A stretch of 54,899 nucleotides of DNA, from the IMG/VR virus record IMGVR_UViG_3300021963_000160, positions 1 to 54,899 of that record. One strand, written 5' to 3'. The position numbers and the translations under genes were made by a program. The stretch's first letter is position 1. Every line of letters starts with the position of its first letter. Source of the DNA: a virus. The notes below the pieces were generated by a model. The model saw only the letters and a list, made by a program, of their open reading frames with translations, did no database searches and had not been told where the DNA came from. Positions 1-54,899 of the stretch are shown here, in pieces.

Positions 1-442
1 ATTCATAAGGACTTCCTGCCACTAATCCGCAATCTGATGAGGTTTGCCCTATGTATGTAACCAACCCTTGAGTATCGGCAGCTAAATAACCTTCTGATGG
101 TGAACTAAGTTCGTTGTATGCCACATTGTTATATGTAGCAATAATTCCTTTTGGGACCGTATAGGGTGATATATAAACAATAACAGCACCAATTCCTGCT
201 GTTAAATTTATATTCATTATAAAATTTCCTTGACCACCCGAGTTGTCTATTGTAACTCCACAAGGGAAAGCGCATGCCGGGCAATCTTGTTGTGGCAATA
301 ATACACAATCTACCAATTCGCGAACAATACTATCTTCTTGATAATACCCATTCGGTGCGCAAATAGTCAAACCTTCATCAATGTATACCCCTGTTGCGGT
401 TGCTAATGTTGGTGCGTTTAAATAATATGTAGCTAAACTCAT
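1..442 (-). CDS. Tail-associated protein, N-terminal part (gene runs off the left edge)
   Basis: The reading frame is open from an ATG at 440-442 to the first base of the window, so only about 147 N-terminal residues are visible. It begins MSLATYYLNAPTL and carries a CPAC motif followed by a Gly/Asn-rich beta-type stretch. Small Cys-containing modules of this kind recur in tail-tip and fibre proteins of Bacteroidota phages (my recollection, not searched). It lies immediately downstream, in transcription order, of the giant stabilization-type protein, where tail appendage genes are expected. No catalytic motif is visible and the function is inferred from position. Confidence 0.6.
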   Translation of the reverse strand, partial: MSLATYYLNAPTLATATGVYIDEGLTICAPNGYYQEDSIVRELVDCVLLPQQDCPACAFPCGVTIDNSGGQGNFIMNINLTAGIGAVIVYISPYTVPKGIIATYNNVAYNELSSPSEGYLAADTQGLVTYIGQTSSDCGLVAGSPYE

Positions 443-452
443 GTTTTAATAA

Positions 453-3400
453 TTAAGAACAACCTCCGCATTGAATAAATGTAATGCTAATAACACCTGA
501 CTCTCCGATTGGAGCATCGCCATCCGTACAAAACTCATATATCCCAGGTAAGAATACAACAGATATTGGAACACCTCCGCATGGGGTATATCCAATACTT
601 GCCTCTGATATAACCTCTACACTAAATGTAACACATTGCCCGTAACAAGTATCACATCCGCAAGCATTAACTGAAGCGATAGTTGCTGCCCCTGTTTCTA
701 TCGTTGGGATATAATTCATATCAGAACAAACGAAATACCCGTTATACGGTTCAATGTTCATTACTGTTATTTCCCCAGTGTAACAATCCCTATAACTTAA
801 TGTAGTGTTACTGCTACTATTTGATACAAAGTATTCTGCACAACTTTCTACACATGGAGTAGCACAATCGCAACACGCATCATCGATATTAGTTGAATAA
901 CATAATGAAGCGGATTGAGGTGTTCTGTAATCCCAAATAAGATATAAGTATTCTTTAATCGAACTTAGTGTAAATTCAGCGTAATTAAGTGTTCCGCCAC
1001 CTTGATTAGGTGTAGCCTGAAATGATTCTGCAAGTAACGCCCGAATATCAGTAGGCGTATTTGCATACAATGTATCTGACGAAAAGTATCTAAATTTATT
1101 TTTTGCGGGATTAAAATTAAATGTATCAAAACCAAACTTATTACAAATTAAACTTACAGTTGAATTTATATTAGGAATGCTTCCTGAGCTTATATACCCT
1201 GTTGTTGCATTATACCTTGAAACTAGTGGGTTATCAACACCAGAATTAAATGTAACTAAATTAGATGTAAGAGGAGATATATATGCTCCATTAAAATACC
1301 TATATTGATTATGGATATAACTTCCCGAATCAGAATCATCGGTAACACAAACCTCCACAACAGTCATTAATTGAGCGGCAGGGCAAGCTACTGTTATTTC
1401 AAGCACTATTGCGCCTGTAGCGACAACTTCTATATCTACGGTTTTTACAGTTTGTAAATCCTTATTTACATAAATAGAACCATCGGTCACCACCTCATTT
1501 GATGTTGTTGTCGTTCCGTTATATATGCCGTTTACAATAAATCCAAATGGATAGCCTACTGGTGTTACTTTCCAACTTACAATTACTTCCCCGACAAACT
1601 CTCCTACATTAACACAAAAATTTAACGTTTCATCTTCTGCAATATTGAACGTTTGGTTTATACCACAATTAGTACATAGAGTTTCTATAGGTAAAAGTAT
1701 ATCGTTAGAACTTAAAACGTATTCATCCATGTACGGATCATAACCTCCAATCTTTTGATAGTTTAAGTTAGTTATAAAGTCATCTCTAAACCAAGTTCTC
1801 ATACCTAAATCAGAAACTACTATTAATTGATCGCTACTGTATGAGTTACCTTTTAATTGAATTACCGCACCACGTTTCGCATCGGTAAAATACCTATCGT
1901 ACCCCCAATTAGCATAACTTTCAGGATTGGCGCTGATACCATATTTTTCTACTCTTGCTATTTGCGTTCCTAATACCTCGGGAGTTGATGTAATTGCACC
2001 ACCTGCTGACGCATCTGACAATAAATTCTTGCCTGCTAGCACATACGATATTCTATCTTCTTGTAAAACTAATATATCAGTTTCTCTTCCATCAAGTAAA
2101 TATATAGGACCAAATGAATCTTCTAATGGTTTAAAATTTACTAACCCTAAATTAAATTCATTTAATTTATTAAGGTTTGACTCATCGTTATAAACTCCAC
2201 TATATGTAAGGTCGGCAAAACGATTGGCTTGTTTATAGTCTTGAGCAGATACAGATGTAACTTTATTTCCAAGGTTAAATGTATTTCCTCCTATAGAGTC
2301 TCTTATTCTATAACTTTCTGCACCATTCCCAAATGTATAACAATTGAAAAAGTTAGTATCAATTATTGCAGGAGTTCCCGTGTAGAAACTTTGGTCTTGC
2401 ACATTGCCTTGATGGTCGCCATCTATTATTGCAAATGATAATTCATTTTCATAAAATATATCAGGTAACGTTTCAATAGGTTGGGTTTCAAATATAAATA
2501 GAGAATTTGCTCTAAACACCTCAATAGATACCGACACTTTAGACCTTCTATTTTTACTACTTCCGCAAGGGCGAACTCCACCTATCATAAGATACATCTT
2601 TCCATTGGCTCCATCAAGTTGAAATTGATAATGGTTAGATAAGTCGCATGGTAAATATGTTATATAGGTTCCTGTAATTGGGTTATAATAATTTTCTTTA
2701 TATGTACCTGTTCCTGTGTTAAGTATATTTTCAATATCATCGCCATCCCACCAAGCTTTAAAACTATCATAATTTGAGTTAGACGTTAAAGTTCTATCAA
2801 GGTTATAAACTCGTTTTTCACAAGCTGACCCTGAACCTATTCTTTCAAAATTAAAATTTAAACGTATTTGGCTTCCTTGCGGAATAGTATAATCTTCCCA
2901 CGTAATCCCATCTGGGCCAAGAATACTTACAGGATAGGGCACGTATGGGCACGATGTCGGTGTTACCCAAATTGCAGTAATTGTCCCATAAGACACAACA
3001 GCATCTTGTTCAAATACTGTTGCAAAGCTATTTGGGTTAACTTTTACATATACTCCAGCAGGTACAGGAATTATAACAGTTGGGTCTACCGGGCTTGGAA
3101 TATTTATAAAATTCAACTCCTGAACTTTCTTTTCTAGAATAGTAGCATACGCACAATTACTAAGCACTCCGTCTGTATCGGCTTTTACTATTAATCTATC
3201 TCCTTGTTCTACCTTTTGAGCATTTTCTCCCTCTAACAAAAAGTAAACCGAATTAGAATTTGGGTCTTTAAAAAATATTGAACAATAAATTGTTTCGTAA
3301 TTCTCCCTATCGGATTTTATTACAAACTTATATCGTGTTGCCCATTCAGGAGCAATTTGAGTATAAGGAATAGTTACTTGTATTGAGTTTTGTTGTCCTG

Positions 3401-5249
3401 AGTTACCACAAGGGACAAAAACTGTATTATTTTGACTTACTAGGGCAGTTGTTGAACGATTGTAGTCATCCATATAAACTATCCCTATTTCATATCCTCT
3501 ATTAGAATGTAAAGATTTTGGGTTAGAAATTTTTTGATATGTTACTTGAGCAAATGTTATTTTATAGTATTCGTATACAGTATTTGGACCAACATATTTC
3601 ATTGCCACAAACTGCAATCCAATTAATTGGCTCGCGGGGCTTGATATTATTTTGATAGGTTGTCCAACTAAAGAAATACCGCTTCCTGACTTAACGTATG
3701 AGTCTAGGTTGGTAGGGATTTCACAGTTAATTAAAGAGGTTAAATCTTGTCCATCGCAATAATCGGCCACTGTTGTTATAACTGGATTCCCATGAATTGC
3801 ATTCTGAAATTCAACACTTGAAGCAAGCGCAAACACAGATGTGTAAGACTGCTGCATAAAGAAAGGAAATGTTATTTCGATATTATCTGTAACTTCATCT
3901 GGTACTGGAGACCCTGAAAATGAATGGTGTGACAATGTAACCTCAATGGTTATAGAACCACCCGCAGGCAAAGGTGTGCCTGCTGTTATTCCTAATCCCT
4001 CTAAATTAATATTTAAAATAGAATCAGGAATTGCTTGAGCATTGTCTATACTATATGTACCGGTACCTGTTGTGTCTGGTAAATTTTCTAATCCTATTTC
4101 AGTTTCAATAGGATTTGCTATATATTCTAAACTCACAGGGTTGCCAAATGAGTCTACCATGTTATACCCTTCGATGTAATTCCCATAAACAAGCCTATTG
4201 CCCATTAATGTTTGGGCTTTTGCAAGTAATGGGACATTATCATAAAGTCTAAATATTTCAGAATCTGGCAATACTGTAAATATTTTACTGTTATCGAATA
4301 TGTATTCTTGAATTGAATTATCTACTAATCCGTTTTCAGCTTTATTTATATTTTCAATTACCCTTATTAAATTGGTTGCCGCTTCTTTAAATAACAAATC
4401 TATTGATTTAACAAGTGGCCCGCCTGTATTGTATTCTATTTTAACAGCATTGTTAACATTTACCATTCCTTCATTTAGATAACTATCGGTACTGAAACTA
4501 AATGAACTTGGCGTAAATGCAGGCTCGCTGAATTGAGACACTGCCGAATACTCGCCATTTTCGTATTTATACCTATATGCAAAACAAATAAATCTTGTTT
4601 CAATAAAATTCATTTGCCCCGATGTAGGGAAAGTGCTTATTGATGGAGATTCTGTTGGCGGCTTTTTAATAACTAATATTGATTCTGCTGTAAATTGGTC
4701 AACGTTAGCTACTGGGAATGGATAATTTTTTGTTGTATTGAAAGACCTTGGAGGGTTATAGTAGTCTGTAAAAAACACCAATCCGCTATTGCCTGAAATT
4801 CCTGTAATTTCAACCATATTAACTCCGGTTATTAGATATTGCGGATTAAAGTTTAATGTGGTATTTCCTATATCGTCAGGATTACTTATACTGATTATAT
4901 GGTAAGTTAGTAAATCTGTAAATACATTATACGATACAATCATATCTAGTTTCCCCGTTGAACCTACTGAAAATTCAGGGTCGTGAACAAACCAATAAAT
5001 CGTTTCTTTCGCGCTATCTTCCAATGCGCCGATACAAACCGCATGTATGCTTAATGGTGTGCCATCGGAATATTTTAATGTGGTTAAAGATGTGTTTCCA
5101 TTAGTGTTTTCAATAACTCCAATTTCAGAATTTTCTGTTGACCCCATTCTGATATTCATAGCATTGATATATTCACCATTTGGAATAAGGCGTTGGTCTA
5201 CTACCTTATTCATTTTACCTGCTATAAAATTCCTTGTGTTTTTTGCCAT
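453..5249 (-). CDS. Giant tail stabilization-type protein (crAss-like)
   Basis: 1598 residues. The N-terminus (NFIAGKMNKVVDQRLIPNGEY...NIRMGS) is the hallmark start of the large 'stabilization' proteins of crAss-like phages, which build the distal tail/hub. The body is rich in Thr, Ser, Asn and Gly and looks beta-structured; it has no transmembrane segment or enzyme motif. The last 150 residues hold many Cys pairs (for example DACCDCATPC and CGCDTCYGQC), echoing the CPAC motif of the next gene, so the two may share a Cys-rich appendage module. Its ATG overlaps the stop of the ring-like gene at 5249, which indicates translational coupling. It is unusually long for the family. Confidence 0.8.
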   Translation of the reverse strand: MAKNTRNFIAGKMNKVVDQRLIPNGEYINAMNIRMGSTENSEIGVIENTNGNTSLTTLKYSDGTPLSIHAVCIGALEDSAKETIYWFVHDPEFSVGSTGKLDMIVSYNVFTDLLTYHIISISNPDDIGNTTLNFNPQYLITGVNMVEITGISGNSGLVFFTDYYNPPRSFNTTKNYPFPVANVDQFTAESILVIKKPPTESPSISTFPTSGQMNFIETRFICFAYRYKYENGEYSAVSQFSEPAFTPSSFSFSTDSYLNEGMVNVNNAVKIEYNTGGPLVKSIDLLFKEAATNLIRVIENINKAENGLVDNSIQEYIFDNSKIFTVLPDSEIFRLYDNVPLLAKAQTLMGNRLVYGNYIEGYNMVDSFGNPVSLEYIANPIETEIGLENLPDTTGTGTYSIDNAQAIPDSILNINLEGLGITAGTPLPAGGSITIEVTLSHHSFSGSPVPDEVTDNIEITFPFFMQQSYTSVFALASSVEFQNAIHGNPVITTVADYCDGQDLTSLINCEIPTNLDSYVKSGSGISLVGQPIKIISSPASQLIGLQFVAMKYVGPNTVYEYYKITFAQVTYQKISNPKSLHSNRGYEIGIVYMDDYNRSTTALVSQNNTVFVPCGNSGQQNSIQVTIPYTQIAPEWATRYKFVIKSDRENYETIYCSIFFKDPNSNSVYFLLEGENAQKVEQGDRLIVKADTDGVLSNCAYATILEKKVQELNFINIPSPVDPTVIIPVPAGVYVKVNPNSFATVFEQDAVVSYGTITAIWVTPTSCPYVPYPVSILGPDGITWEDYTIPQGSQIRLNFNFERIGSGSACEKRVYNLDRTLTSNSNYDSFKAWWDGDDIENILNTGTGTYKENYYNPITGTYITYLPCDLSNHYQFQLDGANGKMYLMIGGVRPCGSSKNRRSKVSVSIEVFRANSLFIFETQPIETLPDIFYENELSFAIIDGDHQGNVQDQSFYTGTPAIIDTNFFNCYTFGNGAESYRIRDSIGGNTFNLGNKVTSVSAQDYKQANRFADLTYSGVYNDESNLNKLNEFNLGLVNFKPLEDSFGPIYLLDGRETDILVLQEDRISYVLAGKNLLSDASAGGAITSTPEVLGTQIARVEKYGISANPESYANWGYDRYFTDAKRGAVIQLKGNSYSSDQLIVVSDLGMRTWFRDDFITNLNYQKIGGYDPYMDEYVLSSNDILLPIETLCTNCGINQTFNIAEDETLNFCVNVGEFVGEVIVSWKVTPVGYPFGFIVNGIYNGTTTTSNEVVTDGSIYVNKDLQTVKTVDIEVVATGAIVLEITVACPAAQLMTVVEVCVTDDSDSGSYIHNQYRYFNGAYISPLTSNLVTFNSGVDNPLVSRYNATTGYISSGSIPNINSTVSLICNKFGFDTFNFNPAKNKFRYFSSDTLYANTPTDIRALLAESFQATPNQGGGTLNYAEFTLSSIKEYLYLIWDYRTPQSASLCYSTNIDDACCDCATPCVESCAEYFVSNSSSNTTLSYRDCYTGEITVMNIEPYNGYFVCSDMNYIPTIETGAATIASVNACGCDTCYGQCVTFSVEVISEASIGYTPCGGVPISVVFLPGIYEFCTDGDAPIGESGVISITFIQCGGCS

Positions 5250-6172
5250 TACTTGATTATTTTATCGATGCCTCGTAAATTCATAAGTAACTTTCCTGGA
5301 TGTATTTTGCTTATTCTTATTTTTGCATTTAAGTATGCTGCACGCTTATCTTTTCTTGCCCGTGTTACAATATATTCTTGAACTCCTAATTTCTTATCAA
5401 GTATCTCATAATTGATATAGGCGTATATGTATTTCTCAAATAGTTTGTTTACAGAAACCGAAGTATCATCTCCGCCTTCCATTCCATCTGATATGTACTC
5501 TAAAATACATGACTCTTCCCTCATGTCTGAAGAAAAATTAATTACACCTGCTTTATTATCTACCCTAAAAGTAGGATTAAAGTTTGCAGTTTCTGTATTA
5601 AGGCCATATCTCGCACCTATTGTGTAAGAAAAATACCACGCACCATCAATATTCCATCCTAAATTTCCGTTTTGTGGATTTGAAGAATTTAAGTAAATGC
5701 TCTTTTGAACTCCATCTAATCTATCTTCATTTAATCTTGACGGGTCTATATAAACTACATTATCATTTATATCAAATATAACAGTTCCGTTAATGTCTTG
5801 TTCGTACTGAATCGTTGACATGACTTGTATATTTTCAGTAAGCGGTCTAATATAACCGTCTTTATACATGGAAATTCTAACCCAATTTACATAGTTTGAA
5901 GGAAGTATAAATCTAAGGTCGTCAGCTACTGTTAATTGAAGCGTTTTAACTTCTCTAAAAGCATCGTAATTTAATTCCTGTATTGCACGTTTAGCGTGGA
6001 ATAGAATCTTAAATCTTTCTTCGTTATTAACTAAGGAGTGATTTCCGTTATACATCAACATAAAGTTATTTACAATGTCAAATAAACTTACATATTGATA
6101 TGAGCCAAAATTAGCATCTGTTGGTGCAACTCCGTTATTAGTATAATATTTAAACTGTGATATGTATGCCAT
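5249..6172 (-). CDS. Ring-like tail/head-tail connector protein 1
   Basis: 307 residues with no signal peptide. An alpha-helical N-terminal third (NNFMLMYNGNHSLVN, then FHAKRAIQELNYD) is followed by a beta region with a conserved-looking LPSNYVNWVRIS stretch, and the C-terminus is basic. The size and place, between another ~310-residue protein and the stabilization protein, match the ring/tail-tubular proteins of crAss-like podoviruses, which stack below the portal. It is coupled to the next gene by a one-base overlap at 5249. The family call rests mainly on gene order and general resemblance. Confidence 0.7.
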   Translation of the reverse strand: MAYISQFKYYTNNGVAPTDANFGSYQYVSLFDIVNNFMLMYNGNHSLVNNEERFKILFHAKRAIQELNYDAFREVKTLQLTVADDLRFILPSNYVNWVRISMYKDGYIRPLTENIQVMSTIQYEQDINGTVIFDINDNVVYIDPSRLNEDRLDGVQKSIYLNSSNPQNGNLGWNIDGAWYFSYTIGARYGLNTETANFNPTFRVDNKAGVINFSSDMREESCILEYISDGMEGGDDTSVSVNKLFEKYIYAYINYEILDKKLGVQEYIVTRARKDKRAAYLNAKIRISKIHPGKLLMNLRGIDKIIK

Positions 6173-6196
6173 GGTTTTTATTATAATGTATTCATA

Positions 6197-7135
6197 TTAC
6201 TTTGCGTCATTTTCGCGTTCTTCTAATTTAGCAAACTGATAAACCTCTGTTTCTCTAATTGATAATCCACAGTACGCAAGTATTTTAATAATTAAATTAG
6301 GCTCCTCCTCTAACGGCAATTCAAAATCTTGATAATCGGGTTGAGATTGGTCAAAACTTGGTTCGCCTCCACTTAATGAAACGTAAGTCCACTTAGGGTC
6401 TAACGGGTAACGTGTGTATTGTGCCAAAACTTTACCTTTGTCGTCTATTGTGCTAGGATACACTGTAATTAAACTGCCTTCTAATGTGTATGCCGGGAAA
6501 GTGTTATTTGGCATTGTTAAATTAGAAGTGTTTAGCATAGTCACTTTGCCATGAGTTACTTTTTCTGCTTCTTTTACAGACGCTGATTCTAGGATTAAAT
6601 AATCTTCAGGAGCATAAGTAAATATATCTGCTGTTAATGAAATGACTGTTGCACTTACTACTGAAATTACTCTCGCAATATCTCCTGTGCTTACACTTAC
6701 AACTATATCATTTGCTACAATTCCTTTTGATGTAAACGCTCCAGCTGTATCTACTAATTGGTTAACTACAACTGATGAAGTATTCCCTGTAGCTAATTCA
6801 TTTGTATAACAAAGAATTTTACCTGTCACATACCAATTATCTCCTGTTGTAGATAAGCTTGGCATGTAAAATATGTTATTTGCGAAGTGTGAAAGGAAAT
6901 TAGTAGATGAAAAATACTCTATACCTTCAGATATTATTTTTACTAAGTTCGCATAATCTGTTCCTGATTGTCGAACATTTTCAAGGTTTATTTGCTTATT
7001 TATATTAGAAAAATAATCTTCAAATATTTCTAATTGAGCTTGCTTAGCAAAAGAATTAAAATCTGCTGGGCTTACGTAACCGTAATTGTTTTTATTAAGT
7101 ATTGATAATACTGTTGACCTTACTGAGTTTATCAT
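6197..7135 (-). CDS. Ring-like connector protein 2 with an inserted beta domain
   Basis: 312 residues. The helical N-terminus (SPADFNSFAKQAQLEIFEDYF) and C-terminal half (AQYTRYPLDPKW; LIIKILAYCGLSIRE) are typical of podoviral ring/head-completion proteins next to the portal-proximal tail. Residues about 127-182 form an insert (LVDTAGAF...DIVVSVSTG...SLTADIF...DYLIL) that closely resembles residues about 41-97 of the virion protein at 46813-47286, pointing to a shared mobile beta domain. The gene lies 24 bp upstream of ring protein 1 in the same operon. The exact place in the tail is not determinable here. Confidence 0.7.
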   Translation of the reverse strand: MINSVRSTVLSILNKNNYGYVSPADFNSFAKQAQLEIFEDYFSNINKQINLENVRQSGTDYANLVKIISEGIEYFSSTNFLSHFANNIFYMPSLSTTGDNWYVTGKILCYTNELATGNTSSVVVNQLVDTAGAFTSKGIVANDIVVSVSTGDIARVISVVSATVISLTADIFTYAPEDYLILESASVKEAEKVTHGKVTMLNTSNLTMPNNTFPAYTLEGSLITVYPSTIDDKGKVLAQYTRYPLDPKWTYVSLSGGEPSFDQSQPDYQDFELPLEEEPNLIIKILAYCGLSIRETEVYQFAKLEERENDAK

Positions 7136-7188
7136 CTGCTAAATCTTTTAGCAAAGTTATATTAAATTTAATAAAAAATTATATTGTT

Positions 7189-7332
7189 TTATTTGACTAA
7201 CTTTATTTCGGCGTTACTCGGCAAATTGTAAATTCTCCTTTGTTCATTATCTAAAATTACCTTCCATTGTTCGGGAGTTAATTTTGACCATCTGCTTTCT
7301 TTTTGGTAGTAGTCGTTGTACATTTTGTTCAT
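7189..7332 (-). CDS. Small protein, 47 aa, unknown
   Basis: The frame encodes 47 residues starting MNKMYNDYYQKES; a second ATG lies three codons in. The composition is normal for a soluble protein (SKLTPEQWKVILDNEQRR), with amphipathic helices and no repeats. It sits on the same strand as its late neighbours, immediately upstream of ring protein 2. No strong Shine-Dalgarno is present, which is usual for Bacteroidota. It could be a small head-tail accessory protein, but no family is recognised. Confidence 0.5.
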   Translation of the reverse strand: MNKMYNDYYQKESRWSKLTPEQWKVILDNEQRRIYNLPSNAEIKLVK

Positions 7333-7720
7333 ATTATTATCTGTAAGGTTAAAGGCTTTAAAAGAAAAAACAAAGGGAAAACAAACGTGTAATCACTTTG
7401 ATAAAAGGGAAACAAAAAAGAAAAACCTCCCCTCCCCGTGAAAAATAAATTGCTGCCCTTACGTCTTGGGCTTTAGGCTTGTTATACCTGTATGCTATTA
7501 AAGATGGGAGCAACGCCTCTACCCAAATCAAATAAGTGTGTTATGTTGTGTTAAATTTTATCATATAAACAAAAAACCCATCAAGAGTAGAAGTCTTAAT
7601 GGGTTTTCGATATATCTTAAGAATGTGCTACGAAAAGCCTTTTTTGCATCAATACTTCTACTATTGAACACTTCAAAATTACAAATACATTTTTAAATAT
7701 ACAATACTAAAATAAAAAAA
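7333..7720. other. Gap without a recognisable gene; terminator-rich
   Basis: About 390 bases between the small gene at 7189-7332 and the terminator at 7721. It contains an A/G-rich stretch (7360-7440), a C/G-rich patch with a short GCCC/GGGC hairpin near 7455-7472, and an inverted repeat at 7573-7607. I see no reading frame with convincing coding character and no tRNA. A small RNA is possible but unsupported. Confidence 0.5.
7573..7607. terminator. Possible bidirectional terminator
   Basis: AAAACCCAT (7573-7581) pairs with ATGGGTTTT (7599-7607) around a 17-base loop. A and T runs lie on the two sides, so it could act in either direction. It lies in the gap upstream of the ring-protein genes. 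Confidence 0.5.
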
Positions 7721-7744
7721 ACTCTATCAAATTAATGATAGAGT
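7721..7744 (-). terminator. Strong intrinsic terminator after the 251-aa gene
   Basis: ACTCTATCA (7721-7729) and TGATAGAGT (7736-7744) form a perfect 9-bp stem with a 6-base loop. On the minus strand it is followed by a run of T (7714-7720 on the plus strand is all A). It lies 24 bp past the stop of the gene at 7768-8523, so ring and tail genes downstream need read-through or their own promoter. Confidence 0.8.
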
Positions 7745-7767
7745 TTTTAAATGTATAATTTATTGCT

Positions 7768-8523
7768 TTATTCTGCTGTTTTTACTTCAAGCATTTTCAA
7801 TATCTCAATCCCTTCGTCAGACTGAAGAAATGAAGCTGTTGCATCATACGGGTCTTGCCCGAATGGTATAGCAAGCATTCTTGTTTTGTTCGTTGCAAAA
7901 TTAAAATGAACCGCTGTTTGATTGTTCCTAAATGCTAAGAATTTCTTATCAAAGAATGAACGCACGCTTGATTTGTGTGTTAATTCAGGGTCATTCATTG
8001 TACTTAAAAACTCTTTTGGATAGTTCCTTGCATAAACCTTAATGTCTCTTGCAATTACTCCTGAGTCCATTGTTGAAGGGTCTCTTCCAAATAGTATACG
8101 TATAAGGTTTTCCATTTGGTCTATTTTTAACCCCTTTGCTGCAATAATAGCATCTGCCTCTAAATCTAATTTTTCAATCTCTTTATTAGCATCTTTCTCT
8201 GCATCAATTTCTTCAAATACACTTCCGTTACCTGGATGATAATGTAAAAACTCCTGCAATACAGGATTGGTTCTTCCTACATTTAAAAATCCATCTTCAA
8301 AGATAATCGGTGCGAGTATAAACTCACCATCCTGCTCATCTTCAAATGGGCTTTTTTGGTTTAATGCATATCTCAATGGACGATTAATGTTCTTTTTTTC
8401 ATCAAAATACAATAATGAAAAACTTTTAGTGTTTCTTGCTGCCAATATAAAAGATTTTGGAGCGGTTTTACTTTTAAGCCTATAGCTTTTGTCCTTAGGG
8501 CCTGTGTGTGTTACTGTTGACAT
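7768..8523 (-). CDS. Virion-associated protein downstream of the capsid gene, unknown function
   Basis: 251 residues starting MSTVTHTGPKDKSYRLKSK. It is mixed alpha/beta and highly charged in the middle (EEIDAEKDANKEIEKLDLEADAIIAAKGL, quoted in parts: EEIDAEKDANKE then KLDLEADAII), with no membrane segment or enzyme motif. It occupies the slot between major capsid and ring proteins where crAss-like phages place a head auxiliary or head-completion protein. It is isolated by terminators on both sides (8556-8579 and 7721-7744), so its dose relative to the capsid protein is probably set by read-through. Function inferred only from position. Confidence 0.55.
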   Translation of the reverse strand: MSTVTHTGPKDKSYRLKSKTAPKSFILAARNTKSFSLLYFDEKKNINRPLRYALNQKSPFEDEQDGEFILAPIIFEDGFLNVGRTNPVLQEFLHYHPGNGSVFEEIDAEKDANKEIEKLDLEADAIIAAKGLKIDQMENLIRILFGRDPSTMDSGVIARDIKVYARNYPKEFLSTMNDPELTHKSSVRSFFDKKFLAFRNNQTAVHFNFATNKTRMLAIPFGQDPYDATASFLQSDEGIEILKMLEVKTAE

Positions 8524-8555
8524 ATTTATATTTAATTAAATTAAAGTTAAAAAAA

Positions 8556-8579
8556 GACAGGGGATTTTCACCCCCTGCC
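8556..8579 (-). terminator. Intrinsic terminator after the major capsid gene
   Basis: GACAGGGG (8556-8563) and CCCCCTGCC (8571-8579) make a GC-rich hairpin that on the minus strand is followed by seven T residues (plus-strand A run 8549-8555). It lies 15 bp past the capsid stop codon, consistent with a very abundant capsid transcript ending here. Confidence 0.85.
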
Positions 8580-8593
8580 ATATAAAAAATTTG

Positions 8594-10024
8594 TTACACT
8601 CCGTAACGGAATAACATAAAGTTGTTTGCACCTAAAGTACATAAGCAACGTTCTGAAAGGAAATTAACTTCCATTGCGTCTAATGAACTTGTTGCAGCTC
8701 CACCGGCAGAACCAGTAATCCAAGTTTTGTACTTACGATTTTCGGTTTGAGATGCACGGTAACGAACGTGTAAGAACGGACGTTTTGCATTTTTACCTAA
8801 TACTTGATCGTAAACAGTTGTAGAACCAGCAGGGACCATAACTCCATTTACTGTACCAACAACACCTGCTGTTCCACCCGAAAACAAACCACCACGCATT
8901 GTAGGGTCGTTTAGGTATTTCCAGTCTTGCTTGTAGAAGTCATAAGAACCTCTACGGAAACCTGTAAATCCAAGGTCAAGAGACATTTGCTTGTCGTTGT
9001 TAAATAATCCGTAAGATGTTCCACCTGCACCATAACTATTTTGCGCTGCAAGCATATCATCAACATCCAAAGAGAATGCACGATTTAAAAACAATACGTT
9101 CTCTTGAATGCTTCCTTGTTTGTCCATACGGGAAAGGATAGTATCAAAATCAGCCATTGTGGTCGGATTACCCGCACCCCAAACGTTTCCTCTATCATTG
9201 ATAACATAGAACATACCTTCAGAACCTTTATTACCGTAAGTAGGATTCAAAGATGCGTTTGCAGCACCTGAACCAGTTTCGGCAGGAACAGCTTCAATCA
9301 TTGATGTTTCAAGATAATCATCAAAACGTAAACGTGTTTCGTGCTCTGATTTTAAATACCAAAGGAAACCTGTAGCTCCGTTTTCAGTAGTTATTTCTAC
9401 CCAACCAATTTGAGCCATATCGGAACCATTCACAGAATAGTTATCTTTAAGGATAATTGGTGAATTTTCAAAAAACTCATCTTCAGCTTCTAAAGAACCA
9501 ATCATTCCTTCGGTTCCTTTTTTAAATTCAGAACCATATACCCAAACTGTAACAGTTGAAGATACGATAAATGTTTGTCCGCCAGCTTCATAATAAGCAA
9601 CATCAAATGTGTTATAAGTAGTGTCTACTGACGTTACAATACCTTTGTTTGCTTCACCGTTTGAGTTTTTGGAGATATAAACGGTTTGTCCTGCGCGAAT
9701 TGCAATTGCTGTAACACCTGTATCGCTTACTGTGATAGTAGCCGAATCTGCATTAATTGCTCCACTTGTAGAACAGTTTGTATACTTGGTATGCAAACGT
9801 CCTTGTTCTGCCCATTTTATCATGTCAGAGTTAGATGGCATTTCGGCTCCAACCATTCTTAAAAATCCTCCTACTGTACGATTACCATAACGTTCAAATT
9901 CCTTCTCGTATGTATCAGGTAGGTACTGATTCAAAAAGTCGAAATTGGTAATATAATTTGTTGAAAGGGCTACCTGTTCAGCACTTGGCTGTAATTGGTA
10001 CCCTGGGGTTGCTAATACACTCAT
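8594..10024 (-). CDS. Major capsid protein (crAss-like, HK97-type fold expected)
   Basis: 476 residues. The N-terminal segment (YITNFDFLNQYLPDTYEKEFERYGN) is split here as YITNFDFLNQYL and EKEFERYGN; then a Gly/Thr-rich beta insert lies at about 80-160 and a long domain ends in CLCTLGANNFMLFRYGV. The length and position after the scaffold and portal genes match crAss-like major capsid proteins (~490 residues), which adopt the HK97 fold. The early beta insert resembles decoration-type insertions. A strong terminator follows directly. No enzyme motif is expected or seen. I am confident of the role, moderately of the family. Confidence 0.85.
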   Translation of the reverse strand: MSVLATPGYQLQPSAEQVALSTNYITNFDFLNQYLPDTYEKEFERYGNRTVGGFLRMVGAEMPSNSDMIKWAEQGRLHTKYTNCSTSGAINADSATITVSDTGVTAIAIRAGQTVYISKNSNGEANKGIVTSVDTTYNTFDVAYYEAGGQTFIVSSTVTVWVYGSEFKKGTEGMIGSLEAEDEFFENSPIILKDNYSVNGSDMAQIGWVEITTENGATGFLWYLKSEHETRLRFDDYLETSMIEAVPAETGSGAANASLNPTYGNKGSEGMFYVINDRGNVWGAGNPTTMADFDTILSRMDKQGSIQENVLFLNRAFSLDVDDMLAAQNSYGAGGTSYGLFNNDKQMSLDLGFTGFRRGSYDFYKQDWKYLNDPTMRGGLFSGGTAGVVGTVNGVMVPAGSTTVYDQVLGKNAKRPFLHVRYRASQTENRKYKTWITGSAGGAATSSLDAMEVNFLSERCLCTLGANNFMLFRYGV

Positions 10025-10043
10025 TTTTTTTTAATTAATTTGG

Positions 10044-11132
10044 TTAAACTTTTCTAATACTTTTAATTCTCAATCCGTTCCCGGATTCTTGGTTTACCTC
10101 CCTTACCTTAACTCCACTTTGAGAAATGCTCTGAGGAACTCTTCTTTCGCCCATATTAATGTTTTTAATATTTGCCATAGTTCCTTCTGTTGCATCCGAT
10201 ATACCTTGTTCATAAAAGAACTTAGCATACTTTTCAGGATTCATTGCCATTGATAACCCTCGGTGATAACCTGCTGCATCTTTAATCAACCCACTCTCGT
10301 CCATAAACTTATTAATAAAGTTTAATGGAGTAGATTGAAGTGATTTCAATTCTGCTGCATCACCAGGCGAAAACTTTAATGTTTTGTTATCATCAATTTT
10401 GAACTCAAAACCTTTGAATTCATTGCTGAATAACTCATTTGACTTTTGGTCAAACCATTGTGCTTTTTTCGTGTTGGCATCCTGCTCGTTTTTGGAGGTT
10501 TGGATATATTGTTTGTATAATGCAAATTCTTCTTTTTCTTCATTAGGAACAGATGCCTCACTTGACACAAGCGGCAACTTGTATTGTTCCTTTTGTTCGT
10601 TAAAGAATTTCTTTGCCTTATTTAAGGTCTTTTTTCTTTCTAGTTTCTTTTTATTTATTTCTTCATCTGTATCAATATCCTCATCGAAACTAAATTCATT
10701 CATCATTAATTCAATATCCTCAGGCTCCAACCCTTCTTCTTTTAAAGTGAAATACTCCTTTATTAAAGAGTCGCTATCCACTTTACTGAAATCACGATTT
10801 AATTTAACAAAATCATCAATCCCTCTGCCTGTTTCTTTTTTGTACTTTAAAAATGCAGATACGTCTTCTGGCAATATCTCACTTTCTTTTTCTTTAACAA
10901 GTTCATCAAATGATGTGATTTGCTTATTAAATTTTTTACCTAAATATGATAGTACATCTTCATCTTTAAGTTCAATTACATTTGGCGTGTCAATAACACT
11001 TTTTTCAGGTGTTATTACTTCAGCGGTTTCAGTTGTATCACTAGCAGTATGTTTTACTAATAATTCTTCTTCAATTTGCGCTTGACTTTTCTCTGATGGT
11101 TCTTCCACGCTTCTTACTTTAAATTCTGCCAT
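10044..11132 (-). CDS. Scaffolding-type protein
   Basis: 362 residues, very rich in Glu, Lys, Asp and Ser and predicted mostly helical/coiled. The central block (DVLSYLGKKF, then LPEDVSAFLKYKKETGRG, IDDFVKLNRDF) followed by an acidic region (FDEDIDTDEEINKKKLERKK) is typical of scaffolding proteins encoded between portal and capsid in Bacteroidota phages. The C-terminus (GERRVPQSISQSG...RIKSIRKV) is basic and could be the capsid-binding tail. It is separated from the capsid gene by 19 bp. No protease domain is visible, so removal of the scaffold would need another enzyme. Confidence 0.75.
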   Translation of the reverse strand: MAEFKVRSVEEPSEKSQAQIEEELLVKHTASDTTETAEVITPEKSVIDTPNVIELKDEDVLSYLGKKFNKQITSFDELVKEKESEILPEDVSAFLKYKKETGRGIDDFVKLNRDFSKVDSDSLIKEYFTLKEEGLEPEDIELMMNEFSFDEDIDTDEEINKKKLERKKTLNKAKKFFNEQKEQYKLPLVSSEASVPNEEKEEFALYKQYIQTSKNEQDANTKKAQWFDQKSNELFSNEFKGFEFKIDDNKTLKFSPGDAAELKSLQSTPLNFINKFMDESGLIKDAAGYHRGLSMAMNPEKYAKFFYEQGISDATEGTMANIKNINMGERRVPQSISQSGVKVREVNQESGNGLRIKSIRKV

Positions 11133-11198
11133 TGGATTATATTTTATTTAATTGGTTACAAAATTATACTTTATTTTTAATATTATGTTAAGTAGATT

Positions 11199-13634
11199 TT
11201 AAAGTGGCCCTACGTCATTAAAAGATATATCTTGTTTATTATCATAATTAGACTCAAATCTCTTTGGTGGTAACTTTAATTCTCTTTGGTTAATAAGTTC
11301 TGATTGATTTGAACTTTGGATGTTTATTCTCTTGTCTTTAGCGTCTTCTTTCTGTTTATTTATTGACGAAATTGAATTAGCTTCTATGCCAGCCAATTGC
11401 ATATTGTAACTAAACTCTTCTGCCATCAACCCTTTTTTAAGTTCCGCTTCGGCTGTAAGGGTTCTTATATCAAAGTTAGATTCCGCTTCAATGATTTGGA
11501 TTTTAGCCTGTGTTTCAAGTTGTATTTTTTGCATAGCCGTTTGAGATGCCATTTCCTGAGACTTTAATTGCTGTTGAGAAATCATTGCTTGTTTTTGCAT
11601 TTCCATCTTTTCAGCTTGATCTTGCTTTTTAAGACGTTTCATTTTTAAGAGTTGATTTGCAAGTTTAAGGTTTTTAATTTCCCTTATATCAATAGCATCT
11701 TCAATATCAATATTTTTTTGTGCAAGTGCAACTTGGATATTAGCTTCTAATTGAGCTCTTTCTTCTTCATCGGGACTTACTTCAATAAATATACCAAAAT
11801 CAGATGCGTACAAGTCTTTAATATCGTTTAAAATAGAGACATTGTATTTACCAATTTTATTAGCAAAATCATCTTTAAAATCCGAGTACTCAAGTATATC
11901 CGCAACTCTATATGTTAAAGCCTCAGACAGTGACCTGAATATAGATAAACTTGCATCTAAAATGTGTCGTGTTGCTGTGTTTGAGTTTGCTGCTGCTAAT
12001 TTTTGTACTCCAACTAATGCGTTTGAGTCAGGAGTAGAGCCGTCTCTTGCCTCATTTAATCCTGTAACATCTCTAATCATACCTAAGTAGTGATTATAGT
12101 TAGCAATAAGCATCTGTAACTTACTTGCGCCCGAATTAGATGTAAGTTGTGTTATTGGAACTCTTGCATTATTAAATTCGCCATCGGATGTATAGCTACG
12201 CCCTACAACACTACCTGTTTGAAAATACAGTCTTAATGCGTCTTCGGGAGTATATGTTCCTCCTTCGCCCATATCTACTTCGTTTATACCATCGGCATCT
12301 ATAAATACACCATCAGGAACAACTTTAGCTACAACTTGCTGTAACTTCAAGTGAGTAATTTGAATTAGGTCAGCAAATGGAATCATCCTTCCAGCTAAAG
12401 GTTCATAATTTCCTTTGTACATTCTTGGGGCACACGCTATATAATTTGATAGAGCATGTTGTGATGCGGATTTTGGTCTAACCATATTTTCAGCTAATTC
12501 CCATTTAAGAACTATATTGGTACCCATAACCATTATACCGTTATACCAAACGTCAATTACTTTTTCTATTTTAGTAAAACGACCTTCTTCCATCATTTCT
12601 ACAGGCGGATTGAACTGGTCATCTTTTTGAATTACACGAGAACCACCGCCTTCAAGTATTTTTTTCTTAAAAACTACTTTTTTTGAAGTCTTGTAATTAT
12701 AATAAAGCAGCGTGCAAGTGTCTTTTCTAAATACACTATTATCGTAATACTGAGATGAGTTATAGTAGTCGTACCAGCTTTGTGAATATTGAGATATTTT
12801 TTCAATATCCTCGGGTGTTAAACTTTGGTCTATTTTGTAAAGTTCTGTAATAGGAACCGTTTTTACTTCTCCCCAATAGAACACATCCCCAAAATTAGGG
12901 TCTTCTGTATAGCTATTAACTATATAAGCGGGGTCTACATAACACACTTCAACCCCTGCACCTGGCAGAAATTCATGCTTACATACACCTACTCCTATTG
13001 TTGTTAAATCGTAATCAATTCGCTTTCTTACGTCATACCATTTATTTTCTTCAAGTATTGTATTTATAGCCTCTTCTTCTGCTATTTCTATTGCAGGCTT
13101 ATAATGAAGTTGCATATAAAGACTTAACTCTTCATCGCTTGCAGGTAATTGGTCTGGAGGCATAACAAAAGGGTCAACCCCTGTAGTATTTTGGATACTT
13201 GTTAAAATATCTTTAGCTACCATTTGCCCCTCTACCATATCCTGATATTTGCTTCTTTTGGCTTGAGACATTGCATCTTGGGAAAATGCTTTTACTTTAA
13301 ATAACCTATCGGACATCCCATTTACAACTATATCTACAAACTTTGGTATAATTGGAACAGGTGTCCAGTCTAAGTTTAGGTGAGACAAATCACCATCAAC
13401 CGCCATTTCGCTTTTATATTTTTCTATAGACTGCTCCCCCCTTGCATACATTCTTAGTCTATGGTACCTTCCCATTCGGTCATAAAATCTACAACTTCCT
13501 TGGTCTTTTGAAAACCACTCCCACTGTATAGCATTTCCAATCATTAATCCGTATTCTACAGTTGCTTTCTCTGTGTCAGACACAAATTGATTTGGAAAAA
13601 CGGTTGTAGGAATAGTTATTTCTACCTCTTTCAT
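11199..13634 (-). CDS. Portal protein (crAss-like)
   Basis: 811 residues. The N-terminal third contains the blocks CRFYDRMGRYHRLRMYARG, EQSIEKYKSEMAVDGDLSHL and LDWTPVPIIPKFVDIVVNGM, which I recognise as signature segments of crAss-like portal proteins. Residues about 640-790 form a long Gln/Lys/Glu-rich coiled coil (KMKRLKKQDQAEKMEMQKQA; EMASQTAMQKIQLETQ) likely forming the portal barrel or tail. Twelve copies form the DNA channel of the procapsid and bind the terminase. The stop overlaps nothing, while the start overlaps the terminase stop by 4 bp, indicating coupled translation. The size fits the family (about 800). Confidence 0.9.
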   Translation of the reverse strand: MKEVEITIPTTVFPNQFVSDTEKATVEYGLMIGNAIQWEWFSKDQGSCRFYDRMGRYHRLRMYARGEQSIEKYKSEMAVDGDLSHLNLDWTPVPIIPKFVDIVVNGMSDRLFKVKAFSQDAMSQAKRSKYQDMVEGQMVAKDILTSIQNTTGVDPFVMPPDQLPASDEELSLYMQLHYKPAIEIAEEEAINTILEENKWYDVRKRIDYDLTTIGVGVCKHEFLPGAGVEVCYVDPAYIVNSYTEDPNFGDVFYWGEVKTVPITELYKIDQSLTPEDIEKISQYSQSWYDYYNSSQYYDNSVFRKDTCTLLYYNYKTSKKVVFKKKILEGGGSRVIQKDDQFNPPVEMMEEGRFTKIEKVIDVWYNGIMVMGTNIVLKWELAENMVRPKSASQHALSNYIACAPRMYKGNYEPLAGRMIPFADLIQITHLKLQQVVAKVVPDGVFIDADGINEVDMGEGGTYTPEDALRLYFQTGSVVGRSYTSDGEFNNARVPITQLTSNSGASKLQMLIANYNHYLGMIRDVTGLNEARDGSTPDSNALVGVQKLAAANSNTATRHILDASLSIFRSLSEALTYRVADILEYSDFKDDFANKIGKYNVSILNDIKDLYASDFGIFIEVSPDEEERAQLEANIQVALAQKNIDIEDAIDIREIKNLKLANQLLKMKRLKKQDQAEKMEMQKQAMISQQQLKSQEMASQTAMQKIQLETQAKIQIIEAESNFDIRTLTAEAELKKGLMAEEFSYNMQLAGIEANSISSINKQKEDAKDKRINIQSSNQSELINQRELKLPPKRFESNYDNKQDISFNDVGPL

Positions 13635-15892
13635 AAGTTTCTTATTATTTTAGACGATGAACCTTCATTATTATATTTAGCAAAATTAATACTTATTTTC
13701 TCATTTTTTACTTCCGGCAAATACTCGTGTTTTTGGTTTGCCATAATACATAATCCTGAGCTAATAGAGGCGTCAAACTTTGTTCTGTCATTTATATCAA
13801 ATCCTGCCCAATCTAAAAGAGTGCTATTAAAAAGCATTGAGCCTATTTGGTCACTACTTCTGTATGTTCCTGACATGTCAAATCCAACATGTTTTTCTAT
13901 GTAGGTTTCTATTGCGCTCGCGTGAGATTGCTTAATATCTTCAGACGAGTTCGGTATACCTCCAAGCTCTCTTTCTGTTGCTGATAGTTTAGCAAATTTC
14001 TTATCGGGTCTATTCATACTAAAGGCGCGATACCCTCTATTTTTAAAATGATAAAGCAGCCTTGGTTTGTTATTTTCTGAAAGTATAGGCATACCATAAA
14101 AAACACATGCCATAAGCACATCTTCAAAAAATATTTCTGCTGTTTGTGGTCTTGCTATATACTCAAGGAAAAACTCATTTACAGGTGCTTCGTCCATGTG
14201 GAACTTAGTCATTCCGTGTAGTGAGCCATTAGAACCCCTACCGCCAACTACTGCTGATATATCATAAGGGTCACACCCAAATGTTCCTAAATGCTCATTA
14301 CAAGGCATACACCTATCGCCTTTTCTAATCACTCTATTTTGTAAATGTCTTGGAGGCAACCACCCTACTAAGAACCTACCTCTAATATCGGGAGACCAAA
14401 TTACCGTTGTATCTTTAATACCATCTTTCCATGTAAACGACCCTTTTGTAACGTGATGGTCTATTATTATTGAATCGTTATAATCAATTTGTTGATAAAT
14501 TTTAGTTAAATTAAATAATGAAGCCTTACTTTCATCCCTAAAGGCATGAGAAATACTTCTTGGAAACTGTCTGTAAAATTCATTTAAAGCGTCTGAGTCA
14601 CTTTTTAATGAATCTACTTCTGCTTCCCAATAATCTATTGCTCCGTTTTTAATTAGCTTTCCATCTATTCCCATTACAGGAGTGTATGGCTTTCTAAGAA
14701 CAGGCATACCGTATTTATCAATAAACCCTTCCATATTCCACTCCATAGGAATAAACAAAGAGTATAATCCCGATTTAGTTTGTCCGTTGGCATTTCTATT
14801 AAGCACATCGGAATCTTCATACATCTTCTTAAACTCTTCTCCGCCCTTTTTGCGTGCGTTTACAGTAGAGCCCATTTTGCATTTGCCAATTATACGACTT
14901 CCTAATCGCAAACAGGTTTTGTGAACACGCCATAACCCTAAAAGGCTAATCGGTTTTAAGAATTTACCCGCTTCGTCTATTGATAAGAATATTAACTTTT
15001 CACCGTCATACGAGTTGTCATCTGTACTTTTCCAATCTATTGTAGTATCAAGCCCTTCTGTTCCGACATTACCTGCCGAATACATATTGTTTTTAGTTAT
15101 TTTACTTGCAGGTACTTTGTAGGATAATTCTGTTTTAGGTTTATCCATACCATCCATAATAGGTTTAAAATAGAAAGGCAATTTATTATTGATTGGAACA
15201 ACCTTGTCGGTAAACATTTTTTTTGCATCGGCTCCCGTTGTAGAAAGTAATCCTATACGGGCATTATTTGCTAACGTTCCTGTTTCTATTGCATCAGAGG
15301 ACGCTTCAAATGAGTGCCCCGACCTTCTTATCTTTGTGTAGATTTGTCCAAACGACCTGTCATCTGCCTTGCACGCCTCCCAGTGTATGTATTTTATTCT
15401 GTTGGCTTCACGAAAATCAGGATAACCAACATCAATGCTTGCAACCTGTAAATAAAACCAATGTTGTCCTGTTAGGTAAGTGGAAACTCCATTATTTTTA
15501 AACCAAAACCCGTGCTCTCTGCAATCAAATTGTTGGTCAATGTATGGCAACCAATTATTTTTAAATGCCGCAGGAGCATCGTTCCATTGGCTCATTGATT
15601 TTATTCTACTTAATTCAGGTGGAGGTATCTCTCTTTCCCAATACTGGTCTTCTCTTTTTTTACTTCGTGAATAAATTGATTTAGGTTCTTTTGGTAAGGC
15701 TATTATTAAGTTTTGTATTTTGTAAATTTCGCCTATTTCGCCATTTTTAGAAATTATTACAACATCGTATTTTTCATCGTATCCGAATTTCCATGAATTT
15801 GTAGCATTACGTCTTTGTATAATGCTCTTGTCTATATAATCGGGTAAAACCGAAAATATTATATTATCTTCCTTTTGAATTACGTTCTGCAA
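13631..15892 (-). CDS. terL: Terminase large subunit
   Basis: 753 residues. It is the packaging motor ATPase and headful nuclease. The ATPase half has a degenerate Walker A at about 189-194 (RRSGHS, Lys of GKS missing) and a clear Walker B at about 300-309 (LIFLSIDEAG). The nuclease half shows an Asp-containing first strand (GCDPYDISAVVGG), an acidic strand (EIFFEDVLMACVFYG) and a C-terminal SHASAIETYI segment. The length and motif set fit crAss-like large terminases. The first ~100 residues are an unusual N-terminal extension of unknown role. The start overlaps the 91-aa gene by 29 bp. Deviant Walker A motifs are common in phage terminases, so this need not mean inactivity. Confidence 0.88.
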   Translation of the reverse strand: MQNVIQKEDNIIFSVLPDYIDKSIIQRRNATNSWKFGYDEKYDVVIISKNGEIGEIYKIQNLIIALPKEPKSIYSRSKKREDQYWEREIPPPELSRIKSMSQWNDAPAAFKNNWLPYIDQQFDCREHGFWFKNNGVSTYLTGQHWFYLQVASIDVGYPDFREANRIKYIHWEACKADDRSFGQIYTKIRRSGHSFEASSDAIETGTLANNARIGLLSTTGADAKKMFTDKVVPINNKLPFYFKPIMDGMDKPKTELSYKVPASKITKNNMYSAGNVGTEGLDTTIDWKSTDDNSYDGEKLIFLSIDEAGKFLKPISLLGLWRVHKTCLRLGSRIIGKCKMGSTVNARKKGGEEFKKMYEDSDVLNRNANGQTKSGLYSLFIPMEWNMEGFIDKYGMPVLRKPYTPVMGIDGKLIKNGAIDYWEAEVDSLKSDSDALNEFYRQFPRSISHAFRDESKASLFNLTKIYQQIDYNDSIIIDHHVTKGSFTWKDGIKDTTVIWSPDIRGRFLVGWLPPRHLQNRVIRKGDRCMPCNEHLGTFGCDPYDISAVVGGRGSNGSLHGMTKFHMDEAPVNEFFLEYIARPQTAEIFFEDVLMACVFYGMPILSENNKPRLLYHFKNRGYRAFSMNRPDKKFAKLSATERELGGIPNSSEDIKQSHASAIETYIEKHVGFDMSGTYRSSDQIGSMLFNSTLLDWAGFDINDRTKFDASISSGLCIMANQKHEYLPEVKNEKISINFAKYNNEGSSSKIIRNL

Positions 15893-16139
15893 ATCCCTGT
15901 GATGAATGTGATAATGTTCCTTCTGTTAAACTAAGTTGTTCGGCGTCTATCCGGGTAAGTATATCAAAAGCATCAAACACGGCTATTTTCTTACATTGCG
16001 CTGCGTTTTTTAACCTATCCGAACTAACATCATCTTCAGTATTTGTTATAATCGGCTCTTCGATGACTTTTATCAGTTCCTCTACGCCCTTTCTGCCAGC
16101 ATCAATAATTAACTGCTTGTACTCTTCTGTAGTTTTCAT
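15864..16139 (-). CDS. Small protein before terL; possible small terminase or accessory
   Basis: 91 residues, beginning MKTTEEYKQLIIDAGRKG, helical and acidic with a conserved-looking AAQCKKIAVFDAFDILTRI helix. It overlaps terL by 29 bp and the upstream gene by 4 bp, so the three are translated as a unit. The position suggests a role in packaging initiation, but no helix-turn-helix is obvious and it is shorter than most small terminases. Confidence 0.55.
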   Translation of the reverse strand: MKTTEEYKQLIIDAGRKGVEELIKVIEEPIITNTEDDVSSDRLKNAAQCKKIAVFDAFDILTRIDAEQLSLTEGTLSHSSQGFAERNSKGR

Positions 16140-16702
16140 AGTTTAATTACGATCTGATGGTCAAACATTCGATATAGTTTCTCTCCGTCAACTATAAAAG
16201 GATATTCAGATTCAGGCTTGAAACAAACCTTATCTCCAGCAACCACTCCCTTGGACTCTAGATACTCATTACTGTATTTTATTACGCCAATTAACGGTTC
16301 TTCGTCAATGTGTTTCTTAATGCTTAAATTATCGATAACGGGAATAGGTTTTACAAAGCAATATCTACCTTGGGCTTCCCAACCGTTCCCATTGTTATAT
16401 CCAAAAAACTGATCATCGTTAACAATGAATAAATCATCTTTTAAAAACGAACCTGAACTTTTGCGTTGACCGTACATGTCGTTATAAAACTTCATAACGT
16501 TATGGTGGACTATTAGTGTTGCACCTTTTTCAATATTACCCTTATATCCAATGGGTAATTCTATTACTTCGGCAAATCTATTAGACGCCAAGTGGTCTTC
16601 CTCAGAAACGCTTGTTATTAATTCTACACCTGCAATATTTGTAGTATTATCGTAACGTTTCCCTCCAATTGGCTTTACTATAAAATTATCAGGACTTCTC
16701 AT
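16136..16702 (-). CDS. Duplicated GroES-like beta-barrel protein (putative phage co-chaperonin)
   Basis: 188 residues. The first half reads DNFIVKPIGGKRYD...IAGVELI...AEVIELPIGYKGNIEKGATLIVHHN, which follows the GroES layout (first strand, a mobile-loop-like segment near 20-35, then a G-x-V strand and a 'GATLIVHHN' closing strand). The second half repeats the scheme: CFVKPIPVI...IGVIKYSN...GVVAGDKVCFKPESEYPF...GEKLYRM. A two-domain GroES-like protein in a packaging/head operon suggests a T4 gp31-type co-chaperonin for capsid folding. This is fold inference from sequence pattern. It lies just upstream of terL in a coupled operon. Confidence 0.5.
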   Translation of the reverse strand: MRSPDNFIVKPIGGKRYDNTTNIAGVELITSVSEEDHLASNRFAEVIELPIGYKGNIEKGATLIVHHNVMKFYNDMYGQRKSSGSFLKDDLFIVNDDQFFGYNNGNGWEAQGRYCFVKPIPVIDNLSIKKHIDEEPLIGVIKYSNEYLESKGVVAGDKVCFKPESEYPFIVDGEKLYRMFDHQIVIKL

Positions 16703-16704
16703 GT

Positions 16705-16929
16705 TTAAAAGTCAATGTTAAATTCTATAGATTTGGGCACCGAGTATGTAAATTCTTTCCATAGCACAACTTCGCTTAGTTTATTTATAATCCATATCTC
16801 TACCGATAGCGTTTCAGGTTCTCTTTTTATTAAGTGAATCTTATTGCTTCCGCCAAGGACTTCTTGCCCTACCGAATAGTGCATTCCGTCTTTGTAATCT
16901 GGACCAACAGTTAATTTTCTAATTTCCAC
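16705..16929 (-). CDS. Small late protein, 74 aa, unknown
   Basis: 74 residues (MEIRKLTVGPDYKDGMHY...), largely beta with an aromatic C-terminus (WKEFTYSVPKSIEFNIDF). It ends 2 bp before the GroES-like gene and overlaps the gene at 16919-17179 by 11 bp. I do not recognise a family. The co-linear placement suggests it belongs to the same head-assembly operon. Confidence 0.6.
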   Translation of the reverse strand: MEIRKLTVGPDYKDGMHYSVGQEVLGGSNKIHLIKREPETLSVEIWIINKLSEVVLWKEFTYSVPKSIEFNIDF

Positions 16930-17179
16930 TTGTTACTTCGCCTGTTTGGATATTTACAACGGCATTTTCCCCGTGTTTCTTTATGATTTTCTGCTCAAAT
17001 ACTTTTGATTCGTAAACTAATTCATCATAACGCTTTATAGTGCTTTGTTTTTGTAATTCTAAATCACCGATATGAATTTTTATTCTTATTCTTTCGTTGT
17101 TTGAATTTTGCAATTGAGTTAATTCCTGCTCGGTTAATTGACCGATAACTTCTTTAGGTGTTTCTTTTGAAATTTCCAT
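16919..17179 (-). CDS. Small coiled-coil protein, first gene of the late operon
   Basis: 86 residues, strongly helical: LTEQELTQLQNSNNERIRIK, then a KQSTIKRYDELVYESKVFEQ segment, and a short beta tail (ENAVVNIQTGEV). It is the first gene behind the minus-strand promoter-like element at 17201-17208. It has no known motif and could be a small structural or regulatory adaptor. Confidence 0.6.
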   Translation of the reverse strand: MEISKETPKEVIGQLTEQELTQLQNSNNERIRIKIHIGDLELQKQSTIKRYDELVYESKVFEQKIIKKHGENAVVNIQTGEVTSGN

Positions 17180-17200
17180 TTTATTTATATTTGATTACTT

Positions 17201-17208
17201 CAAAAGTA
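17201..17208 (-). promoter_or_regulatory. Bacteroidota-type -7 element for the late operon
   Basis: On the minus strand this reads TACTTTTG, a perfect TAnnTTTG, 22 bp before the start of the first late gene. No TTTG -33 element is found at the usual distance, so an activator may be needed. Confidence 0.5.
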
Positions 17209-17291
17209 AAATATTTGCGTTTGATTATATGTTAATTGGTAAAAATATTTGCATAATATATGAAATAAGTTAGTAATTGCTTATTATTTTA

Positions 17292-17299
17292 TATATTTG
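17292..17299 (+). promoter_or_regulatory. Bacteroidota-type -7 element for the plus-strand HTH/sugar operon
   Basis: TATATTTG matches TAnnTTTG; a TTG at 17276-17278 is too close (13 bp) for a classical -33 element. The predicted transcript would start near 17305, which favours ATG 17310 as start of the first gene. Confidence 0.5.
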
Positions 17300-17309
17300 T
17301 AATCTGTAT

Positions 17310-17465
17310 ATGGTATACGAGCACGTAAAAAAATACCGATTAAATCAAATTATGATAGCAGAAGCTTTGGGTTATAAAAATGTTCAATCATTTAGGTGCT
17401 CTACTGCACATCGCAGAATTATGGCAGGAATAAATATTATTTTGGGAGAAATTAAAAAACCATGA
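17310..17465 (+). CDS. Small helix-turn-helix protein
   Basis: 51 residues from the ATG at 17310 (MVYEHVKKYRLNQIMIAEALGYKN). The pattern 'RLNQIMIAEALGYKNVQSF' followed by a basic helix fits a compact Xre/Cro-like HTH of a kind common in Bacteroidota mobile DNA. An in-frame ATG 33 bp further upstream lies ahead of the predicted transcription start and is less likely. It is the first gene of the operon with the sugar genes and overlaps the next by 4 bp. A likely role is autoregulation of the divergent promoters at 17201-17299. Confidence 0.6.
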   Translation: MVYEHVKKYRLNQIMIAEALGYKNVQSFRCSTAHRRIMAGINIILGEIKKP

Positions 17466-17695
17466 AAATAAAATTAGGTCAACTTAAAAAAGTATCAAAC
17501 CATAAAAGGAAATTTGGTTCAGCATTATCTTACAATGCGGTTTATGTAGAGTTTGATAACGGGATTACCGCTACGTTGTTGTTATCTGATGTTGAAATTG
17601 CTGAGGCAATAGAACGTGCAGGTAAAAACTTAGAAGACGTACCAAAGCTACATGTTCCATTGCTTAGACGCATTATAAATTACCTTAACATATAA
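17462..17695 (+). CDS. Small protein, 77 aa, unknown
   Basis: 77 residues (MKIKLGQLKKVSNHKRKFG...). The N-terminus is basic, then a beta hairpin (AVYVEFDNGITATLLLSDVE) and a helical tail are visible. It is translationally coupled to the HTH gene (ATGA overlap) and lies 1 bp before the glycosyltransferase gene. A DNA-binding partner of the HTH protein is possible, but no family is recognised. Confidence 0.6.
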   Translation: MKIKLGQLKKVSNHKRKFGSALSYNAVYVEFDNGITATLLLSDVEIAEAIERAGKNLEDVPKLHVPLLRRIINYLNI

Positions 17696-17696
17696 T

Positions 17697-18413
17697 ATGT
17701 CGGAAACTAAATTAAGAGTTGCTATTTGTACTGCCGTATGGAAACGCCCCGAAATATTCGAGATGTTTGCGAAAGGCATACATAATCTTATTAAAAATTG
17801 CCCCGACATCGAGTTTGAAGTTATTGTGGCCGGAAGCGAAGGCCAAAAATCTAAATCTATGGTTCTAAAACACGAATTTTGGTATTTAGAAATTGTTAAT
17901 GACCCATTATCTATAAAAATGAACTCAACCGTAATGTTAGCTAAAACATTAAACGTAGATTATATCCTTGGTGTAGGTTCTGATGATGTAATAACTCCTG
18001 AGTTAATGTATCTTTATAAAGAGTCAATGGAAAATAGGGTTGATTATATCGGTGTGTTAGATTTTTACTTTTACGATACAACAAGTGGCAAATCTTCGTA
18101 TTGGGGTGGGTATCGTGAAGCATACAGGAAGGGTCATACATGTGGCGCAGGTAGACTTATTTCTAAGCGACTTTTAAATTTATGGAACTGGCAACCTTGG
18201 GAAGCTAGGCATAGCAAAATACTTGATACGTCTATCCAAGAGAAACTTAAACATACCCCTCATACGACCAAGGTATTTTCTTTAAAGCAAAATAATGTTT
18301 ATGCCTTAGACATAAAAAGTTCTACCAATATGACACCTTTTGAATTGTGGGATAATACTATCCACATAGATACCGAAATAATTAAAATGAAATTCCCTTA
18401 TATTTTTGAATAA
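17697..18413 (+). CDS. Glycosyltransferase, GT-A fold (family 2-like)
   Basis: 238 residues. It opens with the nucleotide-binding strand RVAICTAVWKRPEIFEMF and has an acidic GVGSDDVIT motif near residue 100, corresponding to the metal-binding DxD region. A YWGGYREAYRKGHTCGAGRLIS segment (given here as YWGGYREAY then CGAGRLIS) fits the acceptor side. It would transfer a sugar from a nucleotide donor to an unknown acceptor. It is the first enzyme of a compact cassette with methyltransferase, amidotransferase and acyltransferase genes, suggesting assembly of a modified glycan. There is no membrane segment, so it is cytoplasmic. Confidence 0.75.
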   Translation: MSETKLRVAICTAVWKRPEIFEMFAKGIHNLIKNCPDIEFEVIVAGSEGQKSKSMVLKHEFWYLEIVNDPLSIKMNSTVMLAKTLNVDYILGVGSDDVITPELMYLYKESMENRVDYIGVLDFYFYDTTSGKSSYWGGYREAYRKGHTCGAGRLISKRLLNLWNWQPWEARHSKILDTSIQEKLKHTPHTTKVFSLKQNNVYALDIKSSTNMTPFELWDNTIHIDTEIIKMKFPYIFE

Positions 18414-18414
18414 A

Positions 18415-18990
18415 ATGAAGATAGCCGACCCGAAACAATTTTACGAAAACTACCAAGCCGATAATGTACTTGACAAACTTGATTTTGAATTAGTAGACGT
18501 ATTATTATCTGTTGATCCGACATCTGCCTTTGAATTTGGCTGTGGCTCAGGTAAAAACCTTCAATTATTAAAATCTCACAATATCGATATTGAAACATGT
18601 GGTTTAGACATAAGTATCATTAATGTACTCCAGTCCCATTTAAACGGTGTAGATAGTGTTATTCGCGGAGATGAAAGGCATTTCCCATTACGAAAGTTTG
18701 ATGTTGTTTTTACCTGCTCTGTACTTGACCACATAAAAGACATTAATAATATAATTGGTGCAATGCAAGTAATGGCAAATAAAGCCATAGTTTTAGCCGA
18801 AACAAATTCCTTTAAAAAGAATTTTTACTATAAGCACAATTACACTAAGTACGGGTTTGTAAAGCACGATTTTAAATATGTATCTACTGAAGACGGGGGG
18901 GTATACGAAATTTGGGTATATAAAACTCCTGAATATTTAGAATCACTTGCAGGTGAAACCGATGATTTAACCGATACTTACTCTTGTTAA
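18415..18990 (+). CDS. SAM-dependent class I methyltransferase
   Basis: 191 residues from the ATG at 18415; a TTG nine bases earlier is possible but unnecessary. Motif I is FEFGCGSGKNLQLL, followed by the acidic end of strand 2 (TCGLDIS) and a motif IV-like FDVVFTCSVLDHI. These are characteristic of Rossmann-fold methyltransferases acting on small molecules or sugars. The C-terminus (GETDDLTDTYSC) is acidic. Flanked by the glycosyltransferase and the asparagine-synthetase-like gene, it most likely methylates a sugar or its nucleotide form. Substrate unknown. Confidence 0.75.
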   Translation: MKIADPKQFYENYQADNVLDKLDFELVDVLLSVDPTSAFEFGCGSGKNLQLLKSHNIDIETCGLDISIINVLQSHLNGVDSVIRGDERHFPLRKFDVVFTCSVLDHIKDINNIIGAMQVMANKAIVLAETNSFKKNFYYKHNYTKYGFVKHDFKYVSTEDGGVYEIWVYKTPEYLESLAGETDDLTDTYSC

Positions 18991-18991
18991 T

Positions 18992-20458
18992 ATGTGTGGG
19001 CTTGCAGTAGTATATTATAAAAACAAGACAGGCAACTATCATTTGAATAAAATGCTTGATACCATGTCGCATCGTGGGCACGATTTTCGGACTATTCGTT
19101 ATTACGATAATTGCTCCGTTGGGTATAATAGGCTTGCCATTACCGACAGGGAAAATAACATACACGGATCAGACCACCAATGGAGGATATTTTTAAATGG
19201 CGAAATTTACAATTACAAAGAATTAGGTTTTGAAGGAGTTGAAAATAGTGTTTTAGCGCAAGGACTTGAAAAGTACGGAGTAGATTTCGTAAAACAATTA
19301 AATGGTATGTTTGTTATTGTCGCTATTTCTCCCGAGGACCAAGTTTATGTTTTTAGGGATAGATACGGTATTAAGCCCGCATATTACTATGAAGATAATA
19401 ATATGATAATTGTATCTTCTGAAATCAAACCAATATTACAACATCCGGCATATAAGTTTTCTATTAATGAATCAGCAAAAAAACAGTGGCTTACTTTCAA
19501 TAATGTGTTCACGAACGAAACATTGTTTGATAGAATCTGCAAAATGGATAAAGGTACTATTTGGAATCTAAACACTAATCAAACCACAAAATATTGGGCA
19601 TGGGAGTTTAAGCCTACTCCAATGGATTTTGAGACAGCTAAAAACGAAGTTAAACGACTTGTTATACAGGCTATAAACCGAATGATACCAAAGGAAGTTC
19701 CTTATGCAAGTTGTTTAAGCGGGGGGATAGACAGTAATATTATCGCATCTCAATTACCAAAAGAAATAGAAACTTTTTGCGTTGGGTACATTGGCCCGTT
19801 TATCGAAGATGAAACCGAATTGGCGATGGCATCAGGAAGAAACCCTAATTTAGTTTTACTTTCTTGGATAGAAAACTTTGAAGAAACAATTTACCACTTA
19901 GAAGACCTTAGGGTTGGTGCTTGTTGGAGTAATTATAGATTATTTTCTGATGTTTCATGCCGGCATAAAGTAGTTTTTGATGGCGCAGGTGCAGATGAAT
20001 TATTTGGCGGGTACCCTTGGAGATATTCCGAACCAAATTATTATGATGTTGTAAATCGCACAAAAAACGATTCTGAATTTTGCAAGACACTATTTAACCT
20101 TATATATGGTTACGACACTTTGGAAAATAGGTTTAAATTCGATGCTGAACACTTTTTAGAAGGCGTACTGCTTGTTACCGATAGAATGAGTATGGCGCAT
20201 ACACTTGAAGTAAGGGTTCCTTTCCTTGATAATGACTTGGTAGATTTCTGTTTAACATTACCAAATGAGTTTAAAATAGAGAAACGAATCTTAAAAGCTG
20301 CATTTATTGATGAATTACATCCTGATATATTAATGGGGAAGAAAAAAGGGTTTGGCTCACCCGATTGGTTTCCAGGCGAAGGGAATCAAGCTAATAAATG
20401 GGCAAACGAAGCATATAATCAATGGAAATTAATATTTAATAATTATGGAACTTTATAA
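18992..20458 (+). CDS. asnB: Asparagine synthetase-like glutamine amidotransferase
   Basis: 488 residues. The N-terminal Ntn amidotransferase domain has the catalytic Cys2 (MCGLAVVYY), the RLAITDR and LNGEIYNYKEL glutamine-site motifs. The C-terminal synthetase domain carries the PP-loop SGGIDSN near residue 242-248 and the ending motif VRVPFLDNDLVDF. It uses glutamine and ATP to amidate a carboxylate, classically aspartate. It is somewhat shorter than AsnB (~554). Within a glycosyltransferase cassette, such proteins often amidate sugar or glycan carboxyls, so the true substrate is open. It starts 1 bp after the methyltransferase and overlaps the next gene. Confidence 0.85.
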   Translation: MCGLAVVYYKNKTGNYHLNKMLDTMSHRGHDFRTIRYYDNCSVGYNRLAITDRENNIHGSDHQWRIFLNGEIYNYKELGFEGVENSVLAQGLEKYGVDFVKQLNGMFVIVAISPEDQVYVFRDRYGIKPAYYYEDNNMIIVSSEIKPILQHPAYKFSINESAKKQWLTFNNVFTNETLFDRICKMDKGTIWNLNTNQTTKYWAWEFKPTPMDFETAKNEVKRLVIQAINRMIPKEVPYASCLSGGIDSNIIASQLPKEIETFCVGYIGPFIEDETELAMASGRNPNLVLLSWIENFEETIYHLEDLRVGACWSNYRLFSDVSCRHKVVFDGAGADELFGGYPWRYSEPNYYDVVNRTKNDSEFCKTLFNLIYGYDTLENRFKFDAEHFLEGVLLVTDRMSMAHTLEVRVPFLDNDLVDFCLTLPNEFKIEKRILKAAFIDELHPDILMGKKKGFGSPDWFPGEGNQANKWANEAYNQWKLIFNNYGTL

Positions 20459-20981
20459 CTTAGAAGAACACGGATTTATAAATCTAAACGGCAACTGGAT
20501 ACATTCCACTGCTATTATTTATCCTTGCGTAACGCTTGGAAGGAATAATATAATCGGGGCATACTCGGTTATTGGTTCAAATGGAGAAATGCGAAATGTG
20601 AATCCATCTGAATTTAAAGGAGGTGTGGTTATCGGAGATGACAATGTTATTTCGGAGCTTGTAACCATTCAGAGACCGTTTAATGAAGATGAATTTACTT
20701 TAATTGGTAATGGGAATATTATAATGGCGCATAGCCACTTTGGACACAATGTAACATTAGGTAATAACAGCGAAATATGCACAAATGTTGTACTTGGAGG
20801 ATATTCAAATATTGGAGATAATGTTAAAATCAAACTCAGCGCAACCGTTAGAAACCGAATAATAATTGGGAGCAACTCAATAGTTGGGCTAGGAAGTGCT
20901 GTTGTAAAAGATATACCTGGAGGGCAAGTGTGGATGGGGAATCCTGCAAAGTTTTATAAATTAAATAATCCGAACTCCTAA
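20445..20981 (+). CDS. Left-handed beta-helix acyltransferase (LpxA-like)
   Basis: 178 residues built of hexapeptide repeats: STAIIYPCVTLGRNNIIGAY, VVIGDDNVISE, NIIMAHSHFGHNVTLGNNSE, VVLGGYSNIGDNV, ending with VVKDIPGGQVWMGNPAKFYK. The MAHSHFGHN segment resembles the catalytic His region of LpxA/LpxD-type acyltransferases. It would form a trimer and transfer an acyl or acetyl group to a (nucleotide) sugar. It overlaps the asparagine-synthetase-like gene by 14 bp and the next gene by 1 bp. Together with its neighbours it points to synthesis of an acylated sugar. Confidence 0.8.
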   Translation: MELYNLEEHGFINLNGNWIHSTAIIYPCVTLGRNNIIGAYSVIGSNGEMRNVNPSEFKGGVVIGDDNVISELVTIQRPFNEDEFTLIGNGNIIMAHSHFGHNVTLGNNSEICTNVVLGGYSNIGDNVKIKLSATVRNRIIIGSNSIVGLGSAVVKDIPGGQVWMGNPAKFYKLNNPNS

Positions 20982-21739
20982 TGAAACTCTGTTTAGCTTA
21001 CACTGTTTTTACCCACGAATTACTTGAACAGTCTATTGCTAATCATATAGACTTAGTGGATGGAATTATTATTTGCTATCAGGAGATTTCAAATAAAGGC
21101 AACAAAACCGCATTTCCGATTGACAAGTTTACTCATGAAAAGATAACTATTGTTAAATACGAACCTAATCTTGCCCTTGGAACCAAATTAAATGAAGTAT
21201 GCAAACATAACCTAATGATTAAAACTGCAAAGAACAAGGGGTTTTCACATATTATTTTATCAGCTTGTGACCATTTTTATGATAAAAATCAGTTTGCGTA
21301 CGTTAAACAGCAAGTAATAGATAAGGATTATGATATTAGTTATACCAAAATGTTCACCTACTATAGAAATCCTATTTATCAAATTACCCCAATAGAAGAT
21401 TATTATATGCCTTTTATTATCAAATTGCATACTAATACTCAGGTAGAAAGTAATGTTAAAACTCCGGTACTTGTAGACCCGTCTGTAAAAGTAAATACTT
21501 GTAAAAATTGGAAACTATTTTCAGAACATGAAATAATGTTACACCATTACTCGATGATACGTTTAGACATAAAGGATAAGTTCAAAAATGCAGCAGCTTC
21601 TATTAGATGGAAACCTGAACAAGTGCAACGATTCATTTCTGAGTATGAAAACTTTTCTATTGAAGATAATAAGCCGATTGAGTACTTCCAAAACCGCAAA
21701 TGTAAAGTTGTCAGAAACTACTTTAATATAGCTAACTAA
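20981..21739 (+). CDS. Glycosyltransferase-like protein
   Basis: 252 residues. The first 100 residues (CLAYTVFTHELLEQSI; VDGIIICYQE; FSHIILSACDHFYDKNQF) follow the GT-A pattern with an acidic CDHFYD motif in place of DxD, then a segment with conserved aromatic residues and a HHYSMIRLD motif as in family 2-like transferases that end with a histidine near the active site. It is the last gene of the cassette. Substrate unknown; a nucleotidyl or sugar-processing role cannot be excluded. Confidence 0.6.
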   Translation: MKLCLAYTVFTHELLEQSIANHIDLVDGIIICYQEISNKGNKTAFPIDKFTHEKITIVKYEPNLALGTKLNEVCKHNLMIKTAKNKGFSHIILSACDHFYDKNQFAYVKQQVIDKDYDISYTKMFTYYRNPIYQITPIEDYYMPFIIKLHTNTQVESNVKTPVLVDPSVKVNTCKNWKLFSEHEIMLHHYSMIRLDIKDKFKNAAASIRWKPEQVQRFISEYENFSIEDNKPIEYFQNRKCKVVRNYFNIAN

Positions 21740-21749
21740 AAACGGTTAT

Positions 21750-21899
21750 ATGGATGCTGATTGGAAAGATGAAGAACCATTTGTAATAGATGAATTTTTA
21801 CAGAACTTTCTCAACGTAAAACAAACTACCCTTTTAACTCAATTTAGGAGTCTGAATACCATCATAAAACCAATAATCTTCCCCAGCAACCTTCTCTAA
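21750..21899 (+). CDS. Possible small protein, 49 aa (overlaps convergent gene)
   Basis: The frame starts at ATG 21750 (MDADWKDEEPFVIDEF) 10 bp after the preceding gene and has an acidic, plausible N-terminus. Its last 65 bp run antisense over the end of the convergent glycosyltransferase gene, where the protein sequence becomes low-quality. It may be a remnant or a chance frame. Confidence 0.3.
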   Translation: MDADWKDEEPFVIDEFLQNFLNVKQTTLLTQFRSLNTIIKPIIFPSNLL

Positions 21900-22478
21900 A
21901 CTAATCTTATTCTCCTTATACATACCTAACATATCAGTATGGAATCTCCCACCTACCTTACCAACCCCATGCTTAATACCCAAACAAATTATTTCCTTAG
22001 GTAAAAACGTTAACTTATTCTTAACATTAGTCCATAAATGACTATCCGTATAAGGATAATCATCAGCAGGCCAAGTCAATTCTAAATCCGCCTTAATTAA
22101 CGTACTCATCATACTACTTCTACTTGCATGACGAAAAACAAAATCCTTCCTTAAACCCAAATGATAATATATCGTATAATTAGGCCCAAATATATCAGGC
22201 CTCCCTGCCTTATCCCATTCTGTTACCATAACCTCAATATAACAAGGACTATACCAATCATCGCTTTCTATAAACAAAATAACATCTAAACCACAATTTC
22301 TAAGCTTATCATAACCATACCTATACCTAGGCGTTATATCACAATCATCACTAACAGGAGCATAATCAACAACCTCTATAACCTCAGGTCTTAAAGTCTG
22401 CCTATCCATCATCCTATAATACTGCTCCATAAACAAAGGCCTATCCCCTCTGTCTGGAGTTATAATTCCTACTCGCAT
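21834..22478 (-). CDS. Glycosyltransferase-like protein, C-poor coding strand
   Basis: 214 residues. It starts MRVGIITPDRGDRPLFMEQ and has the GT-A acidic motif FIESDDWYS near residue 70, a DIFGPNYTIYYH strand and a closing GEDYWFYDG block. This matches family 2-like phage or capsule glycosyltransferases. It faces the plus-strand sugar cassette convergently and overlaps a 41-residue gene at its start (stop/start overlap). The coding strand is strikingly poor in C compared with neighbouring genes, as seen from the A/C-rich plus strand, suggesting a different mutational history or transfer. Confidence 0.7.
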   Translation of the reverse strand: MRVGIITPDRGDRPLFMEQYYRMMDRQTLRPEVIEVVDYAPVSDDCDITPRYRYGYDKLRNCGLDVILFIESDDWYSPCYIEVMVTEWDKAGRPDIFGPNYTIYYHLGLRKDFVFRHASRSSMMSTLIKADLELTWPADDYPYTDSHLWTNVKNKLTFLPKEIICLGIKHGVGKVGGRFHTDMLGMYKENKISLEKVAGEDYWFYDGIQTPKLS

Positions 22479-22594
22479 TCGTCTGTAAATCTTTTTTCTA
22501 ATTCATCAAAATGGTCAAGTATGTGCTGAATTTGTATAGAGTATGTTATCTTAATAACATCACTCCCACTTGCAGATTTTGGTATATTCTCCAT
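22469..22594 (-). CDS. Small protein, 41 aa, coupled to the glycosyltransferase
   Basis: MENIPKSASGSDVIKITYS followed by an amphipathic helix (HILDHFDELEKRFTDE). Its stop overlaps the start of the glycosyltransferase by 10 bp in another frame, the usual sign of translational coupling. It has the same C-poor composition. No family recognised; a small partner or chaperone for the transferase is possible. Confidence 0.55.
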   Translation of the reverse strand: MENIPKSASGSDVIKITYSIQIQHILDHFDELEKRFTDECE

Positions 22595-23177
22595 ACTAAT
22601 CTGTGTTACACTCACCAGTACAAATTATACACTTACACTCACTATGCAATATGCTATCATTCATAACCACAAATATAAAACACTTATATTACAAATAATT
22701 CAAGAGATAGATAAAAAAATAATGAGATAGATAGATATGTGAGGTTAACCCCCCGTATTACAAACGTGGCCCAAAAATAAAAATCAATTTTTTTTGATCT
22801 GGGGGGGGGTTCGTTTTTATCTTTTCCCTTTAAATTTTCAGGTTTTACCTTCCCGAGTGCTGTGAAGGTGCCGCGGTTCTGTTGTTGGATGGTGTTTATA
22901 TCATTACATTTTGCAAAATAATTACATACAAGCGTTTTAATAACTTATATATACCGTTCTTTATCTATGTAGGGGCAAAGGTAGATAATTGAACACGGGC
23001 CAAATAAACTACATCCTTTGCCTTGTCTCTTATTGTGCTGGATTGTTTTAATTTAATCCTAGTTAACATAATATAGATTATATAACTTTATCCGTTTGTT
23101 GTCGTTTGTTGGGTTTACTTTGTCTCCATGCGGTGACGAAATTAGCTTATGCTTATGTTTTGGGTGTTTTTAGGGGT

Positions 23178-23597
23178 GGTTTGCATGGTACTGGAGAGGG
23201 GTTAACCTCCTTTTAATCTCCTTTTAAACTTTCTTTTTTACTTTGATCCTGAAAATATTAAATTTCTTTTTATCTTTTTTTCTTGGCTGCTATTGGGTTG
23301 CGGGTTTATTTTGTTAAAAATTATTTTTTTTCTTTTCCGTTATGTTGTTGTTATGTAGAACTATTCTAAATAGCTTTATTGGTGGTTTTTGGTGTAGTTT
23401 GGCATGGTATTAGCAAAGGTTTTTTTATGTCCTTTTTATTGGGTTTTTGATCTCTTTTTAACCTTTGTTTGTTCCTTTGTTTTCAGGGGTTCCGGTGGTG
23501 GTGTCTATTATTGTTTATTTTAGTGTATTGTTTACTGGATTTTTAGAGTTTGGCACGGTTTGTCGGTTTCCTTTGTTTGCGGGGTTTGGCACGGTTT
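23178..23597 (+). repeat. Iteron-like short repeats
   Basis: Four copies of a 12-14 bp word: GGTTTGCATGGTA (23178-23190, degenerate), GTTTGGCATGGTAT (23397-23410), GTTTGGCACGGTTT (23548-23561) and GTTTGGCACGGTTT (23584-23597). The last two are identical and 36 bp apart. All lie on the T/G-rich strand before the first early gene. They could bind an initiator or regulator. Confidence 0.4.
23354..23370. promoter_or_regulatory. Degenerate copy of the 17-bp operator palindrome
   Basis: TGTAGAA-CTA-TTCTAAA matches the palindrome seen at 29049, 32496 and 37518 in 5+7 arm positions. Unlike those, no TTTG -7 element follows 42 bp downstream, so it may be fortuitous or act differently. Confidence 0.3.
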
Positions 23598-23650
23598 TTT
23601 GTTTTTGGTCTTGGGTTTGTAATGCAGTTAGTACAAAACAATTAAACATA

Positions 23651-23776
23651 ATGATACAAAAAATTAAATTACATGCAAAAAAGAATCCAACCTATTTATT
23701 AGAAATTGGACTATGTTTATTTTTCGTTACTGCTATTCTGGTAACTGTCTTAATTTTAAGTTTTCAAAATTATTAA
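23651..23776 (+). CDS. Small single-pass membrane protein, 41 aa
   Basis: The ATG at 23651 gives a basic N-terminus (MIQKIKLHAKKNPTYLLE) followed by one hydrophobic helix (LCLFFVTAILVTVLILSF) and a short tail, predicted inner-membrane with the N-terminus inside. It directly precedes the amidoligase gene by 2 bp, so it probably shares the transcript. Function unknown; a membrane anchor or host-takeover peptide is possible. Confidence 0.55.
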   Translation: MIQKIKLHAKKNPTYLLEIGLCLFFVTAILVTVLILSFQNY

Positions 23777-23778
23777 TT

Positions 23779-25071
23779 ATGAAAAGTAAATTATTTAGAA
23801 TCCAGCTAGAAAGTTATCAATTTTATTATAATGATAATTTATGCGAAGATAGGGACGAATTTAAGGACTTATTAAAAGGCGGATTAATTATTGAAGATTT
23901 AGATTTATGCAAATTAGATTCTGGTATTTTATTTGATAAAAATACTTGCGGTTATAATAAATTCGATAAAATATATTGGCTAGATTCTGAAGATATGCCC
24001 GAAAATATTGGTTATAACGATAAGGACGAATGTTATGACTATATAGAGAATTTAATTTATGGCTACTACTATAGAAATAACGAGGGATATTTTAGTTCAG
24101 ACGATAATTATCTTATCTATAGGGACGAATACTACCATGAAGATTCATTTGACTATCATAATTTAACCGACATTAGCGGAAATTTATATTCTACAGATGA
24201 CGTTTGTTATTGCGAAGATTCAGGAGATTATGAACTACAGGACAATTGTTATTATTCAGATATTGACAATTGCTATTATTCGGATTCGGATAATATGCCC
24301 GAAAATAAAAAAGGATTAAAAAACTACCATGATTCAAATATTGATTTTAAGAACGAAAATAGTAAATATAGAATAGGATTCGAGATTGAAAAAGAAGATT
24401 CAAATTTTACTAATTTTGACAAATTACGCGAAATTGGTTGGGACGCGGAGCGGGACGGCAGTTTGGATAGTCAAACGGGGTTTGAGATGGTTAGTGCAGT
24501 ATATGACTTGATGGATTTAAAAACTTTTAAAGAAGATACCAGCGAAATTAAGGACTTTATAAACGCGGATTATTCGCGTTCATGTGGCGGCCATATTAAT
24601 ATAAGTATTCAGGACTTAACAAATATTGAAGTATTCGAACTAATCAAAGGTTATGCCCCCTTAATATTTGCAATGTATTATGGACGTATTGAAAATACAT
24701 ACTGCAAAGCTAAAAAAGTAGAATTAAACGACATGGAACGATACAGCGCGTTTAATTTCACCAAAAGGAACGGTATATTAGAAATTCGTATATTTTCGGC
24801 CGTCCCTAATTTAGATACGTTAATTTTTAGGACTGAATTATTACAATTTATGTTTAAAAATAGTCGTAAGGGCAGCGCCTCCGTTATTGGTATGTTATTG
24901 AATGAAGATAGTAAATTAACAAAATTATTGAAAATTGTATATTCGGACGAAAAGTATAAAAAATTAGTAGACAGGACTATAAATTATACGGACGTTTACT
25001 CTACATTAAAAGACATTAAACAAACTGAAAACAAATTAAACAAGTTAAACAAATCAAAATTATGTGCATAG
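23779..25071 (+). CDS. COOH-NH2 amidoligase (glutamine-synthetase-like fold, Amidoligase_2 type)
   Basis: 430 residues from ATG 23779. Residues about 200-400 carry the family pattern: RIGFEIEKED, a DAERDGSLD motif, FEMVSAVYDL, SCGGHINISI and RYSAFNFTKRNGILEIRIF. These acidic, His and Arg motifs are those of phage/bacterial amidoligases related to glutamine synthetase, which use ATP to form amide bonds between carboxylates and amines. The first 190 residues are Asp/Glu/Tyr-rich with repeated DNCYYSDxDN-like units, probably a substrate or peptide-binding region. It overlaps the glutamine amidotransferase gene by 10 bp. Substrate unknown: protein tails, cell wall or nucleobases are all conceivable. 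Confidence 0.75.
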   Translation: MKSKLFRIQLESYQFYYNDNLCEDRDEFKDLLKGGLIIEDLDLCKLDSGILFDKNTCGYNKFDKIYWLDSEDMPENIGYNDKDECYDYIENLIYGYYYRNNEGYFSSDDNYLIYRDEYYHEDSFDYHNLTDISGNLYSTDDVCYCEDSGDYELQDNCYYSDIDNCYYSDSDNMPENKKGLKNYHDSNIDFKNENSKYRIGFEIEKEDSNFTNFDKLREIGWDAERDGSLDSQTGFEMVSAVYDLMDLKTFKEDTSEIKDFINADYSRSCGGHINISIQDLTNIEVFELIKGYAPLIFAMYYGRIENTYCKAKKVELNDMERYSAFNFTKRNGILEIRIFSAVPNLDTLIFRTELLQFMFKNSRKGSASVIGMLLNEDSKLTKLLKIVYSDEKYKKLVDRTINYTDVYSTLKDIKQTENKLNKLNKSKLCA

Positions 25072-25811
25072 CAATATTAAATTTAAAAGGAACATTAAGT
25101 AAGGAAACTCTACAGACTTGTTGGAACTCAAATCCTCACGGAGCTGGATTAATCTATAATGACTCGAACGGGCTACAAATTTTTAAAGAACTCAAGTCTT
25201 TTCGGGTATTCTATAATGAATATATAAAGCAAAGGAAATTAAACAAAGATTCGAAATTTGCTATTCATTTCAGAATTTCAACGAGCGGCAAAATAGATTT
25301 AACAAATTGCCACCCGTTTAAAATTAATAAAGATACGGCCTTTATTCATAACGGTATGATTGACATTAAACCACTAAATAAAAAAGTAAGTGACACGTTT
25401 ACGTTTAACGAACTAATTTTTAAGAAATTAGGCAAAGATTGGCAAAGTAATAAGGCTATGATTGAACTATTAGAAAACTATATTTATGGCAGTAAAATAG
25501 TAGTTTTAAATTCAGATAACAGCCATGTAATTTTAAATGAAGATAGCGGACATTGGGACGGTGATAATTGGTATTCAAATAATAGCTATAAACCAGCGAA
25601 AATTAGTAATTTTAAAAATTATGATAGCTACAAAGATTTTTATTATTCAGATATGGACGACATTAAACAAACTTTTACGGACTTTTGCGAGTCATGTTTA
25701 GAAGAGTCCGACACCATATATCTTCGTGACTATAATATGAATTGTTGTAGCAAATGTGCGGAATTGTGGCAGCCGTCAAAAATATCTAAATATCTTCACC
25801 ATGCTATATAG
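25062..25811 (+). CDS. Class II glutamine amidotransferase (Ntn hydrolase) with Cys-rich tail
   Basis: 249 residues. The N-terminal nucleophile Cys2 (MCIAILN), the HGAGLIY, AIHFRISTSG and FKINKDTAFIHNGMI motifs define the Ntn glutaminase domain that liberates ammonia from glutamine. The C-terminal 50 residues have CESC...CCSKC spacing, likely a zinc ribbon. No synthetase domain is fused, so it needs a partner, and the adjacent amidoligase, whose gene overlaps it, is the obvious one: glutamine-derived ammonia could feed amidation. Pairings of such amidoligases with GAT-II domains have been noted in comparative genomics of amidoligase operons (Iyer and colleagues, as I recall). Confidence 0.75.
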   Translation: MCIAILNLKGTLSKETLQTCWNSNPHGAGLIYNDSNGLQIFKELKSFRVFYNEYIKQRKLNKDSKFAIHFRISTSGKIDLTNCHPFKINKDTAFIHNGMIDIKPLNKKVSDTFTFNELIFKKLGKDWQSNKAMIELLENYIYGSKIVVLNSDNSHVILNEDSGHWDGDNWYSNNSYKPAKISNFKNYDSYKDFYYSDMDDIKQTFTDFCESCLEESDTIYLRDYNMNCCSKCAELWQPSKISKYLHHAI

Positions 25812-25971
25812 AAAAGAAATACTAACAAAGTTTAAAATTTACTTTAAAGAAAACAACCAAAGGTTAATAGGTGAATATGAGCAAAAATTAAATTATGCTC
25901 ATGACTTCACCCCTCACAAAGTAGAATATTATAAAGAACTATTAAACCAAGCTAAAAATTTATTCAAATGA
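25801..25971 (+). CDS. Small basic helical protein, 56 aa
   Basis: From ATG 25801 (MLYRKEILTKFKIYFKEN), an amphipathic, Lys/Tyr-rich, mostly helical protein. It overlaps the amidotransferase stop by 11 bp and the following gene by 4 bp. No family recognised. Its consistent coupling suggests it belongs to the amidoligase operon. Confidence 0.5.
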   Translation: MLYRKEILTKFKIYFKENNQRLIGEYEQKLNYAHDFTPHKVEYYKELLNQAKNLFK

Positions 25972-26198
25972 GAAAAAAAGAAATAATTATGACAAAAACA
26001 ATGTACCTCGTAAGATACAATGATATCTACGGAAATGGGGACAATCAAAAATTAGAAGTAATAGTTGAAAATAGGAATCATTTTTTAGAATGGTTAGAAG
26101 AACACAATGAAAGTAGAGGTGGATCGGAACCGGAATCAGAAGAAGAATTTGACCTTATAGCTTTAAGTGTTTATGTATCGGAATTTAAAAATCAATAA
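25968..26198 (+). CDS. Small acidic protein, unknown
   Basis: 76 residues from ATG 25968; an internal ATG at 25989 (MTKTMYLVRYNDIYG) is equally plausible and better spaced. Beta strands at the start, then an acidic helix (HFLEWLEEHNES) and an acidic loop (SEPESEEEFDLI). No family recognised; an inhibitor-like acidic early protein is one possibility. Confidence 0.55.
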   Translation: MRKKEIIMTKTMYLVRYNDIYGNGDNQKLEVIVENRNHFLEWLEEHNESRGGSEPESEEEFDLIALSVYVSEFKNQ

Positions 26199-26203
26199 TA
26201 ATT

Positions 26204-26449
26204 ATGTCAAAAGTAGAACCAAAAATTTTAAAACAATGGACTGACGAAGCAAAGAAAGTCCTTGAAGGTAAAACAATTACCGAAGTTCGTTATCTTAACG
26301 ATGAGGAAATGGAAATGATGGGTTGGTATAAACGACCTGTTTGTTTCTTTTTAAACGATGGAACAAGTTGTATTCTCTCTTGTGATGATGAGGGTAATGA
26401 TGGTGGAGTTTTATTTTACGGAAAAGATGGTGTATTACCAACCTTATAA
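26204..26449 (+). CDS. Small protein, 81 aa, unknown
   Basis: MSKVEPKILKQWTDEAKKVL, then a beta-rich acidic part (TEVRYLNDEEMEMMGW; CFFLNDGTSCILSCDDEGN). This resembles small phage proteins of the type that bind nucleic acid or a host protein, but no motif fixes the function. It is part of the tightly packed early operon. Confidence 0.55.
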   Translation: MSKVEPKILKQWTDEAKKVLEGKTITEVRYLNDEEMEMMGWYKRPVCFFLNDGTSCILSCDDEGNDGGVLFYGKDGVLPTL

Positions 26450-26499
26450 TTTATATTATGTCAAACAAATAGAACAAGAAATATTAAATCAAATAAAAA

Positions 26500-26763
26500 A
26501 TGGAAAATCAAGTACAAGTGGTTCTAACACCACAAGAAGAAAAAGAGCAGTTCATTTTAAATCTAATGAATAGGCTAGAGAGTCAATTAGGTGGGGGCAA
26601 TCTAACTACAAAGTTTGAGACGTGCAAAGATGCACCCTCATATAGTTGGTCAGTCGAGGAGTATATGTATATGCCACAAGTCGCATCAAGGCTAAGGGGC
26701 AAAGGATATACCGTATCTTCAAGTATTAATTGGGGAGTTACAGATTGGATAATTGCAGTTTAA
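26500..26763 (+). CDS. Small protein, 87 aa, unknown
   Basis: It starts MENQVQVVLTPQEEKEQF, with a helical N-terminus and a C-terminal beta region (ASRLRGKGYTVSSSINWGV). It lies 50 bp downstream of its neighbour and 3 bp before the next gene. No known family. An earlier in-frame start in the preceding intergenic stretch is not supported by spacing. Confidence 0.5.
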   Translation: MENQVQVVLTPQEEKEQFILNLMNRLESQLGGGNLTTKFETCKDAPSYSWSVEEYMYMPQVASRLRGKGYTVSSSINWGVTDWIIAV

Positions 26764-26766
26764 GTT

Positions 26767-26949
26767 ATGGAAAAGTATAGAGTGACGAGTAACAAAAGGA
26801 ATCGGACATTTACTATTTATAAAAATGGCAGTAAATATAGAACCTATAGGTTTAGTCTTGATGAATTTCGTGAGAACGAATATAACACCAATAACGATTG
26901 GAATCATTTTTTAACACACACAGATTTTTACGAAATAATTAAAAAATAA
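26767..26949 (+). CDS. Small protein, 60 aa, unknown
   Basis: A basic, Arg/Asn/Tyr-rich beta protein (MEKYRVTSNKRNRTFTIYKNG). Its stop overlaps the start of the 256-aa gene by one base. No family recognised; the basic charge would allow nucleic-acid binding. Confidence 0.5.
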   Translation: MEKYRVTSNKRNRTFTIYKNGSKYRTYRFSLDEFRENEYNTNNDWNHFLTHTDFYEIIKK

Positions 26950-27719
26950 TGATAGAAATTAACAAACAAGCAGAGGCGTTAGCCATTAGACAAGCAGTGA
27001 GCTATGTTCTAACAAAAGGTCAAGAGGCGGGAGCAAGAGGCCAGCATAACTATAAGGCAACATTTAATTTGCCAAATTCAGCGTATGATGTACTTGATTT
27101 TTTAAAGTACGAGGGGATTAATTGTCAAGCAAAAGGATTAAGTACAACTCGATTAAGTGACGGCTCATATAGTTATGAGGTAAGTTTACTTCTTGTCAGA
27201 AATGTATCATTAGAGTATAGGTGCAAAGCTTTCTTCAATAGACTGATTAGGATGACTAATACATATTTCCTTTCGGACTATGTCGAAGAAATTGTAAATT
27301 ATATTACAAGTGATGGTCAAGACTATATTGCTGAGAGAGATATGTTGCGGAGTTTATGTGTGACTGAGGGATTAGATTTTCACCAAATATCTTGTGAGGT
27401 TGCAAGTAAGTTTATGGCTGACAATGGACTTGAAGATTATATCCCATATCCACCTGATAAATTACCTAAGAAGATTAAGAACACTAATTCTGGTCGAGCG
27501 ATAATAAAGTGGCGAACCAAAGTAAATGGCGAGTGGGCTACAATGTATCATAGCGATATAATTAAGTCGAAGGATTTAGGGCAAAATAATATCTATAGCG
27601 AGTCAATCTACTTAGAGAGAGATAAAGCGGCAGTATTTTATGACAAAGAAGAGGCACTAAGGGTAATTGATATGTTTACAAATGAATTTCACATAGGACA
27701 AATAATAGAAAAAAAATGA
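26949..27719 (+). CDS. 256-aa early protein, unknown function
   Basis: 256 residues without signal peptide. The N-terminal half contains a conserved-looking EAGARGQHNYKA motif and a mixed alpha/beta region (YDVLDFLKYEGIN; YSYEVSLLL). The C-terminal part (FYDKEEALRVIDMF) resembles the short 'EAL' helix seen in small phage early proteins and recurs in neighbouring genes (for example FTTLDEAAKYIG). It is coupled on both sides by overlapping start/stop codons. It is the largest unknown of the early operon. No enzyme motif is recognised. Confidence 0.6.
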   Translation: MIEINKQAEALAIRQAVSYVLTKGQEAGARGQHNYKATFNLPNSAYDVLDFLKYEGINCQAKGLSTTRLSDGSYSYEVSLLLVRNVSLEYRCKAFFNRLIRMTNTYFLSDYVEEIVNYITSDGQDYIAERDMLRSLCVTEGLDFHQISCEVASKFMADNGLEDYIPYPPDKLPKKIKNTNSGRAIIKWRTKVNGEWATMYHSDIIKSKDLGQNNIYSESIYLERDKAAVFYDKEEALRVIDMFTNEFHIGQIIEKK

Positions 27720-27928
27720 GAATAGTAACAACAAAATACAAGGCAACCAAAAAAAGAATCTACGAGAATAAACACTATGTTATAACTCTAGTGATTGATA
27801 CAGGAGCTTATAAAGTGTCTCCTAAAGATAGTTATAACGATAGTTATTTTACTACCTTAGATGAAGCAGCAAAGTACATCGGGACAACTTACAATAATAT
27901 AATGAATGCAGATAGTTTTACATCATGA
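27716..27928 (+). CDS. Small protein, 70 aa, unknown
   Basis: It starts with a basic stretch (MRIVTTKYKATKKRIYEN), then three beta strands and a final helix (FTTLDEAAKYIGTTYNNI) like the end of the 256-aa protein. Start and stop overlap both neighbours by 4 bp. The resemblance suggests a shared small domain in this operon. Confidence 0.5.
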   Translation: MRIVTTKYKATKKRIYENKHYVITLVIDTGAYKVSPKDSYNDSYFTTLDEAAKYIGTTYNNIMNADSFTS

Positions 27929-28074
27929 AAACAAGAAACGAAATTTTAAATCAGTTTGGAACCTTCTTTAAAGAATCAGACCAAACAACCGAGGATGCAA
28001 CAATTAACATGCTGGACCTCGAGAGAATGAACGACAAGCAATTAACTCGTATTTATAACGCCTTTTTTAATTAA
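27925..28074 (+). CDS. Small protein, 49 aa
   Basis: ATGA overlap with the preceding gene gives MKTRNEILNQFGTFFKES and ends ...QLTRIYNAFFN. It is helical, with alternating acidic and basic residues. The perfect coupling and normal composition support it as real. No family known. Confidence 0.5.
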   Translation: MKTRNEILNQFGTFFKESDQTTEDATINMLDLERMNDKQLTRIYNAFFN

Positions 28075-28078
28075 TATC

Positions 28079-28264
28079 ATGCACAACGAACTAAAAAAAC
28101 AAATCATTAATTTTATTTTTGCCAACCTGAATGAATTTCAGATTAACAATGCCACAAAAGCAAAATTTGGGCCTTACATATACGATATTCAAGGAGATTA
28201 TTTAATTGGAGGCAAAGATGTAAGTGAGTTTATAAGTAAAGCAATTGAGCTAATAAAGAAATAA
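28079..28264 (+). CDS. Small protein, 61 aa, unknown
   Basis: MHNELKKQIINFIFANLNEF, a helix, then a beta hairpin (PYIYDIQGDYLIGG) and a C-terminal helix (SEFISKAIELIKK). It is 4 bp after the previous gene. The helix-hairpin-helix layout could be a small regulatory or inhibitor protein; unrecognised. Confidence 0.5.
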   Translation: MHNELKKQIINFIFANLNEFQINNATKAKFGPYIYDIQGDYLIGGKDVSEFISKAIELIKK

Positions 28265-28265
28265 T

Positions 28266-28415
28266 ATGGACCTTTACCACATAATCAACACAACAACCGG
28301 AATAATATTATGCTCAGGACTCACCCAAGACGAAGCGGAAGAAATGAAGTATGAATATATTAACTTGGACATCTTTAATTCAAACAGAGAAATTTATAAA
28401 ATTATAAAATCATGA
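28266..28415 (+). CDS. Small protein, 49 aa
   Basis: It starts MDLYHIINTTTGIILCSG, then a helix (LTQDEAEEMKYEYINLD). Its stop overlaps the ATG of the next gene (ATGA). The tight packing in the operon supports translation. Function unknown. Confidence 0.5.
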   Translation: MDLYHIINTTTGIILCSGLTQDEAEEMKYEYINLDIFNSNREIYKIIKS

Positions 28416-28594
28416 AAATTAGAAACACGCAAACCGGTGGAGTAATCCTTCAAAGGAAAAAAGAGAACGAAACTTCATCCTTGTTTAAAGTTATTGATCC
28501 AAGCGGGAACAGTAGATTTAAAATTGGCGATGAATTTTGGATTAAACACTCAACAATCGGAGAGGGATTATTAAACGAACCAGTTAAAGAGTAA
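28412..28594 (+). CDS. Small basic beta protein, 60 aa
   Basis: MKIRNTQTGGVILQRKKENE followed by beta strands (FKVIDPSGNSRFKIGDEFWI). A small SH3-like barrel would fit this pattern. It is coupled upstream by 4 bp. No family assigned. Confidence 0.5.
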   Translation: MKIRNTQTGGVILQRKKENETSSLFKVIDPSGNSRFKIGDEFWIKHSTIGEGLLNEPVKE

Positions 28595-28598
28595 AGCC

Positions 28599-29036
28599 AT
28601 GACAGACGCAGAAAAATTACAACTCGAAGAAGATAGAACGACTTTTGAATTAAAATGCCTCCTAGATATTAAAGATTTTAAAATATTTCAAGACGAAGCA
28701 GAAAAAATATGGATTTTAGACAAGTTAAAACAAAATAATTTTAACGTCAGTAAAACTGCTATTGAAATTCGCATCCAGCGGAGTCATCTTTACAATAAAA
28801 TCATTAAATACAAAATTCCAATAAACAGAAAACTAAAACACAGTTATTTAAACGGGAGACACATGGTAATTTTCAATCCTAATGGGGATAGGTTTAATTT
28901 TATTATCAAAAATGAGCCAGAACTAACGGAAACTATAAAAAGTGGCTTACAATTCGTTTATATACGAAAATCAAATTTAGCTTACATGGCCAAAAAAATA
29001 TTCACCCGGATAGAAAATTTAACAAACGTCAATTAA
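28599..29036 (+). CDS. Fis-type helix-turn-helix DNA-binding protein
   Basis: 145 residues. Residues about 25-68 form a Fis/NtrC-C-terminal type HTH: WILDKLKQNNFNVSKTAIEI then QRSHLYNKIIKYKI, matching the pattern helix-'N.s.tA..i.I.rs.LY.KI.ky.I'. The rest is a beta region with a possible dimer or ligand part (HMVIFNPNGDRFNFIIKNE). As the last gene of the early operon, 12 bp before the lipoprotein promoter region, it is the best candidate to bind the 17-bp palindrome at 29049 and elsewhere. This link is an inference. Confidence 0.65.
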   Translation: MTDAEKLQLEEDRTTFELKCLLDIKDFKIFQDEAEKIWILDKLKQNNFNVSKTAIEIRIQRSHLYNKIIKYKIPINRKLKHSYLNGRHMVIFNPNGDRFNFIIKNEPELTETIKSGLQFVYIRKSNLAYMAKKIFTRIENLTNVN

Positions 29037-29048
29037 TAAATGCACCAA

Positions 29049-29107
29049 TTTAGAAACATTCTAAATTGTAAAAAGCGTTAAACGTATTATTTGAAATATT
29101 ACTTTTG
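29049..29107 (+). promoter_or_regulatory. Operator palindrome plus activator-type promoter
   Basis: A perfect palindrome TTTAGAA-ACA-TTCTAAA (29049-29065) lies 42 bp before the end of a TACTTTTG -7 element (29100-29107). No TTTG -33 element sits at the right distance, which suggests activation from the palindrome. The same arrangement occurs at 32496-32555 and 37518-37577. It drives the lipoprotein gene at 29133. Confidence 0.6.
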
Positions 29108-29132
29108 CCTAAACAATTAAAGAAAAATAAAA

Positions 29133-29360
29133 ATGAAAAAACTAATTAGCTTAATGTTACTCTTAACCTTGCTTAGCTGCGAAAAAGAGAAAGTAGAATG
29201 TAATTGTGGTTTAGTCCTTAGCGACAACGTAAGTGATTATTCAGTTGTAATCCGTAACGATTGCAGCAAGAAAGAAAAGAGATTTTATTTGCAGCCTGGT
29301 GATTGGATCAATGCCCATGTAGGAAGTAACTATTGTATTACAAACGTAAGCAGTTGGTAG
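29133..29360 (+). CDS. Small lipoprotein
   Basis: 75 residues with a lipoprotein signal: basic MKK, hydrophobic core LISLMLLLTLL and lipobox LLSC (Cys at about residue 16). The mature part (EKEKVECNCGLVLSDN...) is small and Cys-containing. A phage-encoded lipoprotein expressed from an early promoter often serves superinfection exclusion; here that is only an inference. It is followed by a 23-residue membrane peptide. Confidence 0.65.
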   Translation: MKKLISLMLLLTLLSCEKEKVECNCGLVLSDNVSDYSVVIRNDCSKKEKRFYLQPGDWINAHVGSNYCITNVSSW

Positions 29361-29361
29361 T

Positions 29362-29433
29362 ATGATACAGATAGCAGTAGTAGTAATTATTATAGTTTTA
29401 TTAGTAAAAATAAAACGTAATACGGAAAAGTAA
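29362..29433 (+). CDS. Tiny membrane peptide, 23 aa
   Basis: MIQIAVVVIIIVLLVKIKR then NTEK; one hydrophobic helix with a basic C-terminal side. It starts 1 bp after the lipoprotein stop. Such peptides are easily missed; the hydrophobic pattern and position support it weakly. It may act with the lipoprotein at the membrane. Confidence 0.4.
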   Translation: MIQIAVVVIIIVLLVKIKRNTEK

Positions 29434-29481
29434 GTAAACTTGACTTTTAGCAAGAATTTTAAACTCGCAATTAAACAAAAC

Positions 29482-29745
29482 ATGAAAAAGACATTAGAAC
29501 TAACATTATCCGAAAGTGAAGGTGTAAAGATAGAAGTATCCTGCGAGGTGCTACGAATTGAAACTGACAATCCTGCGATACATCCAGATGACCCGAATCA
29601 ATCCACGATAACAGAGTATTGGTGCAAGACAATTAATAAATTAAAGATAAACGGTTTTGAACTTGGAATTTATAACCATAAGACTTTGAAAGAAATCGAA
29701 AGATTAGTGGAAGAACAACTTGAAGAAAATCCTGAATTATTTTAA
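29482..29745 (+). CDS. 87-aa acidic protein upstream of the cassette array
   Basis: The ATG at 29482 (MKKTLELTLSESEGVKIEV) is preferred over an in-frame start 42 bp earlier because the N-terminus then matches a typical beta-rich start. It ends with an acidic helix (LKEIERLVEEQLEENPELF). Its stop is 6 bp before the first inverted-repeat segment (29751), as ORFs in integron cassettes usually end just before or inside the attC site. Function unknown. Confidence 0.55.
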   Translation: MKKTLELTLSESEGVKIEVSCEVLRIETDNPAIHPDDPNQSTITEYWCKTINKLKINGFELGIYNHKTLKEIERLVEEQLEENPELF

Positions 29746-29750
29746 GAGAA

Positions 29751-29882
29751 ATAACGGTACTTGGCTTAGCGAAGAAGTGGAAAAGCAAGCCTAATCTTTC
29801 GGTTTAGAAACCAAAATAACAAACACAAAACCAACATTGAATTAAGCCTAAAACCGCTTTTTTGCTAAACCAATGTTATAAC
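29751..29882. repeat. attC-like inverted-repeat segment A
   Basis: Ends ATAACGG...GTTATAAC. The inner arms TTGGCTTAGCGAAGAAG (29761-29777) and CTTTTTTGCTAAACCAA (29857-29873) are almost complementary (14 of 17 with G-T pairs). No gene lies inside. It resembles an integron attC site (outer simple-site arms plus imperfect inner arms). No integrase gene is in the window. Confidence 0.6.
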
Positions 29883-29892
29883 TCGTTTTTTT

Positions 29893-30078
29893 ATGAAAAA
29901 ATATTTATTGCAATTAATAGAAGTAGAAATAGAAAACACAATGAAAAAGTTAATTCATTGGAACAAAATGGAAGATAGGTTTAAATCAGACCCTTATCAT
30001 ATACGTTGCAAATTAGCAATGGAACGTAAATTGGAAAAAATTAGTCGTTATAAAACTCGGGTGCAAAATGAGTTATAA
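29893..30078 (+). CDS. Small cassette protein, 61 aa
   Basis: MKKYLLQLIEVEIENTMKK then a basic, helical part (KLAMERKLEKISRYKT). The whole gene lies inside inverted-repeat segment B (29875-30079) whose ends GTTATAACTCG... and ...GAGTTATAAC pair; the stop codon TAA is within the right arm, as in integron cassettes. Function unknown, but the charged helical protein has no membrane segment. Confidence 0.5.
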   Translation: MKKYLLQLIEVEIENTMKKLIHWNKMEDRFKSDPYHIRCKLAMERKLEKISRYKTRVQNEL

Positions 30079-30165
30079 CGGTATCGGGCTTGGCGAAGGT
30101 GGGCTTGTAGGATGCTCAATTTTAGCAGGATGTGTATGCCCACTTTTGCCAAACCCGTGTTATAT
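30072..30165. repeat. attC-like inverted-repeat segment C
   Basis: Outer arms GTTATAAC (30072-30079) and GTTATAT (30159-30165) surround inner arms CGGGCTTGGCGAAGGTGGGC (30085-30104) and GCCCACTTTTGCCAAACCCG (30138-30157), which pair along 18 of 20 positions. A 33-base loop holds no gene. It is the clearest attC-like hairpin of the array. Confidence 0.65.
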
Positions 30166-31003
30166 GAAGTGCCGACTTATTTACGATAAAGCCCAATTGG
30201 AACACTAAACAGAAAAACAAAAAGAAAAAAAGCGATGGCAATAAAAGATAAATATAATGTAAAAAGTGTATCAACCGACCAATGCAAAGAATGGCTGTTG
30301 AAGAAACACTACTTACATAGAATGACATCATTTACTTACTCATTTGGATTGTATGAAAATAATTTATTAGTTGGCGTTATTACTTTTGGAAATGCAGTTC
30401 CTTTGACAATGAAAAAATCATTATTTGGAGAAAAGTATATGGATTTGGTTTACGAATTAAATAGACTATGTACGAATGATGATTTAGATAAAAACGCAAC
30501 ATCTTTTTTTGTGGCTGAATCTTTTAAACTACTTCCAAAGCCATTGATAATTGTAAGCTATGCAGATAAATCAGTTGGACATAATGGGTATATTTACCAA
30601 GCAACTAATTTCATATTTACTGGAGAAAGCCATACTCAATTGGATTGGAAATTGAAAGGCAAAGAACATATACATAGCAGAACTTTAATGGATGAATTTG
30701 CATTTACAGAAGATAGAATTGAAAAGTTGAAAGAAAAGTATGGAGACCAATTATATCAAGTTAGGAGAGAACCAAAATACAGGTATGTTTATGTATTGGC
30801 TAATAAAAAACAAAAAAAAGAGATAATGAACAGCAAATTATTTAAATCAAAACCATACCCAAAAGGAGAAAACACAAGATATGATGCAAGTTATAAACCA
30901 AGTATTCAAACAGAATTATTTTAAAAGTGCGATGGCTTTTTTCTTTTTGTTTTTCCTTCACGGAACTTCAATTGGAACACGTCAGCAAGGCATTTCATAT
31001 AAC
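30159..31003. repeat. Inverted-repeat segment D carrying the first Mom-like gene
   Basis: Outer arms: 30159-30173 and 30989-31003 (GTTATATGAAGTGCC versus GGCATTTCATATAAC), paired at 14 of 15 positions plus one G-T. Inside them lie a 12-bp direct repeat CAATTGGAACAC (30194-30205 and 30969-30980) and a near-perfect 21-bp inverted repeat (30212-30233, one extra A, versus 30935-30955). The gene sits at the apex of these nested palindromes. Confidence 0.6.
30235..30924 (+). CDS. Mom-like DNA-modification protein 1 (GNAT-type fold expected)
   Basis: 229 residues. It contains blocks recognisable from the phage Mu Mom family: CKEWLLKKHYLHRM, YELNRLCTNDDLDKN, ATSFFVAESFKLL, and IIVSYADKSVGHNGYIYQAT then NFIFTGE. 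Mom converts adenine to N6-carbamoylmethyl-adenine in DNA and protects phage DNA from restriction; the fold is related to GNAT acetyltransferases. The start GCGATGG lies at the loop of a large palindrome and GTGCGATGG follows the stop, so the gene is bounded by a repeated motif. It is about 38 percent identical by eye to the second copy. Whether it has Mom's exact chemistry is unproven. Confidence 0.65.
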   Translation: MAIKDKYNVKSVSTDQCKEWLLKKHYLHRMTSFTYSFGLYENNLLVGVITFGNAVPLTMKKSLFGEKYMDLVYELNRLCTNDDLDKNATSFFVAESFKLLPKPLIIVSYADKSVGHNGYIYQATNFIFTGESHTQLDWKLKGKEHIHSRTLMDEFAFTEDRIEKLKEKYGDQLYQVRREPKYRYVYVLANKKQKKEIMNSKLFKSKPYPKGENTRYDASYKPSIQTELF

Positions 31004-31085
31004 GGTATCGGGCTATATGCAGTGCGAAATAACACACAAAAGATGATACGAAGCACAACAGTAATAATTTTAAAATATTTTTAGC

Positions 31086-31748
31086 GTGGAAATTAAAAAA
31101 ATAAATCCAGTTGATTGTAAGGAATGGCTTTTGACCAAACACTATGCAAAAAGAATGACTCCAATAAATAAGGCGTTTGGATTAGTTATAAATAATTCTA
31201 TTGTAGGTGTTTGTACTTTTGCCATACCAGCATCAAGGTTTGAATTTTCATTACAGCCATACGAATTAAATAGGTTAGTGGTTAATGAAAATTTGGGCAA
31301 AAACATACTTTCTCAATTTGTAGGAATGTGTTTAAGAGAATTTGGAGAATCTGCAATAATTGTTTCGTATGCAGATGAAAATTATGGACACCACGGATAT
31401 ATTTATCAGGCTACAAATTGGATTTACACTGGTCGTTCATCTGCTGAAAAAAGAATGTTTGTTAATGGACAAGAATTGCACAGGAGAACACTATACGACA
31501 AATACGGAACATCATCAATACCAGAATTAGAGAAACTTGGATTAAATATTACTTACAATAAACAGCTTGGTAAGCATAGATATTTCCAATTTACTGGCAC
31601 AAAAAAAGATAGCAAGATACTGAAAGAAGAAGTAATATTAAAATACGGCACACAACCATATCCAAAAGGAAACAATACAAGATATGATTCTGGTAATGAT
31701 ATTAAGATAAATATAAAACCAAAAGCAGTACAAACATCACTATTCTAA
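31086..31748 (+). CDS. Mom-like DNA-modification protein 2 (GTG start)
   Basis: 220 residues. The GTG at 31086 is chosen because it keeps the conserved CKEWLLTKHYAKRM segment, which an ATG 70 bp later would lose. Family blocks: YELNRLVVNENLGKN, SQFVGMCLREF, IIVSYADENYGHHGYIYQAT, NWIYTGRS and LHRRTLYDKYGTS; the C-terminus PYPKGNNTRYDSG parallels PYPKGENTRYDAS of copy 1. The gene is in the loop of segment E. A hairpin follows the stop (31749-31765). Two tandem but diverged Mom-like proteins suggest different target motifs or division of labour. Confidence 0.65.
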   Translation: MEIKKINPVDCKEWLLTKHYAKRMTPINKAFGLVINNSIVGVCTFAIPASRFEFSLQPYELNRLVVNENLGKNILSQFVGMCLREFGESAIIVSYADENYGHHGYIYQATNWIYTGRSSAEKRMFVNGQELHRRTLYDKYGTSSIPELEKLGLNITYNKQLGKHRYFQFTGTKKDSKILKEEVILKYGTQPYPKGNNTRYDSGNDIKINIKPKAVQTSLF

Positions 31749-31765
31749 TGGCTTTGAAAAAGCCA
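31749..31765. terminator. Hairpin after the second Mom-like gene
   Basis: TGGCTTT and AAAGCCA arms around a short loop start right after the stop codon. The T run is weak, so termination is uncertain. Confidence 0.35.
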
Positions 31766-31855
31766 AAGTGCGGTGGGAAAAATATTTTAAAATTATGGTC
31801 AAATTAGAACAAAACTCGATACGAAGCACGGAACTAAGCATTGCATATAGCCCGT

Positions 31856-32010
31856 GTTATAGCATCGTTTTAATGTGCTATAACGTTTTGCAGCTAACCG
31901 AAGGCAGGGAATTTAACCACAAAACAACAATGGAAACACGAAACTTGAACACACCACAAAACTATCTTAGGAGCAGTAAAACCCTGCTTTTGGTTAGGTG
32001 CTGTTATAAG
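31856..32010. repeat. attC-like segments F (empty, 29 bp) and G
   Basis: Segment F (31856-31884) is only GTTATAGCA, an 11-base loop and TGCTATAAC, as if its gene were missing. Segment G (31877-32010) has inner arms CAGCTAACCGAAGGCAGGG (31891-31909) and CCCTGCTTTTGGTTAGGTGCTG (31982-32003, written in parts: CCCTGCTTTTGG and TTAGGTGCTG), nearly complementary, and no gene. Confidence 0.55.
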
Positions 32011-32234
32011 AAGTAGCGAATTATTAACGATAAATTTAATTAAAATGAATATAACATTAGCAAAAGTAAAAAGAACACTCGAAAAAGATTATGGGTGGAG
32101 TAATATGAATATTGAAAGTCAAAAATTTTTAATTGACGAATTGATAAAAGATACACTCAAAATTATAGATAATGAATTGCGAACTCACAAAGGGATTTCC
32201 ATTAAGAAACGCTAATGTAGCTATTTCTTATAAC
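32003..32234. repeat. Inverted-repeat segment H, right end of the array
   Basis: Arms GTTATAAGAAGTAGC (32003-32017) and GCTATTTCTTATAAC (32220-32234) pair at 14 of 15 positions plus one G-T and enclose a small gene. Beyond it the palindromic chain stops. Confidence 0.6.
32045..32215 (+). CDS. Small cassette protein, 56 aa
   Basis: MNITLAKVKRTLEKDYGWSN, then a helix (SQKFLIDELIKDTLKIID) and a basic tail (HKGISIKKR). It is enclosed by segment H, with its stop 5 bp before the right arm. Function unknown; size and charge resemble an antitoxin or small DNA-binding protein, but no partner gene is visible. Confidence 0.5.
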   Translation: MNITLAKVKRTLEKDYGWSNMNIESQKFLIDELIKDTLKIIDNELRTHKGISIKKR

Positions 32235-32278
32235 TAATCGGTAAGTATTATAAAACTAAATATTAAACTATTAAAAAT

Positions 32279-32500
32279 ATGCAAATAACAGTTAATTACG
32301 ATTTAAAATGGCAGCTAAAAACAGCCCCGAATTATCAATTTACAGACGATGGAATATGTATTAATACATTAAGAGGTAAGATAGTAAGAAAAGTAGTTGT
32401 AAGCAGCACTAAAGGCTATTGTATAAACGGTAAATTTAGAAGTGTATTGCAACTGCGAAAAGAATTAATTAAGATTGAAAAAATAATTTGTCCATTTTAG
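32279..32500 (+). CDS. Small protein, 73 aa, unknown
   Basis: MQITVNYDLKWQLKTAPNYQ, a beta-rich protein with a basic middle (LRGKIVRKVVVSSTKGYCINGKFRS, given in parts: LRGKIVRKVV; KGYCINGKFR). Such 'transcript-like' small proteins (NTLRGK... then R..VLQLRKEL) are frequent in Bacteroidota phages and may be DNA-binding. Its end overlaps the operator palindrome at 32496-32512. Confidence 0.5.
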   Translation: MQITVNYDLKWQLKTAPNYQFTDDGICINTLRGKIVRKVVVSSTKGYCINGKFRSVLQLRKELIKIEKIICPF

Positions 32501-32555
32501 AACGTTTCTAAATTACTTAAACCAACAAATAATTAAAACAATATCTCTTAATTTG
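32496..32555 (+). promoter_or_regulatory. Operator palindrome plus activator-type promoter
   Basis: Perfect TTTAGAA-CGT-TTCTAAA (32496-32512) ends 43 bp before the end of a TTTG (32552-32555; preceded by TTAA, so a partial TAnnTTTG). The next ATG (32560) starts only 4 bp later, so the 48-aa gene could be leaderless or the main target could be further downstream. Confidence 0.55.
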
Positions 32556-32559
32556 AATA

Positions 32560-32706
32560 ATGAAATTTAAAGCACTTAGGAAGTTTAGCAAGCAAGAGGT
32601 TGTGGGATACCTGAGTAAAGTTGGTAAAGTAAGAATTTATACGATTGAGGGGGTTGATTATACAATAACTGAATTTAAAAAACATTTTAATAATTTTGAA
32701 TTATGA
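32560..32706 (+). CDS. Small basic protein, 48 aa
   Basis: MKFKALRKFSKQEVVGYLSK then VGKVRIYTIEGVDYTITE. It is a compact basic protein and its stop overlaps the next gene by 4 bp. It may be translated from a leaderless or near-leaderless transcript, as the predicted -7 element ends 4 bp upstream. Unrecognised. Confidence 0.5.
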   Translation: MKFKALRKFSKQEVVGYLSKVGKVRIYTIEGVDYTITEFKKHFNNFEL

Positions 32707-32855
32707 CAAAGAAAGGAAGATATTTTTTTAGAGACATACCGTCAATTACATGCAATAAACACGAAGTTATTCGAGCTACCAGAGTTTGTACTTGTTGCGG
32801 TAAATATGTGGACCCATTCAATATATTGTGCGATCCTTGTTATGCAAAGAAATAA
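32703..32855 (+). CDS. Small zinc-ribbon-like protein, 50 aa
   Basis: The last half carries four spaced cysteines (VCTCCGKYV...ILCDPCYAKK) typical of a zinc ribbon. The first half is basic (MTKKGRYFFRD). It is coupled to the previous gene (ATGA). A nucleic-acid or protein-binding role is likely; the specific partner is unknown. Confidence 0.55.
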   Translation: MTKKGRYFFRDIPSITCNKHEVIRATRVCTCCGKYVDPFNILCDPCYAKK

Positions 32856-32880
32856 CCAACCAAGAAATAATAATTAAAAT

Positions 32881-33132
32881 ATGAACATACAAAACATTTT
32901 TAAAAGTAAACCGAAATTTGAAACATGTACCTTGGCAATAGCCGACTACTTTAAAAGAAACGGTAGTTTAAGCCAGTTAGAATGTTGTCAATTATTCCTT
33001 AATTGGAATCTTCACAAAGTAGTGGATCGTTTAAAGTTGCACCACAACATGAAGTTTGAAAAAACTAAAAAGCTTGTCAAAACTAGGTACGGCAAAACAA
33101 CCGAAATTGTAACCTATCATTTAGTAAGATGA
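32881..33132 (+). CDS. Small helix-turn-helix protein (HTH_39-like)
   Basis: 83 residues. AIADYFKRNGSLSQLECCQL, then a recognition-helix-like FLNWNLHKVVDRLKLHHNM and a beta wing (RYGKTTEIVTYHLV). The winged-helix layout resembles phage HTH domains of the type found near replication genes. Its end overlaps the next gene by 4 bp. A DNA-binding role is likely; the target is unknown. Confidence 0.6.
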   Translation: MNIQNIFKSKPKFETCTLAIADYFKRNGSLSQLECCQLFLNWNLHKVVDRLKLHHNMKFEKTKKLVKTRYGKTTEIVTYHLVR

Positions 33133-33320
33133 TTGAAGATTACCCGTTATTTGCTGACTTCTGGAAGCTAACCGATAAAATCGGCAGAAAAGAGTTGATG
33201 GCCAAACGATGGCAGGTATTGCCACAGTGGAAGAAGATTGAAGTTTATAACAAAGCATTAAGCGATAAAGATAAAAAGGGAGCAGAATTTTATTTAAACA
33301 TAGGAAGATGGAAGAATTAG
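33129..33320 (+). CDS. Small protein, 63 aa, unknown
   Basis: MIEDYPLFADFWKLTDKIG then a basic helix (KELMAKRWQVLPQWKK). Helical and soluble. It overlaps the neighbouring genes on both sides (4 and 13 bp). No family assigned. Confidence 0.5.
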   Translation: MIEDYPLFADFWKLTDKIGRKELMAKRWQVLPQWKKIEVYNKALSDKDKKGAEFYLNIGRWKN

Positions 33321-33487
33321 AAAACATAAAATCAGAAATAGAAAGCATTAAAGATGAAATTGAAAATCTGTCTGACCAAATTAGAAGAGAACGTGACGGT
33401 TCTGTTGATAATCAACGAGATTTAATGAAAAAATCTATGGAGTTAAATTTAGCACGTAGAAAACTTGAATTTAAGCTAATAAAGTAA
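33308..33487 (+). CDS. Small coiled-coil protein, 59 aa
   Basis: MEELENIKSEIESIKDEIEN and further heptad-like repeats to the end (MELNLARRKLEFKLIK). A pure charged coiled coil with no membrane segment. It starts within the previous gene. It is the last gene before the promoter at 33488 and could be a dimerising regulator. Confidence 0.5.
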   Translation: MEELENIKSEIESIKDEIENLSDQIRRERDGSVDNQRDLMKKSMELNLARRKLEFKLIK

Positions 33488-33518
33488 TTTGTTTTTGTAA
33501 TAAGTTAAACTATATTTG
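33488..33518 (+). promoter_or_regulatory. Full-consensus Bacteroidota promoter before the replication block
   Basis: TTTG (33488-33491), 19 bp, then TATATTTG (33511-33518), a perfect TAnnTTTG. The predicted start is near 33523, exactly where the leader stem begins. It is the best promoter in the window and should be active with the host's primary sigma factor. Confidence 0.75.
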
Positions 33519-33522
33519 TAAC

Positions 33523-33618
33523 GCTCATCACGATGAAAATATTTAAAAATAAATCCCCGTTCCTTACATTGCACTTTGCATATTCTATGCACGTGATGAG
33601 CCTTTGTATTGGACGGGG
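33523..33618 (+). ncRNA. Pseudoknotted leader RNA upstream of the replication organizer
   Basis: Three pairings interleave: P1 GCTCATCACG (33523-33532) with CGTGATGAGC (33592-33601), 10 bp; P2 CCCCGTTCC (33555-33563) with GGACGGGG (33611-33618), 8 bp with one bulged U; and a local hairpin GCATA-TTC-TATGC (33578-33590). The order P1-P2-hairpin-P1'-P2' makes a pseudoknot. P1 starts at the predicted +1 base and P2' ends 12 bp before the ATG, so folding could control translation or be a ribozyme. The topology resembles the HDV ribozyme outline, but the catalytic parts were not found. Confidence 0.55.
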
Positions 33619-33630
33619 TTATTTTTATAA

Positions 33631-34326
33631 ATGAACGGTTACGAATTATCAAGAAATTGGTTTGACTGGTGTTTTGAAAACCCCGAAAAAATAAACCCAA
33701 ACCATACAGCTATTTACTTTTTTGCTATTGAACATTGTAATAGGATGGGATGGAAAAATAAATTCGGATTTCCATCACAAATGACAATGGAAGCATTAGG
33801 AATAAAAAAACATCAAACCTATATTAAATATTTTAGAGATTTAGTAGATTGGGGATTTATAATATTAATCCAAGAAAGCAAAAATCAATACTCTGCAAAC
33901 ATAATTAGCCTTAATAATGCTATGACAAAAAACGGCAAAGCATTGGACAAAGCAAACATAAAGCATACGGCAAAGCAAACAGAAAGCAATGGGCAAAGCA
34001 ATAGTAGTATAGATAAACAAACAAACAATATAACAATAAACAAAGAACAAGAAGAAAAGATAAATTTTGATATTTTTTATAATTTATATGATAAAAAAGT
34101 AGATGGCAAGGATGCTAAATTAAAATGGGATAGATTAGATTTACAAACTCAACAACTAATATTATCGGTAGTTCCTAAATATATTAAATCTACACCCGAT
34201 AAGCAATTTAGAAAATCACCCTTAGTTTACTTAAATAAAAAAGCATGGGATGATGAAATTATTATAGAAAAAGAATTTAACAAACCAGTACAAACATACA
34301 AAGAACCAATATCAAAATTATTATGA
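33631..34326 (+). CDS. Replication initiation/organizer-like protein with wHTH
   Basis: 231 residues. The N-terminal half has a winged HTH: FFAIEHCNRMGWKNKF then FGFPSQMTMEALGIKKHQTY and YFRDLVDWGFIIL, typical of phage replisome organizers. A Gln/Asn/Thr-rich linker (about 95-135) follows. The C-terminal region (FDIFYNLYDKKVDGKDAKLK; KYIKSTPDKQFRKSPLVYL) resembles the C-terminal domains of DnaD/DnaB-loader proteins. It is the first gene behind the strong promoter and precedes DnaB by one small gene, fitting a helicase-loading role. Its stop overlaps the next gene. Confidence 0.65.
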   Translation: MNGYELSRNWFDWCFENPEKINPNHTAIYFFAIEHCNRMGWKNKFGFPSQMTMEALGIKKHQTYIKYFRDLVDWGFIILIQESKNQYSANIISLNNAMTKNGKALDKANIKHTAKQTESNGQSNSSIDKQTNNITINKEQEEKINFDIFYNLYDKKVDGKDAKLKWDRLDLQTQQLILSVVPKYIKSTPDKQFRKSPLVYLNKKAWDDEIIIEKEFNKPVQTYKEPISKLL

Positions 34327-34547
34327 GAAAAATAAGATTAGAATACTCAAGAGAGCAAGGATGTTTTCACTTTGAAGATATTAACAAAGACAATAAAAAT
34401 ACATTTAGTTATTTTACAATTAAAAAAGAGGTTGATAGTAATATAGCTTCTGAATTTGTAAAAATGTATGATAGTAAATATCCAAAAAGAAATATATCAA
34501 TACAGGCAATGAAAGATGAATTTAATAACTTTATCAATGGAAGGTAA
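34323..34547 (+). CDS. Small protein between organizer and helicase, 74 aa
   Basis: MRKIRLEYSREQGCFHFED..., then a C-terminal helix (SIQAMKDEFNNFINGR). It overlaps the organizer by 4 bp and the helicase gene by 11 bp or more. It may be a helicase-loading partner, but no motif supports it directly. Confidence 0.5.
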   Translation: MRKIRLEYSREQGCFHFEDINKDNKNTFSYFTIKKEVDSNIASEFVKMYDSKYPKRNISIQAMKDEFNNFINGR

Positions 34548-35955
34548 ATTACCACCACAGGCAATAGATTTAGAAGAAATAGTAATAGGGGCTGCAATGC
34601 TTGAAAAAACGGCATTTGGTAAAGTATCAACTATTTTAGATAAAAAAGATTTTTATAAGGAGCAACATGGTATAGTTTGGGATATTATGAGTGAACTATA
34701 TAATGAAAATTTACCAATAGATATTATGTCTGTTATTGAAAAGTTAAGGTCAAAAGGTAAATTAGATTTAATAGGTGGTGCACATTTTATAAGCCAACTA
34801 ACAATAAGGGTTGCTTCTGCTGCAAATATTGAATATCATTCTACAATTATAAAACAGTTATCACTACAAAGAAATATTATTGAACTTTCAACGGACTACC
34901 TAAATAAAGCATGGCAAAATGGAATAGACCCGTTTGAATTTAGCAAAGAATTTGCATGGAAACTTGAAAATATCACATCTTCACTTACGCCTGATATGAG
35001 AGATATAGGAAAAGTAGCTAAATTAACTTATAGCATGATGCGTGAAGCAAGTTTAAATGAAAGTGATATAATTGGGTATCCAAGTTCAATAAGTGCCTTA
35101 AATGATAAATTATTAGGTTATTCAGCACCTGATTTTACAATAGTTGCAGCAGGAACCGGAGAAGGTAAATCTACGTTTATGTTAAATGAAGTTAAGGCAC
35201 TTGCAAAACAAGGCATTCCATGTGCTGTATTTAGTTTAGAAATGAACGATTATCAACTATTATGGAAAATGTTTAGTTCTGATTTAGATATAGATGTTAA
35301 AAGTATAAGAAAGGGCAAAATGGATGAAGGTAGATGGGATAGTTTAAGTGATAATGTTAAAGAATATGCAAAGATGCCAGTTTACTTTTATGATTCAGGG
35401 GGATTAACGATAGAAAAGTTTTGTGGCATAGTTAAAGAAGCTGTAAGAAAAAACGGTGTAAAAATGGTTTTTATAGATTACATTCAACTATTGATGGTCC
35501 AGAACACTAAGGAGTTCGGCAATAGAGAAGCTCAGGTTAATTTTATATCTAAAAGGATTAAAAGATTAGCAAGGGAATTAAGTATACCTATAATGGCTTT
35601 AAGTCAATTATCAAGATTAGAAAAAGGAACTAAAAGGAAATATAAACTTTCAGATTTAAGAGAATCGGGAGCATTAGAGCAAGATTCAGATAACGTAATA
35701 TTTCTATATAATCCATCTTATCACGGAGTAGAAGAAATGGAGTTTTATGATAAAAACGAAAACGGTAATTACGAAAAACAAACTATTACATTTGACCATG
35801 AAGATTGTTTAATTTTGATAGAAAAATGCAGATTGGGAGAAACAGGAATAGTGAGATGTAAATTTAAAGGTCAATTTTCACGACATGAAGATTTACCAAA
35901 TAACCAACGAATACAAAAGACAGAAGACTTTAGTTTTACTGATAGACCATTTTAA
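34537..35955 (+). CDS. dnaB: Replicative DNA helicase, DnaB family
   Basis: 472 residues from ATG 34537 (MEGKLPPQAIDLEEIVIGAA); an upstream ATG at 34516 would add seven residues. The N-terminal domain is DnaB-N-like, the RecA-like domain has Walker A (AAGTGEGKSTF near 210), Walker B (VFIDYIQLL) and the ALSQLSR and SGALEQDSD motifs of the DnaB/Twinkle family. It forms a hexameric ring that unwinds the fork on the lagging-strand side. Closely linked organizer, NinG and SSB-like genes make this the replication block. Length is normal for DnaB. No primase is fused. Confidence 0.95.
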   Translation: MEGKLPPQAIDLEEIVIGAAMLEKTAFGKVSTILDKKDFYKEQHGIVWDIMSELYNENLPIDIMSVIEKLRSKGKLDLIGGAHFISQLTIRVASAANIEYHSTIIKQLSLQRNIIELSTDYLNKAWQNGIDPFEFSKEFAWKLENITSSLTPDMRDIGKVAKLTYSMMREASLNESDIIGYPSSISALNDKLLGYSAPDFTIVAAGTGEGKSTFMLNEVKALAKQGIPCAVFSLEMNDYQLLWKMFSSDLDIDVKSIRKGKMDEGRWDSLSDNVKEYAKMPVYFYDSGGLTIEKFCGIVKEAVRKNGVKMVFIDYIQLLMVQNTKEFGNREAQVNFISKRIKRLARELSIPIMALSQLSRLEKGTKRKYKLSDLRESGALEQDSDNVIFLYNPSYHGVEEMEFYDKNENGNYEKQTITFDHEDCLILIEKCRLGETGIVRCKFKGQFSRHEDLPNNQRIQKTEDFSFTDRPF

Positions 35956-35956
35956 T

Positions 35957-36571
35957 ATGAAGCCTAAATCTTGCCGACAATGTAAAACTAAATTCATTCC
36001 GGATAGACCTTTGCAAATGGTTTGTTCTTTTATGTGTAGTGTTGAATATACCAAAGCTAATCAGGCGAAAAAAGCTAAAAAGGATTGGGTTAAAGAAAAG
36101 GCAGAACGAAAGGAAAAGATAACCACGTTAAGCGAATGGAAAGGACTATTACAGGAAGTAATTAATGGAATAGTACGATTGATTGACAAAGACATGGGAT
36201 GTATTGCCACAGGAACTAAAACAGGCAAGATGAATGCAGGGCATTATATAAGTCGTGGCAGTAACGATACAATACGTTTTAATCTTCATAATATTCATCT
36301 CCAGTCAGAGCATTCAAATTCCTTTAATTCAGGCGATACAATACGTTATCAGGATGGAGTAGTAAGAATGTATGGCAAAGATTATTTAGAGTTATTAAAT
36401 AGCCTTAAATCAACTAAACCAATAAACTTAACTATTGAAACCATAAAGGATAAAATAATTATTGCAAAATTAATCAGAAAGGAATTAATAGAATTAGGGA
36501 ATAGATACACATCAGCCGAAAGAATCCAGTTAAGACACGATTTGAACAATAGAATAGGAATATATATATGA
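35957..36571 (+). CDS. ninG: NinG/Rap-type recombination protein
   Basis: 204 residues from ATG 35957, 1 bp after dnaB; an earlier in-frame start would only add residues overlapping dnaB. A Cys cluster (CRQCKTKFIPDRPLQMVCSF) leads, then a basic linker (KKAKKDWVKEKAERKEK) and a nuclease-like region (MGCIATGTKTGKMNAGHYIS; IRFNLHNIHLQSEHSNSF) like lambda NinG. NinG/Rap promotes RecA-dependent recombination and resolves branched DNA. It overlaps the PAPS-reductase-like gene by 4 bp. Confidence 0.8.
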   Translation: MKPKSCRQCKTKFIPDRPLQMVCSFMCSVEYTKANQAKKAKKDWVKEKAERKEKITTLSEWKGLLQEVINGIVRLIDKDMGCIATGTKTGKMNAGHYISRGSNDTIRFNLHNIHLQSEHSNSFNSGDTIRYQDGVVRMYGKDYLELLNSLKSTKPINLTIETIKDKIIIAKLIRKELIELGNRYTSAERIQLRHDLNNRIGIYI

Positions 36572-37341
36572 AGAAATACATATCATTTAGTGGTGGAGTT
36601 GAAAGTTCAACAATGGCAATTCTTTATGGCAAAGGTGCTAAATTAATATGGGTAGATACTGGTGCAGAACACAAAGAACTTTATGACAGATTAGATATGT
36701 TTGAAAAATACATATTAGAACTACATAAAGGAGATTGTGAACTAATACGATTAAAAGGCTCTTATTCTACCAAAGGTGTAAAAGTAGATAGTTTGATTGA
36801 TGCAATAAGAATAGGACAATTTATGCCATCAGGGCAAAAAAGATTTTGCACATCAGCATTCAAAATCAAACCTATTGATAATTATTTAAAGTCACTTGGC
36901 GAAGTAGAACTTATGATAGGTTTTAATTTGGATGAAGAAGGTAGGACAGGAAATTTAGAAAAAATATCAAGTATTAATTACACATATCCTTTAATTAATG
37001 ACGGCTACACAAGAAAAGACTGTGAAGCTATTTTAGAATTTCACGGAATGCATCCATCCTTCCCTGTTTATATGAATAGAGGTGGGTGTAAGATGTGTTT
37101 TTATAAGTCACAAAAAGAATACAAAGCAATGTATTATTTAGATAGGGATACTTTTAACGAGATTAAAGAATTAGAAAATGATATTCAAGATAAAAGGGTT
37201 AAGCATTTTTCAATAATGGAATCAGGCAAATCAATGAATCAACTTGAGCAAGAATGCAAGGAAGAAATACCATTTGATTTTACAGAAATTTATAAAGACA
37301 GAGAAAGTAATCGTTCTTGTGGAGCATTTTGTAGAAGATAA
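36568..37341 (+). CDS. PAPS reductase family PP-loop enzyme
   Basis: 257 residues. The PP-loop is SGGVESSTMAIL at residues 7-18, followed by LIWVDTGAEHKELYDRLDMF. A C-terminal Cys pair (RGGCKMCFYKSQKEY) may bind a metal or cluster. The family adenylates and activates sulfur or amino donors; in phages it is often linked to DNA modification or nucleotide metabolism and is sometimes relative to DndC. No DndB/D/E genes are seen, so phosphorothioation is not supported. It is coupled to ninG. The final CGAFCRR adds another two Cys. Confidence 0.75.
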   Translation: MKKYISFSGGVESSTMAILYGKGAKLIWVDTGAEHKELYDRLDMFEKYILELHKGDCELIRLKGSYSTKGVKVDSLIDAIRIGQFMPSGQKRFCTSAFKIKPIDNYLKSLGEVELMIGFNLDEEGRTGNLEKISSINYTYPLINDGYTRKDCEAILEFHGMHPSFPVYMNRGGCKMCFYKSQKEYKAMYYLDRDTFNEIKELENDIQDKRVKHFSIMESGKSMNQLEQECKEEIPFDFTEIYKDRESNRSCGAFCRR

Positions 37342-37342
37342 G

Positions 37343-37498
37343 ATGACATACAAGGGATTTAAAATAGAACTAAACGAGTATTACAACTGGAGATACCCTA
37401 ACACTAAATATCTATATTTTAGTATTTCCGATTGTGATAGTCTTGTATTATGGGCTGCAACAATAGATGAATGTAAATTACAAATAGACACGATTTAA
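37343..37498 (+). CDS. Small protein, 51 aa
   Basis: The ATG at 37343 (MTYKGFKIELNEYYNWRYPN) lies just after the previous stop and gives a beta-rich small protein (YFSISDCDSLVLWAA). It is preferred over a longer frame inside the preceding gene. Unrecognised; similar short proteins with 'W(R)YPNTKYLYFSISD' are common as early phage proteins. Confidence 0.5.
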   Translation: MTYKGFKIELNEYYNWRYPNTKYLYFSISDCDSLVLWAATIDECKLQIDTI

Positions 37499-37517
37499 AC
37501 ATTAGGTTAGGTATCTA

Positions 37518-37577
37518 TTTAGATTAATTCTAAATTAGAAAACCCGATAAATATATGAAATAAATGAACGTATTTTG
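37518..37577 (+). promoter_or_regulatory. Operator palindrome plus activator-type promoter
   Basis: TTTAGAT-TAA-TTCTAAA (37518-37534, one mismatch) ends 43 bp before the end of TATTTTG (37571-37577), then TACAATTAAACG leads to the ATG at 37601. The layout and the TTTTGCC...CAATTAAA sequence copy the promoter at 29049-29107, so both belong to the same regulon. Confidence 0.55.
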
Positions 37578-37600
37578 CCCTACAATTAAACGATAAAAAA

Positions 37601-37945
37601 ATGAAAATAACAGTAACAGACACAATCAAAAGGGAAATTGAAATAACGTTTCCATGTTTTTACAAGGTTGCCGAAACTTATTCAAAGCCAAGCTATTATG
37701 CTTTTTTTAATGAAAGGTTAGGTTTATTCCTTAGTGATGGATTTACATATCAAGCAACTCCTTCATCCTGCGATTTTAAAAAGGTTATTCCATGCGAAAA
37801 ATCAGAGGTTGCAGAAGTGTTTATTGCAAACCAAAGACTGTTTAATAATACGTTTAATCAGGTTACTATTGACCTTAATAGTAACACACCCACCGAAGAA
37901 CTTGAAAACCTAAACACTATTTTATTTGGACACGATGAAGGCTAA
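37601..37945 (+). CDS. 114-aa protein, unknown, first gene of an operator-controlled operon
   Basis: MKITVTDTIKREIEITFPCF; a beta-rich, soluble protein with a mixed C-terminus (TEELENLNTILFGHDEG). It is the first gene behind the palindromic promoter and is followed by small basic/hydrophobic peptides and the SSB-like gene. No family recognised. Confidence 0.55.
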   Translation: MKITVTDTIKREIEITFPCFYKVAETYSKPSYYAFFNERLGLFLSDGFTYQATPSSCDFKKVIPCEKSEVAEVFIANQRLFNNTFNQVTIDLNSNTPTEELENLNTILFGHDEG

Positions 37946-37978
37946 AATAATAGATTACATTTTTAAATACTTCATAAA

Positions 37979-38083
37979 ATGGAACGGGTAATTAACAACT
38001 GGATTAAATCAATCCAACGCAAACGAGCCCGGGAAAGACAGAACAATTTTTTTAGAGAAATAGTAAAACCAATAAAACTTTGA
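37979..38083 (+). CDS. Small basic peptide, 34 aa
   Basis: MERVINNWIKSIQRKRARER followed by a helical tail. It is Arg/Lys-rich, so it may bind nucleic acid. It lies between the 114-aa gene and the SSB-like gene without leaving gaps, which gives weak support to translation. Confidence 0.4.
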   Translation: MERVINNWIKSIQRKRARERQNNFFREIVKPIKL

Positions 38084-38142
38084 AACAATCAACATCAATA
38101 ATAATCTTATTTTTAATAGTAACAATTTTAATAATAATATAA
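38080..38142 (+). CDS. Possible 20-aa hydrophobic peptide (TTG start)
   Basis: A TTG overlapping the previous stop opens a frame of 20 residues that is almost entirely hydrophobic (SIIILFLIVTILIII-like) and ends in the A of the next ATG. It may be a tiny membrane protein; the start codon and small size make this uncertain. Confidence 0.3.
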   Translation: MKQSTSIIILFLIVTILIII

Positions 38143-38933
38143 TGGCAAGAACAAATCCAAATCAATCAGAGCTTCCAAAAAATCCTGCAACAATGTTTGC
38201 ACAATGGAAAGACCCAGGACTATTCCTTTATTGGGATAAAGAACAAGAAAAGAACATTGAGTTACCATCTAACTTTACGTTTATTGTATTAGATGAACTT
38301 TCAACTATCAAAGGTTGGAATGACCCAACAAGTTCAGGTATCTACGCTAATGAAATCAGAAACATTAAATCTGAAACATTAACGGTTAAATCATTTAAAG
38401 GTGGTTTGATAGCAGAAGGCACCTATGGTAACATTCACGATACTATTGTAGCGTCAGGAGGTAAATATTGTGCTTCTGTTTACATTGCCTACAAAGATTC
38501 AGAAGGCTTCAAAATAGGTAACATTCAATTTACAGGTTCATCTTTAGGCGGGTGGTTTGAGTTTCGTAAAGAAAGCAAAAACGATCTATATTCAAAAGCA
38601 GTACAGTTAACCGGTAAAACTGAAGCTAAAAAAGGGGCAACAAAATATTATGTTCCAGTCTTTAAGTTGATTGATGTAAGTCAAGAAACGGATGATATTG
38701 CAGGCAAATTACAAGAGGAATTAAAGGCCTACCACAAGGAGTATTTCAGCAAAACAATTCCCGTTGAATTAGAAAAAGAATTAGATAATGCTAAGTCAGA
38801 AGTAGAACAACAAAAGGAAATAATGGACAAGCACTTTACGCAGCATATTCCTGACGATGGCTATGTAACTAAAAAAGATGATGGACATTTAGTAAGTGCA
38901 ACAACTCCCGAAAACGATAACGTTCCTTTTTAA
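38142..38933 (+). CDS. Single-stranded DNA-binding protein-like
   Basis: 263 residues. The C-terminus DGHLVSATTPENDNVPF ends in an SSB-like acidic/aromatic tip (DNVPF), used by SSBs to recruit partners. The body is beta-rich (FTFIVLDELSTIKGW; KYCASVYIAYKD; FKIGNIQFTGSSLGGWFEF), fitting a large OB-fold SSB such as those of T4/T7-type phages. A helical linker (ELEKELDNAKSEVEQQKEIM) precedes the tail. It lies next to the SMC/RecF-like gene and downstream of dnaB and ninG. Protein fold inferred; binding not proven. Confidence 0.6.
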   Translation: MARTNPNQSELPKNPATMFAQWKDPGLFLYWDKEQEKNIELPSNFTFIVLDELSTIKGWNDPTSSGIYANEIRNIKSETLTVKSFKGGLIAEGTYGNIHDTIVASGGKYCASVYIAYKDSEGFKIGNIQFTGSSLGGWFEFRKESKNDLYSKAVQLTGKTEAKKGATKYYVPVFKLIDVSQETDDIAGKLQEELKAYHKEYFSKTIPVELEKELDNAKSEVEQQKEIMDKHFTQHIPDDGYVTKKDDGHLVSATTPENDNVPF

Positions 38934-38935
38934 TT

Positions 38936-39049
38936 ATGAGCCTAACAAAAGAATTTTATTTTAATCAAATTAACCAATTAGAAGAATTGGAATTACCAAT
39001 TGAATATTTAAACAATTATGATAAAGAAAGTCCAAATAAAAGAATTTAA
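38936..39049 (+). CDS. Small protein, 37 aa
   Basis: MSLTKEFYFNQINQLEELEL and a helical end (YLNNYDKESPNKRI). It starts 2 bp after the SSB-like stop and overlaps the start of the ATPase by 32 bp. It has a plausible composition; the length makes it uncertain. Confidence 0.45.
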   Translation: MSLTKEFYFNQINQLEELELPIEYLNNYDKESPNKRI

Positions 39050-40244
39050 AGCCATCAAAGATTTTGATGAAAGTTTTGAGAATAATATTATCCTTTTAAA
39101 AGGAGACAACGGAGTAGGTAAGTCAAGCGTAATTCAATTTATTGAAATTGCGCTTGGCAAACAAAAGAACATACCACCAAATGCCACAGGTGAAGGTGAG
39201 GTAATAGCAGACTTTAGAGGCAACCAATACTTATTCCAGGTATCTTTTAAGGATGGCAAACCAATTGTAACCATTACAGCACCTGACGGAATGAAGGATA
39301 ATAAGAAATCAACACTTGCAGGGATAGTGGGGGCCATTGATTTTGATATTGACAAATTCGTAGAACAATCTAAATCGTTATCAGGAAGGAAAGAGCAGAT
39401 AGAGACCTATAAGAAGTTTTTAGACAAAGAAATAGTTGAACAGATTGAACGTTACGAATCAAATGTAGCTATTAATTATGAGCAAAGAACTATCGCTAAT
39501 CGTGAGTTAAAGGCTATTGATGGTGCTATTGCATTACACCCAATGAAGGGAGAAAATCTTAACATTGAACCTATAGATGTGAGCGATGTATTCCAGAAAC
39601 AAAAAGAAGCCAACGATCATAATTCAAAGATAGAAGTTGCTGAATCTACCCTATTGCAACTAAAGCAAGAAAACGAAAGGTACGATTCAGAAATTGCTCG
39701 TCTTATGGATTTGGCAAAAGTAAATAAAGACCGTATAGATAAAGGCGAAGCATTCTTAAACTCAAATACAAAAATTGATGTTACTGAGTTTGAAACTAAA
39801 CTACAAAATGCAAATGAAATTAATGCTCAGGTATCACAGGCAAAAGAACTTAAAGCTAAATTAGCTGAAAAAGAAAAGCTAACTAACGACATAGGTGAAA
39901 TGACCGCTTTAATTGATTCGACACGCCAGGTAATACAAGATGCTATTCGTGATATGGATAGCCCAATAGAAGGGCTTGGATTTGATTCAGAGCAACTACT
40001 ATACAAAGGTGTTCCTGTAAATCCTGATTCGCTTTCTAAATCTGAAATAATGGAATTAGGTATTAAGTTAAAAATAGCTGAAAATCCTGATGCCGGTGTA
40101 TTATTTATTCAAGAAGGTGAAAGTATTGGTGCGAAGCGTTTAGAAGAAATTAAAGAAATTGCAGCTAAAAATAACTTTCAAATTATAATGGAACAGGTGG
40201 AAAGAGGTAATGAAAAACTCACTGTTGAATTAGTTTCAAAATAA
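39018..40244 (+). CDS. SMC/RecF/Rad50-like ATPase
   Basis: 408 residues. The N-terminus has IKEFKAIKDFDESFENNIIL then Walker A GDNGVGKSSVIQFIE (about 29-41). A long coiled-coil region (residues about 130-300: YRTIA..., QKEANDHNSKIEVAESTLLQL) follows, and the C-terminal part has AGVLFIQEGESIGAKRLEEI as a Walker B-like segment. This is the design of SMC-type recombination ATPases, such as SbcC/Rad50, but the coiled coil is short, closer to RecF or phage recombination mediators. It likely works with the neighbouring SSB-like protein. No nuclease (SbcD-like) gene is visible nearby. Confidence 0.65.
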   Translation: MIKKVQIKEFKAIKDFDESFENNIILLKGDNGVGKSSVIQFIEIALGKQKNIPPNATGEGEVIADFRGNQYLFQVSFKDGKPIVTITAPDGMKDNKKSTLAGIVGAIDFDIDKFVEQSKSLSGRKEQIETYKKFLDKEIVEQIERYESNVAINYEQRTIANRELKAIDGAIALHPMKGENLNIEPIDVSDVFQKQKEANDHNSKIEVAESTLLQLKQENERYDSEIARLMDLAKVNKDRIDKGEAFLNSNTKIDVTEFETKLQNANEINAQVSQAKELKAKLAEKEKLTNDIGEMTALIDSTRQVIQDAIRDMDSPIEGLGFDSEQLLYKGVPVNPDSLSKSEIMELGIKLKIAENPDAGVLFIQEGESIGAKRLEEIKEIAAKNNFQIIMEQVERGNEKLTVELVSK

Positions 40245-40258
40245 TAATATAATAAAAA

Positions 40259-40289
40259 GGGGGTTTACAGTTTCGCAACTAAAATCCCC
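40259..40289. terminator. Convergent terminator between replication and late blocks
   Basis: GGGGGTTT (40259-40266) pairs with AAATCCCC (40282-40289, one G-T), with A/T-rich flanks, between the end of the ATPase gene and the minus-strand small genes. It could serve both directions. Confidence 0.55.
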
Positions 40290-40321
40290 GAACAATCAAA
40301 CTATAAAAAATATTATTTATT

Positions 40322-40600
40322 TTAACAATTCCACTTTTTTAATGAAAGTGCCTTTCTAGTTGGTTTCCCTTTTTCATCTTTCATAGGTCCAGGCATCCCC
40401 GACATTCTAGCACAAAAACTCTTTCTTCTTTTAGCATCTTTGCTATCAGGGTCAAGTTTTGATGGTTTGGTTGTAACCGCCATCTGAAGTTTACTGCCGG
40501 GGTTTTCTTTCCTATAAGAGGCAATACCTTTGGCGTTTAGACCGCCACTCGCTGACTTTCCTTCTTTTCTAGTCCAAGCTGCTGTTTTATTATTTGCCAT
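40322..40600 (-). CDS. Small basic head-type protein, DUF6321-like
   Basis: 92 residues, Lys-rich with KEGKSASGGLNAKGIASYRK and KRRKSFCARMSGMPGPM motifs, as in the DUF6321-type small proteins widespread in marine and Bacteroidota phages. The conserved SGGLNAKG...RRKSFCAR signature is diagnostic. These are thought to be virion-associated, basic DNA-binding proteins. It is the first of four such small genes (40322-41188) and lies at the 3' end of a late operon. Function is inferred. Confidence 0.65.
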   Translation of the reverse strand: MANNKTAAWTRKEGKSASGGLNAKGIASYRKENPGSKLQMAVTTKPSKLDPDSKDAKRRKSFCARMSGMPGPMKDEKGKPTRKALSLKKWNC

Positions 40601-40602
40601 TA

Positions 40603-40839
40603 TTATCTATATTTTTTAGTTTTTTGTTTTATTGATTTTGGTTGAGGTACAAATTGTTTACCTTTAGCATTACCTTCTGCTTTTGCTTTATTAGTTGCAG
40701 CTTTCTCTGAGGCACTTAAAGCGTTCCATGCTGCGGAAGGCAAATACCTTTTTTTACCTTCAGACGGTTTACCATCTGAGGTCTTCCACTTCTCATTACC
40801 CCATTTTTTGAGAGACTGTTGTGATTTAGCTAGTGCCAT
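40603..40839 (-). CDS. Small basic protein, DUF5872-like
   Basis: 78 residues with WKTSDGKPSEGKKRYLPSAAW and a KAEGNAKGKQFVPQPKSIKQ tail, the DUF5872 pattern that often accompanies DUF6321 in phages. Highly basic, without membrane segment. It is probably virion-associated and could bind packaged DNA. The gene order is the same as seen in other phages (recollection). Confidence 0.65.
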   Translation of the reverse strand: MALAKSQQSLKKWGNEKWKTSDGKPSEGKKRYLPSAAWNALSASEKAATNKAKAEGNAKGKQFVPQPKSIKQKTKKYR

Positions 40840-41009
40840 TACTTTTTATTTATTTTGTTCTGAACAGTTTTAGACAAATCTTTTAAGTGGAATAACTTTA
40901 CACTTGTTTTGCCGTGTATTTTTCCAGAAAACAATGAGCCATCTGGCATCTTATGGTTGCCACCTGTATGCGGTGTGCCGTCTTTCTTATAGTGACTTAC
41001 ACCTTTCAT
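40839..41009 (-). CDS. Small basic protein, 56 aa
   Basis: The frame MKGVSHYKKDGTPHTGGNHK, then MPDGSLFSGKIHGKTSVKLF, ends just at the start of the next gene (overlap 1 bp) and overlaps the gene upstream by 4 bp, so coupling supports it. It is a Gly/His/Lys-rich protein of a kind repeatedly found near DUF5872 genes. Likely virion-associated DNA-binding protein. Confidence 0.6.
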   Translation of the reverse strand: MKGVSHYKKDGTPHTGGNHKMPDGSLFSGKIHGKTSVKLFHLKDLSKTVQNKINKK

Positions 41010-41188
41010 CTGTATCCTCCTCCTTCTTTTTTATATTGAACAGCAAGTAGTTGTGCTTTTCTAGCCGACCACTCCCCCGGATCGCCACCTTTAGTACCAG
41101 CTTTAATTTTATTAAATAAAGATTTTCTCATAGTAGGTTTAGTATAATTACCTGCCTGATTTACTTTGCTTTTTGTTTGCTTTATCAT
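41006..41188 (-). CDS. Small basic protein, 60 aa
   Basis: MIKQTKSKVNQAGNYTKPTM then a GGDPGEWSARKAQLLAVQYK motif and a GGGYR tail. This GG-PG-WSARKAQLLA signature is common in small phage proteins of the DUF6321/DUF5872 neighbourhood. Basic and soluble. It overlaps the 56-aa gene by 4 bp. Confidence 0.65.
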   Translation of the reverse strand: MIKQTKSKVNQAGNYTKPTMRKSLFNKIKAGTKGGDPGEWSARKAQLLAVQYKKEGGGYR

Positions 41189-41197
41189 TACTTTTTT

Positions 41198-41839
41198 TTA
41201 TTTTGTTGGTATTGGTGTTCCTACAGGATATGGTGCACCTTCTTTAGCCGCAGTAATTGAAGTCATGCCTGATTTTACAGGAATGGCTTTATGAAGAGGT
41301 ACTGCTGCTTCATTTAATGGACCATACACTTTAGCAAGAATAATACCTGTTTCAGTTGTATCAAATATAACTCCAGGCATTGCAAACATATTACTTTCAC
41401 TTGTACTTGGTTGGTTAGTATTTACAGTAAATGATCTATTGTTAGGTGGCATTAATTGCCAAGACTTTGATGCAGGATTAAATTGTGGAACTACTGTGTT
41501 TGTATCATAATACCAATATAAAGACCAAACAGTATTACCCGTTCCATCAGGTGTTTGAAAGTTATTAACAACGTTAAAATCTCCCCATGTTCCACCTGAA
41601 CCATACATAGCTAAATTAGAGATTGAAGGACCTTCTAATACAGGACAAATAGCACAACCTTCATCATAGGTTACACCTTGAATAACAATCTTTTTACCTG
41701 TTGGCACCGCACCAGAAGCACCACAAAAAGCAAATTTACCTTTGTGGATTCTTAGTACATTGGCTTCAGAAATTGTTGATTCATTGTTACAGCTAATTAG
41801 TAAACTAATTGCAAAGATTAAGAATATTGATTTTTTCAT
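41198..41839 (-). CDS. Lipoprotein, 213 aa
   Basis: Lipoprotein signal: MKKSIFLIFAISLLISCNN with the lipobox LISC at about residue 17. The mature part is beta-rich with several Cys (KFAFCGASGA; YDEGCAICPVLEG), so it may be disulfide-linked in the periplasm or outside. It has weak resemblance to surface proteins of Bacteroidota. In a lysis/late region it could aid lysis or superinfection exclusion. Function unknown. Confidence 0.6.
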   Translation of the reverse strand: MKKSIFLIFAISLLISCNNESTISEANVLRIHKGKFAFCGASGAVPTGKKIVIQGVTYDEGCAICPVLEGPSISNLAMYGSGGTWGDFNVVNNFQTPDGTGNTVWSLYWYYDTNTVVPQFNPASKSWQLMPPNNRSFTVNTNQPSTSESNMFAMPGVIFDTTETGIILAKVYGPLNEAAVPLHKAIPVKSGMTSITAAKEGAPYPVGTPIPTK

Positions 41840-41841
41840 AG

Positions 41842-42114
41842 TTATTTTTTTTTAATATTAGAAGGATAAGGATTTTCCTTATGCCATTTTTTAACAGAAG
41901 ACACACCTTGTTTAATAGTTTTAGCACCTGCTTTTTTAGTAAGATTTATGGTATCCCATTTACCTTTATCAGTAGTAGGATGATTAACCATAATATTTCC
42001 AGGTTCGCCTTTGCCTTGCTTAGTAGTCTTTTTATAGACTATATGCTTTTCTCCATCTGAAGTTATCGTAACTTTTGCTTTGTTACTTTGTTTCATTTCT
42101 ATTTTCATAATCAA
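41842..42114 (-). CDS. Small basic protein, 90 aa, DUF2188-like
   Basis: MIMKIEMKQSNKAKVTITSD (a start at the third codon, 42108, is equally plausible), then KHIVYKKTTKQGKGEPGNIM and a Lys-rich C-terminus (SVKKWHKENPYPSNIKKK). Its basic, beta-turn-rich pattern resembles DUF2188-type proteins. It overlaps the DUF3310 gene by 32 bp. Confidence 0.5.
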   Translation of the reverse strand: MIMKIEMKQSNKAKVTITSDGEKHIVYKKTTKQGKGEPGNIMVNHPTTDKGKWDTINLTKKAGAKTIKQGVSSVKKWHKENPYPSNIKKK

Positions 42115-42325
42115 TATTTTTACTATTCTTTAATTTGTTAATTTCTCGTTCTAAATACCACTTCGCTTTTTCTAAATCTTCAACTATTTTATCCGATTTT
42201 TTTCCTGCCCTTGAAACGTACTTAATTACATTACCTAAGTTATAGCCAAAGCCTTTATCTTCTATATAGTCAATGACCTCTATTTTTCCATCTCTATAAT
42301 GTGCCGGGTTGATTTGGTCTATCAT
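42083..42325 (-). CDS. DUF3310 protein (SaV-like)
   Basis: 80 residues from ATG 42325 (MIDQINPAHYRDGKIEVIDY). An ATG 30 bp upstream would lie inside the terminator hairpin at 42333-42363, so 42325 is chosen. The family motif NPAHYRDGKIEVIDYIEDKG and the ending AKWYLEREINKLK match DUF3310, found in many phages, sometimes called nucleotide kinase-like but of uncertain activity. Right after a terminator, so it probably has its own promoter. Confidence 0.75.
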   Translation of the reverse strand: MIDQINPAHYRDGKIEVIDYIEDKGFGYNLGNVIKYVSRAGKKSDKIVEDLEKAKWYLEREINKLKNSKNIDYENRNETK

Positions 42326-42332
42326 ATAATAA

Positions 42333-42363
42333 AAAACCCGACTACATCTCTGCAACGGGTTTT
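42333..42363 (-). terminator. Intrinsic terminator upstream of DUF3310
   Basis: AAAACCCG (42333-42340) pairs with CGGGTTTT (42356-42363); on the minus strand the hairpin is followed by six T residues. It ends the lysis/membrane-protein transcript. Confidence 0.7.
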
Positions 42364-42397
42364 GACAATTAAACTTTTAAACTTAAGCATTTCAAAA

Positions 42398-42955
42398 TTA
42401 CTTTATTAAAACAAAACTAACAAGTATCGCAGAAACTATACCTGCAAACAATCTATTCCTTTTATTCTTTGCATTAACTTTATCGTATTCATTTAAAATC
42501 TCTATTTTTTGTTTTAACAATAAATCAGCATATCCTTTGTTTAAAATTACTTGGTTTTTTAAGTTCCCGACTTGGGAATTGCAAGTTATTAAACTTCTTG
42601 ACTGCACTGATATTAATGTATCTTGACTTAAAATTACAGCATTCGCCTGTTCTACCACTTCAGAACATTCATCTGTTGTAACAACTGAATCACTCCAAAC
42701 TTGAACTATTTTAGTCTTATAAATCGTTTTAGCCGTTTTAACGTGTTTATTTAAGTATTCTATACTATCGTACAACTTTAGGATTTGGTTGTTGTATTCG
42801 GCTTCTATATGGTCGTAGATAGCATTTGAGTCCGCCACTTCATTTATAACAATCGTTCTATCTTTGTATTCAGGATTACAACCAAATTTAAAGACTATTA
42901 AAAACAATCCAACCGCTAAAAAGACATTAAGGTAATAACTAAATTTTTCTTTCAT
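42398..42955 (-). CDS. Membrane/coiled-coil protein, possible spanin-like
   Basis: 185 residues with an N-terminal transmembrane helix (YYLNVFLAVGLFLIVFKFG), a long periplasmic coiled-coil (AEYNNQILKLYDSIEYLNKH; ILSQDTLISVQSRS) and a C-terminal membrane helix (RLFAGIVSAILVSFVLI). Located directly before the endolysin, this matches Rz-like spanins in layout, although the C-terminal helix is unusual for an i-spanin. It may act in envelope disruption. No lipobox partner overlaps. Confidence 0.5.
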   Translation of the reverse strand: MKEKFSYYLNVFLAVGLFLIVFKFGCNPEYKDRTIVINEVADSNAIYDHIEAEYNNQILKLYDSIEYLNKHVKTAKTIYKTKIVQVWSDSVVTTDECSEVVEQANAVILSQDTLISVQSRSLITCNSQVGNLKNQVILNKGYADLLLKQKIEILNEYDKVNAKNKRNRLFAGIVSAILVSFVLIK

Positions 42956-42957
42956 AA

Positions 42958-43422
42958 TTAATCCTTACACTCCATGTGCATCCAATCGTAATTCTTCTCT
43001 ACTCCTAAAGAAATAAAACCTCTAGCGTAAAATATATCAATCATTTTTTGATATTCAGGTCGGGCAAATCTTGCCGTTTTGCTTGTTTCTTTTAATTGGT
43101 TTCTTTCAGGGTCTAAGTCTATTGCTATTCCCCAACTATGTCGGCTGTAATCAGAACCTCCACGCATTGCACGGAAATTAAAACAACCGCCAAATAAATC
43201 TATTCCCAGTTCTACTATTTTTTCATATCCATAATGGTTTAGCAAATCTTGGAATACTAATTGGAAACGGTCTGCTGCCAATTTATGACATCGCATTGTA
43301 GTAACCTTTGTATTTTTATCCCACGCTAATCGCATAGCATATGGCAACTTAATAGAAACTAAATAAGTTCCTTGTTGATTAGGTTTGCCGTACTTTTTTA
43401 TGGCTTGTTCTGTTGTTATCAT
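42958..43422 (-). CDS. Endolysin, M15 (VanY-type) peptidase
   Basis: 154 residues. The metal-binding motif is SRHSWGIAIDLDPERN (His and Asp) with DWMHMECK at the end, the classical M15 zinc peptidase pattern that cleaves peptidoglycan stem peptides. No signal peptide, so export depends on the holin. It lies in a cluster of membrane proteins, which supports its function in lysis. The protein is short, without cell-wall-binding domain, as usual for Gram-negative phages. Confidence 0.85.
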   Translation of the reverse strand: MITTEQAIKKYGKPNQQGTYLVSIKLPYAMRLAWDKNTKVTTMRCHKLAADRFQLVFQDLLNHYGYEKIVELGIDLFGGCFNFRAMRGGSDYSRHSWGIAIDLDPERNQLKETSKTARFARPEYQKMIDIFYARGFISLGVEKNYDWMHMECKD

Positions 43423-43459
43423 ATTGCGTGGTCAGGGAACCAATCGTTATCTTCATCCA

Positions 43460-43675
43460 TTACTTTGTAACTCCAAACATTTTTGACAAGGTAAAAACAA
43501 ACATATCTACACCCTTTAAGTAAACCCCTATTTGAACTTTTAAGGTATCTTCAATACTTGGGTCACTTGCTATTACAAATGTTGCTACACCCGTGATGGC
43601 AAAAACTATTCTAAATGTCCATTTCGCCCAATCGGGGGTTTCTGCTACTATTGCCTTTTTAGTGAAAGGTCTCAT
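43460..43675 (-). CDS. Holin-like membrane protein
   Basis: 71 residues from the ATG at 43675 (MRPFTKKAIVAETPDWAKWT). A longer start inside the previous gene is unlikely. One clear hydrophobic helix (FRIVFAITGVATFVIAS) and a second amphipathic one (KVQIGVYLKGVDMFVFTLS) are followed by a Lys end, as in phage holins of Bacteroidota. It is two steps from the endolysin. A 13-residue frame overlaps its stop and the endolysin start (43420-43461), perhaps coupling their translation. Confidence 0.6.
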   Translation of the reverse strand: MRPFTKKAIVAETPDWAKWTFRIVFAITGVATFVIASDPSIEDTLKVQIGVYLKGVDMFVFTLSKMFGVTK

Positions 43676-43679
43676 TGTT

Positions 43680-44033
43680 TTATTGTTCGTTTTTAGTGGC
43701 TTTTTCAACATGGTTTTTATCAATTTTATTTAATATCCAAGATATTGATGAACCCAATGGATAAAGTGTTCCTTTAGCTTTGTTAATACCTAGTGCATAA
43801 CTAATTGTTTCATCGGGGTTTCCGCATCTGTGGCCATTTGGTTTTATCATAAAATCATTCAATAAAAACTGACAAACCGTATTACCTGTTTGGTCAATAC
43901 TTAAAGCACATTGCCAAAAATAATAACTTAACCCTTTGTGGAAGATTGAACGAATTAATCCGTACACTAAAGATATTGGCATTAAAATAAACGCCATTAA
44001 ACTTGCTACAATCATTAATATTAAATTTATCAT
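43680..44033 (-). CDS. Membrane protein, 117 aa
   Basis: An N-terminal hydrophobic segment (ILMIVASLMAFILMPISLVY) follows the start MINLIL, then a Cys-containing region (FWQCALSIDQTGNTVCQF; HRCGNPDETISYALG). It could be a second holin/antiholin or a membrane-anchored regulator. The stop is 5 bp before the holin start. Confidence 0.5.
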   Translation of the reverse strand: MINLILMIVASLMAFILMPISLVYGLIRSIFHKGLSYYFWQCALSIDQTGNTVCQFLLNDFMIKPNGHRCGNPDETISYALGINKAKGTLYPLGSSISWILNKIDKNHVEKATKNEQ

Positions 44034-44197
44034 CTGTTACTATTATTTTTTTTAAACCAAGTTATAATTGCCAAAACTGAAACAAGCGTTCCAGCTATAA
44101 AACATAAAAATTGAACTATGGGCATTAATGTAGAAGTTAATCCAGCTATGAATAGCAACCAAGAACTAAATACTGATTGATTAAGATTTTGGTGCAT
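44030..44197 (-). CDS. Small two-helix membrane protein, 55 aa
   Basis: MHQNLNQSVFSSWLLFIAGL, then TSTLMPIVQFLCFIAGTLV and SVLAIITWFKKNN. Two hydrophobic helices with a basic C-terminus fit a small holin or antiholin. Stop overlaps the start of the next gene by 4 bp and its start overlaps the upstream gene by 17 bp. Confidence 0.6.
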   Translation of the reverse strand: MHQNLNQSVFSSWLLFIAGLTSTLMPIVQFLCFIAGTLVSVLAIITWFKKNNSNR

Positions 44198-44333
44198 CTG
44201 TCGATTCTAAGGCTTGTTTAATGCTTTGTAAGGCGTTAAGGATAGCTGATACATCAGCAAGATTATAACATCCCTTAGTTGTTGCTAAATTAAGTGCTTG
44301 TTCGATAGTTTGTAATGAGTTTTCTGTGTCCAT
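44181..44333 (-). CDS. Small helical protein, 50 aa
   Basis: MDTENSLQTIEQALNLATTK then an Ala/Leu-rich helix (LADVSAILNALQSIKQALE). Soluble. It overlaps the membrane protein by 17 bp. It could be a small structural partner or lysis regulator. Confidence 0.55.
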   Translation of the reverse strand: MDTENSLQTIEQALNLATTKGCYNLADVSAILNALQSIKQALESTDAPKS

Positions 44334-44335
44334 AA

Positions 44336-44674
44336 TTAAAATGGTAAAGGTGTGTTTACAGGTGATTTTGGTGGGTTTATTTGACTTTCTATATTTCCAT
44401 CAATTGATATATATATATTTTGAATACCATAAGTCCCAAGTATTTCTTGTACCCATCCAATAACAATTTCGTTTGTTAATTCATTATATGGAATATAATC
44501 GGGTTGGTCATAAATTACCGTTAATTCTTGTGTAAAATATAAAGAGCAATGATACTGATTATCAGTATCATTTATGCCAAGTACATCGTAATTTACTATT
44601 ACAACATAGTCTGTTTCGTTTCCTACCGTTTGGGTTAATAACGATGTGGTTGTCCAAGTGTATGTGTTACTCAT
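44336..44674 (-). CDS. 112-aa protein downstream of the fibre gene
   Basis: MSNTYTWTTTSLLTQTVGNE; beta-rich with aromatic residues, an acidic/Pro middle (DQPDYIPYNELTNE) and a terminal Pro-rich tail (PPKSPVNTPLPF). It overlaps the fibre stop by 1 bp. It may be a fibre assembly or tip protein. Confidence 0.55.
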   Translation of the reverse strand: MSNTYTWTTTSLLTQTVGNETDYVVIVNYDVLGINDTDNQYHCSLYFTQELTVIYDQPDYIPYNELTNEIVIGWVQEILGTYGIQNIYISIDGNIESQINPPKSPVNTPLPF

Positions 44675-46671
44675 TATGCTAATAATATTTTTTGTGCTAC
44701 TCCATTAATTATTACATTCCAATATTGTGTTGATGAATTTACTGCTGGGGTTACTGCTCCAGCTACCGTTCCAACACTTCCTACAACAAATTGATTATTT
44801 GAAGTTGCAGTTGCATCCTTTCCAAGCAGTACATTACCACTTAAATTTGTCGCAGTCGTTCCAGAACCTAATGCTGAGTTATTTGTTCCACTTGCATTGG
44901 CAAGTAGACTCTGATAACCTATTGCTGTGTTATTAGATGCTGATGTTGTAGAAGATAACGCTTGATTTCCTACGGCTACGTTATAATTTCCTGAATTACA
45001 TGCATTTAGCGAATTACTCCCTATTGCTACATTATATTCACCCGTATTACAAGCGTTCAAACTATAATAGCCAACAGATGTATTATAACTCCCAGTAAGT
45101 GCACTTAATTGACTTGCTGCACCAAGTGACGTATTAAAAGCACCGCTGGTTAAGGCTCTTAAAGATGCATCTCCAAAAGCACAATTATTGCTTGATGTAA
45201 CATCTCTTAATGAATTTCTCCCAACCGCACAATTTTGGTCTCCACTTGAACCATTAAGCATTGACTGCCAACCTATCGCTACATTATTAACACCATAAGC
45301 ATTTGTATAATATGCCTGATGCCCTATTGCAGTATTATAGCTATTTTGACAATTATATGCAGCACCCGAACCTACTGCCGTACAACTATTATTTCCACCC
45401 CAATAAAGTGCATTTGAGCCAATAGCGGTATTATTGCTTCCAGCCATACCATTGTATTTAGCAAAATATCCAACAGAAGTATTATCTGTACCACTTGTTA
45501 ATGAGCGTTGTGAATTAGAGCCTATTGCAGTATTATATGATGCAGTAGCGGCAGTCAATGCATAAGAACCAACGGCAGTATTATTATTACCAGTAATTTG
45601 AGCTTTTAATGCCAGGTATCCGATTGCCGTACTGTTGTTGCCAGTAGTATTAGCAATTAATGAGTCAGTACCAAAAATGGTATTTGTTACTACACTCGCA
45701 AGACCACGCCCCACAAGTACAGAGTTGATGGTCATATCAGAGGTTGTGGTCTTTCTACCAGCAAAACTTTGTGCTGCCGTTGTAACCACTCCACCAAAAG
45801 ATGCATCTGCTGGTTGTAGATTTAAGGTAGAACCTACAATAGTCATTCCATTGGCATTTGGAACTGCACCTATGGTTGTTATTGCAGATAGTCCTCCTAT
45901 AACTAAATCCCCACTCCCTAAAAGTGAATTTGAATTTATAGTCTTTATATTAGTAGCAGACACTAAGGTTGCTTGTACCGCTAAATCTCCACTACCTAAC
46001 AATGTAGTAGAATTTACCGTTTTAATATTAGTAGCAGACACTAAGGTTGCTTGTACCGCTAAATCTCCACTACCTAACAATGTAGTAGAATTTACCGTTT
46101 TAATATTAGTAGCAGAAATCAATGTATCTTGCTTACTCGCTGCCAATCCTGAATATTGCGAATTTGTTGCATTATCCCCAGTATTTGTTCCCGATAAATT
46201 GGCTACCGAACTATTAAATAACATTGCGTTGGTAATTGCACTATTTGCTATTGATGTAGCATTTCCTATACTAGTAACTACTCCAGTTAAATTTGCATTA
46301 GTTGTAACTGTTGCAGCATTTCCTGTTATATTTGTTTGGTCTCCAGTATTTGTTCCACTTGTATTCCCTATAACTACTAATTGGGCATCAGTAACATATC
46401 GTTTATTGGTAGTGTCGGCTATATCTGATGTTGTGGCATCTGCCCCAGCAGTTATTAATCCTTTGACATCATAAGTAATCTTAGTCTTGGTTGCACCGAC
46501 AATAGCTGCATTCTCATCAACCTTCAAATCTATGCCTAAGCCTATTATTAACTCAGCAGCACTTATTTTCTTTGTTTCATTTGCCGAGACATCAACTATT
46601 GGCAGGACATCTAGGCTGTCTACATTTACCCCTAATAATGGGGTTAGGTCAGTTATTTTTTGATTTGGCAT
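44674..46671 (-). CDS. Long fibre with YadA-head-like repeats
   Basis: 665 residues. The N-terminus MPNQKITDLTPLLG (similar to the 157-aa virion protein) may attach to the virion. Residues about 195-260 contain a 26-residue unit (SATNIKTVNSTTLLGSGDLA) repeated three times; the DNA repeats near 45950-46110 are almost exact 78-bp copies. Residues about 330-620 consist of ~14-residue NTAIGxxAL/xxNNTAVGSxAL repeats typical of the left-handed YadA head of trimeric autotransporter adhesins, so it should be a trimeric, elongated receptor-binding fibre. No chaperone domain is visible at the C-terminus. Confidence 0.75.
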   Translation of the reverse strand: MPNQKITDLTPLLGVNVDSLDVLPIVDVSANETKKISAAELIIGLGIDLKVDENAAIVGATKTKITYDVKGLITAGADATTSDIADTTNKRYVTDAQLVVIGNTSGTNTGDQTNITGNAATVTTNANLTGVVTSIGNATSIANSAITNAMLFNSSVANLSGTNTGDNATNSQYSGLAASKQDTLISATNIKTVNSTTLLGSGDLAVQATLVSATNIKTVNSTTLLGSGDLAVQATLVSATNIKTINSNSLLGSGDLVIGGLSAITTIGAVPNANGMTIVGSTLNLQPADASFGGVVTTAAQSFAGRKTTTSDMTINSVLVGRGLASVVTNTIFGTDSLIANTTGNNSTAIGYLALKAQITGNNNTAVGSYALTAATASYNTAIGSNSQRSLTSGTDNTSVGYFAKYNGMAGSNNTAIGSNALYWGGNNSCTAVGSGAAYNCQNSYNTAIGHQAYYTNAYGVNNVAIGWQSMLNGSSGDQNCAVGRNSLRDVTSSNNCAFGDASLRALTSGAFNTSLGAASQLSALTGSYNTSVGYYSLNACNTGEYNVAIGSNSLNACNSGNYNVAVGNQALSSTTSASNNTAIGYQSLLANASGTNNSALGSGTTATNLSGNVLLGKDATATSNNQFVVGSVGTVAGAVTPAVNSSTQYWNVIINGVAQKILLA

Positions 46672-46811
46672 TATAGTTCTATTTTAAAATTATTTTGTTG
46701 CAACATAAACCCTCCATTTTGGACAAGTAAATAATTTATCCCGGGAGGATTCCCCCCTGAATTATCCGCTATTCCTACAGCAATACCTATTGCTAGTATA
46801 GTACTATTCAT
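46671..46811 (-). CDS. Small Gly-rich protein, 46 aa
   Basis: MNSTILAIGIAVGIADNSGG followed by PPGINYLLVQNGGFMLQ. It overlaps the fibre start by 1 bp. The hydrophobic N-terminus and Gly/Asn-rich part suggest a short structural or membrane-associated protein; unrecognised. Confidence 0.45.
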   Translation of the reverse strand: MNSTILAIGIAVGIADNSGGNPPGINYLLVQNGGFMLQQNNFKIEL

Positions 46812-46812
46812 A

Positions 46813-47286
46813 TTACCAAAGAGCTAAAACTAATGTTGCTGTAGTATTTGTTGAAAGTATTTTTACGACTTGAACAGGAACAAATGATCCTGCCGAAAGC
46901 CCTGTAAATAAAACAGTATCTCCAGCAGCCGTCATTACATTTAGGTTTCCTGCTCCTCCTATATATAATACAGACCCTTCATTTGGGCTTTCTGCATCAT
47001 AAATAATATATGACTTTGATCCTGCCGTAAATATATTAGCATTAAGCGTAAGCGTAGTTTGGTTATCTACGGTTAATACTGTTGCTGCTGTGGAGTCTGT
47101 TATATTATAAACAATGTCCTGTGGCTTTACGTTTGAAGTTACAAATGTAGCAGCAGAGTTTATCAGCTTCAATGCAGTTGTAGAAGTATTTGTACCTGAT
47201 GTTACTACAGCAGGAAATGGAACATTAGCGTCATCTGACGGAATTACAGCTAAGGCTCTTGATGGTTGTAATTTTTGACTTGGCAT
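46813..47286 (-). CDS. Virion beta protein sharing a domain with ring protein 2
   Basis: 157 residues beginning MPSQKLQPSRALAVIPSDDA, rich in Thr, Ala and Val, beta-structured. Residues about 41-97 (LINSAATF...DIVYNITD...LNANIF...SYIIY) match the insert of ring protein 2 (LVDTAGAF...DIVVSVSTG...LTADIF...DYLIL). Probably a head decoration or tail-associated protein. It precedes the fibre cluster in transcription order. Confidence 0.6.
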   Translation of the reverse strand: MPSQKLQPSRALAVIPSDDANVPFPAVVTSGTNTSTTALKLINSAATFVTSNVKPQDIVYNITDSTAATVLTVDNQTTLTLNANIFTAGSKSYIIYDAESPNEGSVLYIGGAGNLNVMTAAGDTVLFTGLSAGSFVPVQVVKILSTNTTATLVLALW

Positions 47287-47291
47287 GATTT

Positions 47292-47495
47292 CTATTTTTT
47301 ATAAGGGAAAATTTTGTTAAGTTTTTCTTTCCTTTCGGAGCACCCGCAATCTTTATTTAGGGTTTCTGATATTTTATCGACTACAAATTTAATTCCCGTT
47401 GCTTTTGTTATCTTTTCGATTGTATCCCCTAATCCTCCACTTGGAACAGCCCGTTTAACACCTGGTGCATAATACTGAAGTTTAGTACCTGACAT
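47292..47495 (-). CDS. Small protein, 67 aa
   Basis: The ATG at 47495 (MSGTKLQYYAPGVKRAVPSG) is preferred over one at 47519 because the latter lies at the -7 element of the divergent promoter. A Cys cluster (KDCGCSERKEK) and basic end (LNKIFPYKK) are visible. Function unknown; possibly virion-associated. Confidence 0.55.
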   Translation of the reverse strand: MSGTKLQYYAPGVKRAVPSGGLGDTIEKITKATGIKFVVDKISETLNKDCGCSERKEKLNKIFPYKK

Positions 47496-47504
47496 TTTTT
47501 TCTT

Positions 47505-47524
47505 TAAATTTGCATACAAAAATA
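47505..47524. promoter_or_regulatory. Overlapping divergent promoters
   Basis: Plus strand TAAATTTG (47505-47512) and minus strand TATTTTTG (47524-47517) are both perfect TAnnTTTG elements, back to back. The minus one has a TTTG at 47548-47551 with 23 bp spacing. They set the starts of the lone plus-strand gene at 47545 and of the minus gene at 47495. Competition between them could form a switch. Confidence 0.5.
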
Positions 47525-47544
47525 ATTAAATTAAATTTAATATA

Positions 47545-48009
47545 ATGCAAATTAAAAATATGGATTACTTAAAATATTATCGGGTAATCAAATTGTTCTA
47601 CAGAATCAAGCATAAATTGACCGATGATAAGATAGATATGCTTATATTTTTATACTCAGAAGTTTATTTTACAAAGGATAAATGTAAGGAATATGAAACT
47701 TTGATGATGAGCAGAAGAGTTTTTTCGTCACTTCTTAGAGATGGTTGGATAAATAAGTTTAGATCGGGTATAGCATTTAAACGCAAAACACTATATTGTT
47801 TATCAATAAGGTCTAAAAATATGGTAAACTCGTTCTATATGAAATTGAACGGAGATGAAATACCTATCGACCCTGTAAATAATAGACTATTTAGAAGAGA
47901 TGTTGCACAAGTAAATGTAGCTTACAGAGATATGATAGTAAAAATGAATTACTACATAAAAGAAAAAAAGAAAAATAAAGATTTAAATTTGGGAGGTATT
48001 TATGATTAG
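47545..48009 (+). CDS. DNA-binding regulator-like protein in the late block
   Basis: 154 residues (MQIKNMDYLKYYRVIKLFYR; a start at 47560 is possible). Helical with a MarR/wHTH-like layout: KLTDDKIDMLIFLYSEVYF, then a recognition-like SRRVFSSLLRDGWINKFR and a wing (GIAFKRKTLYCLSI). It is the only plus-strand gene in the late right block and has its own promoter. Its 3' end overlaps GroES convergently by 4 bp. A late-gene regulator is a reasonable inference; homologues with this arrangement exist in crAss-like phages (recollection). Confidence 0.55.
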   Translation: MQIKNMDYLKYYRVIKLFYRIKHKLTDDKIDMLIFLYSEVYFTKDKCKEYETLMMSRRVFSSLLRDGWINKFRSGIAFKRKTLYCLSIRSKNMVNSFYMKLNGDEIPIDPVNNRLFRRDVAQVNVAYRDMIVKMNYYIKEKKKNKDLNLGGIYD

Positions 48010-48263
48010 AACACTCCAACCACTTCGCGCAATTGTATTATAGTAACGCTTAGTTTATTTATTGTCATTGTAAAACTATTTGTTCTGTCATACAAAATAA
48101 CATCACCTGACTTTACAGTTTCAACCTCATCACCAACTGCGATAACCTTCCCTTTGTAGTATCTAGATTTAGTTGAGTCATCCGCCGATAAAAGCATACC
48201 TGATGACGTTTCTTCGTTTTCAATAATGGTTTCTAGTGTTATGTACTTAGCTATTGGTTTCAT
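48006..48263 (-). CDS. groES: Co-chaperonin GroES
   Basis: 85 residues. KYITLETIIENEETSSGMLL gives the GroES first strand and mobile loop ending in SGMLL (host: GGIVL), then KGKVIAVGDEVETVKSGDVILYD matches the family GkVvAvG...GD.Vly pattern. The length is slightly shorter than bacterial GroES (~95). It follows groEL with a 4-bp overlap. It should cap the phage or host GroEL chamber. Phage-encoded GroES of this bacterial type, next to GroEL, is uncommon. Confidence 0.85.
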   Translation of the reverse strand: MKPIAKYITLETIIENEETSSGMLLSADDSTKSRYYKGKVIAVGDEVETVKSGDVILYDRTNSFTMTINKLSVTIIQLREVVGVF

Positions 48264-49834
48264 GCTCTTTGAATGTTTATAGATGCGTTTGTACTTAAGA
48301 TTGTAATTGCTACCGATATGGCGTTCTGTAATGCTACTCTTGTTACTTTAAATGGGTCTATCACGCCCATGTCCATTAGATTACCGTATTTACCAGTTTT
48401 AAGATTATACCCTTCGCCTTTAGACATAGAACTACCGTATATAGATACAGCATCAAGGTCGGCATTTTTTAGTATTTGCATTAAAGGAACTTTAATAGCA
48501 TTCATAATAATATCGTGGGCACAAATATATTCAGATGTACCGTTTAAATCCACAGGGACAGAAACTTCCCATAACGCCTTCCCTGCTCCGCTTATAATAC
48601 CTTCTTCTATTGCAGACTTAACGGCCAATACCGCATCTTCAACCCGGTCAAATAATTCTTTCTGCTCCATGTCGGTATTCCCTCCAACGTAGATTATCCC
48701 AATACCACCTATCAATGAGGCTATTCTTTCGTTTATGAAGTCTTTTTTGTGTTTCTTATCTGCAAGGTCATAAGCAGTTCTTAATTGCGATACTCTTGCG
48801 TCAAGCAGCTCTTTGTCTCCGCCGCCTTCAAGTATTACGGTTTTGTTAGCACCTACAATAACCTTTTTTGCGTATCCTAAACTCTCAAAAGTAACTACAC
48901 TTAGATTGTCTCCTGTTTGTTCAGAGAAATATGTAGCACCTACCGAAAGGGCTATATCTTGCATAAGGTCATTCTGCTTAACCCCAAAATTAGGAGGCTG
49001 TATTACACACGCATTAATTCTCCCTGTTTTCACATTTGCCGCAAACGTATTTATGACGTTAGTGGTACAAGGGGATATTACTAAAAATCTCCTGCCTGCA
49101 TCTATCACCTCGCCTATGACTTTGTTTAATTGCTGAAAGTTGGCTATCTCTGTATCGCAAACTAAGATTGATACATTTTCCATTATGCACTCTTCCTTGC
49201 CCCAATCATTTATAAATGATGGCGAACTGTAACCTCGCGCCACCATCAATCCATTAATTATATCAGAACGGGTTTCACTGTCGTATCCTTTCTCGATTGT
49301 GATAATACCATCGTTTCCTACACTCTTATAGGCATCGGCAATTATCTTGCCTATTTCGGGGTCATTATTGGCTGAAATAGTAGCTACATCTAAAATGATT
49401 TTATCAGTACACTGAATGGCATCTTGTTTTAAGGTATTGATAACTTCCTCGGAAATATCAGACATGAATTTTAAAACATTTGTCCTATTTAATTCGGGAG
49501 TTATTTTATCAATAGCTTCCAATATCAACGCTTCGGAAAGTACAATAGCGGTACTTGTTCCATCGCCGGCTAATGATGCGGTTTTTTCTGCTGCTTCTTT
49601 TACAATACGAACCGCCATGTTTTCAACAGGATTAGGCAACTCTATTGAGCGTGCTACTGTTACACCGTCCTTTGTTACAGTTAGGCCGTGTGTTTGATGT
49701 ACTGTTTCAATAAGTACAGTTCTACCGTATGGACCTAATGTACTTTTTACTGCTGAACTTAATTTTTTAATTCCTTCAACCAAGGAATCACGGCAATCGT
49801 CACCGAATAGCAAATCTTTTGTTAGAACTTCCAT
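48260..49834 (-). CDS. groEL: Chaperonin GroEL
   Basis: 524 residues from ATG 49834 (MEVLTKDLLFGDDCRDSL), which fits the GroEL N-terminus better than an upstream ATG at 49867. Motifs: TVTKDGVTVARSIEL, LAGDGTSTAIVLSEA (ATP loop, GDGTT with one change), the DRVEDAVLAVKSAIEEGII block holding the catalytic Asp and the GTS...AP equatorial end. The C-terminal Gly-Gly-Met tail of bacterial GroEL is missing (ends SINIQRA). ATPase residues appear intact, so it should form a folding chamber with its GroES. Phage groEL genes are rare; here groEL-groES form an operon. Confidence 0.9.
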   Translation of the reverse strand: MEVLTKDLLFGDDCRDSLVEGIKKLSSAVKSTLGPYGRTVLIETVHQTHGLTVTKDGVTVARSIELPNPVENMAVRIVKEAAEKTASLAGDGTSTAIVLSEALILEAIDKITPELNRTNVLKFMSDISEEVINTLKQDAIQCTDKIILDVATISANNDPEIGKIIADAYKSVGNDGIITIEKGYDSETRSDIINGLMVARGYSSPSFINDWGKEECIMENVSILVCDTEIANFQQLNKVIGEVIDAGRRFLVISPCTTNVINTFAANVKTGRINACVIQPPNFGVKQNDLMQDIALSVGATYFSEQTGDNLSVVTFESLGYAKKVIVGANKTVILEGGGDKELLDARVSQLRTAYDLADKKHKKDFINERIASLIGGIGIIYVGGNTDMEQKELFDRVEDAVLAVKSAIEEGIISGAGKALWEVSVPVDLNGTSEYICAHDIIMNAIKVPLMQILKNADLDAVSIYGSSMSKGEGYNLKTGKYGNLMDMGVIDPFKVTRVALQNAISVAITILSTNASINIQRA

Positions 49835-49859
49835 TAAATTTAATTTTATTGAATTTTGA

Positions 49860-50627
49860 TTATGCAAAAATACCCAAAAGATTTAATATTTCTTCTGGTG
49901 TATATTTTATTTCAGGCTTACCATAATGGTTAATTTCTTTTATTTCTCCCGATTTTAGTTTTTCTATTATTTCCAGCATGTCCATTTTTAATTTTACATC
50001 TCGGTTTATATGCGTAGATAAGAATTTTTTACCCCTATATAAAGTAGGAGGTCCCCATTTATTATCAAAATCATTTTTTAAGTGAATAACAAAGTATTGG
50101 TATTCATTCACAGAAAAACGTGTAAGCATCATAGGTGTATCCAAATCAGAATTGGAAGCATCTATTACTTCTATTGGTTCTGATGTGTAGTAGCGCTCTT
50201 TAAATCGTTCGTGGATTTTATCGTTTACGCCAAGTATTTTCTCTTCTCCAGTTATCCCGTGTTTATCTACCAGAATCTTGTTTCCTATATTAAAACTTCG
50301 GCAAAGCCCATTGACGGTTGTATGTTTAGATATGTAATGAAATGTATTTACGGTGCGTATTATTTTTTCTCCATCAAATTCATATCTTTCTTCGGGTTCT
50401 CTATACCAATAATTGATATCATACCAACTTACATCAACATATCTTTTTAATCCTGCGCTTCTAAGACATTGGCTAAAAGCATATACTTTAGCTCCAGCTA
50501 CAATTACTTTAGGTTTTTTGGGGCCTATTGCCTTGCCTCTACCAAATTCCTTAGTTTTGCTGAAGCGTTTTTTTGACCGCCATACTTTTTTGCCTTTAAA
50601 ATTAAGTTCACCCCTTACTCTTGGCAT
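49860..50627 (-). CDS. 255-aa protein upstream of groEL, unknown
   Basis: MPRVRGELNFKGKKVWRSKK, very basic N-terminus (SKKRFSKTKEFGRGKAIGPKK) followed by mixed alpha/beta (YRGKKFLSTHINRDVKLK) and an acidic helical end (TPEEILNLLGIFA). No enzyme motif recognised. It sits between the polyvalent protein gene and groEL and could be a virion or folding-substrate protein. Unknown function. Confidence 0.55.
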   Translation of the reverse strand: MPRVRGELNFKGKKVWRSKKRFSKTKEFGRGKAIGPKKPKVIVAGAKVYAFSQCLRSAGLKRYVDVSWYDINYWYREPEERYEFDGEKIIRTVNTFHYISKHTTVNGLCRSFNIGNKILVDKHGITGEEKILGVNDKIHERFKERYYTSEPIEVIDASNSDLDTPMMLTRFSVNEYQYFVIHLKNDFDNKWGPPTLYRGKKFLSTHINRDVKLKMDMLEIIEKLKSGEIKEINHYGKPEIKYTPEEILNLLGIFA

Positions 50628-50628
50628 A

Positions 50629-53600
50629 TTATAATCCCTTTACTTCTTGAACTTCTTTTAATTCTTTTAATTCTTTTAGTTCTTTTATTGGACGGATAGA
50701 TAAAGGTTTTGTTTTTTTATCATATACGTTTACTCCACCACCAAAAAAAGCATAAAACATTAATAGTCCGTCTAGTGCTGTGGGGTCATCTTTCAATAAT
50801 TCTTTAACGGTATCCCAATAGATTGGATAAGAATTTTTCTTTAATTCTTCGGTAATACTATATGGATTTCCCCATTGATCCACGGTTACTCCATTTTTCT
50901 CGTGTGTAGTTAGGAATTTTTGAATCATAGATGCAGATGGCGCAAGTTTATTAACAGCTTGGTCTCCTATTAATCCTAGTCTAGTAGGTGCTCTATAGGG
51001 CGTTCCAAGCTTAACCACTTCACCGCTGCCATTTTTTATTGAACCTGCTATTATTCTTGCAAGGAATACTATTTGTTGTATCCTTCCACCCCAAGGGTCA
51101 ACTCGTGTGTTACCTATTTTAATTTTACCAAAATCAGAACTTGTAGGGTCGGTTTCAACTCCTGTTTCATCATCATCGTCATCGCTGTAATACATTGCCG
51201 CAGCAGTAACTAATCCCATTGTTAATCCTATAAATTTAGAATAATCTAACAGTGCTATTTTATTTGCTATTGAAACACCTGGAGTACCTGATTTATTTCT
51301 CCATTTATATAATTGTCTTGGGAATAAAATAGTTTGTTTTAATGCACTTGCCCAGTTTCTAGGAGAAAAGAATACCCTAGTTAATGTTGGTGCTATTTGT
51401 TCTAACGGACCTAAAGATGCTCTGCCTGTAAAAGTATTAACAACATCTGCTAAGTCTTTAAATGCTTGCGGGTCGTTCTCAAATCTAATACCCCTTTCGT
51501 GTAGCATTTCTCTTCCGTTTAAAAACTTTAATACCCTCATTGTATCAAGGTACCCAACTGCCGCTCTTTCAAATGCCTTGAATGGACTTGCGTTTTTCCA
51601 TTTATCAAATGCGGATTTACTTTTAAGTTTTAATGCTGAACCTAAAATATTCCAAACAAAGTTTGCTGCATCCGACAAAAATAACTCTTCTCTTGCAGTA
51701 GCCTCTCCTCGTGGTTCCGAAATAGAGAGTTTGCTTTGTCTCATCTCTGGATACCACTCTTGAGACTTAATCATATTTAGCCAATTTTCTGTCTTAGATT
51801 CACTACCAAAAAACTTCATAGCAGTCGCAAATGATTTTAATGCGTATGTAGGATTAGATATTGATAGCACTAAGCCTTGTATTCCCACAAATGAAAATTC
51901 ACCGGTTGCTCTTAATAACCTTGTCAATCCCCATGCGTTCCATAAGGCGTCTATTGTTTTTTCGGCTTTGGTTCTATTGTTTAATTTAGCTTTATAAATT
52001 TCTTTGTCGTATTCTTCGCGCAACCTTAATTTTTCGGCTTGCAGATTCAATAACTCAGAATCTTTTATTAATGGAGATTTCTCTTTTTTACTAAAATCTT
52101 TTTCTTTTAATCTTCTTCTTAAATCATTGATAGCACGTTGACTTGCTTTTTTAGTTGCATCTAATCTTTTTGCCTGTAAAAAAGACTCATCCTTAAATAT
52201 CTCATCGTGCTTGATTTTAAGTTTATCTCTTTGTTCTTTTAGATTAGTTAATTCAGCATCTTCAGCCATAGACCTTTTACTTAGCGGAACTCTCATTCCT
52301 TTGTCTATTTCTCTTTGCAAGTCCTCTATCTGATTGGTGATTCTTTGCTTTGTGGCATCAAGAGCTGTTTTTTGTTGCTTAGCTTCTAATTCTGCATCTA
52401 TAGGAAGCTCTTTCATTAACTCCCTTAATTCTTTATTTAATGCTCTTTCTTGAGCATCTAGCTTATCTCGCTGTAATCCGCTCCTTAGTGGGCGTTTCTT
52501 GTTATTTACATCTTCAAGTGCTGAAACAATTCTACCAATACGTTTTATTTTTCTAATTGATGCGAGTATTTCATCTTTACTTAAATTTTTTATTTTTCCG
52601 TATTGTGTTATAGCGTCTCGGATTTCCCTATCAGTAATATCAGGATACTCTTCTTTTATTATATCTTTAACTCCCTCAACTACCTCTTCTATAGTAGTAG
52701 CGCCTTCTTCTACCAATCTCCTTATAAGCCCACTTGGTATCTTAATGCCTACGCCTGGTATTGCTTCTTTATTAACCCAAAACTCTGAAAATTGCTTTTC
52801 TGCTTCTTTCTTATCTGAATCAGACAAAGACTTGTACCAATCACTTTTTACAATATGCTCTAATCCTTTAGCTATAGCCTCGGCACTTCTACCTGTTACT
52901 TTAATTGTACCCGCAACTATCTTGACAGCGCCATCCCAAACCAATGATGCAGGTGTGGCTGATAAGAACATACCGGGTCGATTCAACTGAGCTTCCTTTA
53001 CTCTTGATACTATCCAATCTGTTTCTGTTCTTATTTTACTTGATACAGTAGCCTTTTGTTTAGGTGTTCGTGCTGCGGCCTCTTGAATATTTTTTATTGC
53101 TAATTCACCTTCGGCTTTAATAGCACGTTCTTCTGCTTCTGCAAGTTTTTGTTTTACTTCTTTATATTGAGCATCAAGTTCTCTGAATTTCTCTTCTACC
53201 TCTTCGGATATTTGACCATTATTTGCGTCTCTGTATTCTTTAATTTTATTTTCTACATTGTATCCAATATCTGAATTTTGATATATATCTGCCAATGCTG
53301 ACGAAAAACGACCTCCACTTAATGCTTTCCTGCTAAATTCATTAAATAATCCAGCTTGTTCTTTTTCTAATTCAGCTAACTTAGTAGGGTCTTTTTCTTT
53401 AGATATTTTTCTATCTAATCTTTCAAGTATTTCGTTCCAAACATATGCACCTGCGGCATCTGAAACGTCATTATTTCTAACGGCCTCTAATGCTGTTTCT
53501 ACACCTACGGTATTTACAAATTCAATTGCTCTTTCTTTGGCTTCTTGTTGGTTTTCTACATCTCTTGTTAGACCTAGTTTTTCAAGTTCACGTTTTACCC

Positions 53601-54899
53601 CTGCTCTAACATTTCCTTCATATACTCTTGAAGTTGCTATTGTTTTCTTAACCTCTTCTGTGGTTTCATCTATAACGGTAGTAACTTTTTTGTATATTTT
53701 GTCAAACTGAGTAACTGCTAACTTTTCATTCAAATCAACACCAGGCAATTCGTCTTTAAACCTTTCAATAAATTCTTTTGCAGTAAGAATACCATCGGCA
53801 ATGTATGATTTAATCAATTCTACGAACTCAGGTAAGGCTTGGAATCCTCCTGATGACATATTCTTTGACTTTTCAATAAATGCTTTCTTGGCGGCCTCTA
53901 TTCGTTGTTTAGATTGTTCTTTTGGTGTTAATCCTTTAAATAATGGTATTCCACTTTCAACTGACTCTTTTAATTCGGGTGTTATGTCTATTGAGTGTTG
54001 TGTTGAAGTTTTACGCTTTGCAATTTCTGCATCATACTTCAGTTTTTGTTCTCTTAGATATGCTAATGCCTCTTGCTTTTGCTCTGCATCAAAGACCTTA
54101 CCTTCCCCTTCAAATGGTGAGGAAACTCCAATTCTGCCATCACCACTTTTAGAAATTGACGGAGGTGTATCTAAATTTACTTTACTATCGCTAATTTCAA
54201 TATTCACCGTTCCCACCTCTTGCTTAGTCAAACTCTTGGCTACACTACCTACTATGCCTAATTGATTTTCTGTTGGTGAACCGTAAAATCCTTTCATGCC
54301 TGTTCCCCCAACTTTTAAATCTACACCGCTAAAAGAGTTCCAAACATCATCTTTATTAACACCTTCATATTCTTTTTTAGCTTCCGTCATAAGAGTAAAA
54401 TACTTCTTACTTTCTGCTGAATTTTCATTATTAGGATGCCTTAAATAACTTTCTAAAGTTCTTACCTCTGCTTTCCCGTAGCTGTCTTGCAGTTCATTTT
54501 GAAAGTCTTGAAACTCCTTTATAGCCCCTTTTCTAAACGAAATTTCTTCATTGTGTTCATCGCTTATTTTTTTAGCTAAGTCTTTACCAACAAATTCTTC
54601 AAGTTTATTTTCAGGTACATTGTTTTGTTCAAATGCACTATTGCCATCTTTATATCCTATAATAGTATAAGTACCGTCAGGATATTTTTTTGTTGAAATT
54701 TCATCAACCTGCTTACTTAAATCGTATCTATCATTCTGTTGCTCGCCTGTTGTCCAAGCAATCTTATCAGCACCTTGTTTTACTGCTTCTTTTAATGCGA
54801 CCTTCAATGCGAGCTTAGTCCATGCGTTTGTGTCGGTTACGAATGGGGCTGATGGTGGTACTGTCTTATCATTAAAAACATCTCCCTCTTCATATACAT
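50629..54899 (-). CDS. Large polyvalent protein (C-terminal part; runs off the right edge)
   Basis: The frame is open to the last base of the window, so the N-terminus is missing; about 1420 residues are visible. Near the edge it reads PPSAPFVTDTNAW and AWTTGEQQNDRYDLSKQVDE, a signature of large polyvalent proteins of phages and mobile elements. Coiled-coil stretches follow (ELDAQYKEVKQKLAEAEERA; ATKQRITNQIEDLQREI) and a C-terminal membrane-active-looking region (FIGLTMGLVTAAAMYYSDDD) and a KELKELKELKEV tail. Such proteins are injected or virion-associated and carry assorted effector domains. No polymerase or protease motif is visible in this part. Confidence 0.75.
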   Translation of the reverse strand, partial: VYEEGDVFNDKTVPPSAPFVTDTNAWTKLALKVALKEAVKQGADKIAWTTGEQQNDRYDLSKQVDEISTKKYPDGTYTIIGYKDGNSAFEQNNVPENKLEEFVGKDLAKKISDEHNEEISFRKGAIKEFQDFQNELQDSYGKAEVRTLESYLRHPNNENSAESKKYFTLMTEAKKEYEGVNKDDVWNSFSGVDLKVGGTGMKGFYGSPTENQLGIVGSVAKSLTKQEVGTVNIEISDSKVNLDTPPSISKSGDGRIGVSSPFEGEGKVFDAEQKQEALAYLREQKLKYDAEIAKRKTSTQHSIDITPELKESVESGIPLFKGLTPKEQSKQRIEAAKKAFIEKSKNMSSGGFQALPEFVELIKSYIADGILTAKEFIERFKDELPGVDLNEKLAVTQFDKIYKKVTTVIDETTEEVKKTIATSRVYEGNVRAGVKRELEKLGLTRDVENQQEAKERAIEFVNTVGVETALEAVRNNDVSDAAGAYVWNEILERLDRKISKEKDPTKLAELEKEQAGLFNEFSRKALSGGRFSSALADIYQNSDIGYNVENKIKEYRDANNGQISEEVEEKFRELDAQYKEVKQKLAEAEERAIKAEGELAIKNIQEAAARTPKQKATVSSKIRTETDWIVSRVKEAQLNRPGMFLSATPASLVWDGAVKIVAGTIKVTGRSAEAIAKGLEHIVKSDWYKSLSDSDKKEAEKQFSEFWVNKEAIPGVGIKIPSGLIRRLVEEGATTIEEVVEGVKDIIKEEYPDITDREIRDAITQYGKIKNLSKDEILASIRKIKRIGRIVSALEDVNNKKRPLRSGLQRDKLDAQERALNKELRELMKELPIDAELEAKQQKTALDATKQRITNQIEDLQREIDKGMRVPLSKRSMAEDAELTNLKEQRDKLKIKHDEIFKDESFLQAKRLDATKKASQRAINDLRRRLKEKDFSKKEKSPLIKDSELLNLQAEKLRLREEYDKEIYKAKLNNRTKAEKTIDALWNAWGLTRLLRATGEFSFVGIQGLVLSISNPTYALKSFATAMKFFGSESKTENWLNMIKSQEWYPEMRQSKLSISEPRGEATAREELFLSDAANFVWNILGSALKLKSKSAFDKWKNASPFKAFERAAVGYLDTMRVLKFLNGREMLHERGIRFENDPQAFKDLADVVNTFTGRASLGPLEQIAPTLTRVFFSPRNWASALKQTILFPRQLYKWRNKSGTPGVSIANKIALLDYSKFIGLTMGLVTAAAMYYSDDDDDETGVETDPTSSDFGKIKIGNTRVDPWGGRIQQIVFLARIIAGSIKNGSGEVVKLGTPYRAPTRLGLIGDQAVNKLAPSASMIQKFLTTHEKNGVTVDQWGNPYSITEELKKNSYPIYWDTVKELLKDDPTALDGLLMFYAFFGGGVNVYDKKTKPLSIRPIKELKELKELKEVQEVKGL

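Follow-up and report, generated by a model that had tools for sequence, protein, structure and literature searches.

Both Mom-like genes in a viral DNA stretch of 54,899 nt (the window; IMG/VR record IMGVR_UViG_3300021963_000160) are likely to be cargo of an integron-like array carried by a phage, in which an Xer-like recombinase would move whole cassettes and ORFs would be exchangeable at the tip of a palindrome. The carrier probably belongs to a group of phages infecting Bacteroidota, an assignment based upon MAG relatives (L035, L037 and L038) and Polaribacter phage P12002L; the IMG/VR records carry no host label.

The array spans window positions 29752–32234, where TAAC...GTTA hairpins alternate with small genes (Table 1). 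Our own hairpin model, used in place of IntegronFinder or HattCI, counted three compact hairpins and one gene-containing hairpin, without a recombinase. The compact hairpins are the three best matches in the window to covariance model R1, which was built from 24 hairpins with H2 among them, and H1 folds into an R stem, a 4-nt bulge and a long stem. The ends of the gene units mirror each other at 29875/30065, 30159/30989 and 32003/32220, and the first and last cassettes carry ORFs of 61 aa (29893–30078) and 56 aa (32045–32215), respectively. Both mom1 and mom2 passed the family sequence match to Mom-like proteins. The former lies between two hairpins of the array and the latter within a third, H3, whose outer arms have a 5/1-nt spacer and a G.T identical in kind to those of ordinary hairpins. 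Neither a hairpin nor a recombinase was found 3' of the last cassette, and an Rfam search (E≤10) returned a single chance snoRNA match. The outer palindromes and the hairpin array around both genes were absent from an earlier, sequence-only reading of this DNA. Both Mom proteins end in a QxxLF/QTxLF-like tail (30910–30924 and 31734–31748) resembling a sliding-clamp-binding motif, which is also present on several cassette methyltransferases (L074 5163–5882; L283 and L292) otherwise unrelated to Mom.

Table 1. Features of the integron-like array and its two mom genes (window coordinates)
Feature	Position	Strand	Basis
attC-like hairpin H1 (TAAC ... GTTA, 127 nt)	29752–29878	+	R1 match, E 0.055, third best in window
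Cassette 1, ends GTTATAACTCG / GAGTTATAAC	29875–30079	+	inverted repeat; between consecutive hairpins
attC-like hairpin H2 (87 nt)	30076–30162	+	R1 match, E 1.4e-8 (H2 in R1 training set); fold z -4.76
mom1 cassette, 'frame A', GTTA to TAAC	30159–31003	+	inverted repeat; frame reused with other cargos elsewhere
mom1 outer arms, bearing conserved G.T	30159–30173 / 30989–31003	+	inverted repeat
mom1 left direct repeat CAATTGGAACAC	30194–30205	+	repeat search, shuffles
mom1 left inner palindrome arm	30212–30230	+	inverted repeat
mom1 left tip motif GCGATGG, start codon within	30232–30238	+	left homology edge versus L003
mom1, Mom-like DNA modification protein, 229 aa, C-terminus QTELF	30235–30924	+	PHROG 1384, 2.2e-56
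mom1 right tip motif GTGCGATGG, 2 nt past stop	30927–30935	+	right homology edge versus L003
mom1 right inner palindrome arm	30937–30955	+	inverted repeat
mom1 right direct repeat CAATTGGAACAC	30969–30980	+	repeat search
attC-like hairpin H3 (TAAC-GGTAT-CGGGCTATATGCAGTGC ... GCATTGCATATAGCCCG-T-GTTA), mom2 in loop	31000–31859	+	inverted repeat; long-hairpin scan
mom2 outer palindrome	31009–31025 / 31838–31854	+	inverted repeat
mom2 left direct repeat GATACGAAGCAC	31045–31056	+	repeat search
mom2 left inner palindrome arm	31064–31082	+	inverted repeat
mom2 left tip motif GCGTGG, GTG start codon within	31084–31089	+	sequence
mom2, Mom-like DNA modification protein, 220 aa, C-terminus QTSLF	31086–31748	+	PHROG 1384, 6.4e-46
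mom2 right tip motif GTGCGGTGG	31768–31776	+	sequence
mom2 right inner palindrome arm	31778–31796	+	inverted repeat
mom2 right direct repeat GATACGAAGCAC	31818–31829	+	repeat search
Gene-less cassette frame GTTATAGCATCGTTTTAATGTGCTATAAC, short loop CGTTTTAATG	31856–31884	+	sequence; loop recurs at other loci
attC-like hairpin H4	31881–32006	+	R1 match, E 0.014, second best in window
Last cassette, ends GTTATAAGAAGTAGC / GCTATTTCTTATAAC	32003–32234	+	inverted repeat

The repeats immediately around the two genes were compared with first-order (dinucleotide-based) shuffles of the gene flanks, 3000 for each. The 19-bp inverted repeats were reached by 0/3000 shuffles for either gene, and the 12-bp direct repeats by 1/3000 (mom1) and 5/3000 (mom2), placing the latter nearly beyond chance. 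The sequence-only reading had located both pairs of direct repeats and the perfect 19-bp inverted repeat of mom2 correctly, and its view that the two palindromes are unrelated in sequence was borne out for the mom1 and mom2 arms, which share the same geometry. For mom1 it gave an inverted repeat of 21 bp; the repeat is there, but its perfect part is 19 bp and the rest consists of flanking bases with a mismatch. In appearance, inverted repeats flanked by direct repeats would fit an ordinary transposon or MITE, the former being its terminal inverted repeats and the 12-bp direct repeats its target-site duplications. However, such an element is very improbable here, as the mom1 and mom2 arms are unrelated despite their geometry, where conserved terminal inverted repeats would be expected, no transposase was found among the cargos read and the units stand head to tail in an array. 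Furthermore, the 12-mers resemble a CGAARCAC-like motif that recurs in many unrelated frames and they are therefore poor evidence for a target-site duplication, a reading that was rejected.

Pooling all loci, which are mostly phage contigs, yielded 237 distinct hairpins, whose lengths peak near 87 and 125 nt, and 138 cassettes lying between one hairpin and the next. Hairpins were found by a home-made rule with the GTTA/TAAC boxes fixed beforehand. Loci L124–L243 were gathered via the tip motif described below, and counts from them are biased for that reason; L256–L335 and the Mom homologues were gathered without it, and a hairpin-only pattern (TATCGGGCTTGGCGAAG, again without the tip motif) retrieved 83 viral stretches. 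Beyond GTTA, at least 8 of 10 bases were complementary in 51 % of cassettes, compared to 0.5 % when the ends of different cassettes were paired as a null. At the tenth base past the G of GTTA, 78 of 81 palindromic cassettes had a mismatch, which was G opposite T in 73 of the 81. Across 200 scored hairpin stems, a C.A recurred near position 4 and a G.T at positions 10 and 13. Two-sided changes were seen at all ten stem pairs in a covariation set of sequences selected for stem strength. The resulting grammar consists of TAAC/GTTA boxes, a dominant 5/1-nt spacer and G.T and C.A mismatches at fixed positions, so that the features of attC sites (imperfect hairpin, R/L boxes, asymmetric spacer and unpaired bases) are all present as judged by our own hairpin rule. 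The GTTA core is invariant, as imposed by the search, and the next bases vary (TA, GC, TG or AG), often violating the RRR of GTTRRRY. The choice of attC strand relies on unpaired features, such as extrahelical bases (PMC5371416), and by analogy the fixed, strand-asymmetric G.T and C.A blemishes look like their counterpart.

Polaribacter phage P12002L has two covariance-model matches beside its Mom and methyltransferase genes, and these genes have hairpins and palindromic frames as in the window. One P12002L attC recombined with attI1 by IntI1 in a published assay (PMC9892861), and it may be one of the two model matches. A distant DNA search with H2 and the left frame as query gave 0 matches in plasmids and one weak match in phages. 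A contig of another bacterial genome (L486; G452:C12) holds six such hairpins, and there the right arm of a methyltransferase cassette lies within the coding sequence, in a K/E/R-rich C-terminus, which means that the protein is constrained by the palindrome. In a 169-kb phage record (L349 126–7644), at least five DNA methyltransferase-like genes occupy consecutive cassettes, like an anti-restriction stockpile. The loop CGTTTTAATG recurs in 11 of 23 hairpins of ≤60 nt in these arrays and is also present in P12002L (examples are L033 158 and 919, L074 2583 and window 31866). The hairpin at L351 7529–7655 and some others of 120–130 nt contain a small start-to-stop ORF in the loop, perhaps a minimal cargo.

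Nine phage contigs or regions encode an Xer-like tyrosine recombinase of 267–289 aa (L349, L354, L147, L355, L353, L257, L350, L352 and L351); L351 and L352 are separate regions of the same 246-kb record. The recombinase lies 3' of the array in 9/9, and L353 also has one hairpin beyond the recombinase. All hairpins in these loci are on the recombinase strand and none is on the opposite strand; all but one are upstream, the nearest at 178–1350 bp, except in L353, where it is 3.7 kb away. The best solved relatives of the recombinase are XerA (4a8e, 5hxy) and IntI4 (2a3v), and the recombinases score below the cut-off of the integron-integrase model (TIGR02249) and lack the IntI-specific insert region. 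In the nine contigs, the last cassette ends in TAAC, with an AT-rich stretch after it, shortly before the recombinase start (consensus TAAC.a.TATAT.TA, no hairpin), which is a candidate attI. Read on the other strand, the order would be recombinase, attI and attC array, as in integrons. In L349, where the array was inspected gene by gene, cassette ORFs run toward the recombinase, and the integron pattern of cassette transcription away from attI and the integrase was not seen. In the window there was no recombinase match and no copy of the candidate attI motif, and its array may therefore be inert. The L355 phage is a relative of the window phage, as judged by eye from a shared long protein at window 50629–54807. 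Cellular relatives of the recombinase (G003:C32 (L356), G431, G452 and G457) are about 36–43 % identical and about 365–416 aa long, with an N-terminal extension; they lie mostly away from hairpin arrays and, of those checked, one is ≤10 kb from a model match.

Exchange within cassettes is indicated by the motif at which the palindromes break. The sequence-only reading had noted this shared motif and it was recovered as GCGATGG/GTGCGATGG at mom1 and GCGTGG/GTGCGGTGG at mom2, with the mom1 edges matching the limits of homology to a homologue in L003. The two genes are 93.8 % identical in DNA, and the homology begins at GCGATGGC (GCGATGG) and ends at TTTTAAAAGTGCG (GTGCG); beyond these edges the frames are unrelated and each is self-palindromic. 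The window mom1 cassette and L058 represent the reverse case, being near-identical outside the tip points and unrelated inside. Frame A was found around nine cargos (window, L058, L261, L282, L290, L292, L306, L307 and L312), its shared ends being 81–100 % identical, and in total 52 pairs with the same frame and different cargos were spread over several frames. Only one clean pair with the same gene in different frames was found at >90 % identity. Among the cargos were two Mom genes and a PAPS-reductase-like protein, along with methyltransferases and small or unassigned ORFs, the non-Mom families being judged by eye. Their start codon sits in GCG-ATG-G or GC-GTG-GG and mostly a TAA stop directly precedes AAGTGCGG.

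The motif is present in a minority of cassettes (right copy 36/138, left copy 21/138). Flanks were usable at 135 Mom homologue positions, which include duplicates of one locus, and nine distinct homologues had strongly complementary flanks. Inspecting Mom neighbourhoods for the motif, as had been proposed, gave GTG[C/T]GRT ≤20 nt from the stop in 7 of these nine; none of the remaining ~120, most of which have ordinary flanks, had the motif within this distance. The same palindromes and motif surround unrelated genes, including methyltransferases, multi-ORF cargos and, in L104, a 63-aa ORF on the opposite strand. As this ORF is opposed while the motif copies around it follow the array, the motif is more than start-codon context, and start-codon context as its whole cause was also ruled out by the right-hand copy.

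These cargos also bear upon a purely regulatory role, in which pairing between the untranslated 5' and 3' arms of the mRNA, or their action as terminators, would hide the start codon of a toxic modification gene, without any part in mobility. The translation of Mu mom is regulated, the left arm here is A-rich and contains the start codon, and the right motif has a small terminator-like hairpin in front of it in mom2, L033, L038 and L074. However, the same ends surround unrelated genes as well as the opposite-strand ORF in L104, and they run on into an attC-like hairpin with a fixed asymmetric G.T, making this explanation improbable.

Empty palindromes holding one GTGCGGTGG copy, for which the sequence-only reading had advised a search, were found in L164 and L211 (form GTTATAAGCAGTACTTTGGTTGTGCGGTGG...GTATTGCTTATAAC). 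Only these two fitted among the matches to the empty-palindrome pattern in viral contigs, which were mostly chance matches, and the right-tip pattern gave 9 matches in 395 genomes of one phylum, chance-like by sequence. Single GCGTTGG tips were present in 11 empty attC-like hairpins by scored count (twelve listed, 68–78 nt), and in 0 on the opposite strand. A long-hairpin scan found cargo in the loop of eight attC-like hairpins at seven loci (window mom2, L038 mom, L285, L143, L187 twice, L208 and L265), and gave 0 matches with null anchors.

The earlier proposal of a mobile gene that targets hairpin loops was thus upheld in that genes bounded by GCGNTGG are replaced at tips, and not in its specificity for Mom, as the cargos are diverse. 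In its fuller form, a mobile gene unit would insert into hairpin loops and duplicate GCGRTGG, the tip motif being the true site and the outer hairpins mere targets, through an enzyme not yet known or the array recombinase. We regard this as doubtful. It would account for breakpoints inside the motif on both sides of mom1 and its L003 homologue, for the single motif copy of empty palindromes, for a motif found in the tips of both hairpin types and on one strand in the attC-like ones (11 versus 0), for genes within two structurally different hairpins, and for a motif orientation that tracks the array around the opposed ORF of L104. However, the cargo has neither ends nor an enzyme of its own, one frame is common to many genes, the array is built of whole GTTA-bounded cassettes and the motif is missing from most of them. 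The empty forms are rare and might have arisen by slippage deletion between short direct repeats. Nor would the element bring the gene alone, as had been suggested, because the motif, arms and repeats are part of the cassette frame. Judged from the array architecture, mobility would belong to the entire cassette, hairpin included, with GTTA/TAAC as its limits, and not to the bare gene.

We therefore return to the integron-like array as the preferred explanation. The modular array, its conserved asymmetric sites, the linked recombinase, the reuse of frames and the exchange between gene and frame at the tip motif can be read directly in the DNA. In a cassette, mirror-image ends (GTTA-arm ... arm'-TAAC) would enclose an ORF, and an attC-like hairpin (TAAC-5 nt-stem-loop-stem-1 nt-GTTA) would separate each cassette from the next. 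We infer that the recombinase acts on these hairpins, recognizing the folded hairpin together with the initial ~11 bp at the cassette ends, reading the strand from the fixed asymmetric G.T/C.A positions, and excising and inserting whole cassettes at GTTA. For the window array, the recombinase may be supplied in trans, or the array may be a relic. At the hairpin tip, an ORF would be swapped between the left GCGNTGG, often with the start codon, and the right GTGCGNTGG, just past the stop. The inferred and preferred route is that, as the phage recombines, the short repeats anneal by their short homology or allow template switching, with slippage between the two motif copies yielding the empty forms; an alternative would be a dedicated cut at GCG^NTGG, similar to that made by integrases at G^TT. 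Tentatively, these would amount to two nested levels of recombination, in which GTTA hairpins move cassettes and GCGNTGG tip repeats swap bare ORFs in ready-made frames, which we consider possible, if less likely than otherwise.

The making of an integron cassette from an ordinary gene has been described as largely unknown (PMC5371416). Here, the junctions fall in one short motif whether many ORFs share a frame, one ORF occupies two frames or the frame is empty, and cassette genesis is therefore directly testable. If true, the nested levels would represent a working route to new integron cassettes, with the frame supplying the start codon, stop codon and recombination site, operating in an integron-like system whose genes face the integrase. 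Taken together, the data point to a widespread phage system that shuffles counter-restriction genes (Mom and methyltransferases), with hosts that are probably Bacteroidota, in which complete integrons are reported to be rare (PMC9024848). Elsewhere in the window, a GroEL-like chaperonin of 535 aa is encoded at 48260–49867 (translation judged by eye), and a cluster at 17697–22478 reading as glycosyltransferase, methyltransferase, asparagine-synthase and acetyltransferase genes suggests sugar or surface modification by the phage.

In comparison with known systems, the arrays share with the canonical integron (IntI, attI and attC) the succession of a recombinase, a candidate attI and a strand-asymmetric hairpin array, and cassettes of one short ORF. 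They differ in that the recombinases score below the cut-off of the IntI model and have no counterpart of its insert region, the core appears to be GTTA and not a strict GTTRRRY, complementarity reaches far past the 7-bp R box, and cassette ORFs face the recombinase, whereas canonical ones face away. In VCR-type cassettes of the sedentary integrons of Vibrio, many different ORFs have near-identical recombination sites; here, both ORF flanks are shared, down to the start and stop codons. Most homologues of Mom-like proteins (PHROG 1384) are ordinary phage genes without palindromes, whereas the window pair are cassette cargo. Integron gene cassettes, or CALINs, in phages have already been described, P12002L included (Qi et al. 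2023, PMC9892861). These phage CALINs resemble the present arrays in their folded sites, small cargo genes, frequent DNA methyltransferases and lytic phages, and P12002L itself bears the present hairpins and palindromic frames. The available sections of that paper do not describe palindromic ORF ends, a tip motif, the exchange of ORFs within a fixed frame, genes in attC loops or the array-linked Xer-like recombinases of metagenomic phages. Relative to the known phage integron fragments, the palindromic gene frames, the exchange at the tip and the orientation of genes toward the recombinase appear to be new.
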